Shown here: in pieces, positions 1 through 64,000 of the stretch
Position numbering within the stretch: position 1 is the first letter of the stretch
How the letters are laid out: the number at the start of each line of letters is the position of its first letter
Assembly (NCBI GenBank): GCA_958296025.1
Contig: OY282430.1
Coordinates: 3,462,477 to 3,526,476, forward strand
From: an uncultured Pseudomonadales bacterium
GTDB taxonomy: Bacteria; Pseudomonadota; Gammaproteobacteria; Pseudomonadales; Azotimanducaceae
Direction: 5' to 3'
Length of the DNA stretch: 64,000 nt
Notes under the pieces: generated by a model
What the model was told of the DNA's origin: nothing
The model's database searches: none
Seen by the model: only the letters and a program-made list of their open reading frames with translations
Position numbers and translations under genes: made by a program

Positions 1-1265
1 ACGTGGGCAAGCGCAAGCACTACGTGGCGGTGGACCCCTCGCGGTTCGAGGATCCGGTGCGCAACTTCGGGACGTTCACGGGCGATCTGGAGGCAATGGC
101 CGAATGGCTTGGGGCGTGCGGGGTTCGCCAAGTGGCGATGGAGTCCACGGGGGTGTACTGGATCCCGGTGTTCGAGGTGCTCGACCGGGCGGGTTTCGAG
201 GTGTGCCTGGTGAACCCGAGGGCGACCAAGCAGGTGAGCGGGCGCAAGAGCGACGTGCTGGACTGCCAATGGGTCCGGCAACTCATGAGCTACGGACTGT
301 TGCGGGGAGCGTTCCGGGCGCCGGACGCACTGTGTCCGATGCGCTCCTACGTGCGCCAGCGCGGCCAACTCATCCGCGACCGCAGCCGCTCGGCGCAACA
401 CATGCAAAAGGCGCTGACGCAAATGAACGTGCAGTTGGACAATGTGCTGAGCGACATCATGGGCAAGACCGGCCAGTTGATCGTGCGCGCCATCGTCGCG
501 GGCGAGCGAGACGGGGCGGCGCTGGCGCGGTGCCGGGATGGGCGCTGCAAGGCCGACGAGGCGACCATCGCGGCAAGCCTGCAGGGCAACTGGCGCGGCG
601 AGCACCTGTTCGCCCTGGAACAGGCGTTGGTCCGCCACGACGTGCTGCAAGGCCAGATCGAGGCGTGCGAGACGCGCATCAACGCCGAACTTGACGGACA
701 GGCCCGGAACAGGGCGGCGAACCAGCCGTCCCCGACGGCGCGGAGCGCCCGCGAACGCCTCCTGCGGGAACGGTTGCGGCAAATGCTGGGGGCCGACTTG
801 ACCGCGATTCCGACCGTGGGCGTGGAGACGGCCCTGACGGTCGCCGCGGAGGTCGGCGCGGACTTGTCGCGCTTTGCCACGGCCGCCCACTTCTGCTCGT
901 GGCTGGGCTTGGCGCCCGGGACCCGCATCAGCGGCGACAAGCGTCTGGGCGGCCCACCGGCTAGACAGACCAACCGGGTCGGTCAGGCGTTGCGCATGGC
1001 GGCGAGCACCGCCCGCAACAGCAAGACCGCCATCGGCGCAGCGCATCGCCGACGCCTCTCGCGCATGGACTCCGCCAAGGCGGTCAAGGCAACCGCCCAT
1101 CAACTGGCCCGGTTGATGTACGCCATGCTGACCCGCGGCGAGGAGTACGTCGAACGCGACTTGGCGGCCATGGAAACGGAGCGTCGCGACCGCCAGATCA
1201 AACACCTGCAGCGCCAAGCACGGCACTTCGACCTAGCGCTCGTGCCAGCGGAACAAGCCGCTTGA
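1..1265 (+). CDS. IS110-family transposase, 5' end cut by window edge
   Basis: DEDD-type transposase/recombinase of the IS110 family. The window opens inside the conserved N-terminal GIDV motif: the first two bases are consistent with the end of a GAC codon for the first catalytic Asp, followed by VGKRKHYVAV. Visible family hallmarks are AMESTGVYWIPVFEVL, the GRKSDVLDCQW acidic motif, and the HMQKALTQMNVQL helix. The C-terminal transposase_20 (helix-hairpin-helix) part contains IPTVGVETA and the PGTRISGDKRLGG serine motif. About 420 residues are visible, nearly full length, so only a short N-terminus is missing. The start codon and any upstream bridge-RNA region lie outside the window. The reading frame is open throughout, so the element may be active. 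Confidence 0.93.
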   Translation, partial: VGKRKHYVAVDPSRFEDPVRNFGTFTGDLEAMAEWLGACGVRQVAMESTGVYWIPVFEVLDRAGFEVCLVNPRATKQVSGRKSDVLDCQWVRQLMSYGLLRGAFRAPDALCPMRSYVRQRGQLIRDRSRSAQHMQKALTQMNVQLDNVLSDIMGKTGQLIVRAIVAGERDGAALARCRDGRCKADEATIAASLQGNWRGEHLFALEQALVRHDVLQGQIEACETRINAELDGQARNRAANQPSPTARSARERLLRERLRQMLGADLTAIPTVGVETALTVAAEVGADLSRFATAAHFCSWLGLAPGTRISGDKRLGGPPARQTNRVGQALRMAASTARNSKTAIGAAHRRRLSRMDSAKAVKATAHQLARLMYAMLTRGEEYVERDLAAMETERRDRQIKHLQRQARHFDLALVPAEQAA

Positions 1266-1351
1266 AAACGGATCGCTCTCACGCCGAAAATCGGTGGTTG
1301 GCTGGATGTTCCATGCAAGCCCGAAAGACCCGTAGATGATGTGGTGCTGTT

Positions 1352-1368
1352 TGCGGGACAGGACACTA
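1352..1368 (-). repeat. 17-bp repeat, copy A (element end or IS110 target)
   Basis: On the minus strand this reads TAGTGTCCTGTCCCGCA, identical to 60832-60848 and matching 50015-50027 over 13 bp. The leading TAG is the mmsA stop codon. A second shared motif (TCTTTC-GGGCTT type) follows at 1317-1328 and at 60888-60900. It lies between the IS110 gene and mmsA, so it may mark an insertion-element end or a preferred target. Confidence 0.5.
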
Positions 1369-2859
1369 ACACAGCTTGATGGTCATGTTGGGACCGCCGG
1401 CCGGCGCCTCGTCGAACCAGCGGGCCGTCACCGTCTTGGTTTCGGTGTAGAACTTTACCGCCTGCTTGCCGTAGGCGTGCTGGTCGCCGAAGAAGGATTG
1501 CCGCCAGCCGGTGAAACTAAAGAAGGGCAGGGGCACCGGGATGGGGATGTTGATGCCCACCTGCCCCACTTCGATTTCGTGCTGAAACTTGCGCGCCGCG
1601 CCGCCAGAGGAAGTGAAGATGGAGGTGCCGTTGCCGAAGGGGTTGGCGTTGATCATGCCGATGGCCCCGTCCAAGCTGTCGGTCTGGGCGCAGAGCAACA
1701 CCGGGCCGAAGATCTCCTCCTTGTAAACGCTCATGTCCATGGAGACGTTGCTGAACAGGGTCGGCCCCACCCAGTTGCCGTTCGGGTAGCCCTCCACCTG
1801 ACAGTCCGAGCCGTCGAGGAGGCAGTCCGCCCCCTCCTGCTTGCCAGCGTCGATGAAGCCGAGGATGCGCTGCTTGGCCTGGGGGGTGATCTGCGGACCG
1901 TAGCCGGCACCGTCATCATCCCAAGCGCCGGGGCGGACTGTGGCCATCGCGTCCCGCACTTCGGGGATCCAGTTGGCCGCCTCGCCGACGAACACGGCCA
2001 CGCTAATGGCCATGCAGCGCTGCCCCGCGGCACCGCAGGATGCGCCCACTAAGCTGTTGATGACCTGATCCTTGTTGGCGTCCGGCATGACGACCATGTG
2101 GTTCTTGGCCCCCGCCATGGCCTGCACCCGCTTGAGGTGTTGGGTGCCGATGCGGTAAACGTGCTGCGCCACCGGCACGGAGCCGACGAAGGAGATGGCG
2201 CGGACGTCCGGGTGGGTGAGCAGGGCATTGACTTGCTCCTTGCCGCCGTGAATGACCTGCAGCACTCCGTCCGGCGCCCCGGCTTCGACGAACAGCTCAG
2301 TCAGACGGTTGGGGGTCATCGGGTCCTGCTCGGAGGGCTTAAGCACGAAGGTATTGCCACAGGCGACGGCCAAGGGAAACATCCACAGGGGAATCATGGC
2401 CGGGAAGTTGAAAGGCGTGACGCCGACGCACACGCCGAGGGGTTGGGTGTAGCTGTAGGTGTCGATGCGCCCGGCGACGTTCTCCACCGTCTCCCCCATC
2501 ATCAGGCTGGCGATGTTGCAGGCGTGCTCCACCACCTCGATGCCGCGCCAGACGTCGCCCTGAGCATCCGCGAAGGTCTTGCCCGTCTCCCGGCTTAAGG
2601 TCTTGGCGATGTCGTTTTGATGCTGCTTGAGCAGATCCTGGTAGCGCAGCATCAGCCGCGCTCGCTCCGGGGTGGGGGTTTCCCGCCAAGTGACGAAGGT
2701 GCTTCTGGCGCTGGCCACCGCTTCGTCGATTTCCTTGCGGCTGGCGAAGGGCACCTCCGACAGCACTTCCTGGGTGGCCGGGTCATGCACCGCCAAGGTT
2801 TCGTTGCTCTCGCTGTGCGTGAATTTGCCGCCGATAAACAGGGGCAGTCTTTCCGCCAT
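1366..2859 (-). CDS. mmsA: Methylmalonate-semialdehyde dehydrogenase (CoA-acylating)
   Basis: Aldehyde dehydrogenase superfamily enzyme of 497 residues, the usual MmsA/IolA length. The family converts (methyl)malonate semialdehyde to propionyl-CoA or acetyl-CoA with NAD+ and CoA, in valine, thymine or inositol catabolism. The catalytic Cys is residue 282 in GQRCMAIS, and the TPFNFP and PLPFFSFTG motifs are typical. I chose the ATG at 2859, which has GGAGGA 9 nt upstream; the open frame extends further but runs through a tRNA. The C-terminus NMTIKLC is followed at once by a TAG that is part of a repeat shared with two other sites, so the last residue may have been altered by an insertion. The gene sits directly downstream of tRNA-Pro. 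Confidence 0.93.
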
Positions 2860-2911
2860 GGGTTGGTCCTCCGAAGATTGCGCTGGCAGCGGCGCAGCCA
2901 CTCGTTGCGAT

Positions 2912-2988
2912 TGGTCGGGACGGCAGGATTTGAACCTGCGACCACTTGACCCCCAGTCAAGTGCGCTACCAGACTGCGCTACGCCCCG
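2912..2988 (-). tRNA. tRNA-Pro (anticodon GGG)
   Basis: A 77-nt cloverleaf with encoded CCA. The acceptor stem CGGGGCG/CGTCCCG pairs with one G-U, the anticodon stem CTTGA/TCAAG encloses loop CTGGGGG, and the T-arm is GCAGG-TTCAAAT-CCTGC. The anticodon GGG reads CCC and CCU. Its position after the merR-like gene matches the infC-to-merR block of Pseudomonas-type genomes. Confidence 0.97.
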
Positions 2989-3115
2989 GCAATGGCTGGA
3001 AGCATAACCCAAGGCAGGTCGGTTCGGAAGCCATCGATGGCGGAGGGCCAACGGACAGGGAACCGGCCCTCGCGGTCTCTGTTGCCCGACAGGCCGGCCT
3101 TGGCCGGCGCCGGCG

Positions 3116-3451
3116 TCAGCGAATTTTTTGCAGCAGGCCTTCGAGTTCGGCGATCAATTGGCGGCGCAGGAGGTCGGCTTGGGTTTGGTCCTCGCGGGCG
3201 TCCTCGGCCTGCAGGCGTTGACGGGCACCGTTGATGGTGAACCCTTGGTCGTGCAGCAGGCAGTGGATTTGCTGCAGCAGCAGAACTTCCCGCTGTTGGT
3301 AGTAGCGGCGGTTGCCACGCCGCCTGATTCCGCTGAGCTGCGGGAACTCCTGCTCCCAATAGCGCAACACATGGGGCTTGACGCCGAGCAACTTGCTGAC
3401 CTCGCCTATGGATAGGTAGCGCTTGGTGGGAATGGCCTGGGCGTCAGTCAT
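3116..3451 (-). CDS. MerR-family regulator downstream of ihfA
   Basis: Small transcriptional regulator of 111 residues. The N-terminal winged helix-turn-helix ([22 protein letters not shown]) is followed by the RRGNRRYY wing and a C-terminal coiled coil with no recognisable ligand domain or metal-binding cysteines. The chosen ATG at 3451 overlaps the ihfA stop (ATGACTGA), implying translational coupling; a longer frame from 3469 would overlap ihfA further. This MerR protein follows ihfA in many gammaproteobacteria, but its regulon is not established from sequence. It is the last protein gene of the infC-pheST-ihfA transcription unit, ahead of tRNA-Pro. Confidence 0.88.
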
Positions 3452-3752
3452 TGGGTTCCGGCCCGGCATAGCCGCTCACCCGGTTTCTGAGTTTTTGGCC
3501 GGGATGGAAGGTCACCACACGTCTGGCGGAAATGGGGACAGCTTGGCCGGTTTTGGGGTTTCTGCCGGGGCGCTCGTCCTTGTCGCGCAGCTCGAAGTTG
3601 CCGAAGCCGGATAGCTTGGTCGCCTCGTTTTGCTCGAGGGCCAGCGAAATTTCCTCAAAAAAGGCCTCGACGAACTCCTTGGCTTCGCGCTTGTTGAAAC
3701 CCAACTCCGCAAACAGCCGTTCCGCCATCTGTGCCTTGGTCAGCGTCGCCAC
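3444..3752 (-). CDS. ihfA: Integration host factor subunit alpha
   Basis: DNA-bending nucleoid protein of the HU/IHF family. It pairs with IhfB to bend specific sites in recombination, replication and transcription. The sequence is collinear with known IhfA from [11 protein letters not shown] onward and contains the GRNPKTG beta-arm with the intercalating Pro, for a length of 102 residues. The start is set at GTG 3752, where a strong GGGGGAGG Shine-Dalgarno lies 9 nt upstream and the family N-terminus (MxLTKA) begins; the 16-residue upstream extension from 3800 has no such support. The stop overlaps the merR-like start. Its place after pheT is the classical arrangement. Confidence 0.96.
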
Positions 3753-3822
3753 AAAAGTCAGCCTCCCCCGAAGGACTGTACTCGCCGGTTGCCCCGGCAC
3801 ACTATTAGAGACAGAAGGAGAG

Positions 3823-6291
3823 CTAGCGTAGTTGGGCGTTCAGCTTGGCCTGCAGCGCCGCCACCGCCTTGCCCATCCGTTGCGCAATCTCCGCGTCGGT
3901 GAGAGTGGACGATAGGTCTTGGAAGGTCAACCCCACAGCGACACTTTTTTTATTGGAATCAATATGTTTGCTGCGGTAAACATCGAAAAGGCGCAGCCCG
4001 GCAAGCGTATCGCCGAGGGCCGAGGACAGGGTTTCCTCGATCTGTTGGGCGGTGACGGTCTCATCCACCACAAAGGCCAAATCCCGCCGGGCGCTCGGCG
4101 TTTTGGGAATTTCGGTGAAGCGGCGCAGCGGATGCGCACTGGCTGCTTCGGCAGTGACTTCAAAGACGTAAACCCCGTGGCCAAGGTCCAACCGCTCCTC
4201 GATTTGGGGGTGCAGGCGGCCCAAGCGCCCGACCTCTTCGCCGCCGACCAGGATGGCGGCCCGTTGGCCGGGATGCAGCACCGGGTCGTCGGTGGCTGTG
4301 AACCTGAAGGCGGCGGCGCCGGGTTTGGCGGGTGCAGTCGCCGCATCGGAAGAGGGGCTTGATTGCCGGGACCCATGCAGACGATTTGGCCCCAACGCCC
4401 ACTCGAGCAGGCTCTCGACGGCACCCTTCAGGTCGAAAAAATCCACATCCACCTGCTTTCCATGCCAGGATTCCGGGTGCCGTGTTCCCCACAGCAAGCC
4501 GCCCAGCAAGGCGACCTGCTGCAACGGCCCGCCCGCCTGGCCGCTCGGCTTGAAGCACAGGCCCAGCTCGAACAGCTGTGCCCGGGGCTGTTGCCGGTTT
4601 TGGTTGAAGCGCAGCACTTCGGTCAGGCCGGGCAGCAGATTGGTGCGCATCACCGACTGTTCGGAGGACATGGGGTTAGCCAAGGCCAGGGCCTCCCCGT
4701 CAGGGTCGAGAAGCCCTTGACGGGTGGGGTCTATAAAGCTGTAGGTGATGACCTCCTGAAAGCCCGTGGCGGCCAACTGCTCCTTCAGCCGCCGTTCGCT
4801 GCTGCGCTGCAAGGCCGCCGGACGGGGCGCGAGGGCGGCCTTTGGCAGAATGCTGGGAATGCGCTGGTAGCCGTGGATACGGCAGACCTCCTCCACCAGA
4901 TCCGCCTCGATCACGATGTCGAAGCGGTGCGACGGAGGGGCGATGGTCCAGATCAGGCCACCGGCCTCGGTCGGGCGACGGGAAAGCACCTCGAAGCCGA
5001 GCCGGGCAAACAGGGCATCGACTTCGGCGCCGTCGATGTCCGCCCCAGCCAGTTCCCGCAGGCGGTTTTGGCGCATCGACACCGGCGCTCGACCCGGCAG
5101 ATGCGGCGCTGCTTCGGCAGCGCAGACCGGCCCGGCTTGGCCACCGGCGATGTCGAGCAGCAAAGCCGTGGCCCGTTCCATGGCGGCCGTCGGCAGGTCG
5201 AAATCGACGCCGCGTTCATACCGTTGGGAGGCGTCCGTGTGCAGGCCGAAGCGGCGCGCCGTGGCGGCCACGGTCAAGGGATCGAAGTAGGCGCATTCCA
5301 AGAAGACGTCTTGAGTGCTTGGCTGCACACCGCTGCGCTCGCCGCCTATCACCCCGGCGAGGGCCACCGGGCCGCCGCCATCGGCGATAACCAGCACCGA
5401 CGGGTCCAGTTCGACTTCGCGCCCACCCAGCAGCCTGAGCACCTCACCAGTGGCGGCCCAGCGCACGCAGATGGACTCACGCAAAACCTGCAGGTCAAAG
5501 GCGTGCATGGGTTGGCCGAGCTCCAGCAGGACGTAGTTGGTGACGTCCACCACCGGATGGATGCTGCGCAGCCCGCTGCGGCGAAGGCGCTCCCGCATCC
5601 AAATAGGCGTGGCGGCTTGGCCGTTGACGCCGCTGATGACGCGGCCCAAGTAGCGCGGACAGCCTTCCGGGGCCTCCAGAACCACGGCGAAGGCGGCGTC
5701 CGTGGCCGCTACGATGGGGGATGTTGGCGGCGCTCGCACCGGCAGGCCGTTGTGGACGCCGACTTCCCTGGCCAGCCCGCGCAAACTGAGGCAATCGCCG
5801 CGGTTGGGGGTTAGATCGACCTCAATGCTGTGGTCATCGAGGGTCAGCGCCGCGTACAGCGCCGCGCCTGGTTCGTGGCCATCGCCTAAGTCCAAGATGC
5901 CGGCGGCATCCTCGCCAAGACCCAGCTCGGCGGCGCTGCACAGCATGCCGGCGGAGGAAACGCCGCGAATGTCCGCCTGCTCGACGCGGACATCGCCAGG
6001 CAGCAGAGCGCCGGGCCGCGCCAACGCGGATATCAGGCCGGGCCGCGCATTGGGCGCAGCGCAGACCACCTGTCGGACTGCACCGCCATCCTGCACTTGG
6101 CAGACGCTCAAGCGCCCGGCCGGGTGGGGCTCCACTCGATCAATGCGGGCCACCACCACACCTGGCAGCGGAGAGGCTACGGGGACGACGGCCTCCACCT
6201 CCAGGCCGGCCATGGTCAACTGCTCCACCAGCGCCTGCCGGTCGATGGGCGGATCCACCCATTCGCGCAGCCAAGCCTCGCTGAACTTCAT
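3823..6291 (-). CDS. pheT: Phenylalanine--tRNA ligase beta subunit
   Basis: Beta subunit of the alpha2-beta2 class II PheRS, which charges tRNA-Phe in the cytoplasm; this subunit binds tRNA and edits mischarged Tyr. At 822 residues it is slightly longer than the roughly 795 usual. It begins [19 protein letters not shown], has the OB-fold EMAP-like domain near residues 40-150, the B3/B4 editing region ([30 protein letters not shown]), the B5 domain and a C-terminal anticodon-binding FDX-ACB domain ([13 protein letters not shown]). A small Ala/Pro-rich insert lies before the last domain ([15 protein letters not shown]). It follows pheS after 100 bp. Confidence 0.97.
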
Positions 6292-6391
6292 CGCGGTGCG
6301 GTCCTACTGTGACCTAGCGCCGCAGCGCCATTGATGGCGGGACGTCGGATGAAGGGTTGGCGCATGGGTTCACTTACCCTGATTGGCCGGA

Positions 6392-7465
<1,074 letters not shown>

Positions 7466-7564
7466 TTACCGCCCCTTTCCAAGGCGGCGCTTCGCTGTTG
7501 CGTTGAGCATGTCGATGGGATGCCTAGCCTAGGGAAAGGCGGGCGGCAAACGGGGCGCTGGGCC

Positions 7565-7924
7565 TTAAGCGGCCAAGGCGGCCTTGGCCTTTTCCGCCAA
7601 CAGGCCGAACGCCTCCTGCTCGTGCATGGCCAGGTCGGCCAGAACCTTGCGGTCCACCTGCACCTTGGCCTGCTTGAGGCCGGCCACGAAGCGGCTGTAG
7701 GAAAGCCCGTGCTGGCGGGCGGCGGCGTTGATGCGCAGAATCCACAGGGAGCGGAACTGCCGCTTGCGTTGCCGCCGGTCACGATAGGCGTACTGCCCGG
7801 CGCGGATCACCGCCTGCTTGGCCACCCGGTAGGAGCGACTGCGGGCGCCGTAGTAACCCTTCGCTTGCTTGAGAACTTTCTTGCGGCGGGCGCGGGAAGA
7901 CACGCTGCGCTTCGCTCTCGGCAT
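7565..7924 (-). CDS. rplT: 50S ribosomal protein bL20
   Basis: Large-subunit assembly protein of 119 residues, essential for early folding of 23S rRNA. The highly basic N-terminal tail ([26 protein letters not shown]) and the [18 protein letters not shown] segment are diagnostic. It lies 37 bp after rpmI in the infC-rpmI-rplT order. In enterics bL20 represses this operon by binding the rpmI leader; whether that control exists here cannot be judged by eye. Confidence 0.98.
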
Positions 7925-7961
7925 GTGCTGTCTCCTGTCTGTGCGGCGAAAAGCCTAGGCC

Positions 7962-8162
7962 TTAACGGGCCTTCTTCGGCACTAGGCGCCGCAGGCCGGT
8001 CGCATCCGCCGCCGACACCCCCTCAAAGCCCCGCAACTGCCGCTTTCGCTTCGCCGACTTTTTGGTGAGAATGTGGTTTCTGTTGGTGCGGCGATGCTTG
8101 AAGCCGGTCGCCGTTCGGCGAAACCGCTTGGCGGCACCCCTGTTGGTCTTTTGCTTGGGCAT
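7962..8162 (-). CDS. rpmI: 50S ribosomal protein bL35
   Basis: 66-residue basic ribosomal protein, standard length. It starts [20 protein letters not shown] and contains [23 protein letters not shown], both characteristic of bL35. It lies between infC (64 bp upstream) and rplT (37 bp downstream) and is presumably co-transcribed with both. Confidence 0.98.
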
Positions 8163-8226
8163 GATCCGTTCTCCGCCGCCGGTCTTGCCAACGCTGACGG
8201 CTGCTGGTTACTCCTTCTGTCAAAGG

Positions 8227-8763
8227 TTACTGCTTGCGTTTCTTGGGCGCCAGAATCATCACCACTTGGCGGCCCTCAAACTTCGGCTCGGCCTCCATGT
8301 TGCCGTAGGGCACCAAGTCCTGCTCAATGCGCGCCATCAACTCCATGCCAATCTCTGGATGCACCATTTCGCGGCCACGGAACCGAAGGGAAATCTTAGC
8401 CTTGTCCCCATCGTTGAGGAAGCGGATTAGATTGCGCAGCTTGACCTGATAGTCCCCCTCCTCGGTGCCGGGCCGAAACTTCATCTCCTTGACATGAATC
8501 TGCTTCTGCCGCTTGCGCTGCGCTGCCTTGGTCTTCTTCACCTCGAACAGGTGTTTGCCGTAGTCCATGAGCTTGACCACCGGCGGCGCGGCATCCGGCG
8601 CGATCAACACCAAGTCCAAACCGGCGCGGTTCGCCTCCGCTAAGGCGCCATCCCGCGACACGATGCCCACTTGCTTGCCATCCGCACCGATGAGCCTTAG
8701 GGCCGGCGCCGAAATCTCTTCGTTCAGAACGGCGCGTTCAACGCGCTTACCGCCCCTTTTGAT
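8227..8763 (-). CDS. infC: Translation initiation factor IF-3, probable AUC start
   Basis: IF-3 prevents premature subunit joining and checks start-codon fidelity. The N-terminal domain ([17 protein letters not shown]) and C-terminal domain ([30 protein letters not shown]) are complete. The first residue homologous to E. coli IF-3 (M/I-KGGKRV) is encoded here by ATC at 8763, with GGAG 7 nt upstream, giving 178 residues, close to the 180 of E. coli. No ATG is available in frame nearby; the only alternative is TTG at 8796, adding 11 residues. E. coli infC uses AUU, which IF-3 itself discriminates against for autoregulation, so an AUC start would fit the same loop. thrS, normally just upstream, is absent. 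Confidence 0.93.
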
Positions 8764-9050
8764 GGGTGCTCTCCATAAATACCCTCCGGGCTTCAACCTT
8801 TGGCGTTGCGGACCCCGCCCGTCAAAAATCCGCCGCCGTTACCCGCCATCCAGCGCCCCATGCCGCGGGGTGGCGTCCATCGAACTCAAGGGTGGGCAAT
8901 GATATCAGCAAAATTTCGCTCACCGGCAATGCAATGGGCAGGCAACGGAACCGACCAGCCGTTCGCCGCCCAGCGGCAAGGCCGGGCATTCTAATGCCGG
9001 CTTTCCCAAACATGCTAGAGTAGGCGCCAACATCCTGCGGGGAGATCGCT

Positions 9051-11117
9051 GTGCGACGCATTCGTGTCGTTGCCGTCCTTGGGGCGGCTTGCCTGCTTAG
9101 CTATGGCTGCGGCCAAAACGGGAAGGACTCCGCGGCTACGGAGTTGGCATCTGCTACGGAAAATTCAGCTATTACGGACGCTCCGATATCAGAACGCCGG
9201 CTGCTCCATACCGAGGAACGCGCCCCCTGCCTAGACTACACGCCCCTGCGCAAGCCCTTGTTTGGGGACGTGCATGTCCACACCAGCTACTCCTTCGACG
9301 CCGCCGCCAACACCACCGGCGCCACCCCTGAGGACGCCCACCGTTTCGCCAAGGGGCAGCCCATCCCCTTTTGGCCCCTCGATGCGGCGGGCAAGCCGGC
9401 CGGGGAGTTCCGCATCGACCGGCCCTTGGACTTTCTAGCGGTCACCGAGCACGGGGAGTTTCTTGGCGAACGGGCGCTGTGCCGCACGGCCGGCTCGGCC
9501 AGCTATGACACGCCATTTTGCGTCGCCTATCGGGCGGATGAACGGCAGGGTACGGTGATGTTGGCCCAAGCCATCTCCAGCGAGGCGCCGGCGCGCTTCG
9601 AAGCCCTATGCGGCACACACGGCAGCCTGTGCCTTGCAGCGGCCCGCAGCCCTTGGCAGCGAATCGTCGAGGCCGCCGAGGCGGCCTATGATCGTAGCGA
9701 GCAATGCGCCTTCACCAGCTTCATCGCCTATGAGCACACCGGCACACCGGGCACCTCCAACTACCACCGCAACGTCATTTTCCGCAACGCTAAGGTGCCG
9801 GATTTGCCGGTCTCCTATTTCGAGGCACCTCTCGACAGCCAGCTGTGGGCCGCCTTGGACGCCGTCTGCCGGGAAGAGGATGGCTGCGCCTACCTGACCA
9901 TTCCGCACAACACCAACCTAGCCAACGGGCGCATGGCCCCGTACAGGGGCATCGAACAGACGGCGCAAGCGCGGCAAGCCTATGCCGCCACCCGCCAGCG
10001 GCGGGAACCGATCGTCGAAATCTTCCAGCACAAGGGCGCATCGGAATGCATCAACGGCCTGTCGGCGGTTTTGGGAGCACCGGATGAACTCTGCAATGTG
10101 GAGGCCGTTCGGGAGATTGGGCGCCGGGAGTCCTATCCCGTCCTAGACCCGGCGTCAGGCGGCTTGGACTTGGACGCCGAGTTCATAGAGACGGTGGAAT
10201 GCGGCGACGGCGTGGGGGAGCAGGGCATGGTCGGCGCCGGCTGCGTGGATGAGACGGACTTCATGCGCTCAGCGCTGTTAGTCGGCCTGCAGGAGGAGCA
10301 AGACATCGGCCTCAATCCCGTCAAACTTGGCATCGTCGCCGCCACCGACACCCACGCCGCCACCCCGGGCGCAGTGCTCGAAGAGGACTACCGAGGCCAC
10401 ATCAGTGGCGAGGCCACTCCCTCGGAGCGCATGCAGCCCGCCATGCTGACCGCCGTGCTGACCGCCGGCCCACAGGGCAACCCCGGCGGCTTGGCCGGGG
10501 TTTGGGCGGTGGAAAATTCCCGGGACGCCATCTTCGAGGCCATGCTGCGGCGCGAGGTGTTCGGCACTTCCGGGCCACGCATCAAACCCCGCTTCTTCGC
10601 CGGCTGGGACTACCCCGAAGATCTCTGCGACAGCCCGGACCTCGTGCAGCAGGGCTACGCCAACGGCACACACATGGGCGGCGATCTAAGCCCGGCGCCG
10701 ACAGGGAACGCCAAACCCGTTTTCATCGCCTTCGCCGCCCGGGATCCAGCCGAGAGCGCCCGGCCGCTGCGGGAACTGCAAATCATCAAGGGCTGGATCG
10801 ACGCCGACGGGCGCATGCACAACGAGGTGCGCACGGTGGCCGCCGCCGATGCCGGCGCCGAAACCCTGTGCGCGGTGGTTCGGGATGACGCCTTTCAGCC
10901 CAACGAGCCAGCCTACTATTACCTGCGCGCCCTGCAGCCCCCGACGCCGCGGTGGAGCAGCTTCGACTGCCAACGCTTGGCGGAGGCCGAAAGGCCGGAG
11001 ATCTGCAGCGATGGATCCCTGCCCAACACCGTTGTGGAGATGGCTTGGACCTCGCCGATCTGGTTTCGCCCGCAAGAACGGGCGCTAGGCGCTGAACCTG
11101 GCGGCACCGACGGTTAG
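9051..11117 (+). CDS. DUF3604 (PHP-like) lipoprotein
   Basis: Exported protein of 688 residues with a lipoprotein signal: basic start, hydrophobic stretch, then lipobox LSYGC with Cys at residue 20. The DUF3604 domain starts near residue 65 with LFGDVHVHTSYSFDA and contains DFLAVTEHGEFLG, PHNTNLANGR and a late ATDTHAATPG motif, resembling metal-binding PHP hydrolases. The natural substrate of the family is not established. The start is GTG with GGGGAGAT upstream. It is transcribed divergently from infC and occupies the place where thrS is normally found. It ends 163 bp before tRNA-Val. Confidence 0.85.
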   Translation: MRRIRVVAVLGAACLLSYGCGQNGKDSAATELASATENSAITDAPISERRLLHTEERAPCLDYTPLRKPLFGDVHVHTSYSFDAAANTTGATPEDAHRFAKGQPIPFWPLDAAGKPAGEFRIDRPLDFLAVTEHGEFLGERALCRTAGSASYDTPFCVAYRADERQGTVMLAQAISSEAPARFEALCGTHGSLCLAAARSPWQRIVEAAEAAYDRSEQCAFTSFIAYEHTGTPGTSNYHRNVIFRNAKVPDLPVSYFEAPLDSQLWAALDAVCREEDGCAYLTIPHNTNLANGRMAPYRGIEQTAQARQAYAATRQRREPIVEIFQHKGASECINGLSAVLGAPDELCNVEAVREIGRRESYPVLDPASGGLDLDAEFIETVECGDGVGEQGMVGAGCVDETDFMRSALLVGLQEEQDIGLNPVKLGIVAATDTHAATPGAVLEEDYRGHISGEATPSERMQPAMLTAVLTAGPQGNPGGLAGVWAVENSRDAIFEAMLRREVFGTSGPRIKPRFFAGWDYPEDLCDSPDLVQQGYANGTHMGGDLSPAPTGNAKPVFIAFAARDPAESARPLRELQIIKGWIDADGRMHNEVRTVAAADAGAETLCAVVRDDAFQPNEPAYYYLRALQPPTPRWSSFDCQRLAEAERPEICSDGSLPNTVVEMAWTSPIWFRPQERALGAEPGGTDG

Positions 11118-11280
11118 GGCGAGGGGCTTGCACAGGTCCGTTCACGCAGCGGGCGCAAGCCGGCTTTGACCGGCCCTGGGCCTGCTGACACTGTCTGGGT
11201 TGGCCCTAATTAGTTTATGCACAGCGCAAGCGGGCTGTGATCGGCTATGATGCGCCACCTGCACCAAGGGATTGGCTCCT

Positions 11281-11357
11281 AGGCGCGTAGCTCAGCAGGT
11301 TAGAGCGCCACCTTGACATGGTGGAGGTCCCCGGTTCGAATCCGGGCGTGCCTACCA
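11281..11357 (+). tRNA. tRNA-Val (anticodon GAC)
   Basis: A 77-nt cloverleaf with encoded CCA. Acceptor AGGCGCG/CGTGCCT (one G-U), anticodon arm CCACC-TTGACAT-GGTGG, T-arm CCCGG-TTCGAAT-CCGGG. Anticodon GAC reads GUC/GUU. A TATGAT at 11246-11251 could be its -10 box, but no matching -35 was seen. Confidence 0.97.
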
Positions 11358-11453
11358 ATCCGCCTTGCGCGCCTGTCTTGGGACGGACGCCGTTAAACTT
11401 GCGAAAAAACATGCGGGTTAGCAGCTCTAGGCGTATTCCCGGATAATGCACCC

Positions 11454-13238
11454 ATGGACGATGGCTACAACCGGGAGGCGTCCCGGGAACTCACTAGGCT
11501 ACTGCCGGCGCTGCGCTTCCTGCGCCCCTACGTCAAGCAAGTCGTCTTCGCCGGCTTCGCCTTGGTAGCCACCGCCGGCATCACCCTGTCCATCGGACAG
11601 GGCCTGCGCATGGTCATCGACCAAGGGTTTTCCGGCGACTCCGGCGCCCTGCTTGAGCGCGCCATCCTGATCTTCAGCGTACTCGTCGTCGGCCTCACCC
11701 TCGGCACCATGGTGCGCTTCTACCTCGTCTCCTGGATCGGCGAGCGGGTCAGCGCCGACATCCGGCTGGCCGTGTTCAAGCATCTCATCCGGCTGCATCC
11801 GGCTTTCTTTGAGGAGAACCGACCAACGGAGATCCAAAGCCGCATCACCACGGACACGACCTTGCTGCAGACGGTGATCGGCTCATCCGCCTCCATCGCG
11901 CTCAGGAATGCGCTGATGTTCATCGGCGGCGTGGTTCTGCTGGTGCTGACCAACCCGAGGCTGACCTTGGTGGTGCTGGTCAGCGCACCCTTGGTGGTCG
12001 CGCCCATCCTGTTCATTGGCCGCCGCGTGCGGCGCTTGTCGCGCAGCAGCCAAGATCGGCTGGCGGACGTGGGCACCCATGCCGGGGAGTCGCTGCGCTA
12101 TGTGAAGATCGTGCAGTCCTTCAACCACGAGGCGCGGGACGAGTCTGAGTTCACCGACCGCGTGGGCGCGGCGTTCGGCGTGGCGGTCCGCCGCATCAGG
12201 CAACGCACCTTCTTGATCGCCTTGGTGATGCTGATGGTGATGGCGGCCATTGGCGTCATGCTGTGGATCGGCGGCCAAGACGTGATTTCCGGCCGCACCT
12301 CCGCCGGGGAACTGGCGGCCTTCATCTTCTACGCCTTCATAGTCGCCGGCGCCGTGGGCGCCATCAGCGAGGTGTACAGCGACCTGCAGCGGGCGGCCGG
12401 CGCAATGGAGCGGCTGGTGGAGTTGCTCGGCGCCGCGGATGGTTTGCCGGAGCCGGCCAAGCCGGCGGCTTTGCCTAAGAGCGGCGGCCTCACCCTAAGC
12501 GTACGCAATCTATCCTTCGCCTATCCGGCCCGGCCCGAGGTTTCGGTGCTCAATGACGTCAGTTTCCAAGTGCGCCCCGGCGAGATGGTCGCCTTGGTGG
12601 GCCCCTCCGGCACCGGCAAGAGCACGCTCTTCGACCTGATTCAGCGCTTTTACGATCCGAACCGCGGCACCATTAGCCTTAACGAATGTGGGTTGTGCAC
12701 CTTGCGGCGCAGCGACGTGCGCGAGCGCATCGGCTTCGTGCCGCAAGATCCAGTTCTTTTCTCCGGTGCGCTTAGGTCGAACGTCCTTTACGGCAATCCA
12801 GACGCCACCACCGAGCAGTTGCACAACGCCCTAAGGCTGGCCCATGCCGAAACCTTCGTGAGCGCCTTGCCCAAGGGATTGGATACCTTCGTGGGTGAGG
12901 GAGGCGTTGGTCTCTCCGGCGGGCAGAAGCAACGTCTCGCCATCGCCCGGGCATTGCTGACCGACCCGGCCTTGCTGCTGCTCGACGAAGCCACCAGTGC
13001 CTTGGACGCGGAAAGCGAGCACGCCATCCGCAGGAGCATCGACGAAATCAAGGGCCGCTGCAGCATTCTGGTGATCGCCCATCGGCTGTCCACCGTGCGC
13101 CAAGCAGATCGCATACTGGTGCTCGACCGCGGCGCCCTTGTCGCAGAAGGAGGGCATGACGCCCTGATTCGCAGCAACGACCTCTACGCCCGCTTCACCC
13201 GTCTGCAACTCGAAGGACGGACCCTGCCAGCGGCTTGA
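11454..13238 (+). CDS. ABC-type exporter, fused permease-ATPase (MsbA/ABCB-like)
   Basis: Inner-membrane half-transporter of 594 residues that would act as a homodimer. A six-helix transmembrane domain (about 20-310) contains the ABCB-type intracellular loops (FFEENRPTEIQSRITTD, DVGTHAGESLRYVKIVQSF). The ATPase domain has Walker A GPSGTGKST near 383, Q-loop FVPQDPVLFSG, signature LSGGQKQRLAIARA near 487, Walker B LLLLDEATSALD near 506 and the switch His in IAHRLSTVR. The architecture matches lipid or drug exporters of the ABCB/MsbA type, but substrate cannot be read from sequence. No partner gene is adjacent, consistent with a stand-alone exporter. Confidence 0.93.
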   Translation: MDDGYNREASRELTRLLPALRFLRPYVKQVVFAGFALVATAGITLSIGQGLRMVIDQGFSGDSGALLERAILIFSVLVVGLTLGTMVRFYLVSWIGERVSADIRLAVFKHLIRLHPAFFEENRPTEIQSRITTDTTLLQTVIGSSASIALRNALMFIGGVVLLVLTNPRLTLVVLVSAPLVVAPILFIGRRVRRLSRSSQDRLADVGTHAGESLRYVKIVQSFNHEARDESEFTDRVGAAFGVAVRRIRQRTFLIALVMLMVMAAIGVMLWIGGQDVISGRTSAGELAAFIFYAFIVAGAVGAISEVYSDLQRAAGAMERLVELLGAADGLPEPAKPAALPKSGGLTLSVRNLSFAYPARPEVSVLNDVSFQVRPGEMVALVGPSGTGKSTLFDLIQRFYDPNRGTISLNECGLCTLRRSDVRERIGFVPQDPVLFSGALRSNVLYGNPDATTEQLHNALRLAHAETFVSALPKGLDTFVGEGGVGLSGGQKQRLAIARALLTDPALLLLDEATSALDAESEHAIRRSIDEIKGRCSILVIAHRLSTVRQADRILVLDRGALVAEGGHDALIRSNDLYARFTRLQLEGRTLPAA

Positions 13239-13407
13239 GAGATTGGCTGAAGGTCCATTGGCATTGGGCGGCGGCGCCTTGCGACCTTGCCCATTAGCAC
13301 TGCCGGCGGAAAACTGACACAATCTTCAGCCTAAGCTGCTGGAGGCTTTGAAAAATCCCCTGGACAATGGTTTGGAACATCAACCGCTTTGCAAAGGGGG
13401 AACGACA

Positions 13408-14067
13408 ATGAACCTCATGGTCAAGGAAATTTACGAAGCGTTCAAGGACGCCGGCGCCGACGAGGACAAGGCGATAGCCGCCGCCCAAGCAGTGCCTGCC
13501 GCTGAAATCTTGGCGACGAAAGCCGACATCGCCGAAGTGAAGGGCCAGATCGCCGATGTTAGAGGGGACGTCGCCCAAGTGAGAAGGGAAGTTGCCGAAT
13601 TCAGGGGCGAAATTACGGCGGAGATGGCGGAATTCCGGGGCGAAAACAGGGCGGAGATGGCGGAATTCCGGAGTGAAATCAGGACGGAGATGGTGGAATT
13701 CCGGAGTGAAATCAAGACGGAGATGGCCGAATTCCGGGATGAAAACAGGGCGGAGATGGCCGCACTCCGGGATGAAAACAGGGCGGAGATGGCCGCACTC
13801 CGCGGTGAAAACAAGGCGGAGATGGCCGCACTCCGGGGCGAAAACAAGGCGGAGATGGCCGCACTTCGGGGCGAAAACAGGGCGGAGATGGCTGCACTTC
13901 GGGGCGAAGTTACGGCGGAGATGGCCGAATTCCGGGGTGAAAACAGGTCAGAGATGGCCAGCTTGACAGGGATGGTCGGGCGCGAAATTGGCCGGGTCTA
14001 TTGGCATCTATGGCTAATGGGCGCCGGCCTTCTTGCCGCCATGGTGGGGCTTAGGCTATTCAACTGA
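13408..14067 (+). CDS. DUF1640/CCDC90-type coiled-coil membrane protein with 11-residue repeats
   Basis: 219-residue protein. Residues 1-45 are a short helical head (VKEIYEAFKDAGADEDKAI..ATKADIAEV) resembling DUF1640. Residues 61-181 are eleven tandem 11-residue units of the type EMAALRGENRA, a hendecad coiled coil. One transmembrane helix (WHLWLMGAGLLAAMVGL) lies at the C-terminus. I chose ATG 13408, preceded by AAAGGGGG; an upstream frame start at 13348 lacks this. The likely topology is a cytoplasmic rod anchored in the inner membrane. A second protein of the same design lies at 42087-42626. Function is unknown; eukaryotic relatives (MCUR1/CCDC90) are mitochondrial inner-membrane proteins. 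Confidence 0.8.
   Translation: MNLMVKEIYEAFKDAGADEDKAIAAAQAVPAAEILATKADIAEVKGQIADVRGDVAQVRREVAEFRGEITAEMAEFRGENRAEMAEFRSEIRTEMVEFRSEIKTEMAEFRDENRAEMAALRDENRAEMAALRGENKAEMAALRGENKAEMAALRGENRAEMAALRGEVTAEMAEFRGENRSEMASLTGMVGREIGRVYWHLWLMGAGLLAAMVGLRLFN
13588..13950 (+). repeat. 11 tandem copies of a 33-bp coding repeat
   Basis: Eleven in-frame 33-bp units encoding EMA(E/A)(F/L)R-(G/D/S)E-N/I-R/K-A/T. Neighbouring units in the middle are nearly identical in DNA, suggesting recent expansion by slippage or unequal exchange. There are no spacers, so it is not a CRISPR array. Confidence 0.95.
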
Positions 14068-14119
14068 TGCAAATTGAGGACGCCGTGCGGCCATTCGCCG
14101 CGCTCAGGGGCGGCAAGCG

Positions 14120-16003
14120 TTGAGCTACGCCTCCCTTTACCAGCGTTCCCTGATAGACCCGGAAGGGTTTTGGCGGGAGCGGGCCGAGGAAATCCCTTGG
14201 CTGGAGTTTCCGCCCAGCGTTTTGGAGCAAGACGGCAACGGCGCTTGGCGCTGGTTTCGCGGCGGCAAGACCAACACTTGTTGGCTGGCCTTGGACCGCC
14301 ACGTCGAAGCGGGGCGGGGAGAGCAAACCGCGCTGATTTACGATTCGCCGGTCACCGGCACGGTCACCCGGCACAGCTATGCGCAGCTTAGGGACCGGGC
14401 GGCGCGGGTGGCCGGCGGCCTCAAGGCGCTGGGGGTGGGCAAGGGCGACCGGGTGGTCCTCTACATGCCGATGGTGCCGGAGGCGGTCATCGCCATGCTG
14501 GCCTGCGCCCGCATCGGCGCCGTCCACTCCGTGGTGTTCGGCGGCTTCGCCGCGCCGGAATTGGCCAGCCGCATAGACGACGCCGCTCCCAAGGTGATCC
14601 TGAGCGCCTCCTGCGGCATCGAGGTGGCCACCGTCATTCCCTACAAGCCGTTGCTCGACGAGGCCATCCGCTTGGCGCGGCATCCGCCGGCCCACTGCGT
14701 GGTGCTGCAACGGCCGCAGTGCGAAGCGGCGCTGATTCCGGGCCGGGACTTGGATTGGGCGGGCTGGGAGGCGGCTGCGGCGCCGGCGCAGTGGACGTCG
14801 CTGGACGCCCTGGACCCCCTCTACATCCTCTACACCTCCGGCACCACCGGCAAACCCAAGGGTGTAGTGCGCGACACCGGCGGTCATGCGGTGGCGCTGC
14901 ACTGGACCATGCACGCCATTTACGGCGTCGAGGCCGGGGACGTGTTCTGGGCGGCATCGGACGTGGGCTGGGTGGTGGGCCACTCCTACATCGTCTATGG
15001 CCCCCTGCTGCGTGGCTGCACCACTGTGCTGTTCGAGGGCAAGCCGGTGCGCACACCGGACGCCAGGGCGTTCTGGCGGGTGATTCAAGACCACCGGGTC
15101 AACTGCTTCTTCACCGCGCCCACCGCCTTCCGCGCCATCAAGAAAGAAGATCCGCACTGCCGCCTCAAGCAGAGCTACGATCTCTCCTCACTGCGCTATC
15201 AATTCGTCGCCGGGGAGCGGCTCGACCCGCCCACCTACCACTGGCTTAAGCAGCACTTGGACATTCCCGTCATCGACCACTGGTGGCAGACGGAGACCGG
15301 CTGGTCCATCTGCACCAACCTCGCCGGAGTGGAACTGATGGAGACCCGCCCCGGCTCCCCAACCGTGCCGGCACCGGGCTACGACCTGCGCATTCTGGAC
15401 GAAGGCGGGCGCGAGCTTGGCTCCGGCGAACAGGGCGCCATCGTCATCAAGGCGCCGCTGCCGCCGGGCGCCTTCACCACCATCTGGCGCGACCACGAGC
15501 GCTATGCCGATGCCTATTGGTCCCGCTACCCGGGCTTCTACCTAACCGGGGACGGCGGCCACCGGGACGCGGACGGTTATGTCTATGTCATGGGCCGGAT
15601 AGACGACGTGATCAACGTGGCCGGCCACCGCCTTTCGACGGGTCAGCTGGAGGAGGTGGTGGCCAGCCATTCGGCAGTGGCGGAATGCGCCGTGGTCGGC
15701 GTTCAGGATGCCGACAAGGGCCAAGTGCCGTTCGGCCTAGTGGTGCTGAAGGACGGCGTGAACTTGGGGGAGGCCGCACTGCAGGCGGAGTTGGTGCAAT
15801 TGGTGCGCACCCAGGTCGGCCCCTTCGCCAACTTCAAGCAGGCCGTGCTGGTGGCGCGGCTGCCGAAGACCCGCTCCGGCAAAATCCTGCGCCAAGCCTT
15901 GCGTCAGTTGTTGGATGGAGAAACCCCAACCATTCCCTCCACCATTGATGACCCGGCCATCATCGGCGAGATCGAAGCGCGGCTACGGGAAGTGGCACCC
16001 TAA
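14120..16003 (+). CDS. prpE: Propionyl-CoA synthetase (acetyl-CoA synthetase-like)
   Basis: AMP-forming acyl-CoA synthetase of 627 residues, closest in pattern to PrpE, which activates propionate with ATP and CoA. An N-terminal ACAS domain precedes the AMP-binding core: YTSGTTGKPKGVVRDTGG near 238, GWVVGHSYIVYGPLLRG, and HWWQTETGW. The C-terminal lid carries the catalytic Lys in KTRSGKILR near 583. PrpE-type features are VVRDTGGHAVAL and a shorter N-terminus than Acs. The start appears to be TTG 14120; the ribosome-binding site is weak. Its 3' end overlaps the convergent arsC by a few bases. It belongs with mmsA and the epimerase in propionyl-CoA metabolism. Confidence 0.88.
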   Translation: MSYASLYQRSLIDPEGFWRERAEEIPWLEFPPSVLEQDGNGAWRWFRGGKTNTCWLALDRHVEAGRGEQTALIYDSPVTGTVTRHSYAQLRDRAARVAGGLKALGVGKGDRVVLYMPMVPEAVIAMLACARIGAVHSVVFGGFAAPELASRIDDAAPKVILSASCGIEVATVIPYKPLLDEAIRLARHPPAHCVVLQRPQCEAALIPGRDLDWAGWEAAAAPAQWTSLDALDPLYILYTSGTTGKPKGVVRDTGGHAVALHWTMHAIYGVEAGDVFWAASDVGWVVGHSYIVYGPLLRGCTTVLFEGKPVRTPDARAFWRVIQDHRVNCFFTAPTAFRAIKKEDPHCRLKQSYDLSSLRYQFVAGERLDPPTYHWLKQHLDIPVIDHWWQTETGWSICTNLAGVELMETRPGSPTVPAPGYDLRILDEGGRELGSGEQGAIVIKAPLPPGAFTTIWRDHERYADAYWSRYPGFYLTGDGGHRDADGYVYVMGRIDDVINVAGHRLSTGQLEEVVASHSAVAECAVVGVQDADKGQVPFGLVVLKDGVNLGEAALQAELVQLVRTQVGPFANFKQAVLVARLPKTRSGKILRQALRQLLDGETPTIPSTIDDPAIIGEIEARLREVAP

Positions 16004-16350
16004 AGTATGCTCAGCACCTGCTCCGGCGGACGGCCGATGGCGGCCTTGCCGTTGGCGGTGACGATGGGCCGTTCGATCAAGATGGGGTTGGCGACCATGG
16101 CCGCAACCAACTCAGCCTCGGTCAGGCCTGCGTCGGCGAGGTTCAATGCCTTGTACGGTGCCTCTTTGCGGCGCATCAGCGCCCTTGGCTCCAGCCCCAG
16201 CAGGTTCAGCAGCGCCTTCAAAGCGGGGGCGTCCGGCGGGGTTTCCAGATAACGGATGATCTGCGGCTCAAGGCCCTGCTCCTGCAGCAGCGCCAAGGTC
16301 CGCCGCGATTTGGAGCACTTTGGATTATGGTAGATGGTGACTTCGCTCAT
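16000..16350 (-). CDS. arsC: Arsenate reductase (glutaredoxin-type)
   Basis: ArsC of the glutaredoxin/thioredoxin-fold family, 116 residues, reducing arsenate to arsenite with glutathione and glutaredoxin. The catalytic Cys is in YHNPKCSKSR near residue 11. The conserved arginines appear in RYLETPP, LMRRKEAPY and the IERPIV-GRPPEQVLSIL tail, all as in E. coli ArsC. Start chosen at ATG 16350 (MSEVTIYHNP); an in-frame ATG at 16359 is possible. No arsenite pump or arsR is nearby, so it may serve background arsenate resistance. It is convergent with prpE (tail overlap) and closely divergent from the thioredoxin gene. Confidence 0.9.
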   Translation of the reverse strand: MSEVTIYHNPKCSKSRRTLALLQEQGLEPQIIRYLETPPDAPALKALLNLLGLEPRALMRRKEAPYKALNLADAGLTEAELVAAMVANPILIERPIVTANGKAAIGRPPEQVLSIL

Positions 16351-16373
16351 GGTGGCCATTGGGTTGGAAGTGC

Positions 16374-16871
16374 ATGTCGGCGGCATTAAACCATACAGCG
16401 ACGCTCACCTCGGCATGGCGGCGGAGCGGTTCGGCAGTGGCGCTGGCAGCGGGCGGGCTTCTCCTGCTTTGGGGCTGCGCCGGCTGCGGGGCGGAACCCG
16501 CCAAAGTGGTGTCCGGCGGCGTGGCGGCGCTCGATGAATGGCGGGGCAGCTGGCTGGTTATCAACTATTGGGCGGAGTGGTGCGAGCCATGCCGGGATGA
16601 AATCCCGGAATTGAATGCCCTGCACCACACGCAGCCCGAAGTGGCGGTGGTCGGCGTCAATTTCGATGGCGTCTCCGGCGACAAGCTCAACGCCCTGATA
16701 GCCCGCATGGGCATCGAATTCCCTGTCCTGACCTCGGACCCCCGCCCCCATTGGGGCTATGCAGCCCCAAGCGCCTTACCCATGACCGTCTTGATCGGCC
16801 CGAACGGCGTCCTGCGCGAACGGCTGCTAGGTCCCCAAACCCAAGAGACCCTACTGGCCGCCATGCAATGA
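16374..16871 (+). CDS. TlpA-like thioredoxin lipoprotein
   Basis: Thioredoxin-fold protein of 165 residues with redox motif WCEPC in INYWAEWCEPCRDEIPELN and the cis-Pro region SALPMTVLIGPNG, characteristic of TlpA/ResA-like periplasmic reductases. An N-terminal hydrophobic segment ends in LLLWGC, a plausible lipobox near residue 35, so it should face the periplasm. The start at ATG 16374 leaves only 23 bp to the divergent arsC start, so at least one promoter must lie within the opposite gene. A later GTG within the hydrophobic segment is possible but would remove the basic N-region. No cytochrome-c maturation genes are adjacent. Confidence 0.85.
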   Translation: MSAALNHTATLTSAWRRSGSAVALAAGGLLLLWGCAGCGAEPAKVVSGGVAALDEWRGSWLVINYWAEWCEPCRDEIPELNALHHTQPEVAVVGVNFDGVSGDKLNALIARMGIEFPVLTSDPRPHWGYAAPSALPMTVLIGPNGVLRERLLGPQTQETLLAAMQ

Positions 16872-17003
16872 CCTGTGACTTGCTGAGCCGAGACGCCCTA
16901 TCCCAACCCGCAACGGCATCGATGATCGCCGCGCAAGATTCCCTTCCGCGGCCCGCGCCGCCAGCCATCCATGCTCCCCACTGACCGAGGAAACCGCACA
17001 CCC

Positions 17004-17450
17004 ATGAACAACCCTGAACCCATAGGCCGCTTCGACCACATCGGCATCGCCGTCCACAGCATCGACAAGGCGCTGCCATTCTTCGCCGACGCCTTGGGCG
17101 CCAAGCTGCGGCGCATCGGCAACAGCCGCGACGGCAGTTTCCGGGTCGCCATCCTGGACCTGCACGACTTCTGCATTGAACTGCTGGAGCCCATTGACCC
17201 CAACGGCTTTCTCGCCAAGCACTTGGCGGCCCGCGGCGAAGGCGTCCACCACATCACCCTGCAAACCCCGGACCTTGAGCGCAAAACCCTGCTGCTGGAG
17301 GCGGCCGGCATCCGCGTCGTGGAAAAGGAGTTTGCAGACCCAAACAACATCGGCGCCTTCATCTCCCCCAAAAGCGCCCACGGCGTGCTGATTCAATTGG
17401 GCCAAACCTTGGGGCCGCTGAACAATCCGCCGCATTGGCAGCACGAATAG
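17004..17450 (+). CDS. mce: Methylmalonyl-CoA epimerase (VOC family)
   Basis: Glyoxalase/VOC-fold metalloenzyme of 148 residues interconverting (R)- and (S)-methylmalonyl-CoA. Metal ligands are visible as His in FDHIGIAVHS, Glu/His in the EGVHHITLQT region and Glu/Asp-type positions in the second half (SPKSAHGVLIQL). These motifs match bacterial Mce. Start ATG 17004 has GAGGA upstream; a longer frame from 16971 is less likely. It suggests propionyl-CoA is oxidised through methylmalonyl-CoA, in line with prpE and mmsA in the same window. The carboxylase and mutase are not here. Confidence 0.87.
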   Translation: MNNPEPIGRFDHIGIAVHSIDKALPFFADALGAKLRRIGNSRDGSFRVAILDLHDFCIELLEPIDPNGFLAKHLAARGEGVHHITLQTPDLERKTLLLEAAGIRVVEKEFADPNNIGAFISPKSAHGVLIQLGQTLGPLNNPPHWQHE

Positions 17451-17569
17451 CGGTCGGGGGTTGTCTTCAGAACGGCGTAGCCGAGTTGGGGTGGTTCGCT
17501 CCCCATTCAAGAACAGGCTGCCAAGGCGATGCCTCAGACCAGAGAGGGGTTGGGCCCTGGGTCTCCTAA

Positions 17570-17929
17570 GCCCACGATTCGACGGAACCAAATCTGCTCA
17601 TCGGCTCAGTTGTCCAGCGGTTCAGAATCGCCCGACTAGGTTTATCAGCCGCGGAGATGGTTGTCCTTATCAACGTACTTATGTATTGGTGGACCCCAGA
17701 GCAATGGCCTCATCCGAGGCCTAGACAAATTGCCAATAGGATGGGTGGAACGACGCGTACGGCTGAGCGGCAGCTGAAGAAGCTCGAACGCAGGGGGTTG
17801 ATTCGGCGTTTGCCGAGTGAAGAGAATGGAAAAGGTCCTCGAATTCGGCGGATTGATCTGACTGGTTTAATTCAGGTGCTTCAAGAGCTAGCCGAAGAGC
17901 TCCGTTCTCACCCAAGTTTTTCAGGATAG
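17570..17929 (+). CDS. Winged-helix DNA-binding protein, start uncertain
   Basis: An open frame from 17570, with the first ATG at 17657, encodes AEMVVLINVLMYWWTPEQ, then PRPRQIANRMGGTTRTAERQ and LKKLERRGLIRRLPSEE. This is the helix-turn-helix plus wing layout common in phage- and plasmid-borne DnaD/Rep-like or MarR-like regulators. Protein-like sequence continues upstream of the ATG (GSVVQRFRIARLGLSA) without a canonical start, so the gene is either 5'-truncated or starts at a CTG or ATC codon. The N-terminal part lies in the left direct repeat. Function cannot be assigned beyond DNA binding. Confidence 0.55.
   Translation, partial: AHDSTEPNLLIGSVVQRFRIARLGLSAAEMVVLINVLMYWWTPEQWPHPRPRQIANRMGGTTRTAERQLKKLERRGLIRRLPSEENGKGPRIRRIDLTGLIQVLQELAEELRSHPSFSG
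17577..17629 (+). repeat. Direct repeat, left copy (53 bp)
   Basis: Matches 19748-19800: the first 32 bp differ at one position and the remaining 21 bp at about six. It lies 126 bp after the epimerase gene. In one frame both copies read EPNLLIGS..Q..RI, and here this frame runs straight into the winged-helix gene. Confidence 0.8.
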
Positions 17930-17958
17930 CAGGGGAAAGTGGGAGATTTCACGACTAA

Positions 17959-18069
17959 TGCGGCGTAGCTTAAACGGACAAAGCCCCTAGGTTCGAGGTA
18001 CACGACTAGTTTGACACCTATAGTGTACCGCCTAGGAGGATGCAGGTTCGAGTCCTGCCGTCGCTACCA
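17959..18069 (+). tRNA. tRNA-Arg(UCG)-like gene with 34-nt hairpin insert in the anticodon loop
   Basis: A 111-nt tRNA-like sequence ending in encoded CCA. Acceptor TGCGGCG/CGTCGCT pairs in 6 of 7 positions (U-U at 1-72). The D-arm GCTT-AAACGGACA-AAGC has A14, G18G19 and A21; the anticodon stem is CCTAG/CTAGG; the variable loop is AGGAT; the T-arm GCAGG-TTCGAGT-CCTGC is canonical. Between A37 (17996) and C38 (18031) lie 34 extra nt (17997-18030) forming GGTACAC/GTGTACC around a 19-nt loop. Without them the molecule is a regular 77-nt tRNA with U33, anticodon UCG and the arginine identity bases A20, C35 and G36. It is far too short for a group I intron. It may be a pseudo-tRNA or an interrupted tRNA. 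Confidence 0.6.
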
Positions 18070-18219
18070 CAGTCGAATTCATCTCTACATCGCAGCGGTC
18101 TCTAGCCCTATGCCGGTTTGTGGCTGCGAGTGACGGCCTCGTGGTATGGTTCCGCCTAGTTCAGCGCCCTGCTGTGCAAGAACGGGTTGTGCATTGGCGT
18201 GACGAGCTCAGGGTGAAGT

Positions 18220-19010
18220 ATGGTGGATGAGGAGATCGGCCAGCCTCCGGCGCAAAGCGGCGGTCTAGCTCTGCCGAAAACCATGGCGGCTCACTTCGCC
18301 ACCCTCATTGAGCATTTAGGCCGCCATCTTCCGGTCCATCGCTTGGTCATGGGCGGTGGCAGCATTTTGGCGGCGCACTGGGGGCACAGAGCGTCCACGG
18401 ACATTGACTTATTCACGTCTTACAGCGCCATGAAGGACATGCTTGACGATGCGGGGTGCGCCTGCAGCTAGCCTTGGCGGGGGTTCCATCCCGCCAACCA
18501 GCCCAGGTTTTGCCTTCTGGGCTTGTGTGCGGTGACGTACAGGGAACGCCGTTTTCTTTGCATGACAACCTTTTCGTCAGTGATGACAGGTTGCCTACGG
18601 AGAGCGTTTGCGGCACTCCTGTGCAGGCCGCCACCGTGGGGGAGGTGTTTGACGGCAAAATACTGGGGCGTCTATTGAATCACAGCCTTGGCGCTTACCG
18701 CCCGCCACCGGTGCGGGATTTGTATGACATTGTCGTTGGCGCTCAGAAAGTTCCTGAAGTAATGCAAAATGCCTTGGATCGCTTGTCTGAGGAGGATGCG
18801 CTGGCAATGGCTGAGTATCTGCATGCCACTACTGACAAATGGCACCAACAAGACTCTAAGCGGCTTATTGATGCCCGATGGGACGTCAGGCTTGACGGTC
18901 TTCCAAGGCGCATGGCAGCTGCCTTCCGCAGCCGGAACGTGGCCGTCATGCCCATTGCGGCAATCCGGGAGCGCCGCGACAGCGACCGAGAACAGGACGA
19001 GAAAGCATGA
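18220..19010 (+). pseudogene. AbiEii-type nucleotidyltransferase, split by a one-base frameshift
   Basis: The first frame (18220-18471) carries the nucleotidyltransferase signature MGGGSILAAHWGHRASTDIDLF, as in AbiEii/AbiGii toxin-like proteins. It stops at CACS. The continuation in the -1 frame runs from about GTG 18456 (VRLQLALAG) to 19010, with VGEVFDGKILGRLL and VRDLYDIVVGAQKV typical of the C-terminal half. Joining at the GGGG run 18453-18456 gives about 260 residues, the family length. Either one G was lost (inactivation or sequencing error) or slippage occurs at this run. Family members transfer nucleotides to tRNA or protein targets in phage defence. The upstream gene shows no AbiEi antitoxin features. 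Confidence 0.75.
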
Positions 19011-19630
19011 TTAGTCACGGCGCGAAGAGCATGGCCGGCGTCAGCCGGCAAGTGCCTCAAAGCGAGGTATTGCTGGTGCCGATGAGCCGCTTTGCGCACC
19101 CTAACCTGAATCGGCGCCCGGCCCACATGTCCGAAAAGCTGGCGGACGCCAACATGAGCCTGATGCTGCGCAAGGCATGTGCGGGCTTGTCCCAGGACTT
19201 GCGAGTTGACGGCGCTTGGATGCGGCGGGCGTTCATGAGCGGCCGTTTTGATCGGCAGGCCCGCAGCAGTTGGCAATGGGCATGGCCGGGCCTGCCAGAA
19301 TGCGTGACGCCCCATTTGCATGCCCTGTGCGCCCTGACCATCCGAGAATTGGCTTGGGGCATGCGCGAGGTTTTTGGCGAAGGAGCGGGGGGCTTGGCAC
19401 CTTACCTCAATCAATGGGGCGAGGACCCGCACAAACCGCTTCCAACAGGTGAAGGCGTCTGCATTATGGTCAAATCAGTCGATGACATCCCGTCGCCGGC
19501 CTTGGCGATGCGCACCGACCACCCCGCCAGGACAGATCTTGAAGGCGGATTGACCATCCTTGAATTGAACGACATCAAGTACGGCGTCTGGACGCAGGTT
19601 CTTAACGCGCACCAAAACCAGTGCCCCTAG
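19007..19630 (+). CDS. Unknown protein coupled to the nucleotidyltransferase gene
   Basis: 207-residue open frame whose ATG overlaps the nucleotidyltransferase stop (ATGA), indicating one transcription unit and probable translational coupling. No motif or transmembrane segment is recognised. It is moderately rich in Met, Trp and Cys and has no signal peptide. The position suggests a partner, immunity or effector role in the same module, but this is inference from context only. It ends 118 bp before the right direct repeat. Confidence 0.6.
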   Translation: MISHGAKSMAGVSRQVPQSEVLLVPMSRFAHPNLNRRPAHMSEKLADANMSLMLRKACAGLSQDLRVDGAWMRRAFMSGRFDRQARSSWQWAWPGLPECVTPHLHALCALTIRELAWGMREVFGEGAGGLAPYLNQWGEDPHKPLPTGEGVCIMVKSVDDIPSPALAMRTDHPARTDLEGGLTILELNDIKYGVWTQVLNAHQNQCP

Positions 19631-19747
19631 AAAGGCATGGCCATCGCCGCGGACTCACTTTTGCTTGGTGCCGTTCGCCAACAGCGGCCTTTGGAAGTCA
19701 AGCAATTCCTGTGAGCGGCCGGCTGCTTGCTTAGCCGCTATTAGGTC

Positions 19748-19800
19748 ATTCGGCGGAACCAAATCTGCTCATCGGCTCACTTGCTCAGTGGTCAAGAATC
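19748..19800 (+). repeat. Direct repeat, right copy (53 bp)
   Basis: Partner of 17577-17629. It lies 10 bp beyond the proS stop codon. In the frame of the winged-helix gene it reads EPNLLIGSLAQWSRIQYGLAL, similar to but not identical with the left copy, and there is no following HTH sequence. Confidence 0.8.
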
Positions 19801-19809
19801 CAATACGGC

Positions 19810-21516
19810 TTAGCGCTGCAAATCAGTCAGCCGGGCCGCCGCCTCGTTGGGGGCAAGCGCCTCCATCTCCGCTCCATGCCCAATCCGGCATTCGACGCGG
19901 CCCTCCCTTAGGCCCCGGTCACCGATGACGATGCGGCGGGGCAGGCCGATGAGGTCGGCGTCGGCGAACTTGACGCCGGGGCGCTCGGCGCGGTCGTCCA
20001 GCAGCGTGGCTAGGCCGCCGGCCTCCAGTTGCGCCGCCAAGTTGTCGGCGGCTTCGCGCACGATGCTGGATTTGCCGTAGTTCAACGCCAGGATGTGGAT
20101 GTCGAATGGGGCTAAGGGGTCGGGCCAGAGGATGCCGCCGGCGTTGTGGTGCTGCTCGATGACGGCGGCCACTAGACGGGTGACGCCCATGCCGTAGCAG
20201 CCCATGATGGGGGTGACGGGCTTGCCGTCCCGGTCCAGCACCTTGGCCTGCATGGCTTCGCTGTAGGTGCGGCCCAACTGGAAGATGTGGCCGGCTTCGA
20301 TACCCTTTAAGAACCTCAGTTCGCCTTGGCCGCCGGGGGCCGGGTCGCCAGGGGCCACGTTGCGCACGTCCAGCACCTGGCTGTCGGCCAAGGGCAGGTC
20401 CCGGCCCCAATTGACGCCTCGGTAGTGGTGACCGTCACGGTTGGCGCCGCAGATGAAGTCGGCCGTCGCCGCCGCTTGCGGATCAACGATCAAGGGTGCT
20501 TGCAAGCCCACCGGCCCAATGGAGCCCGGGTTGGCGCCGGTTGCGGCGAGGATTTCGGCGGCGTCGGCGAACTCCAGGGGCTGCTGGGCACCGGGAATCT
20601 TCTGCGCCTTGATGAGGTTCAGTTCATGGTCGCCGCGCAGCATGATGACGATGGGGCCTTTCTTGCCGCGGATGACCAGAGCCTTTAGGCATTGCGTTAC
20701 CGGGGCATCGAGCAGGGCGGCCACTTGCGCGATGGTGGTGACGCCAGGGGTGGCCACTTCACGCATGGTTTCCGTTGCCGCCCCGCACGGCGGCGGCGGT
20801 GCCGAGACCGCCCGCTCCAAGTTGGCGGCGTAGTCACCCTCCGTGGCATGGACGATGGTGTCCTCCCCGGAGTCCGCCAGCACATGGAATTCATGGGAGT
20901 TGGCGCCACCGATGTTGCCGGTGTCCGCCTCCACGGCCCGGAAATCCAACTGCATCCGCATCAGGATGCGGCTGTAGCAGCGGTGCATTTCTCGGTAGGT
21001 GGCGTCGAAGGAGGCTTGGTCGGCGGCGAAGGAATAGGCGTCCTTCATCACGAACTCCCGCGCCCGCATCACTCCGAAGCGGGGCCGCACCTCGTCGCGG
21101 AACTTGGTCTGGATCTGGTAGAAGTTGCAGGGCAGTTGCCGGTAGCTGTGAACCTCGCGACGGAAAAGGTCGGTGATGATCTCCTCGTGGGTGGGGCCAA
21201 GGCAGAAGTCCCGCTCATGGCGGTCCTGAAAGCGCGCCAGCTCCGGCCCCATCTTTTCCCAGCGCCCGGTCTCCCGCCACAGCTCGGCCGGCTGCACCAC
21301 CGGCATGGACAGCTCCTGGGCGCCGCTGCGATCCATCTCCTCGCGGATGATGGCCTCGATCTTGCGCACCACCCGCAAACCCAAGGGCAGCCAAGTGTAA
21401 AGCCCGGACGCCACCTGCCGGATCAGACCGGCGCGCAGCATCAGCCGGTGGCTAACAATGTCCGCGTCCGCCGGAACTTCCTTGATGGTGGGGATGAGCA
21501 GTTGGCTTTGCCGCAT
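19810..21516 (-). CDS. proS: Proline--tRNA ligase (bacterial type)
   Basis: Class II synthetase of 568 residues with the bacterial-type insertion (INS editing domain, about 225-380) between motifs 2 and 3. It begins MRQSQLLIPTIKEVPADA. Motif 1 is near VVRKIEAIIREEMDRSGAQEL, motif 2 is TKFRDEVRPRFGVMRAREFVMKD, and motif 3 is GCYGMGVTRLVAAVIEQHHN. A C-terminal anticodon-binding domain follows. It charges tRNA-Pro and hydrolyses Ala-tRNA-Pro through the insertion domain. It is divergent from the fmdB-aspS operon. Confidence 0.97.
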   Translation of the reverse strand: MRQSQLLIPTIKEVPADADIVSHRLMLRAGLIRQVASGLYTWLPLGLRVVRKIEAIIREEMDRSGAQELSMPVVQPAELWRETGRWEKMGPELARFQDRHERDFCLGPTHEEIITDLFRREVHSYRQLPCNFYQIQTKFRDEVRPRFGVMRAREFVMKDAYSFAADQASFDATYREMHRCYSRILMRMQLDFRAVEADTGNIGGANSHEFHVLADSGEDTIVHATEGDYAANLERAVSAPPPPCGAATETMREVATPGVTTIAQVAALLDAPVTQCLKALVIRGKKGPIVIMLRGDHELNLIKAQKIPGAQQPLEFADAAEILAATGANPGSIGPVGLQAPLIVDPQAAATADFICGANRDGHHYRGVNWGRDLPLADSQVLDVRNVAPGDPAPGGQGELRFLKGIEAGHIFQLGRTYSEAMQAKVLDRDGKPVTPIMGCYGMGVTRLVAAVIEQHHNAGGILWPDPLAPFDIHILALNYGKSSIVREAADNLAAQLEAGGLATLLDDRAERPGVKFADADLIGLPRRIVIGDRGLREGRVECRIGHGAEMEALAPNEAAARLTDLQR

Positions 21517-21666
21517 GATTTTCCTGACCAGAAGCGCCGCTTATAGCCAATTGCGGCGGGCGCTACAAGTTCCTTTTTGTTGCTTTTCCACTATCATTCG
21601 CACCCATTCGCGCTACGGTCGTTGCTGCGCCAATTTCGGTCAAGCAATCTAATTCGGGAAACACCC

Positions 21667-22047
21667 ATGCCCATCTATGAGTATCGCTGTGCAAGCTGCA
21701 GCCATGAGCTGGAGGCAATGCAGAAGATCAGCGAGGCGCCCTTGACGGTCTGCCCGGTCTGTGCGGCAAGTGCGCTTAAGAAGAAGATCTCGCCGGTGGC
21801 CTTCCGCCTGAAGGGCAGCGGCTGGTACGAGACGGACTTCAAGTCCGGCCAAAAGAAGAACGTGGCGGGCACCGAGCAGGACGCGGCCAAGGGCAAGTCG
21901 GAGGGGGACGGGGGCAAGCCCGAAGCCAAGCCAGACAAAGGCGAACAGGCCACCGACGGCGGCAAGGCGGCCAGCGACGGCGGCAAAGCCAAGACCGGCG
22001 GCGTTGCGCCCAAGGCGGCCGCCGAATCGTCGCCGCCATCTAAGTAG
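21667..22047 (+). CDS. FmdB-type zinc-ribbon protein
   Basis: 126-residue protein with an N-terminal zinc ribbon: [23 protein letters not shown], i.e. two CxxC pairs at about residues 8-11 and 33-36. The conserved SGWYETDFK motif follows. The C-terminal half is low-complexity Lys/Gly/Ala/Asp-rich and probably disordered. This small protein precedes aspS in many gammaproteobacteria; its molecular role is not established. Start ATG 21667; it ends 13 bp before aspS, so the two are co-transcribed. Confidence 0.9.
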
Positions 22048-22060
22048 GGGCAAACAACCC

Positions 22061-23827
22061 ATGCGCAGCCATTATTGCGGGGAGCTTCGCGCCACCCATG
22101 TCGGCGAAACGGTGGCCCTGACCGGCTGGGTGCATCGGCGGCGGGACCACGGCGGAGTGATCTTCCTCGACATCCGCGACCGCACCGGCATCGTCCAAGT
22201 GGTCTATGACCCGGACGCCAAGGACAGCTTCGTCACCGCCGACCGGGTGCGCAACGAGTACGTCCTGCGCATGCTCGGGCGGGTGCGGCGCCGTCAAGAG
22301 GGGGCGGAGAACCCGAACATGGCCACCGGCGAAATCGAGGTGCTGGGCAGCGAATTGGAAGTGCTGAACCGCGCCCAAACGCCGCCCTTCCGCTTGGACG
22401 AATACTCGGACGCTGGGGAGGATGTGCGCCTGCGCCACCGCTACCTGGATCTGCGCCGCCCGGAGATGCAGCAGCACCTGCGCATCCGCGCCCGGGCCGC
22501 CGCCATCGTGCGTCGCTACTTGGAAGAGCAAGGCTTTTGGGAGGTGGAGACCCCAACCCTCAGCCGCTCCACCCCCGAGGGCGCCCGGGACTATCTTGTG
22601 CCCAGCCGCACCCATCCCGGCCACTTCTTCGCCTTGCCGCAGTCCCCGCAGATCTACAAGCAGTTGCTGATGATGTCGGGCTTGGACCGCTACTACCAAT
22701 TGGCCCGCTGCTACCGGGACGAAGACCTGCGCCATGACCGGCAGCCGGAGTTCACTCAAATCGACATCGAGGCCTCCTTCGTCGATGAGCAGGACATCAT
22801 GGATGTCACCGAGGGCATGATTAAGCGGTTGTTCCAAGCGTTGCGCGGCATCGAGTTGGCGGACTTTCCAGTGCTCACCTGGGAGGAGGCCATGCGCCGC
22901 TACGGCAGCGACAAGCCGGATCTGCGCAACCCTTTGCAGCTTGTCGATATGGCCGACCTCATGGCCGCTGTGCCGTTCAAGGTGTTCAGCGGCCCCGCCA
23001 ATGACCTGCAAGGTCGGGTGGTGGCTCTCAAGGCGCCCGGCGGTGGCCAGTTGACGCGCAGGGCCATCGACGCTCTAACCGCCTTCGTGGGCCGCTACGG
23101 CGCCAAGGGCCTAGCCTACATCAAGGTCAACGATCTGGCGCAAGGCATGGACGGCCTGCAGTCGCCCATCCTCAAGTTTCTGCCGGAGGCGGTGGTGCAG
23201 GGCACACTCAGCCGGGTTGCCGCCAAGGATGGGGACTTGGTGTTTTTCGGCGCCGGCAAGGCCGCTGTGGTCAACCTCTCCATGGGTGCCCTGCGCGATG
23301 AACTCGGCCGTGTACTCGGCTTGGTGGAGGAAGGATTCGCACCCCTTTGGGTGGTGGATTGGCCACTGTTCGAGACGGCCGCAAACGGCGCCCCGACACC
23401 AATGCACCATCCGTTCACCCGGCCCAAATGCAGCCCCAAGGCGTTGCTGGCCGCACCCTTGGAGGCCAAGGCCTGCGCCTATGATTTGGTGCTGAACGGC
23501 AACGAACTGGGCGGCGGCTCCCTGCGCAACCACAGCGAAGACATGCAAAAGGCCGTATTCGCCGCCATGAACATCGCTAATGAGGGCGCCGTCAAGTTCG
23601 GCTTCCTGCTTGATGCGCTGCGCTACGGCTGCCCGCCCCACGGCGGCATCGCCTTGGGCTTTGACCGGCTGGTGATGCTGCTGGTCGGGGCAGGCGCCAT
23701 CCGCGACGTCATCGCCTTTCCCAAAACCCAGTCCGCCGCCTGCCTGATGATGGCGGCGCCTTCAGAGGTGGATGAACAACAGTTGCGCGAATTGCGCCTC
23801 CGCACCCGTCCGCAAAGTGCCGGCTGA
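22061..23827 (+). CDS. aspS: Aspartate--tRNA ligase
   Basis: Class IIb synthetase of 588 residues, standard bacterial length. An N-terminal OB-fold anticodon domain ([26 protein letters not shown]) precedes the catalytic core with motif 2 ([21 protein letters not shown]), the bacterial GAD insert (about 290-430) and motif 3 ([27 protein letters not shown]). Start ATG 22061 (MRSHYCGEL). Whether it is discriminating or charges tRNA-Asn too cannot be judged here. It is followed after 3 bp by the YebC gene. Confidence 0.97.
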
Positions 23828-23830
23828 GGC

Positions 23831-24559
23831 ATGGCCGGGCACAGCAAGTGGGCCAACATCAAGCACCGCAAAGCGGCCCAAGACGCCAAGCGGGGCAAGC
23901 TGTGGACCAAAGTGCTGCGCGAAGTAACGGTGGCCGCCAGGTTGGGCGGCGGCGCGATTAACGAGAATCCACGTCTGCGCTTGGCCTTCGATAAGGCGCT
24001 CAACGTCAATGTGCCGAAGGACACCATCGAACGGGCCATCGCCCGGGGAACCGGCGGCGGCGAGGGGGCCGACCTCGACGAATTGGCGTACGAGGGCTAC
24101 GCCGCCGGCGGCGTAGCCATCCTGGTGGAAGCCATGACCGACAACCGCAACCGCACCGTGGCGGAGGTGCGCCGTGCCTTCAGCAAGCACGGCGGCAGCC
24201 TGGGCGCGGCAGGCTCGGTGGCTTGGCTGTTCGACCGACATGGCGTAATCGCCTTCGCCCCCGGCGGCGACGAGGAAAAAATCATGGACGTAGCCTTGGC
24301 AGCCGGCGCCGACGAAGTTGAGATGGACGACGACGGCACCCTGACGGTGACCACTCCGTGGGAGGCGTTGGAGCAAGTGACTGAAGCCTTCACCGCGGCC
24401 GGGTTGCAGCCAGACCACAGCGACGTGGCCATGTTGCCGTCCACCCAACAGGACTGCAAGGGCGACCAAGCGCAGAAGTTGCTGCGCCTGATAGACGCCT
24501 TGGAGGACCTCGACGACGTGCAGAACGTTCACAGCAATGCCAGCTTGCCCGATGACTAG
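23831..24559 (+). CDS. yebC: YebC/PmpR-family protein
   Basis: 242-residue member of the YebC/TACO1 family, starting MAGHSKWANIKHRKAAQDAKRGK and containing VNVPKDTIERAIARGTGGG and EGYAAGGVAILVEAMTDNRNRT, all hallmark segments. Members act as transcriptional regulators, or, as shown for related proteins, relieve ribosome stalling at proline-rich stretches. It sits between aspS and ruvC, overlapping ruvC by 8 bases (ATGACTAG), as in many Proteobacteria. Confidence 0.95.
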   Translation: MAGHSKWANIKHRKAAQDAKRGKLWTKVLREVTVAARLGGGAINENPRLRLAFDKALNVNVPKDTIERAIARGTGGGEGADLDELAYEGYAAGGVAILVEAMTDNRNRTVAEVRRAFSKHGGSLGAAGSVAWLFDRHGVIAFAPGGDEEKIMDVALAAGADEVEMDDDGTLTVTTPWEALEQVTEAFTAAGLQPDHSDVAMLPSTQQDCKGDQAQKLLRLIDALEDLDDVQNVHSNASLPDD

Positions 24560-25055
24560 GGTTCTGGGCATTGATCCAGGCACCCGCTCCACCGGATACG
24601 GCCTGGTCGAAGCCGGGCGCGGGCGCATGGATTACATGGCGTCCGGCTGCATTCGCACGGGCGGTGGCTCCATGCCGCAGCGCCTTGGCGAAATTCATGC
24701 CGGGGTGGCGGAGTTGATCGATGCCAACGGAGTGGATGAATTGGCCATTGAGGCGGTCTTCCTGTCCCGCAACCCGCAAGCGGCGCTGAAGCTAGGGCAG
24801 GCCCGGGGCGTCGCCATAGCCGCCGCCGTGGCCGCTGGCCTCGACGTGTTTGAATACGCCCCGCGGGCCGTCAAGAAGGCGGTGGTGGGCACCGGCGGCG
24901 CCGACAAAGAGCAGGTGCAGCACATGGTGCGCATTCTGCTGAGTTTGCGCAGCCAGTCCTTGGCGGCAGACGCCGCGGACGCCCTTGCGATCGCCATCTG
25001 CCACATCAATACTGCGGGGCTCACGGCGGCTCAATCCACGGCTAAAAGAGAATGA
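24552..25055 (+). CDS. ruvC: Holliday junction resolvase RuvC
   Basis: Endonuclease that cuts four-way junctions during recombination, as a dimer with RuvAB. 167 residues; the catalytic acidic residues are visible as Asp in RVLGIDPGTRSTGYG, Glu in LAIEAVFLSRN, and two Asp in AADAADALAIAICH. Start ATG 24552 overlaps the yebC stop. The next gene ruvA begins 182 bp later; that gap holds no supported gene. Confidence 0.97.
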   Translation: MTRVLGIDPGTRSTGYGLVEAGRGRMDYMASGCIRTGGGSMPQRLGEIHAGVAELIDANGVDELAIEAVFLSRNPQAALKLGQARGVAIAAAVAAGLDVFEYAPRAVKKAVVGTGGADKEQVQHMVRILLSLRSQSLAADAADALAIAICHINTAGLTAAQSTAKRE

Positions 25056-25237
25056 CGGATATTGGCCGCAAGGTGCGACAATCCGCGCAAGGGCCTACGG
25101 CGAGCATACCGATGCGGTTGCAGATCGGAAGATGGCGGAGAGGCGAGGCGTCCAAGGCGGTGGTGCGCAACTTCGGCAAATGGGTCGGCGGACCAAATGG
25201 CCATCTTTGAAACGGCATGCTGGAATCGGCTAGGCGG

Positions 25238-25834
25238 ATGATCGGGCGCATTAGAGGCCAACTGGCTGAGGCCACCGATCAGGTGGCGCTCATTGATGTG
25301 GGCGGCGTCGCCTACGAGGTGGAGGTGCCTTCGGGCGCTAGGGCGGCATTGCCTCCGGTTGGCGGCGCCGTCACCCTGCACACCCATTTTTTAGTGCGCG
25401 ATGACGCCCAGCAGTTGTACGGCTTCGCGTCCCGCTTAGAGCGGGACCTGTTTCGGGCGCTGATGCGCATTCCCGGGGTCGGCCCCAAGCTGGCCTTGGC
25501 GGTGATCTCAACCTTTGACCCGCAGGAATTGGCCGCCGCCGCCGCCGCCGGGGACGTGGCCCGCCTAACCCGCATTCCCGGCGTCGGCCGCAAGACCGCC
25601 GAGCGGATGCTGATCGATCTTAAAGATCGGCTGGCGGACTTCGAAATCAAGGCGAGCCCGGGCGTCACCACCCGGCCCAACGCCGCCACCGAGGAGGCGG
25701 AGCGAGCTTTGCTCGCCTTGGGCTATCGGCCGGGTGAGGCGGCCAAGCTGATCGCCGCCATTGACGGCGATGCGCCGGCCTCGCCATCGGCGATCGTCCG
25801 CGAAGCCCTTAGGCGGGCTGGACGGCCGGCATGA
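25238..25834 (+). CDS. ruvA: Holliday junction helicase subunit RuvA
   Basis: 198-residue junction-binding subunit that loads RuvB. Domain I is an OB fold ([31 protein letters not shown]). Domain II has two helix-hairpin-helix motifs ([38 protein letters not shown]). Domain III (about 150-198) contacts RuvB. The family start MIGR is at 25238; an in-frame ATG at 25217 would add seven residues without family support. The stop overlaps the ruvB ATG. Confidence 0.96.
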
Positions 25835-26901
25835 GCATCGAACCGGACAGGCTCATCAGCCCGGGCCCTGAAGGTCCGGCGGAGGCGCGCCTGGATCGCA
25901 GCCTGCGCCCAACCAGCCTCGAAGAGTACGTTGGCCAAAGCGCGGTGCGCGAGCAGATGGCGGTGTTCATTGAAGCCGCCCGCCGCCGCCGGGAGCCGCT
26001 GGACCACACCCTGATCTTCGGCCCGCCGGGCTTGGGCAAAACCACCATGGCGCACATCGTCGCCACCGAGATGGGCGTCGCCATCAAATCCACCTCCGGG
26101 CCGGTGCTGGAGCGGGCCGGGGACCTAGCCGCCCTGCTCACCAACCTGGAGGATGGCGATGTGCTCTTCGTCGATGAGATTCATCGCCTTTCCCCGGTGG
26201 TGGAGGAAATCCTCTACCCCGCGATGGAGGACTTTCAGATCGACATCCTCATCGGCGAGGGCCCGGCGGCCCGCTCCCTCAAACTGGACCTGCCGCGCTT
26301 CACCCTGGTCGGCGCCACCACTCGTGCCGGCCTGCTGACTTCGCCGCTGCGCGACCGCTTCGGCATCGTGCAACGTTTGCTGTTCTACAAGGTCGAAGAA
26401 CTGTGCGAGATCGTGCGGCGCTCCGCCGCCAAGCTGGGCCTCTCGGTGGACGCCGGCGGCGCCACCGAGGTGGCGCGCCGCTCCCGGGGCACGCCGCGCG
26501 TCGCCAACCGCCTGCTGCGGCGGGTGCGGGATTTCGCCGAGGTGCGCGCCGACGGGACGATCTCCCGAGACATCGCCGATCAGGCTTTGGACATGCTGAG
26601 TGTTGACCGCGAAGGCTTTGACGCCATGGACCGCCGCCTGCTTACGACCATTATCGAAAAGTTCTCCGGCGGTCCCGTGGGCTTGGAGTCCTTGGCCGCC
26701 GCGGTGAGTGAGGAGGGGGACACCATTGAGGACGTGATCGAGCCCTACCTGATTCAGCAAGGCTATTTGATGCGCACCCCTAGGGGCCGGGTGGCCACAG
26801 CACACGCCTACCTGCATCTAGGCCTGCCGGCGCCGGAGCGGGCCGAAGCCGCGGCCAACCCCCAAGCCGCCCTCAACCTTTCGGAGACCTCCAGTGCCTG
26901 A
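25831..26901 (+). CDS. ruvB: Holliday junction branch-migration ATPase RuvB
   Basis: AAA+ motor of 356 residues that drives branch migration as hexameric rings on RuvA. Walker A is GPPGLGKTT, Walker [11 protein letters not shown], sensor 1 LVGATTRAG, followed by the C-terminal winged helix ([17 protein letters not shown]). Start overlaps the ruvA stop (ATGA); the 3' end overlaps the tolQ GTG start by 8 bases. Confidence 0.97.
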
Positions 26902-27580
26902 ACAGATTTCCATCTTTGAACTGGTGGCCAACGCCAGCCTTTTGGTGCAGCTCGTCATGGCTCTTTTGGCGCTGGCCTCCGTCGCTTCCTGGATGATGAT
27001 CTTCCAGCGCTGGTTCTTCCTGCGCCGGGTCGCCAACGAAGTGGATCAGTTCGAGGACGACTTCTGGTCCGGGATGGACCTGCGCGAACTACACACGGAA
27101 TTGGAGAGCCGCGATGATCTCAGCGGCATCGAGCTGGTGTTCGTCGGCGGCTTCAAGGAGTTTCTGCGCCTGTCGGAGCAGCCCGGAGCGGAGCTGGACT
27201 CCATCATGCAAGGGGTGCAGCGGGGCATCCGGGTGGCTCTGAACCAAGAGGAAGTGCGCTTGGGAACTCACTTGGCGTTCCTCGCCACGGTCGGCTCCAC
27301 CAGCCCCTACGTCGGCTTGTTCGGCACCGTCTGGGGCATCATGAACTCCTTCCGCAGCCTCGCCAACATGAGCCAAGCCACCTTGGCCTCGGTGGCGCCG
27401 GGTATCTCAGAGGCGTTGGTGGCCACCGCCATGGGCCTGTTCGCCGCCATCCCGGCGGTGATTGGGTACAATCGCTTTTCGGCTCGGGTCGAAGAGTTGA
27501 TGAAGCGCATCGAAGCATTCAGCGACGAGCTGACCAGCATCCTGCACCGCGCCGCCCAAGCGCAGGTGACGAGACCATGA
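26894..27580 (+). CDS. tolQ: Tol-Pal motor subunit TolQ
   Basis: Inner-membrane proton-channel subunit of 228 residues, homologous to ExbB/MotA, working with TolR to energise TolA during cell constriction. The first transmembrane helix is near residues 15-40 ([19 protein letters not shown]). Helices 2 and 3 lie near 135-200 and contain [21 protein letters not shown] and [19 protein letters not shown]. The start is GTG 26894, inside ruvB. The acyl-CoA thioesterase gene ybgC that often precedes tolQ is absent. Confidence 0.96.
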
Positions 27581-28014
27581 GCACCAAGCGCAAGCCCATG
27601 TCGGAGATCAACGTCGTTCCCTACATCGACGTGATGCTGGTGTTGCTGGTGATCTTTATGGCCACCGCCCCACTGTTGACCCAGGGCGTGCTGGTCGATC
27701 TGCCGGAAGCGCCTTCCGAACCCATTACGGACACCGAGCAGGATCCCTTGGTGGTGTCCATCCGGGAGGACGGCGCCATCTTCGTAAACTTAGGCATTCA
27801 GGACGCCAACGATCCCGGCACCCGGGTGACCATCTACTCCTTGGAGGATCAGGCCGGCAAGATCATGCGGGCTCGGCCCGAGGTTCCGGTTTACGTCAAG
27901 GCGGACCATCGCTTGGACTACGGCGCAGTGGTCAGCGTGATGACCGTGCTGCAAAGGACCGGCGCCAAGAGCGTCGGCCTCATCACCGATCCGCCCTCAG
28001 TGATCGAAAGCTGA
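27577..28014 (+). CDS. tolR: Tol-Pal motor subunit TolR
   Basis: 145-residue ExbD-like protein with one transmembrane helix. The conserved proton-carrying Asp is in NVVPYIDVMLVLLVIFMATAPLL, near residue 16. The periplasmic C-terminal domain (VYVKADHRLDYGAVVSVMTVLQRTG) would dimerise and bind peptidoglycan. Start ATG overlaps the tolQ stop, and its stop overlaps the tolA start, so subunit synthesis is translationally coupled. Confidence 0.96.
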   Translation: MSTKRKPMSEINVVPYIDVMLVLLVIFMATAPLLTQGVLVDLPEAPSEPITDTEQDPLVVSIREDGAIFVNLGIQDANDPGTRVTIYSLEDQAGKIMRARPEVPVYVKADHRLDYGAVVSVMTVLQRTGAKSVGLITDPPSVIES

Positions 28015-28721
28015 TGACCACCGCTCTGCGTGACTACGGCGGACCCCTGCTTTTGGCTCTGCTGGTGCATCTGGCGGCGGCGTCGGCCCTGCATGGCGGC
28101 TGGCTGCCGCGCCAAGAGCAGGAGACGCGGGCCAGCAAGCCGCAGATCGTCAACTCCACCCTGCTGGTCATGCAGCCGAAGGCCAAGCCGAAACCCAAGC
28201 CGCAGCCGGCCGCCCAAGCGCCGCAACCCAAGCCGGCCCCGGCCAAGGCCCAGCCACGTCCGCAGCCGCCCACCGCCCAACCCGACCGGGCGGCGGAGCG
28301 GCGGCGTCAGGAACAACAGCGTCGCGAACGGCAGGAACGCCAGCGTCGCCTTGCCGAATTGGCCCAGGCGTCCTTCGCCCAAGCCCTGCAAAGCGAGGCC
28401 TCGGAACGGGCGCAGGACGAGGATGAAGTGGTGGCGCAGAGCTTCCGCTTCGGCATATACCAGCGGGTGGTGGCCAACTGGTCGCGCCCGCCCAGCGCCC
28501 GCAACGGGATGCAGGCGCGCCTGTTGGTGGAACTGATTCCCACCGGCGAAGTGGTCGGCGTCACCATCGTCGAATCCAGCGGCAACGGCGTCTTCGACCG
28601 CTCCGCCGAGGCCGCCGTGCGCAAAGCCCACACCTTTGAGGTGCCCCGTGAAGCGGATTTGTTTGAACGCCACTTCCGGCGTTTCTCCCTATTGTTTAGA
28701 CCGGAGGACCTATTGCGGTGA
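28014..28721 (+). CDS. tolA: Tol-Pal spanning protein TolA
   Basis: 235 residues, considerably shorter than the 421 of E. coli. An N-terminal transmembrane helix (GGPLLLALLVHLAAASALHGG) has the SHLS-like HLxxA element. A Pro/Lys/Ala/Gln-rich linker (about 50-95) and a charged helical segment (RRRQEQQRRERQERQRR) follow, and then a TonB-like C-terminal domain (about 140-235: LLVELIPTGEVVGVTIVESSGN). It bridges TolQR to TolB/Pal across the periplasm. The short linker resembles compact TolA forms of other gammaproteobacteria. Confidence 0.93.
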   Translation: MTTALRDYGGPLLLALLVHLAAASALHGGWLPRQEQETRASKPQIVNSTLLVMQPKAKPKPKPQPAAQAPQPKPAPAKAQPRPQPPTAQPDRAAERRRQEQQRRERQERQRRLAELAQASFAQALQSEASERAQDEDEVVAQSFRFGIYQRVVANWSRPPSARNGMQARLLVELIPTGEVVGVTIVESSGNGVFDRSAEAAVRKAHTFEVPREADLFERHFRRFSLLFRPEDLLR

Positions 28722-30052
28722 GCAAGCCCCTCTTCTTCCACTGGACTAGCGCCCTGGGCGCCCTGTTGCTGGCGGCCGCTTCGGCCTGGGCGCAGGAAAG
28801 CCTGGACAGCATCATCATCGACACCGGTTACGACAAGCAGACCAAGATTGCCGTGGCGCCCTTTCGCGCTGGCGCAGAGTTCGAGGGCCAGGAACGCATG
28901 GAGGACATCATCGCCTTCGACTTGGCCCGCAGCGGCCAGTTCGCGCCCACGAACCGGGGCAACATGCTTTCCTTTCCCGCCGAGCGCAAGGAGGTGTTCT
29001 TTCGCGATTGGCGGGTCCTCGGCGTGGAGTACCTGCTGATCGGGCGCTTGACAGAGGAGTTCAACGGCGATGTTTCCGTGGCCTACGAACTCTATGACGT
29101 CACCAACGAGCGGGCTGTCGTCGAGGAGCGCCTCACCGCCCCCCCGGCCAAGTGGCGGGATCTGGCCCATCGCATTTCCGATGTGGTCTATGAGGCCATC
29201 ACCGGTGTGCGCGGCGCCTTCTCCACCCGCATCGTCTATGTGCTGGCGAAGAACGCCGGCACCGCTTACGCCCGCTACCAGCTGGAGTTGGCGGATTCCG
29301 ACGGCACCCGCTCGCGCACTCTGCTGTCTTCGGACCAGCCCATCATGTCGCCGAGTTGGTCGCCGGACGCCCGTCGCGTCGCTTACGTCTCCTTCGAGAC
29401 CGAGCGACCCATCATCGTGCTGCAGGACGTGGCCTCCGGAGAGCGCGAACTGCTGCCCCACTTCCCCGGCATCAACGGCTCGCCGGTGTTTTCCCCGGAC
29501 GGACGCAGCTTAGCGGTGGTGCTGTCCCGGGACGGCAACCCGGAGATCTATGTGATGAACTTGCAGGACTACCGGCTGCGGCAGATCACCCGCCATCACG
29601 CCATCGACACCGAACCGAGCTGGACCCCGGACGGCCGCAGCCTGATCTTCACTTCCGACCGGGGCGGGCGGCCGCAGATCTACCAAGTGGAGCTGGCCAC
29701 CAACTTCATTGAACGGCTGACTTTTGAGGGCCGCTACAATGCCCGCGCCCGGCTGCTGCCAGACGGCGTCCACCTAGTGTTCGTGCATCGCCACGATGGG
29801 GTGGACCATATCGCCTGGCAGGATCTGGAGCGCGACGACCTGAGAATTCTCACCGAGACCGCCTTGGACGAATCCCCGTCCTTGGCACCCAACGGCGCCA
29901 TGCTGATCTACGCCACCCAACACCAAGGCCGGGGCATTCTGGCCGTGGTCTCCATCGATGGTCGGGTGAAGTACCGCCTGCCTTCGTCCCGAGGGGACGT
30001 GCGGGAGCCTTCCTGGTCGCCCTTCATCAACGGGCTGAAATCGGCATTTTGA
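28718..30052 (+). CDS. tolB: Tol-Pal periplasmic propeller TolB
   Basis: 444-residue periplasmic protein with a cleavable signal peptide (LLLAAASAWAQE). The N-terminal domain is alpha/beta (about 25-165). The C-terminal six-bladed beta-propeller shows WD40-like repeats: SPSWSPDARRVAYVSFE, SPVFSPDGRSLAVVLS, EPSWTPDGRSLIFTSDRGG. It binds Pal and TolA. Start GTG 28718 overlaps the tolA stop. The gene ends 202 bp before pal. Confidence 0.96.
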   Translation: MSKPLFFHWTSALGALLLAAASAWAQESLDSIIIDTGYDKQTKIAVAPFRAGAEFEGQERMEDIIAFDLARSGQFAPTNRGNMLSFPAERKEVFFRDWRVLGVEYLLIGRLTEEFNGDVSVAYELYDVTNERAVVEERLTAPPAKWRDLAHRISDVVYEAITGVRGAFSTRIVYVLAKNAGTAYARYQLELADSDGTRSRTLLSSDQPIMSPSWSPDARRVAYVSFETERPIIVLQDVASGERELLPHFPGINGSPVFSPDGRSLAVVLSRDGNPEIYVMNLQDYRLRQITRHHAIDTEPSWTPDGRSLIFTSDRGGRPQIYQVELATNFIERLTFEGRYNARARLLPDGVHLVFVHRHDGVDHIAWQDLERDDLRILTETALDESPSLAPNGAMLIYATQHQGRGILAVVSIDGRVKYRLPSSRGDVREPSWSPFINGLKSAF

Positions 30053-30254
30053 TGGAACTTTGCGGCCTGTGCCTATCCAACCAGCCGCGACTTGGTTAGA
30101 ATGCGCCCCATCACGCCGCTTGCGGTAGGCACCAAGGCAGGGAAGCAGGCCAAGGCCGGCGGATTAGGTGCGCTCAAGTGTAGGTGCGGCGCATGGGAAT
30201 GGCCGCGCACACTGAAGCGTCTTTGTGGATGTCGGATAATACGGAGGAAACCTC

Positions 30255-30779
30255 ATGCCTCAACGTAGAATTGGCTTTCTGACCCTTTTATTGGCTGGGC
30301 TGCTCTTGGCGGGTTGTCAGAGCGCCCCGCCAGCCCCTGAGCCCCCTCCCCCAGCCCCTGAGCCCCCTCCGCCGCCGGCACCTGAGCCGCCCCCGGAGCC
30401 CCCCGCGTTCAACAATAATCTCGAGCCCTATTACCCGGGCAGCACCCGCTTGTTAGAGCGCACTTTCTACTTTGAGTTTGACCAAGCGGTCCTCAGTGCG
30501 GACGCCTTGGCGGCTCTGGGGGTTCATGCTCGGGTACTGCGGGACAATCCCGACCGGCGGGTGATGATCGAGGGCCATTGCGATGAACGGGGCACACGGG
30601 AATACAATCTCGCCCTTGGCGAACAGCGCGCCACCTCGGTGCAGGAGTTCCTTACCGTCGCTGGGGTGCCGGCCTCCCGCATCGAATCGGTCAGCTACGG
30701 GGAGGAGCGGCCCGATGACCCTGGCCATACGGAGGCCGCTTGGTCGCGCAATCGCCGGGCTGTCATGATCTACCGTTAG
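30255..30779 (+). CDS. pal: Peptidoglycan-associated lipoprotein
   Basis: 174-residue outer-membrane lipoprotein. The lipobox is LLAGC, with Cys near residue 21. A striking Pro/Glu/Ala-rich linker with repeated PAPEPPPP runs from about 25 to 55, then the OmpA-like peptidoglycan-binding domain (TFYFEFDQAVLSADA, IEGHCDERGTREYNLALGEQRA) follows. It anchors the outer membrane and is released by the TolA motor. GGAGG lies just upstream of the ATG. The long polyproline linker is unusual in length but such linkers occur in the family. Confidence 0.96.
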   Translation: MPQRRIGFLTLLLAGLLLAGCQSAPPAPEPPPPAPEPPPPPAPEPPPEPPAFNNNLEPYYPGSTRLLERTFYFEFDQAVLSADALAALGVHARVLRDNPDRRVMIEGHCDERGTREYNLALGEQRATSVQEFLTVAGVPASRIESVSYGEERPDDPGHTEAAWSRNRRAVMIYR

Positions 30780-30792
30780 CGGTGATGCCGGC

Positions 30793-31728
30793 TTGCATGG
30801 GAGTTGCCCCTCCGCCCTGAAGCTCTGGTGCGTCCCAGCGCATTGGCTTGTCGGGCTTTTGCTGACCTCGTCAATGGGGTTCGCCGCCGTGCCGGTGGAG
30901 GAGTCCATGCCCAATGAAGCCGTCGTTCCGGCGCTGGAGGAGCGGTCATCGCCAGCCGAGCCGCCTGCTTCGGGCGTGGAAGTTTACGGCGGGGCGCACA
31001 CGAGTCCGCCGCCGCCCGCGCCCGACAAGGATCGATCGGCGGTGTACAAAGTGCCTGAGCAGGCGCACAGGCGTGCGCCCGTCGCGCCTGATGGCGCCAG
31101 CTTGGCGAAGCTGTTCCACCAAATCCAAGTGCTGCAACGGGAACTGCAAACCCTGCGCGGCATGTTGGAGGAGCAAGGCTTCCAAATGGAGCGGCTAGCG
31201 CGGGACCAAAAGGCGCAGTACGTTGACTTGGACCAACGCATCGTCGCCATGCGGCAAGGCGATGCCGTGCTGCCCCAAGGTGGAACCGCCGCGCAGCCCG
31301 GCGTTCCGCCACCACCCATGCCAGGCGCGAGCCCGGCGGATGGGGGCAACGGCGGTGCTGAGCGACAAGCCTACGGCGCGGCGTTCAGCCTCATGGAAGG
31401 CCGCGCCTTCGCGGATGCCGTGGCGGGTTTCCAAAGAGTGCTTGCCGACTATCCGAACGGACAGTACGCACCGAACTGCTACTACTGGTTGGGAGAACTT
31501 TTCCTCGTGCAGGGGGAAGTGGAGAAAGCCCGCCAACGCTTCGTGCAGGTGGTCAATCGGTATGCGGACCATCCCAAGGTGCCGGACGCCCTGTACAAGC
31601 TGGGCGTCATCTACCATCGCCTGGATGACAACCCTCGCGCCTTGGAGCACCTGAACCGGGTGCGCAACGACTATCCCAACAGTTCAGCGGCGGCTCTGGC
31701 GCAGAAGTACGCAGCGGAACTGCAATAG
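30793..31728 (+). CDS. cpoB: Cell division coordinator CpoB (YbgF)
   Basis: 311-residue periplasmic protein. A signal peptide (HWLVGLLLTSSMGFAAVPV) is followed by a low-complexity region, then an N-terminal coiled coil (LAKLFHQIQVLQRELQTLRGMLEEQGFQMERLARDQ, about 97-150) that trimerises, then three TPR repeats (AYGAAFSLMEGRAFADAVAGFQ onwards). It links PBP1B activity with Tol constriction. The start seems to be TTG 30793, 13 bp after pal. The queuosine genes queE/queC that often follow are missing. Confidence 0.92.
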   Translation: MHGSCPSALKLWCVPAHWLVGLLLTSSMGFAAVPVEESMPNEAVVPALEERSSPAEPPASGVEVYGGAHTSPPPPAPDKDRSAVYKVPEQAHRRAPVAPDGASLAKLFHQIQVLQRELQTLRGMLEEQGFQMERLARDQKAQYVDLDQRIVAMRQGDAVLPQGGTAAQPGVPPPPMPGASPADGGNGGAERQAYGAAFSLMEGRAFADAVAGFQRVLADYPNGQYAPNCYYWLGELFLVQGEVEKARQRFVQVVNRYADHPKVPDALYKLGVIYHRLDDNPRALEHLNRVRNDYPNSSAAALAQKYAAELQ

Positions 31729-31838
31729 CCGCCGCACCCACGTCGCCGTTACCAAGGCTGAAACGGCCGCCGATGGGCTGCGGGCTTGGCTGCGGCGAGC
31801 GCCCCTAGTGCGCCCGCCGCGCAAGCCAATGGGTGTGC

Positions 31839-34769
31839 CTAGAAGGTTAACCCGCCGGCGATGAACCAATAGCGGCCCAGGGCGTCGTACATGCCGGGGA
31901 AGGTGTTGCCGTTGCCGTTGATTGACGGCCCGGCGCCGTTGCCGGCGATGGGCGGTTCCTTGTCGAACAGGTTGTTGACGCCGACGCGCATCTGGATGGA
32001 CTCGGTAACGTCCCAAAGAGCCGCCAAATCGATGTAGGAGATGGCTTTCAGATCCACGTTCCCATTGAGATCTTTCAACTTGCTGGTGTAGCGCCACATG
32101 AGGGAGGGCGTCACGTTCCAAGGCGTGGTCCACACCAGCCTAAGCTTGTTGCGCAGGTCCGGTGTGGGATAGCCGCATGACCCCCCGCCCCAATTGCCGG
32201 CGCACTTCACCTTGGGTGCGCCCTCCAGCTCCTGCACCTCCCACTTGGTGATGTAGGAAAGGACGTTGGTGACACTCAAGGCACCCATATCGCCCAGCTC
32301 AAACCCGTAGTCTGCCTCCATGTCGTAGCCGACCACCTTTTCGATGGCCAAGTTGTCGTTCAGCGACACGATGTGGCCGCTGCTGTTGACATTCGAACCG
32401 ATCCAGAGGTCGCCAGGGCGGCCGCGCTTGACCAACTCGCATTGGGCCAGGTTGCCGTCTAGACATTGGTTCAGAATGAACTCGGAGCTCAGATAGCTGA
32501 TGCCTTCGGTGATCTCGATGTTGAAGTAGTCGATAGTCAGGGTCAGCCCGTCGATGACGGTGGGCGTCAGCACCACGCCGAAGGACCAAGTATCCGATTC
32601 CTCCGGCACCAACTCTGGGTTGCCGCCTTGCAGGAAGTTGTACTGGCCGGCCGGGGAATTTGGGATGCTGCCGAACTGCTCCGCGGTGACGCCGCTGCGG
32701 GCGCATTCCTCAAGGGTGCGGCCTCGGGCGGTCATGCCGTTGGTCACCGGACCGCCGCAGGGGTCGCCCGTCATGTCGAACAGGTTGAAGCCTCGGGGTT
32801 GGAACAGCTCCCGAACGTTGGCGCCGCGGATGGCCCGCTGAAAGCTGCCGCGCACCTTGACATCCTGGTTGATGGCCCAGCCGGTGCGGATGCCGAAGGT
32901 CTCCGTCGTAACGCCGTAGCTGTAGTCGGAGTAGCGGAAGGCAAAGTCCAGAGTGAGCTCCTCCGCGAACTGCTTGCCCTCCACCAAGGGAATGCTCGCT
33001 TCCATGAATAGCTCGAAGACATCGTAGCCGCCGCTCACTGGCGACGTGGCACCGCCTTGCCCGGCACCTTCACCGCTCTGGAAGCCTTGGTCTGGTTTGA
33101 AGTCCAGGTTTTCCTCCCGATACTCCGCGCCGAGCACCACGGCGACGCCAGTGTCTGCTGTGGGCAGCCGAATGCCGTAGTTGCTAAGATCCCCGGCGAT
33201 GTAGCCGGAAGCCACCAACTGATCCGTGGTGCCCCGGGCGAACAGCGGCAGGACGATGTAGTCCAGCGCTTCCTGGGTGACGCCGCCCTCTTGGAAGATG
33301 TTCCAGGGCACGCAGTTCGGATCCGAGCCGTCCACCACCGAGCGGCACACGATGTCGCCGTTGTCATTCCGCACGGCGTCCAAGGCGCGTTTAATCTTGG
33401 TGGTGCCCAGATCGTTCAGATAGGTGTTCTCCATGCTGACTTCGGCATAGAGCAAGGAGGCGTCGTAGCGCCAGCTTTCGTTGAGGTCCCCACGCACTCC
33501 AAACACGCCGCGGAACGTGGTGTGGCGCAAGTCTTGCTGACGGTTGCCGCCCTCAACATTGCGCCGGCCGATATAAAACGGATCTCGGGTGTCTTCCCTG
33601 GTCAGCCCGATGGCGCCGCAAACGGCCTCGAACTGCTGGTCGGACATCAACGGATTGGCGCAGCTTAAGGATTCGGTTACGAAGAAGGCGCCGGAGGGGG
33701 CGATCTGGGCGACGCTGCGGTCGTCCATGAACATCAGCTCCATGTAGGCTTCCACCTTGTCGCTGATGGCGTAGTGGGTAAAGGCCCCGTAGGTCCATTG
33801 CTTATCGGGGCGCTGATAGTAGTTCAGAGGGCCGTAGTTGAACGTCTCCCCTCGGCGCGGGACGAACTCGTTGCCGGAAACGATGTAGTCAACGGGGGGA
33901 CCGCCTTCGCCGAAGTTGGTGAAGCGGCCTTGGGGAATGGTCGATGAGCCGAAGCAGCCGTCGGCGTTGTCGTTAAAGGCGCAGGAGCTGTAGTCCCTTG
34001 CGCTCTGCAGCACCGGCTCGATGTCCCGGTAGGTGGCGTAGGCGGTGGCGTTGCCGCGCCCGTCGGCGAAATTGCCGCCAAGGAGCAAGGAGATGTAGGA
34101 GGAGTCGCCATCGGACACGCTGCCGTCCGCCACTGGGTAGCCGGCGTCCTGCACGACGCCCTGCCATCTGCTGGAGTCGTTGTTGTGGTTGTATTGGCTG
34201 AATTGGTAGTCCAGCTTCAGGCCCTCAAAGTCGCTCTTCATGATGAAGTTGACCACTCCGGCCACGGCGTCTGAACCATAGGTGGCCGAGGCGCCGCCGG
34301 TGAGCACCTCCACACGTTCCACCAAGGCGCCGGGAATTTGGTTGACGTCTGCGCCAATCCCCCCTTGTATAGGCGAACCGGCCGGCAAGCGGCTGCCGTT
34401 GACCAGCACCAAGGTGCGCTCCGCCCCGAGGTTGCGGAGGTTGATGGTGGCGGTGCCGGTGGCGCCGTTGGACTGCCCGGTGTTCTGGTCCGACCAAACC
34501 TGGGGCAGGGTGCGCACCAAGTCCTCCGGGCGGACGGTGCCCTGGTACAGAAACTCGTCGGCATCGACCTGAGTGACCGGGCTGGCGCTGACCAGGTTGG
34601 CGCGTACGATGCGCGAGCCGGTGACCACCACTTCCTCAATGGGCGCGGTTTCCATGGCCCGGGCCACATCCGCGGTCTGGTCGCCCTCCTCGGCAAGAAC
34701 CGGCGGGGCCAGCGCCACCACCAGAGCCGCGGCGCCCAACGTTGACCTTGTGCGGCTAATCGGCAACAT
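31839..34769 (-). CDS. TonB-dependent receptor
   Basis: Outer-membrane active-transport receptor of 976 residues. A signal peptide (1-26, ending VLAEE) precedes an N-terminal plug with PIEEVVVTGSRI (TonB box region), LVLVNGSRLPAGSPIQGGIGADVNQIP and VEVLTGGASATYGSDAVAGVVNFIM. A long 22-strand barrel follows, ending in the typical aromatic FIAGGLTF. GGAGATCTTGAA-ATG gives a clear start. It resembles receptors common in sphingomonads and marine gammaproteobacteria that import organic oligomers or unknown substrates. It occupies the site after cpoB where queE/queC are usual. No dedicated regulator or periplasmic protein is adjacent. Confidence 0.93.
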   Translation of the reverse strand: MLPISRTRSTLGAAALVVALAPPVLAEEGDQTADVARAMETAPIEEVVVTGSRIVRANLVSASPVTQVDADEFLYQGTVRPEDLVRTLPQVWSDQNTGQSNGATGTATINLRNLGAERTLVLVNGSRLPAGSPIQGGIGADVNQIPGALVERVEVLTGGASATYGSDAVAGVVNFIMKSDFEGLKLDYQFSQYNHNNDSSRWQGVVQDAGYPVADGSVSDGDSSYISLLLGGNFADGRGNATAYATYRDIEPVLQSARDYSSCAFNDNADGCFGSSTIPQGRFTNFGEGGPPVDYIVSGNEFVPRRGETFNYGPLNYYQRPDKQWTYGAFTHYAISDKVEAYMELMFMDDRSVAQIAPSGAFFVTESLSCANPLMSDQQFEAVCGAIGLTREDTRDPFYIGRRNVEGGNRQQDLRHTTFRGVFGVRGDLNESWRYDASLLYAEVSMENTYLNDLGTTKIKRALDAVRNDNGDIVCRSVVDGSDPNCVPWNIFQEGGVTQEALDYIVLPLFARGTTDQLVASGYIAGDLSNYGIRLPTADTGVAVVLGAEYREENLDFKPDQGFQSGEGAGQGGATSPVSGGYDVFELFMEASIPLVEGKQFAEELTLDFAFRYSDYSYGVTTETFGIRTGWAINQDVKVRGSFQRAIRGANVRELFQPRGFNLFDMTGDPCGGPVTNGMTARGRTLEECARSGVTAEQFGSIPNSPAGQYNFLQGGNPELVPEESDTWSFGVVLTPTVIDGLTLTIDYFNIEITEGISYLSSEFILNQCLDGNLAQCELVKRGRPGDLWIGSNVNSSGHIVSLNDNLAIEKVVGYDMEADYGFELGDMGALSVTNVLSYITKWEVQELEGAPKVKCAGNWGGGSCGYPTPDLRNKLRLVWTTPWNVTPSLMWRYTSKLKDLNGNVDLKAISYIDLAALWDVTESIQMRVGVNNLFDKEPPIAGNGAGPSINGNGNTFPGMYDALGRYWFIAGGLTF

Positions 34770-35010
34770 TTCAAGATCTCCTTTCGTTTGTGAATAGGTT
34801 CGATTGCGTGAACCTAGGAAGGTGCGCCTAGCTACTGCGATTTAGGGTCTGGGGCCTCTCCAAGCTCCTCCACGCCAGCTCCCCGAGTACCGCCCGTCAT
34901 GCAGGCGGGGCCTCCCCGAAGCCGACCAGCCGGACTATAGCGCACAACGCTGCGGCGGGGCCACAGTTTTTTCGCAGCAATCTTGACGGCGATGCCAGTG
35001 GGTTTGGTGG

Positions 35011-35086
35011 TGGTGGGCCGTCTGGGGCTCGAACCCAGGACCAACGGGTTAAAAGCCCGGTGCTCTACCAACTGAGCTAACGACCC
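35011..35086 (-). tRNA. tRNA-Lys (anticodon TTT)
   Basis: A 76-nt cloverleaf with encoded CCA. Acceptor GGGTCGT/ACGGCCC (one G-U), D-arm GCTC/GAGC, anticodon arm CCGGG-CTTTTAA-CCCGT with a C-U mismatch at 27-43, T-arm CTGGG-TTCGAGC-CCCAG. The anticodon loop equals that of E. coli tRNA-Lys. It marks the conserved end of the tol-pal/que region. Confidence 0.97.
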
Positions 35087-35147
35087 TTAAGGCAGGGCGC
35101 GAATTGTATGCAGGCGGCGCGGCGGAAACAAGAGGTTGCGTGGCGAT

Positions 35148-35166
35148 CCAGCAGTTCTCATTTTGG
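35148..35166 (+). repeat. Terminal inverted repeat, left
   Basis: CCAGCAGTTCTCATTTTGG, exact reverse complement of 37264-37282. The 7 bp just outside (TGGCGAT, 35141-35147) are repeated directly after the right end. Confidence 0.95.
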
Positions 35167-35215
35167 CATTTTTACATAGCGCCGGATTGAGGGAGGCTTG
35201 ACAGCATAGGACGTT

Positions 35216-35908
35216 GTGCCTATGGTGCGGGCCATGGGCAACCCGTGGTTCGGATCGAAGGCGTCGTCGGGGCTGTGGCAGGCGCTGGTCGCGCTGATGC
35301 CGCCGCACGCGGTGTACATTGAGACGCACTTGGGCGGGGGCGCGGTGATGAAGCGCAAGCCGGCGGCGCTGCGCAACATCGGGATCGACCTGGACGCGCG
35401 GGCGCTGTCGTCATTCGAGTGCGGCCATGCGGTGGAACTGGTCAACGCGGACTGCCACGGGTATCTGGCCGATTTCGCGTTCGACGGTTCGGAGCTGGTC
35501 TACAGCGACCCGCCGTACCTGCGCGCGGCGCGCAAGTCCGGGCGCCGTTACCGGCACGACTACGGGGACGCGGACCACGCGGCGCTGCTGGAACTGCTCA
35601 AGGGGCTGCCGTGCGCGGTGATGGTGTCGGGGTACCCGTCGGCGCTCTACGACGAGCTGCTTTGCGGTTGGCGCAGCGTGGCGCTGCAGGTGATGAACCA
35701 GGCGGGCGTGGTCACCGAGAAGGTGTGGTTCAACTTCGAACCGGACCGGGTGCACTGGGCGTCGTGCGCGGGGCGGGACTTCACGCACCGGCAGACGGTC
35801 AAGCGCAAGGCGGCGAGCTGGGGCCGGCGCTACCGGGCGATGCCTCCGGCGGAGCGCCTGGCGGTGCTGGCCGCGGTCATGGCAGTGGAAGCGCAGGCGC
35901 CGCCGTGA
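35216..35908 (+). CDS. D12-class DNA N6-adenine methyltransferase (IS passenger)
   Basis: About 230 residues. The AdoMet-binding motif is NPWFGSKASSGLWQALVALMPPH, followed by YIETHLGGGAVMKRKP, an acidic GIDLDARAL motif, and the catalytic DPPY in SELVYSDPPYLRAAR near residue 100. This is the D12/Dam-like order without an obvious separate target-recognition domain. The start is GTG 35216 or ATG 35222, with AGGA just upstream. The stop overlaps the transposase GTG start, so both are made from one message. Methylation could modulate transposition, as Dam does for IS10/IS50, or protect the element; this is inference. No restriction enzyme is adjacent. Confidence 0.88.
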   Translation: MPMVRAMGNPWFGSKASSGLWQALVALMPPHAVYIETHLGGGAVMKRKPAALRNIGIDLDARALSSFECGHAVELVNADCHGYLADFAFDGSELVYSDPPYLRAARKSGRRYRHDYGDADHAALLELLKGLPCAVMVSGYPSALYDELLCGWRSVALQVMNQAGVVTEKVWFNFEPDRVHWASCAGRDFTHRQTVKRKAASWGRRYRAMPPAERLAVLAAVMAVEAQAPP

Positions 35909-37194
35909 AGCTCCTCGGCGGCCATCTGGAACGGCTCCGGGCGTGCTTCGCCGGGCTGCCGGACCCGCGTCGCGGCCGCAACCGCCGGTACGCCATGGCG
36001 GACGTCGCCATGGCGGCGCTGTCGGTGTTCTTCATGCAGTCGCCGTCGTTCCTGGCGCATCAGCGCGCGCTGGCCGAGGGACGCACGCGGTCCAACGCGC
36101 ACACGCTGTTCGGCCTGGCCCGCATCCCCTGCGACAACCACATCCGGCAACTGCTCGACGGCGTGCCGACGGCGCACTTCGACGACGAGTTCCACGCCAT
36201 CGCCGCGGACCTCGACGCGCACGGCGCCCTGGCATCCATGCGCCGCCTGGACGGCCGGCTGCTCGTCGCCCTGGACGGCACGGAGTTCTTCCGCTCGCGC
36301 AGCATCCACTGCCCGCACTGCGCGACCCGCAAGCGCAGCGACGGCGCCACGGAGCACTTCCACCAGATGCTGGCCGCCACCCTGGTGGCGCCCGGCCACG
36401 CCCGCACGCTGCCGCTGCCCCCGGAGTTCGTGGCGCCCCGCGACGGCGCCGCCAAGCAGGACTGCGAACGCGAGGCGGCCAAGCGCTGGCTGCAACGCCA
36501 CGGAACCCGCTGCGCGCCACTGCGCCCCGTCTACCTGGGCGACGACCTGTACGCCTGCCAGCCCGTCTGCCGGGCGATGCTCGACAGCGGCGGCGACTTC
36601 CTGCTCACCGCCAAGCCGGCCAGCCACAAGACCCTCTGCGAGCACCTCGACGGCATCCGCCCGCCCACCCGCCGCGCCACCGCCGGCGCCGGCGCCCGCC
36701 GGCGCATCCACCGCTACCGGTGGATGACCGACCTGCCCATCCGCGACGGCGACGACGCCCTGCGCGTCAACTGGCTCGAGATCACCAGCGCGCGACCCGA
36801 CGGCACCGTCACCCACCGCGGCACCTTCGTCACCAGCCTCGACGTCGACCGCGACAACGTCGCCGAACTCGCCGACTGCGCCCGCGCCCGATGGAAGATC
36901 GAGAACGAGACCTTCAACGTCCTCAAGCAGCACGGTTACCACCTCAAACACAACTTCGGCCACGGCAACGACACCCTCGCCGGCGTGCTGGTCGTCCTCA
37001 ACCTGCTCGCCTTCTCGCTCCACAGCGCCTGCGAACTCGCCGAGACGCTCTGGCAGAGCGCCCGCCGGCGCCTCGGCACCCGGCGCCGATTGTTCGAACA
37101 CCTGCGAACCGTCACCGAATACCGAGTGTTCCCCGACTGGAACAACCTCCTGTCACTGCTCGCTACCGGCGGTACCGCCGCCCAGCCGCCCTGA
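35905..37194 (+). CDS. DDE transposase (IS4-like/ISNCY type)
   Basis: 429-residue transposase. LVALDGTEFFRSRSIHCPHC carries the first catalytic Asp and a zinc-type CPHC, VYLGDDLYACQPVC the second Asp, and ARARWKIENETFNVLKQHGYHLKHNFGHG the R-x3-E-x6/7-K signature with the catalytic Glu of IS4-superfamily transposases. The N-terminus (RLRACFAGLPDPRRGRNRRYAMADVAMAALSVFFMQSPSFL) is a helical DNA-binding part. The start is GTG 35905, overlapping the methyltransferase stop. I place it in the IS4 superfamily from the signature, but the exact ISfinder family is uncertain. Confidence 0.9.
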   Translation: MKLLGGHLERLRACFAGLPDPRRGRNRRYAMADVAMAALSVFFMQSPSFLAHQRALAEGRTRSNAHTLFGLARIPCDNHIRQLLDGVPTAHFDDEFHAIAADLDAHGALASMRRLDGRLLVALDGTEFFRSRSIHCPHCATRKRSDGATEHFHQMLAATLVAPGHARTLPLPPEFVAPRDGAAKQDCEREAAKRWLQRHGTRCAPLRPVYLGDDLYACQPVCRAMLDSGGDFLLTAKPASHKTLCEHLDGIRPPTRRATAGAGARRRIHRYRWMTDLPIRDGDDALRVNWLEITSARPDGTVTHRGTFVTSLDVDRDNVAELADCARARWKIENETFNVLKQHGYHLKHNFGHGNDTLAGVLVVLNLLAFSLHSACELAETLWQSARRRLGTRRRLFEHLRTVTEYRVFPDWNNLLSLLATGGTAAQPP

Positions 37195-37263
37195 ACTCCG
37201 CGTCCCACTCCCAACCCGACATCAACCGAACACCACAAACTCGACCGGAGCCGCGAACAACAC

Positions 37264-37282
37264 CCAAAATGAGAACTGCTGG
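37264..37282 (+). repeat. Terminal inverted repeat, right
   Basis: CCAAAATGAGAACTGCTGG, pairing 19 of 19 with the left end. It is followed at once by TGGCGAT (37283-37289), the duplicated target. Confidence 0.95.
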
Positions 37283-37494
37283 TGGCGATCTCAAAGTCAT
37301 GAGGCCGAGTGCTCAAAGGAACCTTGGCCGCTTGGCGATTCAACTGAGACATGGCCTGTGGCGGCCGAAAAAGGCGGAACTACGACCTGTGCGGGCGGCG
37401 TTGGCAACGCAGAAGATCCGCCCTTTGGCGCAAGGCCGATGCTTGAGACCTTGGCGCTTGACGCCTCGCCGTCAACTGCGTCTAATGCCGTCCC

Positions 37495-38385
37495 ATGACG
37501 CCTCCGGGACCGATAAAAAACGACACCCTGCCCAAGAAGACCCAACGGGTGGTTGCCTCAGACTGGTTCAGCCACGCCATCATCGCGGTCATCGTCTTCA
37601 ACGCCGCCATCATCGGCCTGGACACTTGGCCGGCCTTCGCCGCCCTGCACGGCGGTTGGCTGCAATTCGCCAACGAGGTCTGTCTAGGCATCTTTGTTCT
37701 GGAGATGCTGCTCAAGCTGACGGCCCACTATCCACGCATGCAGCGCTTCTTCGCCAACGGCTGGAACCTATTCGACTTCGCCATCATCCTGTTCAGCCTG
37801 CTTCCGGAAAACGGGGAACTGGCCACGGTGGCCCGCTTGGCCCGGCTGCTGCGGGTGATGCGCTTGATCTCCACGATGCCGGAACTGCGCCTGATCGTCG
37901 CCACACTGGTGCGCTCCATTCCCAGCATGGCAAACGTGCTGCTGCTGCTATCCGTGATCTTCTACATCTACGGCGTCGCCGGCTACCACCTGTTCCATGA
38001 AATCGACCCCACTCATTGGCGCAATCTGGGCATCTCCCTGCTGTCGCTGTTCCGCATCGTCACCTTGGAGGACTGGACGGATATCATGTACAACGCCATG
38101 GCGCATTACCCTTGGGCCTGGCTGTTCTTCGTCAGCTTCGTCGTCACCGGCACCTTCGTGATCATCAACCTGTTCATCGCGGTGATGCTGAACAACCTGG
38201 AGCATGTCAAGCAGGAGCGCCTCCAGGATCTGCGCACGCCGCCCACGGTGGATGAACTGGTGCGGGAACTGAGACGCACCCAAGACGCCCTGCACCGGCT
38301 GATCCACCGGCTGGAACCCGGATCCGATCGGCCTTCCGATCGCCGGCAAGGTGGCGGCGAAGGGTTGGGGGCCACCAAGCTTTGA
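37495..38385 (+). CDS. Voltage-gated cation channel (BacNav/CavMr-like), filter TLEDWTD
   Basis: 296-residue single-domain, six-helix channel that would tetramerise in the inner membrane. S4 carries four arginines at three-residue spacing (RLARLLRVMR). The pore has LLSLFRIVTLEDWTDIMYNAM, with filter residues T190 L191 E192 D193 W194 T195 D196. S6 is TFVIINLFIAVMLNNLEH, and a C-terminal helical region (about 250-275) resembles the tetramerising coiled coil. NaChBac-type sodium channels have TLESW; the Asp at the third and sixth filter positions recalls the engineered Ca2+-selective CavAb (TLDDWSD), so Ca2+ permeation is plausible. It starts 205 bp after the insertion sequence. Confidence 0.9.
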   Translation: MTPPGPIKNDTLPKKTQRVVASDWFSHAIIAVIVFNAAIIGLDTWPAFAALHGGWLQFANEVCLGIFVLEMLLKLTAHYPRMQRFFANGWNLFDFAIILFSLLPENGELATVARLARLLRVMRLISTMPELRLIVATLVRSIPSMANVLLLLSVIFYIYGVAGYHLFHEIDPTHWRNLGISLLSLFRIVTLEDWTDIMYNAMAHYPWAWLFFVSFVVTGTFVIINLFIAVMLNNLEHVKQERLQDLRTPPTVDELVRELRRTQDALHRLIHRLEPGSDRPSDRRQGGGEGLGATKL

Positions 38386-38605
38386 TGGCGGGCTGACCAT
38401 CAGGAACGCTTGAACGCACTTACCCGAACGGCATTCGATGAGATGGCGGTCGCCATTGGCGGGAACGGGCGTTGTCTTGGGCCGGCCACGAAGAGGAGCT
38501 CTTTTGCTCGATTGCGGCAAGGCACGATCAGTGCAGCCCACTGGACTTCCACAGCCGGTCGCTGTCGTGTAGCTTTATTCATCGACAGGTTTCGGGAGTT
38601 CCGCC

Positions 38606-39331
38606 ATGTCTCAATTCAACAAGGACGGCGTCAGCATTTACTACGAAGAATCGGGGCCTTCCGACGGTTTCCCCATTCTGCTCATCGCGCCGGGCGGCAT
38701 GAAATCCGCCATTTCTCTTTGGGCCAATGCGCCTTGGAACCCGCTAGCCCACCTCGCCGAGACCTTCCGGGTCATCGCCATGGATCAACGCAACGCCGGG
38801 CGCTCCACCGCCCCAATCAGGGCGCAGGACTCTTGGCGCAGCTACGCGGCGGATCAGCTGGGTTTGATGGATCATTTGGGCGTCGATCGGTTTCTGGTGG
38901 CCGGCATGTGCATCGGCGGCGCCTATGCTATGGGCCTTATCGAAGCCGCCGCGCAGCGGGTGAGCGCGGCAGTGCTCTTGCAGCCCATCGGTTTGCAGAA
39001 CAACCGAGCCGCCTTCTATGAGATGTACGACGGCTGGGCGGCGGAACTGAAGGCTACTCGCCCGGATGTCGGCGATGCGGCCTTGGCCGCCTTCCGAGAG
39101 AACCTGTACGGCGGGGACTTCCTGTTCAACGTCTCCCGAGACTTCGTGCGCACCGTCACCACCCCACTGCTGGTGCTGAAGGGCAACGACCTCTACCATC
39201 CCGCCGCCGTTTCCCGGCAAGTTGTTGACTTGGCCGCCAACGCGGAACTGATCGAGGACTGGAAAACCGGGGAGGCGGTGGACGCCGCCCGGCGCGAGGT
39301 GGTCGCCTTCCTGAAGCGCCACGCCCATTGA
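38606..39331 (+). CDS. Alpha/beta hydrolase with Cys nucleophile
   Basis: 241-residue alpha/beta-hydrolase fold protein without signal peptide. The oxyanion region is ILLIAPGGMKSAI; the nucleophile elbow is LVAGMCIGGAYAMG, with Cys102 in place of the usual Ser. The probable His is in NDLYHPAAVSRQV; the Asp is less clear (LLVLKGND). Cys nucleophiles occur in dienelactone hydrolases and some related families, so it may be a thioester-forming hydrolase or a non-canonical acyltransferase. Substrate unknown. It is a single gene, with 220 bp before it and a 100-bp gap to a convergent glycosyltransferase. Confidence 0.82.
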   Translation: MSQFNKDGVSIYYEESGPSDGFPILLIAPGGMKSAISLWANAPWNPLAHLAETFRVIAMDQRNAGRSTAPIRAQDSWRSYAADQLGLMDHLGVDRFLVAGMCIGGAYAMGLIEAAAQRVSAAVLLQPIGLQNNRAAFYEMYDGWAAELKATRPDVGDAALAAFRENLYGGDFLFNVSRDFVRTVTTPLLVLKGNDLYHPAAVSRQVVDLAANAELIEDWKTGEAVDAARREVVAFLKRHAH

Positions 39332-39434
39332 AATCGGCTTAATTTCCGACGCCCAATCCGGCGCCATCGGCGAATTTGCAGCCCAGTGCCTTCGCCAACT
39401 CTTAAGTTAGTCCGAGATTAAGCGAAGGTCTTCT

Positions 39435-40508
39435 TCAGCCGTCACCGGCATCGGGCGCCATGCGTCTTGCCGAGGGAAACCCCAGCCGCTCCTTCACCAA
39501 GTACAGCGGGCGCTGCTTCACTTCCCGGTAGATGCGCCCAATATATTCGCCGAAAACGCCGATCACCACCAACTGCACACCGCCCATGAACAATAGGGCT
39601 ACGAACAGCGTCGTGGTGCCACTGACCCAAACGTCGGCGACAATGCGTTGCACGATGGCAAGAACAACCCCTACCGCGGCCAACCCGGCAACCAGCAGGC
39701 CAAACCAAATGGCTAGGCGCAGGGGCACGAAGGAGAAGGAGAGGGCGCCGTCCGTAGCCAAGCGCAGCAGCATCCTCAGCGACCACTTGGTCATGCCGGC
39801 GTCACGGGCCGCCCGTATAAAGTGTACCGGTTCCTGTCGAAAGCCGGCCCAGGCCACCATGCCGCGCAGATAGCGGTCCCGTTCCGGCATGGCTAGGAAG
39901 GCATCGATCACTCGTCGATCCATCAGCCGGAATTCGCCCACATCGACCGGCATGCTGATCTCAGAGATAAGGTTTATGAACCAAAGGAATGCCTTGCTGG
40001 TCCAGCGCTTGAAGAGGCCCTCGCCCTCGCGCCGCTGGCGCACGCCGTAGGCCACGTCTGTCCCCTGCCGCCAACGCACCAGCATTTCGGGGATGACTTC
40101 CGGCGGATCCTGCAGGTCGGCGTCAATGATGGTGGCGGCTTCCCCAGCCGCTTGCGCCAAGCCGGCGGTGATGGCCACTTGTTGGCCGAAGTTGCGCGAC
40201 AGGGACAACACGCGCACCCGCGCATCAGCTAGCTGTAGGCCGCGCAACAAAGCCAAGGTCCCGTCGCGACTGCCGTCGTCCACGTAGATGAGTTCGAATT
40301 CGATTTTTGGAACGCCCTCCAGCACGGCCACCAGACGCGCGTGAGTGCCGGGTAGCGCCGCCTCTTCATTGAAGCAGGGCACCACTATGGAAAGCAGGAT
40401 TTTGCCGCTGCGGCTGCCGCCCAGCCCGCTGCGCGGGTCTTGCTGGTTGGACGGTTGCTGATTTTGCTGGTTCAAGTCGGCATCACCCCAGGAAATTCGC
40501 GATTCCAA
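39435..40508 (-). CDS. GT2 glycosyltransferase, polyprenyl-phosphate type (GtrB/ArnC-like)
   Basis: 357 residues. The GT-A catalytic domain (about 38-260) starts LLSIVVPCFNEEAALP and contains YVDDGSRDGTL, the metal-binding IIDADLQDPPEVIP and a FRLMDRRVIDAFLAMPERDRYLRGM acceptor region. Two C-terminal transmembrane helices follow (LAIWFGLLVAGLAAVGVVLAIV; TLFVALLFMGGVQLVVIGVFGEYIGRIYREVK). This matches enzymes that move a sugar onto undecaprenyl phosphate for O-antigen or lipid A modification. No flippase or final transferase is adjacent, so the acceptor pathway is unknown. The N-terminal 35 residues are Gln/Asn-rich and may be partly untranslated. Confidence 0.9.
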   Translation of the reverse strand: MESRISWGDADLNQQNQQPSNQQDPRSGLGGSRSGKILLSIVVPCFNEEAALPGTHARLVAVLEGVPKIEFELIYVDDGSRDGTLALLRGLQLADARVRVLSLSRNFGQQVAITAGLAQAAGEAATIIDADLQDPPEVIPEMLVRWRQGTDVAYGVRQRREGEGLFKRWTSKAFLWFINLISEISMPVDVGEFRLMDRRVIDAFLAMPERDRYLRGMVAWAGFRQEPVHFIRAARDAGMTKWSLRMLLRLATDGALSFSFVPLRLAIWFGLLVAGLAAVGVVLAIVQRIVADVWVSGTTTLFVALLFMGGVQLVVIGVFGEYIGRIYREVKQRPLYLVKERLGFPSARRMAPDAGDG

Positions 40509-40836
40509 CGCACTGGGCTACTCCCGTGGACCCGAATGCGTCCCCAATAACGGACATAATGCGTTCAGGGCTAGGCGAAATTCAACCTAAGTGAGTGCAG
40601 ATTCCTGTTGCAGGCCTGTTGCAGGTAGAGGGCCAAATTAGGGTCCAATCCTGTGGGTTAAATCCGCCCTCTGTTTCCGGCATTTTAGCCCTTTGACGGG
40701 CCCTGCCAACACCCTGCTCAGGCTGCTTCGCCAAGGGCGTGGAAACCCCCTCATAGGCTATCCGGGGCGTCCGCGCCGCTTGCATCCGGCCGCGCAAAGG
40801 TATCCTCCCGGCAAGGTTTTCGCGTATCCTTGCCGC
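40509..40836. other. Intergenic region between divergent GT2 and P450 genes
   Basis: 328 bp that must hold the promoters of both divergent genes. A TTGACG at 40692-40697 has no convincing -10 partner. The only clear structure is a 7-bp inverted repeat just before the P450 start (listed separately). No small gene is supported. Confidence 0.6.
40810..40834 (+). promoter_or_regulatory. 7-bp inverted repeat directly upstream of the P450 start
   Basis: GGCAAGG and CCTTGCC flank an 11-nt spacer and end 2 nt before the ATG at 40837. In RNA this would be a hairpin over the ribosome-binding region; as DNA it could be an operator. No strong Shine-Dalgarno is otherwise visible for this gene. Confidence 0.4.
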
Positions 40837-42072
40837 ATGGATATCCCCAACCCGCAAACGGTGCCCTTGGAGGACTTCGACCTCTCGGACCCGCACATCT
40901 TCCAGCAGGACGCCCACTGGGGCTACTTCAAACGCCTGCGCGAGGAGGCGCCGGCGCATTACTGCCGGGAGAGCAAGTTCGGGCCGTACTGGTCGGTCAC
41001 CCGCTTCAACGACATTCTCAGTGTGGACCGCAACCACCAAGTCTTTTCCTCGGCGGACGGCATCACTCTCGGCCCGCCCATTTCGGTGCCGGAGCAGGAG
41101 GTGCTGGACACGCCCATGTTCATCGCCATGGATCCGCCCAAGCACGACGTGCAGCGGGCCACCGTGCAGCCAGTGGCGGAGCCGCGCAACCTGAGGGCGC
41201 TGGAGGCGACCATCCGGGAGCGCGCCGCCCGCATTCTCGATTCCCTGCCGGAGAACGAAACCTTCAATTGGGTGGATCTGGTGTCCATCGAACTGACCAC
41301 CCAAATGCTGGCCACCCTGTTCGACTTTCCCTTTGAGGAGCGGCGCAAACTCACCTACTGGTCGGACGTGGCCACGGCATCCCCGGAAACGGGGATCATC
41401 GCGTCCTTCGCCGAGCGCCGCGCCGAGCTGCTCAAGTGCCTGGAGTACTTCACCCGCCTGTGGAACGAGCGGGTCAACCAACCCCCGGCCCACGACCTGA
41501 TCTCCATGCTGGCCCACGGAAAGAACACCCGCCATATGGAACCCTTGGAGTTCCTCGGCAACCTGATTCTGCTGATCGTCGGCGGCAACGACACCACCCG
41601 CAACTCCATCTCCGGCGGGGTGGTGGCCCTAAACCAGCATCCCGAGCAGTATGACAAGCTGCGCGCCAATCCAGGCCTGATTCCCAACATGGTCTCCGAG
41701 ATCATCCGTTGGCAGACGCCCCTGGCCTACATGCGCCGCATCGCCGCCGAGGACACGGAGCTTTGCGGCCAGCGCATCCGCGCCGGGGACAAGGTGGTGA
41801 TGTGGTACGTCTCGGGCAACCGGGATGAAACCGTCATTGACGAGCCGGACGCCTTCATCATCGACCGCAAGAACGCCCGCCACCACCTGTCCTTCGGCTT
41901 CGGCATCCACCGCTGCATGGGCAACCGCCTAGCTGAGATGCAGCTGCGCATCCTTTGGGAGGAGATCATGTCCCGCTTCCGCTTCGTGGAGGTGGTCGGC
42001 CCGCAGGTGCGGACCCTTTCCTCCTTCGTGCGCGGCTACACTCAACTGCCGGTGCGGGTGCATCGGTTGTGA
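40837..42072 (+). CDS. Cytochrome P450, CYP153-like alkane/fatty-acid hydroxylase
   Basis: 411-residue soluble class I P450. I-helix motif GGNDTTRN (249-256); ExxR in SEIIRWQTPLAYMRRIAAEDTEL; heme-binding loop HLSFGFGIHRCMGNRLAE with Cys360. The VVMWYVSGNRDETVI and NARHHLSFGFGIHRCMGNRLAE strings are strongly CYP153-like, the family that hydroxylates terminal carbons of alkanes and related chains. Start ATG 40837 (MDIPNPQTVPLEDF) rather than the longer frame from 40693. CYP153 needs a ferredoxin and reductase, usually adjacent; neither is here. A DUF1640-type gene follows after 14 bp. Confidence 0.93.
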   Translation: MDIPNPQTVPLEDFDLSDPHIFQQDAHWGYFKRLREEAPAHYCRESKFGPYWSVTRFNDILSVDRNHQVFSSADGITLGPPISVPEQEVLDTPMFIAMDPPKHDVQRATVQPVAEPRNLRALEATIRERAARILDSLPENETFNWVDLVSIELTTQMLATLFDFPFEERRKLTYWSDVATASPETGIIASFAERRAELLKCLEYFTRLWNERVNQPPAHDLISMLAHGKNTRHMEPLEFLGNLILLIVGGNDTTRNSISGGVVALNQHPEQYDKLRANPGLIPNMVSEIIRWQTPLAYMRRIAAEDTELCGQRIRAGDKVVMWYVSGNRDETVIDEPDAFIIDRKNARHHLSFGFGIHRCMGNRLAEMQLRILWEEIMSRFRFVEVVGPQVRTLSSFVRGYTQLPVRVHRL

Positions 42073-42086
42073 CTTAGGAAACACCC

Positions 42087-42626
42087 ATGACGGAACCCAT
42101 TGCCTTTGACACCCACAAGTTCGTCAAGCACCTGACGGAGAACGGCTTCACCGAGCAGCAAGCCGAAGTGCTTGCCGACGAACAGGTCCATTTGCTGAAC
42201 AGCAACTTGGCGACCAAGGCCAACATCGAGGCGCTACAGCAGGCGACCAGGGCCGACATAAAGGCGCTACAGCAGGCGACCAAGGCCGACATAAAGGCGC
42301 TACAGCAGGCGACCAAGGCCGACATCGAGGCGCTACAACAGGCGACCAAGGCCGAAATCGAGGCGCTACAACAGGCGACCAAGGCCGACATCGAGGCGCT
42401 AAGGCAGACGACCAAGGCCGAAATCGAGGCGCTAAAGCAGACGACCAAAACTGAGATCGAGGCGCTAAAGCAGACGACCAAGGCCGAAATCGAGGCGCTA
42501 AAGCAGACGACCAAAACTGAGATCCAAGCGGCTAAAACGGAGTTGCTGAAATGGTTTTTTGGCGCCCTTTTCAGCGCCCTATTTGCGCAGGCTGGGCTGA
42601 TTGTCGCCTTGATCAAGCTGCTTTAG
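42087..42626 (+). CDS. DUF1640/CCDC90-type coiled-coil protein with 11-residue repeats
   Basis: 179 residues. The head domain FDTHKFVKHLTENGFTEQQAEVLADEQ (8-34) is typical of DUF1640. Residues 42-151 are ten 11-residue units of type ATKADIEALQQ, giving a hendecad coiled coil, and a C-terminal transmembrane segment (WFFGALFSALFAQAGLIVALI) anchors it. It has the same architecture as the protein at 13408-14067 but an unrelated repeat sequence. It lies 14 bp after the P450 gene, suggesting co-transcription, although a functional link is not evident. Its role is unknown. Confidence 0.85.
   Translation: MTEPIAFDTHKFVKHLTENGFTEQQAEVLADEQVHLLNSNLATKANIEALQQATRADIKALQQATKADIKALQQATKADIEALQQATKAEIEALQQATKADIEALRQTTKAEIEALKQTTKTEIEALKQTTKAEIEALKQTTKTEIQAAKTELLKWFFGALFSALFAQAGLIVALIKLL
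42210..42539 (+). repeat. 10 tandem copies of a 33-bp coding repeat
   Basis: In-frame 33-bp units encoding (A/T)TKA(D/E)IEAL(Q/K)Q. The first five or six units share nearly identical DNA, and the last four form a second subgroup (TTKTEIEALKQ), indicating at least two rounds of duplication. Confidence 0.95.
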
Positions 42627-42663
42627 CTTGAGGCGGCGTTAGGGCGCTTTGCCGCCGCAACGC

Positions 42664-44328
42664 TCACTGCTTGCCGGAAACCACTACGTCGATCAGGTAG
42701 GGCTTGCCGCTGGCCAACCCCCGCCGCAAGGCCGCAGCCAGCGCTTCGGGGTTGCTGGCCTGTTCCGCCGACACCCCCATGCCATTGGCCATCTCCACGA
42801 ATCCCAAGGTTGGATTGGTCAGATCCATGTGCGGGTAGGCGCGGTTCGAAGGCACGTTGAAACGATGCCGGTACAGGTCGATGTTGTGCTTCAGCACACG
42901 ATATTCGCGATTGGAAAGCACCACGAAAATGACCGGCAGGCCGTAATGGGCGGCTGTCCATAGGGCTTGGATGCTGTACATGGCGGAGCCGTCGCCGGTC
43001 AGGGCCACCACGGGCCGGCCGGGCAAGGCGACCTGAACGCCCAAGGCGGAGGCGATGCCTTGACCGATGCCGCCGCCGCGCCCGGCGAAATAGTCGCCGG
43101 GGCCGCGAAAGTCGAACAGGGCCTCCACGTCCTGATAGCCGGTGATGGTCTCATCAACGATGACGACCTCCGGCGGCAGCTGGATGCTGATTTCGTGCAG
43201 CGCCCGCTTCGGCGTCATGGGACGCGCATCCCAAACCTTGCGCAGGGCCTCTCCGTCCCTTCTTCGTTGCGCCTCCTGGGCCGCCCGCAAGACGGTGTTC
43301 CTGTCTGCGACGGCTGCCTTGAAGGCGCCATCCCCCCGTTCGGCCAATTGGTTGTTGATGCGGCTCAGCGCGTCGGCCAAGCCGCCGACCAAGCCGATGT
43401 CCACCCGGTGGTTGGCAGCGAGCCGCCCTTCAGATTCGCAGATTTGAATGATCCTTGCGCCCTCCGGCAGCTGAGGGCCTGGATCGAACCATAGCTCCGG
43501 GATCAAGTCGGCGCCGACTAGAAGCACTAGGTCCCTATCCGCTAAGGCGCTGCACACGGCGGCGGCTGTAAAGGGAATGCGGCCTTGGTTGCTGGGATGA
43601 CGGCTGGGAAAGGCGGCTTGTACACGCAACGGCTCATGCCAAACTGGCGCCCCTAGTCGTTCCGCCAGTTCGACCAAGGCAGCGGACGCCCTTGCGGTCG
43701 CCACATTGTCCCCGGCGATGACACCCGGCGCCGTGCTGCCCAAGAGGGCCGCCACCGCCGCGTCCAGGCCGGATGCCGACACTTGCGGGCGGTCGTGCCA
43801 CTGTTGCGGAGGCTGGGTGCCGATTTCGGTTTCCTGCTCCATCACGTCAATGGGCAGGGCGACGAACACCGGCCCCGCTGGGGGCGCCTGGGCGATGGTG
43901 AAGGCACGGTGCAGCATCAGGCGCAGTTCGTCGGCGTTGGCCGGTTCGCCGGCCCACTTGACCACCGGCGCAGCCATCGCCGCCAAGTCGTGGCCCAGCA
44001 CTGGCTCCCGCAGGCGCAGCCTGGTGTCCTGCTGCCCGGCGGTGACCAGCATGGGGGTGCGCGCCTTAAGTACGCTGTACAGCATGCCCATGGCATTGCC
44101 CAAGCCCGGTGCCACATGCAAGTTGACCACACCGACTTTGCCGCTGGCCTCGGCGTAGCCCTTGGCGGCACCCACGGCCACGCCCTCATGCAGCGCCATG
44201 TAGTAGGTGATCTGCGGATGGTCGGCCAAGCTGTCGAGCAGCGGGCTCTCCGTGGTCCCCGGGTTGCCGAACAGGCAGTCGACCCCTTGGGCCACTAAGC
44301 TGTTCATCAATACTTCGCGTCCGCGCAT
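42664..44328 (-). CDS. ThDP-dependent decarboxylase (benzoylformate decarboxylase/acetolactate synthase-like)
   Basis: 554-residue thiamin-diphosphate enzyme. The N-terminal Pyr domain contains the activating Glu in MALHEGVAVGAAKGYAEASG, near 48. A central domain follows, and the C-terminal PP domain carries VVALTGDGSAMYSIQALWTAAHYGLPVIFVVLSNREYRVLKHN, the GDG..N Mg-ThDP motif. The pattern fits the benzoylformate decarboxylase branch better than large-subunit acetolactate synthase. It would decarboxylate an aryl or branched 2-oxo acid. No mandelate or ilv genes are adjacent, so the substrate is unassigned. It is convergent with the DUF1640 gene across a 37-bp gap that contains GGCGGC/GCCGCC, a weak stem without a T-run. 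Confidence 0.87.
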   Translation of the reverse strand: MRGREVLMNSLVAQGVDCLFGNPGTTESPLLDSLADHPQITYYMALHEGVAVGAAKGYAEASGKVGVVNLHVAPGLGNAMGMLYSVLKARTPMLVTAGQQDTRLRLREPVLGHDLAAMAAPVVKWAGEPANADELRLMLHRAFTIAQAPPAGPVFVALPIDVMEQETEIGTQPPQQWHDRPQVSASGLDAAVAALLGSTAPGVIAGDNVATARASAALVELAERLGAPVWHEPLRVQAAFPSRHPSNQGRIPFTAAAVCSALADRDLVLLVGADLIPELWFDPGPQLPEGARIIQICESEGRLAANHRVDIGLVGGLADALSRINNQLAERGDGAFKAAVADRNTVLRAAQEAQRRRDGEALRKVWDARPMTPKRALHEISIQLPPEVVIVDETITGYQDVEALFDFRGPGDYFAGRGGGIGQGIASALGVQVALPGRPVVALTGDGSAMYSIQALWTAAHYGLPVIFVVLSNREYRVLKHNIDLYRHRFNVPSNRAYPHMDLTNPTLGFVEMANGMGVSAEQASNPEALAAALRRGLASGKPYLIDVVVSGKQ

Positions 44329-44367
44329 GGGCGCTCCTCACCGCCTGCAAAGTGGGCAAACAAAGGA

Positions 44368-46878
44368 CTAGGGATGGGTCCCCAAAGCGAAGCGCAACGA
44401 CCAGCGGTTGAGGCGGCCGGCGTCCCCCGGCGCGGCGTCCACCACTTTCAGCCGCCATTCGCCGTTCGGCGCCTCGCCGTAGAAGGCGTTGCTAAGAAGT
44501 TGCCAGTCCAGATTCGCGTCGCCGGCCAGAATTTCGTTGAATGCCGGGTTCAGGACGCTTTCGGTGCCGGAGGGGGAAATCAGGTGGATGCCCAAGTCGT
44601 TGGTGAAGGGATGGGTGACATCGATTTCCAAGGTCACCGCCTCAATGCTGGCGTTCGCCGGCAGGCCGCCGACGTTCATGGTTGCGGTCAAGCCGCCGCC
44701 GTCATGGTCCGGAATGCGTGATCCTGGGCCGCTAGTGAACGCTTGGGTTTCCCGGAACTCGCCTAAGCTGTCCGGTTGGTGCGAGGCGGCAAACGCCAAG
44801 GCATCGTCCACATGGACGGCGCCAAAACCATACCAGTTGTGGAAGTGATAGCCGGCAGCGTTGGTGACCCAAGGCAGCTGCATGGTGTAGGCGACGCCGC
44901 CGAAACCGTAGCGTACCGCCGGGATCTCCGGATCGATCTTGCGGGCGGTCTTGGCCAGGATGTGCTTGACGTCCCGCCAAGTGAGCCGCGGCCCGGCTTC
45001 CAGCAGCAGGGCCACGGCCGCGGCGGCAGCGGGGCTGGAGGCGGAGGTGCCGTTGAAGGTGCTAACGTAGTGGCCGTCCGGGTTCAGGCTTGGGCGGACG
45101 GCAAGGCCCAGCTCCACCAAGTTGTCATAGCCGCGGTTGACGCCCATCTGGTCGGTGGTGATGATGGCTGGGTCGCGCCCGCCGAACTCGCCGGAGGGGG
45201 CGCTGACCCAAAGGTTGGCGCCGGCGGAGGCGTAGCTGGCCTTGCGACCGGCGGCGTTGAAGCCGCCCACCACCACCAAATAGGGCAGATTGTTGAGGGC
45301 GTCGCCGTTGGCGGCGACGCAGCCGATCTCGTTGTTGACACTGCGATGCAGAGAGCGGCAGGCGTTGAAGCCGTTGCCGGCGGCCTTGACGTAGATGGCT
45401 CCCCGCCCTTGGCGCAGGTTGCGCACGCCATTCCTGAAAACGCTGACATCGGAATCCGGGTCCGCATTGTTTTCCCCTCCCAAGCTGCCGAAGCTCAGGT
45501 TGAAGACATCCACATCGGTTGAATCCGGGCCGGCGGGGCTGGCGCCCAAGGCATCCGGGAAGGCGCTTTGCCAGTCTATTGCGGCCAGCAGGTTGTAGCC
45601 TCGAAGGCGGACCTCCGGCGCAACGCCCCGGCCGCCGATGCCGTTGTCCATCGCCGCCGCGGCAACGCCGGCCACTGAGGTGCCGTGTCCGCCAAGGGTG
45701 GACGGCTGCAAGGGGTCGTCGCGCCGGGCGCCGGCCCACTCGGCAGTGTTGAGGTTATCGGCAGCATTGAAGTTATAGGAGGCACCCGCCTCGATGTTGG
45801 CAGCCAAATCAGGATGGCACAGCTCCAGCCCGTCATCCACGATGGCCAACTTCACCCCTCTTCCGGTCGGCCCGGCCGTCAGGCTGGCCGCCATGCCCAG
45901 ATCCTCTCCTGGCGTTCCGCCGCTTCGGGCGTAGGCCTGTTGCCCGCTATTGACCAAGTGCCACTGCTCAGCGGCGAAGGGATCGGCGGCGCCAAGGTCG
46001 GCTGTGCCCGTCGCGGAGGGTCGGCAACGCAACACCACCCTGCCGTCGGCATCCAAGGAGAAGCCCAGAAAGTCTTGGTTGGTGTAGCTGCGGCCAGGTC
46101 GCTCGCCGGCGACTTCATCCACATGAAACAGGACGTAGTAGTCCCGCGCTTCAGGACTGAAGGATCTCAGGGTGTCGAGACGGAGCTCTTCCGTGATTTG
46201 CAACCCGCCTTTGGCGTCAATGGCCGGCACGTTGATTTCCCGGGTGGCGACAGCCGGACCACTCCAGTCCGGCTGGTCATTGACGGCCACAAGCAGCCTA
46301 GTGGGCGTGGAGCGGACCGCACCCCAATTGTAAACGTTAGGGTGGAACCTAACGCTGCCGTCAGTGGTGATCACCAGATCCCCAGCGAAGGCCAGCAGGT
46401 CCGGTGCAAGGGCCGCCTTGGCGTTGGGGAAGCGTCCGGCGTCCAGAATGGTCAGACGGGCTGTGCTGGGCTCACCGATGATCACCTCATCCGCAGGGGC
46501 CGTGCTGCTGATGCCGTCGATACGAATTTCCACCTGCTCCGGGCCTTCATCGACAACGTCCAGAATGGGCGTCAACAAGGTTTCCGCTTGGGTTTGGCCA
46601 GCAGCGACGGTCAGTTCCGAGTCCGCTAAAGAATAGTCCTCCCCGGCGACGGCATGACCTTCTGTCGCCAAGCCCACGGTTACATCGCCAGTTACCGGTG
46701 CGTCGAGTTGCACGACGACCGTAGCCGACTGCTGGACATTCCCTTCATCCACTGCATCCGGTGCGATGGAGATGGTGGCGATGGCGCTTGACGGAGGGGT
46801 GGCGCCCCCGCCGCCATCGTCCTCGCATACTCCGGCGAGCAGGCAAAGCACACCGATCAGCCATCCCGGCAGCCGCAT
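44368..46878 (-). CDS. Exported subtilisin-like (S8) protease with Calx-beta and P domains
   Basis: 836 residues. A lipoprotein-type signal (LIGVLCLLAGVC) is followed by a Calx-beta-like module (about 30-140: VDEGNVQQSATVVVQLDAP), a linker domain, then the S8 catalytic domain: Asp in KLAIVDDGLELCHPD, His in LGGHGTSVAGVAA, Asn in KAAGNGFN, Ser in FNGTSASSPAAAAAVA. A proprotein-convertase P domain (about 725-836: VTLEIDVTHPFTNDLGIHLISPSGTE) closes it. No I9 propeptide is present in this chain. I chose ATG 46878 before the signal; a longer frame to 47124 overlaps the preceding gene and its extra 82 residues look non-coding. Confidence 0.88.
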   Translation of the reverse strand: MRLPGWLIGVLCLLAGVCEDDGGGGATPPSSAIATISIAPDAVDEGNVQQSATVVVQLDAPVTGDVTVGLATEGHAVAGEDYSLADSELTVAAGQTQAETLLTPILDVVDEGPEQVEIRIDGISSTAPADEVIIGEPSTARLTILDAGRFPNAKAALAPDLLAFAGDLVITTDGSVRFHPNVYNWGAVRSTPTRLLVAVNDQPDWSGPAVATREINVPAIDAKGGLQITEELRLDTLRSFSPEARDYYVLFHVDEVAGERPGRSYTNQDFLGFSLDADGRVVLRCRPSATGTADLGAADPFAAEQWHLVNSGQQAYARSGGTPGEDLGMAASLTAGPTGRGVKLAIVDDGLELCHPDLAANIEAGASYNFNAADNLNTAEWAGARRDDPLQPSTLGGHGTSVAGVAAAAMDNGIGGRGVAPEVRLRGYNLLAAIDWQSAFPDALGASPAGPDSTDVDVFNLSFGSLGGENNADPDSDVSVFRNGVRNLRQGRGAIYVKAAGNGFNACRSLHRSVNNEIGCVAANGDALNNLPYLVVVGGFNAAGRKASYASAGANLWVSAPSGEFGGRDPAIITTDQMGVNRGYDNLVELGLAVRPSLNPDGHYVSTFNGTSASSPAAAAAVALLLEAGPRLTWRDVKHILAKTARKIDPEIPAVRYGFGGVAYTMQLPWVTNAAGYHFHNWYGFGAVHVDDALAFAASHQPDSLGEFRETQAFTSGPGSRIPDHDGGGLTATMNVGGLPANASIEAVTLEIDVTHPFTNDLGIHLISPSGTESVLNPAFNEILAGDANLDWQLLSNAFYGEAPNGEWRLKVVDAAPGDAGRLNRWSLRFALGTHP

Positions 46879-47110
46879 GGTGCTGCCGCCGGCATAGGGG
46901 CGCTGCCAAACTCCGAGGAGACGATGCTGGAGAACGGCGAGGCGACGGGCGCCGGTCTGACGCCGCGCCAAGGCTAGGCAGCCAACCCGATTCCGGCCGG
47001 CTCGCTCAGTTGCCCTGATTTTGGCAAAACGGACCTCCCCTACCTCGAGAGAAGAAAAAATGACGTCTGGATTCAATGCCTTGCAAAAGCGCAATACACT
47101 TAGCAGCCGC

Positions 47111-47632
47111 TTACTGAGGTACATACATCGGCCCCTTCAACTGCACTTCGGCACTGTCCACCAAGCCTTCGGATTCCAGCCTGTGCGCCACTTCGGCGGG
47201 GTTCGCCTCCGCCGGCAGCCGCAGCAGCGCCCACCCCAAGGCAGGATAGGACTTGCCGCTAAGGGCGCCGGTCTGCGCAATGATCCCGGCAAGGTCCCCT
47301 TCCGCCTTCAGGCGCAGAAGCAAGGTCTGCGCCACTTCGTCAAAGCGTTCCCGGCCAAGATCGAAGGCGAACCGCCGAGGGGGGCCATCCAAAGATGCAT
47401 GGGCGGTGTGCAGCCGCCCCCGATGCTGAAGGCGGAAGGTGCGGAAGCCGTTTTCGATGGCGACCTCGATGCGCAGGCCGCCCGTGGTGAGCACACCGGG
47501 CGCGGCGTCCGAAGGCATCACCAAGGCGTACCCCCGCCCGGTGGCCGCCATGAGTGCGCTCGGCCCGTCTCCGGCGGCCAAGCCGGGGAGTAGGGCGGCA
47601 AGGCAAGTGGCGAGGACAGCCCTGCCGCGCAT
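47111..47632 (-). CDS. Exported propeptide-like protein upstream of the S8 protease
   Basis: About 173 residues from ATG 47632, with signal peptide RAVLATCLAALLPGLAAGD; the frame itself stays open to 47746. The C-terminal part (SYPALGWALLRLPAEANPAEVAHRLESEGLVDSAEVQ) closely resembles the end of N-terminal propeptides of S8 proteases (..LP.GADP..VA..L...P.VE.AEP). It stands 233 bp before the protease gene, same strand, and the protease lacks its own propeptide, so it may be a separately encoded intramolecular-chaperone-like inhibitor. This reading is inference from pattern and context. Confidence 0.6.
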   Translation of the reverse strand: MRGRAVLATCLAALLPGLAAGDGPSALMAATGRGYALVMPSDAAPGVLTTGGLRIEVAIENGFRTFRLQHRGRLHTAHASLDGPPRRFAFDLGRERFDEVAQTLLLRLKAEGDLAGIIAQTGALSGKSYPALGWALLRLPAEANPAEVAHRLESEGLVDSAEVQLKGPMYVPQ

Positions 47633-47897
47633 GGGGGCAAACGACCCGGCGCGGCCCTGATGAGACCGCTCGGCAATCGATGTGTCCGCGCAGCCGCTTT
47701 GCGGCGGGCAAGCGTTCGTCAAGCCCTTGGAACGGCTGGTGCGCATGGAGTATTTCCAGTCAAACCCAAACTCCGGTCAGAATGCTTCCATTTCCTGAAT
47801 CTTGCCTGAATCAGAACAGGCCCCAATCCCCCAGCGCACCGGCACCGCTTGGCGCGCCAATGCCCGCGTTGGCAATGGAGGGTGACAACGCCGGCTC

Positions 47898-48899
47898 TCA
47901 GCCTTTGGACGCTGACGGCGCGAAAGGTGGCTTCGCCAAGCCGGCTTCGCGGCGCTCCTGGCGCGGGGAGCGGCCGAACAATTCATGGTAGCACTTGCTG
48001 AAGTGGGGCGCCGACGAGAAGCCGCAGCTGGCGGCGACATCGATGACCGGCAGATCCGTGCGCAGCAGCAGCAGACGCGCCCGCTTCAGGCGCAGATCCA
48101 AGTAATAGCGGGAGGGGGCGCAGCCAAGACGCCCGTGGAACAGCCTTTCCAGCTGACGGCGGGAGACGCCGACGTATGCCGCCAAGTCGTCCATGCCCAA
48201 CGGTTCCTCGACGTTGGACTCCATCAGGGCCACCGCATCGATGATGCGTGGTTGGCTGGCGCCTAGGTAGTGCTGCAAGGGGATGCGTTGGCTGTCTTCG
48301 TGGGTGCGGATGCGCTCGCAGATGAACTGCTCGGAGATGTCCCGGGCCAGTTTGCGCCCGTGATGGCTCTCCACTAGGTTCAGCATCAGGTCCAACGCGC
48401 TGACGCCGCCGGAGCAGGTGTAGCGGTTGCGATCGATGACGAACAGGCTTGGCTGCACCTGCACTCGGGGAAAGGTCTCCCTGAGACTGGCGAGGTTCTC
48501 CCAATGGATGGCGCAGCGGCGGCCGTCCAACAACCCGGCGGCGGCCAAGGCGTAAGTGCCCGTGCAAATGGCGCCCAAGGCGATGTTGCGCTTGGCGAAC
48601 CCGCGCAGCAGGCCGAACAACCCCTCCCCGCAGGCGGATTCCACCTCGATGCCGCCACAGACAAACAGCAGCTTCACGTCCGCGGCCTCCCGCACCCGGC
48701 TGTCGATGCTTAACGACAGGCCGTCGCTGGAAGCGACCGGGCCGCCGTCTTCGCTGTGCAGGGACCAATGGTAGAGTTCCCGCTCGGTCAGCCGGTTGGC
48801 CATGCGCAGCACCGATATCGCGCAGGACAGCGATATCAGGGTGTAACGCGGCAACAGCAAGAAGCCGATGTGCAATGGTGGTGCCGATGCGTCCGCCAT
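47898..48899 (-). CDS. GlxA/FtrA-type AraC-family transcriptional regulator
   Basis: 333 residues. The N-terminal DJ-1/PfpI-like domain (about 8-190) contains LLFVCGGIEVES and the nucleophile-elbow-like GAICTGTYALAAAGLLDGRR. The C-terminal AraC double helix-turn-helix (about 220-320) has LAAYVGVSRRQLERLFHGRLGCAPSRYYLDLRL and the VIDVAASCGFSSAPHFSKCYHELFGRSPRQ signature. Relatives (GbdR, CdhR, ArgR) activate quaternary-amine or amino-acid catabolism, but no such genes are adjacent. Its start MADASAPPLHIGF is preceded by GGGGGGAA. Confidence 0.92.
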   Translation of the reverse strand: MADASAPPLHIGFLLLPRYTLISLSCAISVLRMANRLTERELYHWSLHSEDGGPVASSDGLSLSIDSRVREAADVKLLFVCGGIEVESACGEGLFGLLRGFAKRNIALGAICTGTYALAAAGLLDGRRCAIHWENLASLRETFPRVQVQPSLFVIDRNRYTCSGGVSALDLMLNLVESHHGRKLARDISEQFICERIRTHEDSQRIPLQHYLGASQPRIIDAVALMESNVEEPLGMDDLAAYVGVSRRQLERLFHGRLGCAPSRYYLDLRLKRARLLLLRTDLPVIDVAASCGFSSAPHFSKCYHELFGRSPRQERREAGLAKPPFAPSASKG

Positions 48900-49064
48900 T
48901 CAGTTCCCCCCGCAAGCAAGCCTGAGAAGCACCAATTTACAATTCAGCCACGTCAAGCCGGCGCTCAACCTAGCCAATGGTTGCCAATGCCCTGTGCGCC
49001 ACCGCAGATGGCGCAGCCGCCCCAAAAAAAAGAAGCATAGCACCAACGAACGTTGACCCAACCA

Positions 49065-49390
49065 TCACCGAAAAACGCCCACGCTGTAGGAGAACTCGAT
49101 GCCCCAAAAGCGGGGATGGAGGGCGATGACGCGCTGCGACCAGTTGGCGCCGTAGCCGGTGCGGCGGTCGCTCATGTCGGAGTGGCGGATGTAGGTTTTG
49201 TCGAGGACGTTGTCCACGAAGCCGGACAGGGACCAGCGCCCGGTGGATTCGCGCCAAGATAGGCGCAGGTCCAAGCGTTCGCGGGGCGGCACCAGGCTTC
49301 GTAGGCGATGAGCCGTTCGTCGTCGAACTGCTCCAGGACACGGACGTCGGGCTGGCCATCGCCATTGGTGCCGGAAGCTGTTCAGGGAAT
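49065..49390 (-). pseudogene. C-terminal remnant of a TonB-dependent receptor
   Basis: Two frames together encode the last part of a receptor barrel: GTNGDGQPDVRVLEQFDDERLIAYEA, then after a frameshift near 49290 PPRERLDLRLSWRESTGRWSL, SGFVDNVLDKTYIRHSD and the terminal GIEFSYSVGVFR. No signal peptide, plug or upstream barrel remains. This is a decayed 3' fragment, probably the residue of a deletion or insertion event. Confidence 0.75.
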
Positions 49391-49744
49391 GGAATGCAGT
49401 TTATTGAAATCAAAGGCGTTTCACCATGCGGCCAAGCCGGCGGAAAGGCGGGCCAACGCTTGGGTTCCAGACGACGGGAGTGCGCATGAGGTTTTACTCA
49501 TCGGCCAAAGCCTTGTCAAACCAAACCGCCATGCGTACCAAGAACATCTCGAAGTCGCATGCGCCCATCGCTAGTGGAATGGAACGCTCAAACCCACCTC
49601 GTCTGTTCGTGGACGCTGGGCGTCGCCATCTCTTCAGGGCATGAAGGAGGCAAAGCGCAAGTGCCTCAGTCCAAGCGGCGCTTGACTTCGCTTGAGGGAC
49701 GTAATCCAATCTCGCTTGTTCTTGGCCGATCTTCGGAGAGTTCC
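49391..49744. other. Gene-poor stretch in a decayed region
   Basis: 354 bp between a receptor remnant and a truncated exported protein. Short frames exist on both strands but none shows a ribosome-binding site plus protein-like sequence. Nothing else was recognised. Confidence 0.5.
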
Positions 49745-50017
49745 ATGGCATTCAAGTTTTTGGGCGCCGCATTGATCCTGGCCTTCAGCCAAGCGGCGTT
49801 CGCGCAAGATGCGGAACCGGGGCGGCAGCACGCCATTGGGCTGTTCCTGCCCGCCGATGCGACCGGTCAGCAGGGGTTCATCCGCATCATCAACAACTCC
49901 GACCGATCCGGGGAGGTCAAGATCTATGGGGTTGACGACGGCGGCGACACGGCCATCTTCCTGATCATCCTGCCGGACGCAGAGGTCGCTTTCGGCACGG
50001 TTGTGTCGCGCATCTAG
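49745..50017 (+). pseudogene. Truncated exported protein (N-terminal fragment)
   Basis: 90 codons: a signal peptide (MAFKFLGAALILAFSQAAFAQD) and the start of a domain reading HAIGLFLPADATGQQGFIRIINNSDRSGEVKIYGVDDGGD. This string is the usual opening of longer bacterial surface or exported proteins, where it continues with a beta-rich segment. Here the frame ends at a TAG that is the first triplet of the repeat at 50015-50027, indicating truncation by an insertion or deletion at that repeat. Short proteins of this type might still be exported. Confidence 0.6.
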
Positions 50018-50027
50018 TGTCCTGTCC
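50015..50027 (+). repeat. 13-bp repeat, copy B
   Basis: TAGTGTCCTGTCC, shared with 1352-1368 (minus) and 60832-60848 (plus). It coincides with the premature stop of the truncated exported protein. Confidence 0.45.
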
Positions 50028-50072
50028 TGCCGGCTCGGTGCCGCGTGACGCAACGCAATTGAGGTCCATAAG

Positions 50073-50267
50073 ATGCGAGCTGGCGGGTTGCTGCGCAAGA
50101 CATTGAAGGTCATCGCCCACGTTCTGGCGATTGGCCTGCTTTACTTGGCCTTCAGCGGCGCCCTTTTTCTTGGCCTGCAGGTCAACCCCACCTACGGCAC
50201 AGCCGCCCTCATCGCCTGCATCGTCCTGCTCATTCTTTACATCCGCTTTGGGTTCAAGCGCCGATAA
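50073..50267 (+). CDS. Small two-helix membrane protein
   Basis: 64 residues: a short basic start (MRAGGLLRKTLK), two hydrophobic helices (VIAHVLAIGLLYLAFSGALFLGL and GTAALIACIVLLILYIRFGF) separated by a QVNPTYG turn, and a basic tail (KRR). GAGG lies 8 nt upstream of the ATG. It is probably inserted in the inner membrane with both ends inside. No family is recognised. It stands alone between a truncated gene and the carboxylesterase. Confidence 0.6.
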   Translation: MRAGGLLRKTLKVIAHVLAIGLLYLAFSGALFLGLQVNPTYGTAALIACIVLLILYIRFGFKRR

Positions 50268-50360
50268 TCCCAAGGGCAGCTTCAGTTCGTGTGCCGTCCC
50301 GCAAATAGGAGGGTTTTAGCTGCCCGGGACTTTCGCACCGGCTTTTCCCTTAGCCTTCCC

Positions 50361-52028
50361 TCAAATACCTTTCAATAAGGAGCAAAGCGCCCGGTTCAGC
50401 CTCTCCGTGCGCAGTTCTTCATCCAGCAGCAGGGCTTGGCTTTCTTGGGCGGACCAGCGGGGCCAGAGCAGTGCGCCATCGCCGTTAGGGTCCCCGGTGG
50501 CGGCGAAGCGCAACCAATAGCCCAGCATCCGCTCGGTGAGCGCCCGGTCCGCCGCGCCGGTGGGCAACCAAGGGTCGTGGGTGTTGAAGACGTAGGGAAT
50601 CTCCGCGCCATGGTAGGCGCCGATGCGCTGTCCGCCCGGACGAACCCGGTCAAAGCGGTAGTAGTAGGTGGGGGCGACGGCGGCGAAACCGTCGGCCAGG
50701 ATGCGGCTGGGGCAGTCGAACATTGCTGCGGTGTGCAGGGCGTCGAGGCGCTCCCGCAACGGCCGGTCGCCCAACAGCCCCTGCAGCGCGGCAGCATCCG
50801 GCGCCTCGGCCAAGGCCTCCCGCCACTGCGCCTGCTTGGGGTCAACCAAGTCCAACAACCCTTCGTTGGCGTTGACGCCGAAGATCACCGGACGCGGCTT
50901 GAAGGCCCGCCGCGCCAGCAGTTCCGCCGGCGGCGCCGGCAGCAGCCAGCCGTCCACCGGCGGGTCGTCGTACTCCCGGATGAAGTGGGCGGCCGCCATC
51001 TTCAACAAAGCGCCAGCCGGCATCCCCCGCAAGGCGGCAATGCCTTCCACCCCTGCGACGGCTAGAAAAGCCTCGCCTTGGGCTTCGTTGTCCGCCAAGG
51101 TGCGGCGCTGCTCCGCCGGCCAGCCGCCGCTCTGCGCAATGGCGCGATGAAACAGGCCGTCGGCGAGGGGCGACAGCAGCAGATAGGCGATGTTGCCGGC
51201 ACCGGCGGATTCGCCGAACAGGGTGACCTTGCCTCGGTTGCCGCCGAAGTGATGGATGTGCCGGTTGACCCAACGCAAAGCCTGGATCTGATCGAGAACG
51301 CCGTAGTTGCCGGAGGAGCCGGCGGGAGATTCGGCGCTCAAGGCGGGATGCGCCAAAAAGCCGAACACCCCCAAGCGGTATTGAATGGACACCACCACCA
51401 CACCCCGCGCCGCCAACTCCGCACCCCGGTAATTCGGCTCAAAGGACCAGCCGTTGACATTGCCGCCGCCGTGAATCCACACCATCACCGGCAGCCGCCC
51501 ATCGACGTCCGGCGTCCAGACGTTCAGGAACAAACAGTCTTCCGCAGTTGGCGGTTGGCTCGGCGCCACATCCGGCGGCTGGCCGAAGGCCGCCGCCACG
51601 CTTCGATACCAGCGAACGTTGCCGTCGTCCTGCATACAGGCGGGTGGCCAGCGGGTGGCGTCGATGCGCCCGACCGGACCGGAAGGCTGGGGCGCTGCCC
51701 AACGGCGCTTCCCAACCGGCGGTTCCGCGTAGCCAATGCCGGCAAAACGCTTGACCTCAACGCCGCCGGACGCGACCACCGGGACGCCGGCGAAACGGAC
51801 AGTCGATGCCGGTGTTCCGGCGCTCCCAGAACCCGTTCCATGCGACGGTTGGCCGGGCTCGCCCGGTGCGGCAGACCGGCTTACAGCGTCACCGCCATTC
51901 GCAGCGGTACGCCCATCCGGGCCGCTGCTGAAAGCGACGGGGGCCGGCACCGCGCCGGCCATGCCTAGGCAGAGGACGGTCCGCGCCAATCCGGCGAGAC
52001 GCTTAGTCACGCAAAACGCCGCGAACAC
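50361..52028 (-). CDS. Exported type-B carboxylesterase
   Basis: 555-residue alpha/beta hydrolase of the carboxylesterase/cholinesterase family. A signal peptide (LARTVLCLGMAGAVPAPVAF) is followed by a low-complexity stretch, then RFAGIGYAEPPVGKRRWAAPQP and EDCLFLNVWTP. The oxyanion hole is WIHGGGNVNGW, the nucleophile Ser274 is in LFGESAGAGN, the acidic residue lies near FGVNANEGLL, and the His is in GAYHGAEIPYVFN. It should hydrolyse esters in the periplasm or outside. It starts 10 bp after the TonB receptor stop, so it is probably the last gene of the 60821-50361 cluster. Confidence 0.9.
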   Translation of the reverse strand: MFAAFCVTKRLAGLARTVLCLGMAGAVPAPVAFSSGPDGRTAANGGDAVSRSAAPGEPGQPSHGTGSGSAGTPASTVRFAGVPVVASGGVEVKRFAGIGYAEPPVGKRRWAAPQPSGPVGRIDATRWPPACMQDDGNVRWYRSVAAAFGQPPDVAPSQPPTAEDCLFLNVWTPDVDGRLPVMVWIHGGGNVNGWSFEPNYRGAELAARGVVVVSIQYRLGVFGFLAHPALSAESPAGSSGNYGVLDQIQALRWVNRHIHHFGGNRGKVTLFGESAGAGNIAYLLLSPLADGLFHRAIAQSGGWPAEQRRTLADNEAQGEAFLAVAGVEGIAALRGMPAGALLKMAAAHFIREYDDPPVDGWLLPAPPAELLARRAFKPRPVIFGVNANEGLLDLVDPKQAQWREALAEAPDAAALQGLLGDRPLRERLDALHTAAMFDCPSRILADGFAAVAPTYYYRFDRVRPGGQRIGAYHGAEIPYVFNTHDPWLPTGAADRALTERMLGYWLRFAATGDPNGDGALLWPRWSAQESQALLLDEELRTERLNRALCSLLKGI

Positions 52029-52038
52029 GGCGGATAAG

Positions 52039-54417
52039 TCAGTTGAAGCGGGTCTTCAACCGCAGGCCGAAGGTGCGCGGGCGGTTGGTGGTGATGCGCT
52101 CGTCATAATTGCCGCTGTTGATGAAAATCTGCGCCTGCTCGTCGAACAGGTTGGCGCCGAACAACTCGACGCCGTAGCGCCCACCGGAAAACTCCCAGCC
52201 CACCCTCAGGTCCATCAGGTCGTAGGCCGCTTGGCGCCTCGGCACGGCCTCGGCCTGAAAAGGCTCAGTGATGAGCAGATTCCAGGACTTGGCGGTGTAG
52301 GCGTAGCTCAACTGCGCGTAGCCGGTGGCGGACTCCCCTTGCGACCATTGGTAGCGGGCGTTGGCGGAGAACTTGAACTCCGGCACATAGGGTAGTTCAC
52401 GGCCCTTCTCCGCCCACACCACCGTCGGGTCCACCGTGGAGTTGAAGTCCTTGGCCAGCTTGGCGCTGTTGTAAGTGGCCGCCATCTGCACGGAAAGGTC
52501 GGCCGTCACCGCCGCCTGCAGCTCTGCCTCAAAGCCTTTCACCTCGGCGTCCCCGGCGTTGGCGCGGAAGACGAGGGGGGAGATCAGCAGGTCGTAGATG
52601 GACGTTTGAAAGCTGGACCACTCCATGTAGTAGGCTGCGCCGTTGAAGATGACCCGTCCGTCCGCCAAGGTCGATTTCCAGCCCACCTCGTAGGAATCCA
52701 ACACGTCCGGTTCGTAGATTTCGGGCACACTGGGGTTGGTTTCGCCTTCGGAATTCCGGCCACCGGGGCGGAAGCCTTCGGCGTAGGTCAGGTAGGCCAG
52801 CAGATCATCGTTGATCTGATAGGTGAGGTTGAACTTGTAGATCGTGCCGTCGGTGCTGCCGCTGCCGCTCGACTGTTCCTTGGCGTTATAGAAGTAGCCA
52901 CCCCAGTCCGTGGTGCTGGAGAACTTCGAATCAAAAACGCGCAGCCCGAAGGTGGCGGACAGCTGCTCCGTCATCTGGTAGGTCAGTTCGCCGAAGCCGG
53001 CCAGCTGTTCCGACTCGGTATCCCAAGATGTGCTCCACCACTCCTCGGGCAAGGGCGAGCCGCCGTTGTTGGCGATGTAGTACGCGCCCGGCACGCCCTC
53101 GTGCTGAATGCCCGGCATGTCCCAGAACAGGGAGTTGTCGCTCTCGTTCCTCTCGTAGTAGGCGCCGACAATCCACTGCAGCGGCCCGTCCAGGCTAGAG
53201 GTGAAGCGCACCTCGTGGGACCAACGGCTGGAGTCGTATTCGGCTTCGTAGAACATGCTGGGGTCGTTGCAGCCCACATTGCCGTACGCATAGAAGTCAT
53301 TGCAGGCGAACTGCTGAATCCAAGCGCCAAAGGAGGCGTACTCCACATAGTCCGAATAGTCGCTGGTGGTTTCCCGATCGCGGTCGAAGTAGGCACCAGC
53401 GTAAACGATGTCGCCAATGCCGAGGTCTCCCTCCACAGTCAGCGCGATCTGGCCATAGGAAATTTCGCCGAACTCCGGCCCGAAGCGGCCCACTTGCAAG
53501 TGGCCCACCCGGTTGGGGTCATGGTCCCAGGCGCCATCCGTTTCCGTATTCTGGTAAAAGCCAGACAGGGTGCCCCGCCAACTCTCACCCAAGTCTGAGC
53601 GCACGGCGGCGCGAAAGCCGAGGGTCTGCTCCTCGTTGTAGTCGTCCTGAACGAATGCATCGTTCATCGCCGTCGCGCCGTTTTGGTAGGTTCTGGTGCG
53701 GGCCACGTTGTCGATGAAGCCGCTGGACTGATCGTACCAACCCACCAGCCGCAAGGCCGACACGCCCTCCGCCAGCGGGATGTTGACGTAGCCCTCCAGC
53801 GTGGAGACGCCGTCGCCTTGGTCGATCAGGCCGGCGGTCAGGTCCGCGCCGGCGCTAAAGGCGTCCGCATCCGGCTTGTTGGTGATGATGCGCACCGTGC
53901 CGGAGGTGGCGCTGGCGCCGTAGTAGGTGCCTTGCGGGCCGTTCAGGATCTCAATGCGCTCAATGTCGTAGTTGTGCAGGTCAGCAATGCCGCCACCGTA
54001 ATTGAGGGGCTGCTCATCCAGATACAGGGTGGCGGTGGCGGCATTGGTGCGGTTCGGGTTGCTGCCGTCGGCGATGCCCCGAATGAACATCATCTGCGTA
54101 CCCGGCAGCCAACTGATGAAGGCGATGGACGGGGACAGCACGGCGAAGTCCTCAAAGCGGTGAATGCCCAAGTCCTCAATGCGGTCCGCCGTGAACGCCT
54201 GCACGGCGATGGGTGTGTCCTGCAGGCTCTCAGAGCGCTTGCGGGCGGTGACCACCACCTCCTCTATGAGGGCCTGCTGGGCCAGCGCCGGCACAGGTGC
54301 AACCCCTCCAGAAGCGGCGGCCACGGCCACCGCCAAGACCTTTTTCTTGAACGGGAGCAACGGCGCCGCCTTCCTAGCCAGATCCTTCGCCACCAGGAAA
54401 CCCTCCATCACGCACAC
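52039..54417 (-). CDS. TonB-dependent receptor
   Basis: 792 residues. The signal region (VLAVAVAAASGGVAPVPALAQ) is longer than usual because of an extended basic N-terminus (MCVMEGFLVAKDLARKAAPLLPFKKK). The plug has IEEVVVTARKRSESLQDTPIAVQAF, FIRGIADGSNPNRTNAATATLYLDEQPL and RIEILNGPQGTYYGASATSGTVRIITNKP. The barrel ends in RTFGLRLKTRFN. The plug style resembles receptors co-encoded with hydrolases for aromatic, terpenoid or steroid-like substrates, but the ligand is unknown. It sits 95 bp after the PQQ dehydrogenase and 10 bp before the carboxylesterase. Confidence 0.93.
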   Translation of the reverse strand: MCVMEGFLVAKDLARKAAPLLPFKKKVLAVAVAAASGGVAPVPALAQQALIEEVVVTARKRSESLQDTPIAVQAFTADRIEDLGIHRFEDFAVLSPSIAFISWLPGTQMMFIRGIADGSNPNRTNAATATLYLDEQPLNYGGGIADLHNYDIERIEILNGPQGTYYGASATSGTVRIITNKPDADAFSAGADLTAGLIDQGDGVSTLEGYVNIPLAEGVSALRLVGWYDQSSGFIDNVARTRTYQNGATAMNDAFVQDDYNEEQTLGFRAAVRSDLGESWRGTLSGFYQNTETDGAWDHDPNRVGHLQVGRFGPEFGEISYGQIALTVEGDLGIGDIVYAGAYFDRDRETTSDYSDYVEYASFGAWIQQFACNDFYAYGNVGCNDPSMFYEAEYDSSRWSHEVRFTSSLDGPLQWIVGAYYERNESDNSLFWDMPGIQHEGVPGAYYIANNGGSPLPEEWWSTSWDTESEQLAGFGELTYQMTEQLSATFGLRVFDSKFSSTTDWGGYFYNAKEQSSGSGSTDGTIYKFNLTYQINDDLLAYLTYAEGFRPGGRNSEGETNPSVPEIYEPDVLDSYEVGWKSTLADGRVIFNGAAYYMEWSSFQTSIYDLLISPLVFRANAGDAEVKGFEAELQAAVTADLSVQMAATYNSAKLAKDFNSTVDPTVVWAEKGRELPYVPEFKFSANARYQWSQGESATGYAQLSYAYTAKSWNLLITEPFQAEAVPRRQAAYDLMDLRVGWEFSGGRYGVELFGANLFDEQAQIFINSGNYDERITTNRPRTFGLRLKTRFN

Positions 54418-54512
54418 GAAGAGGCTATGCTACAACACCTTGCAGCCATGCCCTAACGGCTGTTGGTAGTGTCGATGCGGTGTTCCTTGGCCGGGGATTT
54501 GCCGAGGCTGGG

Positions 54513-56564
54513 TTACTCCGGCAGAGCATAGGCCAGTATGGTGTCGCTTAGCCGGGTCTCAAAGGCGCCGTTGCCGCCGGCGGCCACCACCACGTATTGA
54601 CGATTGTTCGGGGCGAATTGATAGGTCATCGGCGTCGCCGTGGCCGGGGCCGGGGTTTTGGCGCTCCACAATTCCTCCCCGGACAGCAGATCGTAGGCGC
54701 GCAGGCGGCTGTCCAAGCTGGCGCCGATGAACACCAGGCCACCGCCGGTGATGATGGGGCCGCCTTGGTTCGGTGCGCCCCAAGCCGCCGGGGAGCGTGG
54801 CCAGCCCCAGGCAAACTCCATGCGCCCGAAGGGCACCTGCCAACGCAGTTCTCCGCTGTTCAGGTCCAGCGCCGTCAGCTGGCCCCAAGGGGGCGGGTTG
54901 CAGGGAACGCCCAAGGAGGAAAGCAGCACTTGCCGAAGCATGACGTAGGGGGTGCCGCGCATCTCATAGACCGAGGCGCCCGTGTCCGCCAAGTCTTGCG
55001 CAGCAAACTGCGGGCGCGGCTTTAGGGTTACCGCTGCGACCAGGTTGGATGAGTTCACCACCGCCAAGCCAGTGCGTTGATCGTAGGCGATGCCGCCCCA
55101 ATTGGAGCCGCCTAGGAAGCTCGGGTGCAGCACGGAGCCGTTGATGCCGGGGGGTGTGAACAAGCCTTCATTGCGCAGGCTGGCCAGCTTTTCACGGCAT
55201 TCGCGCCGATCAAAGAGCGCCAATCCCCAAGCTTCCTCCGCCCTTAGGTGCTGCGAGGCCATCGGCGGCGGCGCGGAGGGAAAGGGCTGCGTGGGGGAGG
55301 AGCGTTCCCCCGGCACGTCGGTCTGCGGCACGGGCCGCTCCTGCACTGGGAACAAGGGTTCACCCGTCTCTCGGTCCAGCACGAAGACGAAGCCGGTCTT
55401 GGTGGCTTGCACCACCGCTTGCACCGGCCGCGCCTCCCGGAGCAGGGTTACCAAGGTGGGCATGGAGGGCAGGTCGTAGTCCCAGAGGTCATGATGCACC
55501 GTTTGGTGGGACCAGATCGGCTTGCCGGTCATGGCGTCCAGGGCGACGACGGCGTTGCCGAAGGGAATGGGGTCGGCACGGTTGACGCCGTAGGTGTCGT
55601 AGCTGGGGCTGCCGGTGGGCAGGAACACCCAGCCGCGCTCTTGATCAATGGCTAGAGGCGCCCAGGCGTTGGCGCCGCCGACTTCGGCGCTGAGATGCTC
55701 TGGAATGGGGTTCCACTGCCAGACTTCGGCGCCGCTGCGCACGTCGAAGGCGCGCACGATGCCGTCCAGCGAGTCCCGCCACCTGTTGTCGATGACGGCG
55801 CCGCCGACGATCACCATGTCTTGGTGAATCGCCGGTGGCGAGGTGAAGGAGATGCGCCCGTCCCCTCGATAGTCCAAGGCGTTAAGGTCGATCCGCCCCC
55901 GGTTGCCGAAGCCTGGGCAGAGTTCCCCGGAATCCCCATCCAAGGCCAGCAGAAAGCCGTTGTCCGTGGCCTCGAACACCCGCTTGCCGCAGAACTCGGC
56001 GGCTTCCGCCTCCGCAGCGGCCTGCCAATAGGAGACGCCCCGGCAGTTGTGGTAGCCGTACATGGTCTCCGCCCTGGGCTTGTCGAAGTCGAACTTCCAA
56101 AGCTCGGCACCGCTGGCGGGGTGCAAGGCCACAACATTGTTGAACGGGGTGCAGAGGTACAGCTTGCGGTTGGCCAGAATGGGAGTGACCTGATAGTTGG
56201 TGCCGTGGACCTCCGGCGACCATTCCGTCACTTCGCCAGTGCGGTAGGTCCAAGCCAACTCCAGCCGCCGCACGTTGCCTGTGTTGATTTGCGCCAACGA
56301 CGAGTATTGGCTGCCGCCCGGTTGCCCGCCGTAGGTGGGCCAATCCGTCGCCGTTTCCTTCGGCAACCCCGCGCCGGCCACAGGCGGGTCGGCGGCGTCT
56401 TCCATGTCGGACGGGGAGCAGGCACCCGCCGCCAAGCAAAGCAGCAGCGCACGGATCAACGAGGGAAACGCCGGCCGTAGCGGCCTAGGGGCTTCACCAA
56501 CACCCTGTTTCCTTTCGCCTGAAGGACGGGCTATCGGAACCTTGGCGGCTTGGAGGCAGAACAA
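54513..56564 (-). CDS. PQQ-dependent dehydrogenase, lipoprotein
   Basis: About 683 residues in the longest frame. A lipobox CLAAGAC near residue 49 indicates a periplasmic lipoprotein, so the true start is probably nearer LIRALLLCLAAGAC; the upstream start is TTG. The eight-bladed propeller has DWPTYGGQPGGSQYSSLAQINTGNV, WSHQTVHHDLWDYDLPS and APNQGGPIITGGGLVFIGASLDSRLRAYD, as in quinoprotein glucose/quinate dehydrogenases. No N-terminal membrane helices or cytochrome c domain are present, so electrons would pass to a separate carrier. PQQ biosynthesis genes are not in the window. It lies 14 bp after the amidohydrolase. Confidence 0.9.
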   Translation of the reverse strand: MFCLQAAKVPIARPSGERKQGVGEAPRPLRPAFPSLIRALLLCLAAGACSPSDMEDAADPPVAGAGLPKETATDWPTYGGQPGGSQYSSLAQINTGNVRRLELAWTYRTGEVTEWSPEVHGTNYQVTPILANRKLYLCTPFNNVVALHPASGAELWKFDFDKPRAETMYGYHNCRGVSYWQAAAEAEAAEFCGKRVFEATDNGFLLALDGDSGELCPGFGNRGRIDLNALDYRGDGRISFTSPPAIHQDMVIVGGAVIDNRWRDSLDGIVRAFDVRSGAEVWQWNPIPEHLSAEVGGANAWAPLAIDQERGWVFLPTGSPSYDTYGVNRADPIPFGNAVVALDAMTGKPIWSHQTVHHDLWDYDLPSMPTLVTLLREARPVQAVVQATKTGFVFVLDRETGEPLFPVQERPVPQTDVPGERSSPTQPFPSAPPPMASQHLRAEEAWGLALFDRRECREKLASLRNEGLFTPPGINGSVLHPSFLGGSNWGGIAYDQRTGLAVVNSSNLVAAVTLKPRPQFAAQDLADTGASVYEMRGTPYVMLRQVLLSSLGVPCNPPPWGQLTALDLNSGELRWQVPFGRMEFAWGWPRSPAAWGAPNQGGPIITGGGLVFIGASLDSRLRAYDLLSGEELWSAKTPAPATATPMTYQFAPNNRQYVVVAAGGNGAFETRLSDTILAYALPE

Positions 56565-56578
56565 CGCCGATCTTCGGC

Positions 56579-58351
56579 CTATTCCCGCCCGGCCTCAAAG
56601 GTCCTTTCGCCGTTCAGGAAGGTCATCAGCACCTTGGTGGCGTGCAGTTCGTTCACAGGCGAGGTTAGCGGATTGCGGTCCACCACCACCATGTCCGCCA
56701 ACATGCCGGGAGCGATCTGGCCGATTTGGTCGGCCGCTTCGCTGTGCGCCGCCGCGTTCTTGGTGAACAGGTCCAGGGCTTCGGCGACGTTGATGGCCTC
56801 CGCCTTGGCGAAGCTGGCCTCGCTGCCGCCGGGGACCTCCCGGGTGACCAAGGTTTCCACGGCCACCCAGGGGTTCACGGAGGGCACCACCGACCAATCC
56901 GAGCCAAGCACCACCAAGGCGCCGGCGTCGAGCAGGGACCGCACCGGCCAGGAACGGTCGGCCCGCTCCCGGCCCACGGCGGCGATGAGGTCGTTAACGA
57001 CGGGGCTGGGGGAGAACAGATAGGGAGACATCTCGAAGGCGGCGTCGATAGCCGCGCCGCGCGCCATGTCCTCCGGCGCAACGAAGGTGCAGTGGCCAAC
57101 ATCGTGGCGCGGGCCGCCCATGCCGTTCCGCTGCCGGGCGTAGGCGATGGCGTCCAATCCGGCGCGCACGGCGGCGTCCCCGGCGGCGTGGAACTTCACG
57201 CGCAGGCCCTGTTTGTCGAAGCGGGCCACGGCTTGGTTGAGCGCCTCCGGCACCACCAGCAACAGGCCGCGGCGGCTGGCCTCGTCATCCCGGCCCTCAA
57301 TGGCGCCCTCATAGGGGTCCAGCATGGCGGCGGTGTGGCTATCCGTGGGCACCCCGTCGAGGAAGATCTTCACGCAATCCAGGGTCAGCAGATCCCGTTC
57401 GTACTTCTCCCGTTCCGCGATCAGGGCTTCCGCCCGCGCCACTCCCGGCGCCCAAGTGATGCACAGCCTCGCCCGCTGCTTCAGCAGGCCATCGTCCGCC
57501 AAGGCGGCGTACAGCTTCACCTCCCGCAGCGATGAACCGGTGACGAAGCCCGAGGACGCCTCGGTGAAGGAGGTGATGCCGTAGGAGGCCATCTCCTGCA
57601 AGGCCCAAGCCAAGGCCGGGCGAATGACGTCATCCGTGGGCGGCGGCACATGCACACGCACCAACTCAATGGCGGATTCGCGCAGCAAGCCGGTGGGTGC
57701 CCCAGCGCCGTCCCTTTCGATGATGCCGCCCTCGGGGTCAGGGGTTTCCGCATCGATGCCGGCTGTCTCCAAAGCCTTGCTGTTGGCCCAGGCGCTGTGC
57801 CCGCTGGTGTCGTTCAGGAGCACCGGCGCCTCGGCGGACACCGGGTCGAGCATGTGCCGGGTCGGCCATTGGCCGATGGCCGACACATCCCACTGCCCGC
57901 CAGTGACCCAATTGCCGGCACCGACGTTCTTCGTGCAGGCGGCCACCACCGCGGTGATTTCATCCAAGCTGGATCCCTGCTTGATGAAGCACTCCGTCGG
58001 ATTGGCGCCGGAATACATCATGCCGCCGTACAGCGGATGAACGTGCAAATCGTGGAAACCGGGCAGCACGACCTTGCCCCCCAGGTCGATGACTTCGGTG
58101 CTGTCGCCCCTGTACCCGGCTAGGGCGTCGCTCGCCCCCGTGGCCAGAATCCTGCCGTCGGCCACGGCCACAGCTTCCACCCAGCCCTCCGGCGTACGCA
58201 CTTGGCCGTTGCTGAGCAGCAAGTCCGCCGACGGCAAGGGCGCTTCGGTCTCGGTTTGTGGCGAGCAGGCGGCTGCCAACAAGGCCGCCGCCGCCAGGAA
58301 CATGAATCTCAGACGGTGCGGGGTAATTCTCCCTGATGCGTTCGCGTCCAT
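56579..58351 (-). CDS. YtcJ-like amidohydrolase lipoprotein
   Basis: 590-residue metal-dependent hydrolase of the amidohydrolase_3/YtcJ group. The signal is LRFMFLAAAALLAAAC, a lipobox with Cys near 29. The metal-binding HxH is in VLPGFHDLHVHPLYGG; further ligands lie in VKFHAAGDAAVRAGLDAI and VDVGH-type GPRHDVGHCTF, and the late Asp in LVVLGSDWSVVPS. The pattern includes VKIFLDGVPTDSHTAAMLDPY typical of YtcJ. The exact amide or ester substrate is unknown. It is 16 bp after the receptor and 14 bp before the PQQ dehydrogenase, i.e. within one operon, and is predicted periplasmic. Confidence 0.9.
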   Translation of the reverse strand: MDANASGRITPHRLRFMFLAAAALLAAACSPQTETEAPLPSADLLLSNGQVRTPEGWVEAVAVADGRILATGASDALAGYRGDSTEVIDLGGKVVLPGFHDLHVHPLYGGMMYSGANPTECFIKQGSSLDEITAVVAACTKNVGAGNWVTGGQWDVSAIGQWPTRHMLDPVSAEAPVLLNDTSGHSAWANSKALETAGIDAETPDPEGGIIERDGAGAPTGLLRESAIELVRVHVPPPTDDVIRPALAWALQEMASYGITSFTEASSGFVTGSSLREVKLYAALADDGLLKQRARLCITWAPGVARAEALIAEREKYERDLLTLDCVKIFLDGVPTDSHTAAMLDPYEGAIEGRDDEASRRGLLLVVPEALNQAVARFDKQGLRVKFHAAGDAAVRAGLDAIAYARQRNGMGGPRHDVGHCTFVAPEDMARGAAIDAAFEMSPYLFSPSPVVNDLIAAVGRERADRSWPVRSLLDAGALVVLGSDWSVVPSVNPWVAVETLVTREVPGGSEASFAKAEAINVAEALDLFTKNAAAHSEAADQIGQIAPGMLADMVVVDRNPLTSPVNELHATKVLMTFLNGERTFEAGRE

Positions 58352-58367
58352 TGGCGGGAAGGGACCC

Positions 58368-60821
58368 TTAGAGGGTGTAGTCCAGCTTGACGCCGACGGT
58401 GCGCGGCATGCCGACCATGCGCATAAAGGGACCGTTGCCGCTGGAGGCGGTCGGATAGTAGTACTCGTCGGCTAGGTTGCGGCTCCAAACTTGGACGCGC
58501 CATGTTTCATCGGTGCTGCCCAGCCCGACGCGGACGTTGAGGATGGTGTAGTCGCTGGAGCCGAAGGCCGCGCCGCCGCCCGGCGATCCTGGAGACCCGT
58601 CCGCATAGTTGACGTCCCCGCCGAGCTCGAGATACAGGGCGTCGTTCAGAGGCCAGCGATAGTTGACCATGGCGTTCAGCGACCATTCCGGTGCCTGCGG
58701 CAACGGCTGCCCGGAGGCGTCGATGGTCACCACGTCGGGCCAAGCGCTGTTGATCGGGTCAACCGCCTGCCACTCCTTGACCTCGGAGTCCAGCCAAGCT
58801 GCGCTGAAGAACAGGTCCAGACCCGTCACCGGCCTGAAGTTGATTTCCGTCTCAACGCCGTAAACCTCGGATTTCGGCACGTTGGTCAGACCGACGATGT
58901 TGCCCACGAAGGTGACCGCGACGTCCCCTTCCTGCTTATCCTTGTAGTCGTAGTAGAAGGTGTTGGCGTTGAATTGCATCCTGTTGTCCAGCAGGGTCAA
59001 TTTCGCGCCCACTTCAAAGGCCGTGAGCTCTTCGGGGCGGTACGGCAGCAGCTGGCTGGTGGTGTTGCCCTGAGCGCCGTTGAAGCCGCCGGACTTGAAA
59101 CCGTGGGAAACGGTGAAATAGGCGAGCATGTCGTCGTTGAAGCGGTAATCCAACCCGGCCTTCCACATGGCCTTGTTGGTGGAGATGGAGTCGCTATAAA
59201 CCTGAAAGGCGTCGTTGGGGTTGGTCGCCGCAAAAATGGAGTTCGGCGAGGCAGGGTCATCGTTGATGATGCCGCAGTCCCCAGGTCCGAGCGAAGCGCC
59301 GAACAGCAAGTTCATGAAGTTGCCCAAACTGTTGTCTTCCGTCGAGAAGGTGCAGCCCGACCACTCGATGCTTTCGTCCGTGTAGCGAGCGCCCAGAATC
59401 AGCCTCAGCCGGTCGGCAAGCGCCCATTCGACGTGCCCGAACACAGCCTTGGACTCCGTGTCCTGAACGTAGCGGGTGTCCAGCTCCAGCACGGGCGAAA
59501 AGGCGAAGGGGACGTTGTTGAAGGGAAGGGCGCCGAAGCCAAAGCCGGAGTCGGCCATGTAAAGCAGGTATTGCTCCTCCACATCGTCGTTGGAATAGTA
59601 GAGGCCGGCCACCCAAGTCAGGCGCTCAGTCTCGCCGGAGAGTATGAACTCTTGGGAAAAGACCTCGATTTCGGTGTTGTTGAGGTTGTTGGCGTCAACG
59701 AAGTAGCCGCCGTCGCTGTCGAACGCCTCCCGGCGCTCAAATTCGTTGTAGGCCGTGAGCGACACCAACTTAAGGCCGCTGATTTCCCATTCCAGACGGG
59801 CGGACAGGCCCAAGGACTCGTTGTTCCGCCGCGGGCGGAGGTTGTGGGTGACGCCCGAGATGGGGCTGGTGTAGGCATTGGTCCAGTCCGCGTCCCTGGG
59901 GTCGCTGCCGTCGCTGAACCAAGGCGGCGTGGAAGTGAGGGGGAGCGTAAACAAATCGCCGGGGCCAGTGTAGCTGGCGATGTCGATGTAGTTCTGCAGG
60001 GGCTGGTAAGGGAACAGCGCCAGGCCGACACCGAGTTCCCGAGCGTCATAGGCGACGGGCGCTTGATTATCGGACTTGTCGCGGCCATAGCTTAAGTTGA
60101 TCTCCAGCTTGGCTTCCTCGGAAATGTCCAAGTCGAGAATGGCGCGCAGGCCGTGGACGTTCTTTTCGCCGAGTTCGTCATCGCGGGTCAAGCTCTCCTG
60201 CCAGCCTTCCGAGGCCTGGGTGGTCTTGTAGGCCAGCCGCCCCCAGGCTCTTTGCGCCACGGGACCGCTGACATAGCCCTCAAAGTCAACGGTTTGATAG
60301 GAGCCGTAGCTGGCGGTGACGCCGGCCTCAAACTCTTGGGTGGGCTTCCTGCTGATGAAGTTGATCTGCCCGCCAGTGGTGTTGCGACCGTACAGATCCC
60401 CCTGAGGCCCGCGCAGGACCTCGATCCTCTCAAGGTCGAACAGGATGCCGCGGCTCATGACGGTGTAGGGGATGTTCACGCCGTCAACGTACAACCCCAC
60501 AGTGGATGAAGCGGAGGTGGTGAGGTTCTGAAAGCCCACGCCGCGGATGGTGTACTGGGGCACACCGACCGGATAGCTTTCATTGACGTTGAGACCAGCG
60601 GTGAACCGGGCTAAATCCTCCCCGGCGGCGATGCCGAGTTCCTTCACCAAATCCCCAGTGAAGACGTTCATGGTGATGCTGACGTCGTTGGCGTCTTGCT
60701 GCCGCTTTTGCGCGGTGACGACGATCTCTTCAATCTGCGCCTGCAGGGCGGCGGGCAGCAACGGCAGTGAAAACGCCGCAAAACCCACCAACAGCTGGCT
60801 GAATGTGCAAGGAATTTTCAT
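58368..60821 (-). CDS. TonB-dependent receptor heading the catabolic cluster
   Basis: 817 residues. A signal peptide (LLVGFAAFSLPLLPAALQAQ) precedes IEEIVVTAQKRQQDANDVSITMNV. The plug has QYTIRGVGFQNLTTSASSTVGLYVDGV and RIEVLRGPQGDLYGRNTTGGQINFISRKP. The barrel ends MPRTVGVKLDYTL. GGGGGG stands 5 nt before the ATG. It is the first gene of a co-directional run receptor-amidohydrolase-PQQ dehydrogenase-receptor-carboxylesterase. The 17-bp repeat (copy C) begins only 11 bp upstream of the start codon, so the native promoter may have been displaced. Confidence 0.93.
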   Translation of the reverse strand: MKIPCTFSQLLVGFAAFSLPLLPAALQAQIEEIVVTAQKRQQDANDVSITMNVFTGDLVKELGIAAGEDLARFTAGLNVNESYPVGVPQYTIRGVGFQNLTTSASSTVGLYVDGVNIPYTVMSRGILFDLERIEVLRGPQGDLYGRNTTGGQINFISRKPTQEFEAGVTASYGSYQTVDFEGYVSGPVAQRAWGRLAYKTTQASEGWQESLTRDDELGEKNVHGLRAILDLDISEEAKLEINLSYGRDKSDNQAPVAYDARELGVGLALFPYQPLQNYIDIASYTGPGDLFTLPLTSTPPWFSDGSDPRDADWTNAYTSPISGVTHNLRPRRNNESLGLSARLEWEISGLKLVSLTAYNEFERREAFDSDGGYFVDANNLNNTEIEVFSQEFILSGETERLTWVAGLYYSNDDVEEQYLLYMADSGFGFGALPFNNVPFAFSPVLELDTRYVQDTESKAVFGHVEWALADRLRLILGARYTDESIEWSGCTFSTEDNSLGNFMNLLFGASLGPGDCGIINDDPASPNSIFAATNPNDAFQVYSDSISTNKAMWKAGLDYRFNDDMLAYFTVSHGFKSGGFNGAQGNTTSQLLPYRPEELTAFEVGAKLTLLDNRMQFNANTFYYDYKDKQEGDVAVTFVGNIVGLTNVPKSEVYGVETEINFRPVTGLDLFFSAAWLDSEVKEWQAVDPINSAWPDVVTIDASGQPLPQAPEWSLNAMVNYRWPLNDALYLELGGDVNYADGSPGSPGGGAAFGSSDYTILNVRVGLGSTDETWRVQVWSRNLADEYYYPTASSGNGPFMRMVGMPRTVGVKLDYTL

Positions 60822-60831
60822 GGTCCCCCCC

Positions 60832-60848
60832 TAGTGTCCTGTCCCGCA
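60832..60848 (+). repeat. 17-bp repeat, copy C
   Basis: TAGTGTCCTGTCCCGCA, identical to the minus strand of 1352-1368. A hairpin CTGCG/CGCAG follows, then a second shared motif at 60888-60900. The interval from here to 61109 (about 260 bp) holds no supported gene. Confidence 0.5.
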
Positions 60849-61109
60849 CCAGCGTACTCTGCGCTGAAGTTCGCAGCGCCGTCCGTATCTTTCAGGGCTT
60901 GGCAAGATATTCCAAGGGAGAATGACCGTCAAGTGTTAGCAACAAATTGTCAACGCAAAGTAGAAATGTCCCCTTTGGCCGAAACAGGCCGACGGCGCAC
61001 GGAAAGCCGTTAAAAAACACCAGCGCCAGTCTCTCGGCTTGGCCCATAGTCTGCCATTCGGTATGCAGATGTGCGAACATAGCCATCCCGTCGCAACCAG
61101 GAGATAGCC

Positions 61110-61859
61110 TTGGTGAGCAAGCGCATTCAGGCCGGCTGGGCGTTGCTGCTTGTGGGCTGGATGGCGGCCTTGGTCGGCGACGCGGCTAACGGAGAAGCCG
61201 AAGTGACGGAATTGCAGGCGCAATTGCTGGAGCAGATCGTCGCTGACGCCCGGGAGACGCGCGGCTACACGGGCCGCGCCCAGCTCAGCCAAAGGGTCTT
61301 GGACGTCATGGCCGCGGTGCCCCGCCATGCGTTCGTTGACCGCTACGGCACCGCTTCCGCCTACGCCAACCGGCCCCTGCCCATCGGCCACGGGCAAACC
61401 ATTTCGCAACCCTTCATCGTTGCCCTGATGACCGACCTGTTGGATCTGGAGGCGGACCACAGGGTGTTGGAGATCGGCACCGGATCCGGCTACCAAGCAG
61501 CGGTGCTGGCGGCGCTGGTGAAGCAGGTGTACACCATCGAAATCATCCCGGCACTGGCCCAAGAGGCCGAGCGACGCTTCGAACAGCTGGGCATCGAGAA
61601 CATCGCCGTCAAAACCGGGGACGGCTACTTCGGCTGGCCGGAGGCCGGGCCTTTCGACGGAATCATGATCACCGCCGTCGGCCCGGACATCCCGCCGGAT
61701 TTGCTGGCGCAGCTCAAGGTGGGCGGACGCATGGTGCTGCCGGTCGGCAGCCAATACGGCGCTCAGAACCTCAAGGTGGTCACCCGCCTGGAGGACGGAC
61801 GGCACAAGGCGGAGGACGTGCTGCCCGTGGCCTTTGTGCCCTTGACCGGGGACCACTGA
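61110..61859 (+). CDS. Exported protein-L-isoaspartate O-methyltransferase-like protein
   Basis: 249 residues. A signal peptide or anchor (IQAGWALLLVGWMAALVGDAANG) precedes a complete PCMT domain: VPRHAFVDRYGTASAYANRPLPIGHGQTISQPFIVA, AdoMet motif I VLEIGTGSGYQAAVLAAL, and post-motif FDGIMITAVGPDIPPDLLAQLKVGGRMVLPVG. The family repairs isoaspartyl residues in aged proteins. A secretion signal is unexpected because AdoMet is cytoplasmic, though signal-bearing members are seen in other Proteobacteria. The start is TTG 61110 or GTG 61113, after GGAGATAGCC. Confidence 0.87.
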   Translation: MVSKRIQAGWALLLVGWMAALVGDAANGEAEVTELQAQLLEQIVADARETRGYTGRAQLSQRVLDVMAAVPRHAFVDRYGTASAYANRPLPIGHGQTISQPFIVALMTDLLDLEADHRVLEIGTGSGYQAAVLAALVKQVYTIEIIPALAQEAERRFEQLGIENIAVKTGDGYFGWPEAGPFDGIMITAVGPDIPPDLLAQLKVGGRMVLPVGSQYGAQNLKVVTRLEDGRHKAEDVLPVAFVPLTGDH

Positions 61860-61986
61860 ACGGCGCCGCCTAGGCAGACGGTCTGTAATGCGTTGCCTTG
61901 CGCAAGTGCCGGCGGCCTTCAGCGACAGCTTCTGACTGCCCCGCCCGCAGGAAACCGAGCAAACACACCAAGGGAGGAACCACGCC

Positions 61987-62640
61987 ATGCATTCTCATCG
62001 ATCTCGATCAACGCCCCGTCCGCCCACCAGGTCCATGCCAACCCATGCTGGCTGCCTGTTGCTGGCCGGGTGCTGCCTTGCCGGCAGCGCCGCGGCGCTT
62101 GCTGCCGAAGCGGGGGCTGGGCAAGGCGCCGAAGCGGCGGTGCGCGAGGTTGTCGAGCTCTACGCCCAAGGCACCTACGAAGGAGACGCCGCAAAGCTCA
62201 ATCGGTCCTTCCATCCCAAGGCGGTGATGAACGGCTACTTGAACGGCCAACCGCTGCTGGCGACGCCGGAGCCCTTCATTGAGGAAATGCGCAAGGCCCC
62301 GCTGCAGGACGCCGGGGCGCCCTACCGCTGGCGGATCACCGACGTGCAGGTGGCCGGCAAAGTGGCCAGCGCGACGCTCAAGGAAACCGGCTTCCCCGAC
62401 CGCAGCGGCTTCATCAACTATTTTCACTTGATCGACGACGGCGGCGGCTGGCGGATCATCAGCAAGCTGTTCGCGCAAATTTCCCCACACGACAAGTCGC
62501 TGCTGGAGGCGGCTGGGCTGCCCTACTCCGACGGCCATATCAAGACGCATTTCAGCAGGGGCCACGAAGCGCGAGCTCGCTGCCAAGCCGCGGCGAGTGG
62601 GCCGACTTCAACCAGGAATTCAAGGCCCTTGCCGAGATAA
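61987..62640 (+). CDS. Exported NTF2-like (lumazine-binding-type) protein
   Basis: 217 residues. A signal peptide (CLLLAGCCLAGSAAALAAEAG) is followed by an NTF2-like fold with EAAVREVVELYAQGTYEGDAAKLNRSFHPKAVMNGYLNGQ and ETGFPDRSGFINYFHLIDDGGGWRIISKLF, the pattern of putative lumazine-binding/DUF4440-like proteins. The function of this group is not established. After HDKSLLEAAGLPYSD the frame becomes low-quality (Arg/Ala-rich tail), while another frame looks protein-like, so the natural C-terminus may lie near residue 180 or be frameshifted. Confidence 0.75.
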   Translation: MHSHRSRSTPRPPTRSMPTHAGCLLLAGCCLAGSAAALAAEAGAGQGAEAAVREVVELYAQGTYEGDAAKLNRSFHPKAVMNGYLNGQPLLATPEPFIEEMRKAPLQDAGAPYRWRITDVQVAGKVASATLKETGFPDRSGFINYFHLIDDGGGWRIISKLFAQISPHDKSLLEAAGLPYSDGHIKTHFSRGHEARARCQAAASGPTSTRNSRPLPR

Positions 62641-62678
62641 GCCCCGCCTTCCGGGAATGGCTGGCGACATTGCCATAA
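62520..62678 (+). other. Protein-like tail in an alternative frame
   Basis: In the frame one base before that of the NTF2-like gene, the sequence reads EWADFNQEFKALAEISPAFREW and ends LATLP at a TAA (62676-62678). The composition is that of a real protein end and unlike the Arg-rich overlapping tail. It may be the end of a different gene fused by deletion, or the proper continuation after a frameshift. Confidence 0.35.
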
Positions 62679-62749
62679 ATCCCACCGCGGGGGAGTTTGC
62701 GGGTCCGCAGGGCTCCGGCTGAGGATGCGCCTCCCTTCCCGCCGTTTGC

Positions 62750-63943
62750 TCAGATCGGGTTGCGCACCAGGAGCTGGCGGGCGATGATGATGCGCTGCAT
62801 CTCGTTGGTGCCCTCGCCGATGCACAGCAGGGGCGCATCCCGGTAAAGGCGCTCAATGGGGTACTCCTTGGAGTAGCCGTAAGCACCGTGGATGCGCATG
62901 GCTTCGGCGGCGTTCTCGAAGGCGCTTTCCGAGGCGAAGTACTTGGCCATGCCGGCTTCCATGTCACAGCGCTCCCCTGCGTCGTAGGCGCGAGCGGCGT
63001 CCAGGGTCAGCAGTTCGGCAGCCCGGGTGCGGGTGGCCATCTCCCCCAGCTTCAGTTGAATGGCTTGGTGCTGGCCGATGGGTTTGCCGAACGTCCGCCG
63101 CTGCTGCGCATAGGCGGCGGCCTCCTGCAGGGCGCGACGGGCGACGCCCACGCCACGGGCGGCCACGTTGATGCGCCCCAACTCCAACCCGCCTACGGCC
63201 ATGTAGAAGCCCCGGCCGGGCACGCCGCCGATCAGGTGCCGCTTCGCGTCCAGCCGGTAGTCCTCAAAAATCAGTTCGGCGGAGTCGATGCCCTTATAGC
63301 CTAACTTCTCCAGCTTGCGGCCGGTGCGAAAGCCGGGATGGACCTGTCCGCTGTCCGGGTCCACTTTGGCGGCGATGAACATGGACATGCCCTTGCGCGG
63401 CGGCGAGGCGTCCGGGTCCGTCTTCACCAGCAAGGCGCAGGCGCCGCCTTCAATGCCGTTGGAGATCCAGGTCTTGGTGCCGTTGATGACGTAGTCATCC
63501 CCGTCGGCAGCGGCCCGGGTGCGGATGCCCTGCAGGTCGGTGCCGGCGCCCGGCTCGGTCAGCGCCAAGGCGCCGCGAATCTCCCCGGTGACGAACATCG
63601 GCAGCCAATACGCCTTCTGCTCCTCGGTGCCATACTGCTCCACCAACCGCGCCATCATCAGGTGCGAGTTAAAGATGCCCGTCAAGGACATCCAGACCTC
63701 GGAGATGAGGGCGACGATCCGGCTGTACACCGCAGCGCTTAAGCCCAGACCCCCATATTCCGGCCCCACGGTGGCGCCGAAAAGCCCCATCTCCCGCATC
63801 TGCTCCACCATTTCATGGGGATAGACATCATCATGCTCCATCTCCATGACATGGGGCCGCACGTCCCTGTCCAGCCACTTGGCGATGGCGTCCAGCATGA
63901 CCTCCTCTTCGGCATCTCCTCCGCTTTGCATGGGTGTGCTCAT
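62750..63943 (-). CDS. Acyl-CoA dehydrogenase
   Basis: 397-residue flavoprotein of the acyl-CoA dehydrogenase family, catalysing the first alpha,beta-desaturation step of fatty-acid or branched acyl-CoA degradation. The N-terminal helical domain has MREMGLFGATVGPEYGGLGLS; the FAD signature is ALTEPGAGTDLQGIRT; GTKTWISNGIEG follows. The C-terminal domain has RRTFGKPIGQHQAIQLKLGEMATRT and the end motif LCIGEGTNEMQRIIIARQLL, with the family's catalytic-Glu region. Chain specificity cannot be assigned; short or branched chain would fit the propionyl-CoA theme. An electron-transfer flavoprotein is not in view. Confidence 0.93.
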   Translation of the reverse strand: MSTPMQSGGDAEEEVMLDAIAKWLDRDVRPHVMEMEHDDVYPHEMVEQMREMGLFGATVGPEYGGLGLSAAVYSRIVALISEVWMSLTGIFNSHLMMARLVEQYGTEEQKAYWLPMFVTGEIRGALALTEPGAGTDLQGIRTRAAADGDDYVINGTKTWISNGIEGGACALLVKTDPDASPPRKGMSMFIAAKVDPDSGQVHPGFRTGRKLEKLGYKGIDSAELIFEDYRLDAKRHLIGGVPGRGFYMAVGGLELGRINVAARGVGVARRALQEAAAYAQQRRTFGKPIGQHQAIQLKLGEMATRTRAAELLTLDAARAYDAGERCDMEAGMAKYFASESAFENAAEAMRIHGAYGYSKEYPIERLYRDAPLLCIGEGTNEMQRIIIARQLLVRNPI

Positions 63944-64000
63944 TGATCTCTCCCACTTAGGGTTTCTACGGGTTCGAATGAGGCGGGCCCCCGCTGCCGT

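Follow-up and report, generated by a model that had tools for sequence, protein, structure and literature searches.

The window, the whole 64,000-nt stretch of DNA analysed here, carries a small island in which a tRNA-Arg-like RNA element is preceded by the truncated remainder of a winged-helix (wHTH) gene and followed by a frameshifted AbiEii-like nucleotidyltransferase gene (Table 1). Reading of the sequence confirmed the architecture described for the element in an earlier note on this DNA: all arms of a tRNA are present, a 34-nt insert (17997-18030) follows position 37 and forms a perfect 7-bp stem around 19 nt, and the remainder without the insert is a complete tRNA of 77 nt. In the predicted fold, a 7-bp anticodon helix, within which base 18030 of the insert is paired, is followed by the one-sided UCGA bulge and by a second 7-bp helix stacked on the first. 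In the lowest-energy fold of the window RNA, the D and T regions form pairings other than those of the cloverleaf.

Table 1. Features of the RNA element and its neighbouring genes in the window (R1, covariance model of the RNA family, built from 16 rows, of which the window RNA is itself one; G005, a genome of the same genus)
Feature	Position	Strand	Basis
tRNA-Arg-like RNA with extended anticodon arm, whole element	17959..18069	+	RF00005, 43.6 bits (match to 17959-18066; gathering 29; E 5.7e-6); R1, 91.4 bits; 110/111 identical in G005
A20 of D loop, main bacterial arginine identity determinant	17978	+	A in 33/33 members
Lengthened anticodon helix, 5' strand (27-31 plus 32, 33); partner strand 18030-18036	17986..17992	+	Predicted fold, covariation
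One-sided bulge UCGA (anticodon UCG and A37)	17993..17996	+	Predicted fold
Insert hairpin (stem 17997-18003/18023-18029, loop 18004-18022)	17997..18029	+	Sequence, predicted fold, covariation
T arm with T54, T55, C56, and A58	18042..18058	+	Sequence; each invariant in 33/33
A73 and encoded CCA	18066..18069	+	Sequence; CCA encoded in 27/33 members
wHTH (MarR/HTH_36/DnaD_N-like) gene, partner gene of the RNA, 5'-truncated relative to G005	17657..17929	+	Pfam MarR, 2.5e-8; homologous to plasmid HTH proteins
AbiEii-like nucleotidyltransferase, frameshifted (ORFs 18220-18471 and 18456-19010)	18220..19010	+	Pfam AbiEii, 1e-5, first piece; second piece, no family

A scan with covariance models, as the earlier note had proposed, placed the element above the gathering score of the Rfam tRNA model, with the insert positioned in the anticodon loop. 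ARAGORN missed the window RNA with default settings and, when introns were allowed, called it Ser(CGA), with the start of the insert set 2 nt later; this assignment was rejected because of that 2-nt shift and because the family described below gives it no support. The 3.9-Mb chromosome of the genome containing the window (G000; one contig) has 43 tRNA-model matches, the window RNA included, and ARAGORN identified ordinary tRNA-Arg genes for CCG, UCG, ACG, CCU, and UCU, including the two (UCG and ACG) whose presence the earlier note had left to be checked. Since an ordinary tRNA-Arg set is already in the genome, the window RNA is not needed for decoding. No sigma-70-like promoter and no terminator-like site was found at window positions 17400-18300. 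A separate ARAGORN call, tRNA-Leu(CAG) at 15670-15751 (+), lies inside an acetyl-CoA synthetase-like frame (14120-16003, named by eye), receives no Rfam match, and is probably a false positive.

Eight genomes of the same genus were compared, of which one (G005) contains a counterpart of the RNA and the other seven contain none. The sole difference in the G005 copy lies in the anticodon stem, where it gives a C-A mismatch; the island around the RNA is 92-93% identical between the two genomes, and one difference in 111 nt against this background is modest evidence of selection on the RNA. The wHTH reading frame, directly upstream of the RNA, extends to as many as 183 aa in G005, where its product matches wHTH alignment A7 (hhalign probability 99.3%), and 90 aa are left in the window; likewise, the nucleotidyltransferase gene downstream forms one 263-aa frame in G005 and is frameshifted in the window. 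Given these two damaged neighbours, the window copy of the RNA may be decaying. Imperfect direct repeats of ~50 bp flank the island (window 17578-17640 and 19748-19800), and the corresponding repeat stretch in G005 adjoins a second copy of the 3' end of proS, so that approximately 570 bp were probably lost from the window by deletion.

The AbiEii-like gene, to which the earlier note had drawn attention as the neighbour of the RNA, proved not to be a constant partner: interrupted tRNAs were detected only in L072, a plasmid with a wHTH gene (cmscan; 20 sources, 16 of them nucleotidyltransferase regions). The usual neighbour is the upstream wHTH gene, which that note did not mention. Elsewhere, at L077 (G000, 1751500-1755500) and L081 (G006), ordinary tRNA-Ser genes (GGA, UGA) have an AbiEii-like nucleotidyltransferase gene in their vicinity, and such nucleotidyltransferase toxins may favour tRNA genes as sites or as partners.

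Distribution and conservation of the RNA family

It was by tracing the wHTH gene, rather than the nucleotidyltransferase, that the family was found. Homologues of the wHTH gene are plasmid genes, with 318 plasmid records, and all 40 matches listed are annotated as 'helix-turn-helix domain-containing protein'; a predicted model of the protein (mean pLDDT 78) has the DnaD N-terminal domain as its best match, followed by MarR-type regulators. Behind the Methylobacter homologue lie two tandem tRNA-like genes, 113 and 110 nt long, both of which contain a hairpin insert. The RNA is present in 9 of the 20 plasmid regions read and absent from the other 11. Plasmids that carry it behind the wHTH gene belong to Methylobacter (two copies), Methylocaldum (reached through its RNA, not through the wHTH gene), Spongiibacter, Methylosinus, Caulobacter, Xanthobacter, Bradyrhizobium, Sinorhizobium, and, weakly, Variovorax. 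A wHTH-led scan of genome contigs recovered the RNA in 25 of 55 loci (24 full, one truncated; near-copies included, many of them from Mesorhizobium), leaving 30 loci without it. As a DNA query against plasmids, the window RNA retrieved no direct relatives, and the Methylobacter pair retrieved two records, one of which was its own; phages gave only 27-36-nt matches in eight records, three of them annotated as tRNA.

Well-kept members score 68-112 bits with R1, against at most 64 bits for ordinary tRNAs among those listed. Four weaker members fall at 26-61 bits, namely L096 and L133 (about 60, level with ordinary tRNAs), L086 (41.7), and L139 (26, truncated). Ten genomes reached via known loci have one RNA locus each, arranged in tandem in Phenylobacterium. 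RNA-led searches, in which 10 candidates per genome were scored, found the RNA in at least 3 of the 369 genomes from the window's class and in at least 5 of the 385 from that of G845, a Phenylobacterium genome. Three of these eight genomes (G000, G845, and G851) were known beforehand; the five new loci and one viral-contig match make six, and a wHTH frame lies directly upstream of the RNA in three of them: L157 and L158 (both Pfam HTH_36) and L168 (alignment, 32% identity). A divergent wHTH-like gene precedes the RNA at L165 (hhalign probability 96%), and a C-terminal wHTH remnant, judged by eye, does so at L163. At L166 there is no wHTH gene, and the RNA (1501-1610) lies behind a DGQHR/DndB-like gene. 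Thus, a wHTH gene directly upstream is the usual arrangement, with L166 as the exception and with reduced forms of the gene in the window and at L163. Near the RNA, the viral contig L168 also has a frame (3418-4503) in which a DGQHR motif was recognised by eye, and the DGQHR genes of L166 and L168 possibly mark a second RNA context, tied to DNA modification or defence.

Conserved copies with covariation in the hairpin, which the earlier note had suggested looking for, were found. Members are about 106-114 nt long, and 33 of them, from Alpha- and Gammaproteobacteria among others, were aligned; the rows include the window RNA, the G005 copy, and near-copies, many from Mesorhizobium. In this alignment, covariation extends to every arm, 96.7% of cells are paired, and changes on both sides occur in 22 of the 28 pairs, values in which the fitting of the alignment to the model and the relatedness of the rows both favour structure. 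On each of five measures, none of 500 shuffles reached the observed value, and sliding the partner strands lowered pairing to 38-53%. The anticodon helix (helix 3) is paired in 98.2% of cells, with changes on both sides in all seven pairs, and the insert stem (helix 4) is paired in 88.3%, with such changes in all five modelled pairs. Changes on both sides are also readable in a 16-row MAFFT alignment that predates the model and in which the window row is shifted out of alignment at the anticodon stem. The four weaker members stand outside the 33 rows, as do L126, L128, L129, L138, L142, L143, and L147, which repeat kept rows. By comparison among members, the predicted family fold is shown to be a complete tRNA whose anticodon arm consists of a 6-7-bp helix, a one-sided bulge of 4-6 nt in which the anticodon lies together with position 37, and an additional hairpin.

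Conservation of the RNA exceeds that of its flanks between L094 and L156 (94.5% against 80.1% and 54.1%), between L102 and L103 (94.5% against 85.6% and 87.7%), and also between L094 and L102. The Mesorhizobium loci are mixed, the RNA being slightly less conserved than the upstream gene in L137/L140 and L141/L140. Within the insert, a subgroup (L096, L127, L130, L131, and L101) has GAAA opposite AGUA or similar, which we take to resemble a bulged-G (loop E) motif. Separately, GACA, CGCA, or a similar sequence occurs in the apical loop of 23 of the 33 members, a loose pattern scored with no control and only suggestive of a conserved motif there.

The arginine identity elements named in the earlier note (A20, C35, and G36) were borne out across the family, with A20, C35, and G/U36 present in all 33 members. 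Position 36 is G in 18 and U in 15, position 37 is A in 30 and U in 3, and the anticodons are UCG (16), UCU (14), GCG (1), ACG (1), and GCU (1). With C35 and G/U36 invariant, the anticodon is constrained exactly where arginyl-tRNA synthetase (ArgRS) reads it and less so at the wobble base. Among the tRNAs of G000 (42 of the 43 ARAGORN tRNAs parsed), G18G19A20 occurs in all five tRNA-Arg and in none of the 37 others. According to an excerpt of PMC9976931, the bacterial arginine identity set comprises A20, C35, U/G36, A/G73 (also U73), G2-C71, and C3-G70; of the two base pairs, G2-C71 is present in 29 and C3-G70 in 25 of the 33 members. Position 73 is not conserved, being C in 8, G in 6, A in 6, T in 4, and none in 3 of the 27 members with CCA (the six without CCA are unscored), so that the window RNA, with A73, has a base belonging to this set whereas the family as a whole does not. 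Six RNAs (among L094, L102, L103, and L095) have an extra base between the acceptor stem and N73-CCA, which in three of the six can pair with the base before position 1, making an acceptor stem of 8 bp possible.

Partner slot and proposed role of the RNA

In the 30 contig loci that lack the RNA, the gene next to the wHTH gene belongs to a cluster of 19 (representative, PemK-like toxin), a cluster of 5 with a below-cut-off match to PRK09717/YjaZ and no toxin annotation, or a cluster of 2 (representative, NYN nuclease), and 4 are unassigned; on an Aeromonas plasmid, the slot gene carries the annotation RelE/ParE toxin and has a match to Gp49. These slot families (PemK, PF02452; NYN, PF01936; Gp49/RelE-like, PF05973) were each tested through one representative. 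On a wHTH tree of 60 rows, drawn without 17 near-copies and L133 (too short), the RNA state is scattered among these partner types, with 14 changes for RNA versus other and 16 for all states. The starred branches force only nine changes, the RNA state is clustered beyond 492 of 500 shuffles, and part of the spread may be error, several branches being long. At 19 loci (L104-L113 and L115-L123, almost exclusively from Sphingomonadales according to the record titles), a PemK/MazF-like gene comes next after the wHTH gene, with an overlap of 4 nt in 13 of the 19, and wHTH-PemK is possibly an undescribed toxin-antitoxin pair.

Because homologous modules carry a gene for a PemK-like toxin, a NYN nuclease, or a RelE-like toxin in the slot taken here by the RNA, the RNA may itself be an effector. 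We infer that the wHTH protein is a regulator with an exchangeable partner, in this case a tRNA-Arg mimic likely to engage ArgRS. The reading preferred, in which confidence stays tentative, is that the RNAs constitute a conserved family of non-decoding tRNA-Arg mimics that would act as the effector of a wHTH module on plasmids and islands of Proteobacteria; the idea of a regulatory tRNA mimic, one of several entertained in the earlier note, holds up at the level of sequence. The wHTH gene and the RNA would probably share one operon, and the transcript would be matured by RNase P and a CCA-dependent route. ArgRS would then bind, and perhaps charge, the RNA, which as effector would act on the supply of arginyl-tRNA, with the wHTH protein serving as regulator or antidote. 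A more specific proposal, conceivable but on the unlikely side, is that the RNA traps or diverts ArgRS and is held in check by the wHTH protein, making an addiction or stress module in which either an effector RNA or a protein toxin occupies one operon position.

Several other roles were weighed. A plasmid RNA could serve as an anti-defence or anti-colicin decoy, binding nucleases that attack tRNA-Arg while its altered anticodon arm protects it from being cut. This would suit the location on mobile elements, the arginine-specific features, and the defence-type genes near some copies (restriction genes at L072 and L088; DGQHR genes at L166 and L168), and plasmid tRNA arrays have been proposed as antidefence, according to an excerpt of PMC12803027. 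Such arrays, however, hold tRNA sets for many amino acids, and viral contigs contribute a single match (L168), from one pattern scan, the wHTH-led searches having confirmed none. A decoy role is judged unlikely.

Ranked next, and given similarly little weight, is a cis-acting 3' element of the wHTH mRNA, whose folding, cleavage by RNase P, or binding by ArgRS would control wHTH expression. The gap between the wHTH stop codon and the RNA has a median of only 7 nt (range, -10 to 29 nt; 38 loci, near-copies included), and the wHTH-like frame of L165 overlaps the start of the RNA by 2 nt. At L157 (1501-1510), U8A9G10 of the RNA doubles as the wHTH stop codon (TAG), which RNase P cleavage would thus strip from the mRNA. 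Yet short gaps are expected in compact operons anyway, tandem copies (L072, L102, and L103) are hard to explain by a cis element, and the RNA remains well conserved both in the window and at L163, despite a truncated or remnant wHTH gene.

Less probable again is a true pre-tRNA-Arg from which an unknown system would splice the 34-nt insert, yielding a decoding tRNA. The insert does sit at 37/38, the canonical intron place; Arg anticodons are present in 32 of the 33 members and an encoded CCA in 27; and in the window RNA, which has a U before the anticodon and three bases before C35, excision would leave a loop of 7 nt. Against this, the base before the anticodon varies across the 33 members (T in 25, G in 3, A in 3, and a gap in 2, the gap rows being the window and G005, where a U does precede the anticodon and is placed in the helix). 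Of the 30 rows that could be split, 23 have, by our own count, four bases rather than three between the stem and C35, so that excision would give an 8-nt loop, and the anticodon of L165, GCU, would read Ser codons. No bulge-helix-bulge (BHB) motif was seen on inspection of the predicted folds, which have a one-sided bulge only. The splicing endonuclease EndA (PF01974) and RtcB (PF01139) were not found in G000 by a search that, as a control, found them in 4 and 9 of 14 genomes, respectively. An intron at 37/38, as the earlier note had envisaged, is thus disfavoured, and the insert reads better as a built-in extension of the anticodon arm. The variable base before the anticodon, the loop length that is not kept, and the lack of known splicing machinery in G000 support, rather than demonstrate, the view that the family RNA does not decode; the full Arg tRNA set of G000 likewise speaks against a pre-tRNA.

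A pseudogene or attachment-site remnant, in which a tRNA copy was broken by a small insertion, is highly improbable: the island lies between imperfect repeats and the neighbouring genes are damaged in the window, but the insert covaries family-wide, A20, C35, and G/U36 are kept in every member, and recurrence across at least two classes together with this covariation led to rejection of a recent pseudogene and leave the degraded tRNA suggested in the earlier note unsupported as the origin of the insert.

Comparison with known systems

If the RNAs are non-decoding tRNA-Arg mimics, as preferred here, the invariant bases of a tRNA-shaped RNA found on plasmids and islands spell out its target, ArgRS or a tRNA-Arg factor; if the insert is instead removed, it would be a short tRNA intron whose bacterial host lacks known splicing enzymes. 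Either outcome would be new within the literature searched: no description of such RNAs was found in the open-access full-text literature, as covered by titles and abstract openings and with subscription papers mostly outside its scope. At gathering scores, family RNAs match only the generic tRNA model in Rfam, and gene finders pass such genes as odd intron-bearing tRNAs or miss them, as ARAGORN did by default with the window copy.

With canonical bacterial tRNA-Arg, the family shares the cloverleaf with its D, anticodon, and T arms, G18G19, A20, C35, G/U36, the T loop, and, usually, an encoded CCA. It differs in the hairpin-extended anticodon arm, the placement of the anticodon in a one-sided bulge, the variable N73, and the position of the gene behind a wHTH gene, and neither U33 nor the 7-nt loop is kept across the family. 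Archaeal and eukaryotic tRNA introns at 37/38 have the same place as the insert and are of similar size; here, by contrast, the predicted folds show no BHB motif, G000 has no EndA, and the insert stem is stacked directly on the anticodon stem. Bacterial Y RNA-like YrlA also involves tRNA mimicry. Its Rfam model (RF02553) gives a sub-threshold match, 34.1 against 69 bits, that spans the two tandem copies in L072, linking the 3' half of the first with the 5' half of the second, and identity with YrlA was rejected on these grounds; a further difference is that the window's genome has no RtcB.

Group I introns likewise represent insertions into the anticodon loop of bacterial tRNA genes. The potential self-splicing introns of such genes are mostly over 200 nt, according to an excerpt of PMC8450103, whereas the insert described here is about 34 nt, and no Rfam intron match occurs within the window. 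The nearest published idea, as far as the excerpt of PMC8501985 goes, is the CreT RNA toxin of CreTA, which sequesters a rare tRNA via the tandem codons of a very small ORF and has CRISPR-Cas as its repressor. The likeness lies in a small RNA effector, in the present case a proposed one, that is directed against tRNA supply within a repressor-controlled module. CreT, however, acts by codons and not by tRNA shape, whereas the RNA of this family is itself tRNA-shaped and lies behind a wHTH gene.
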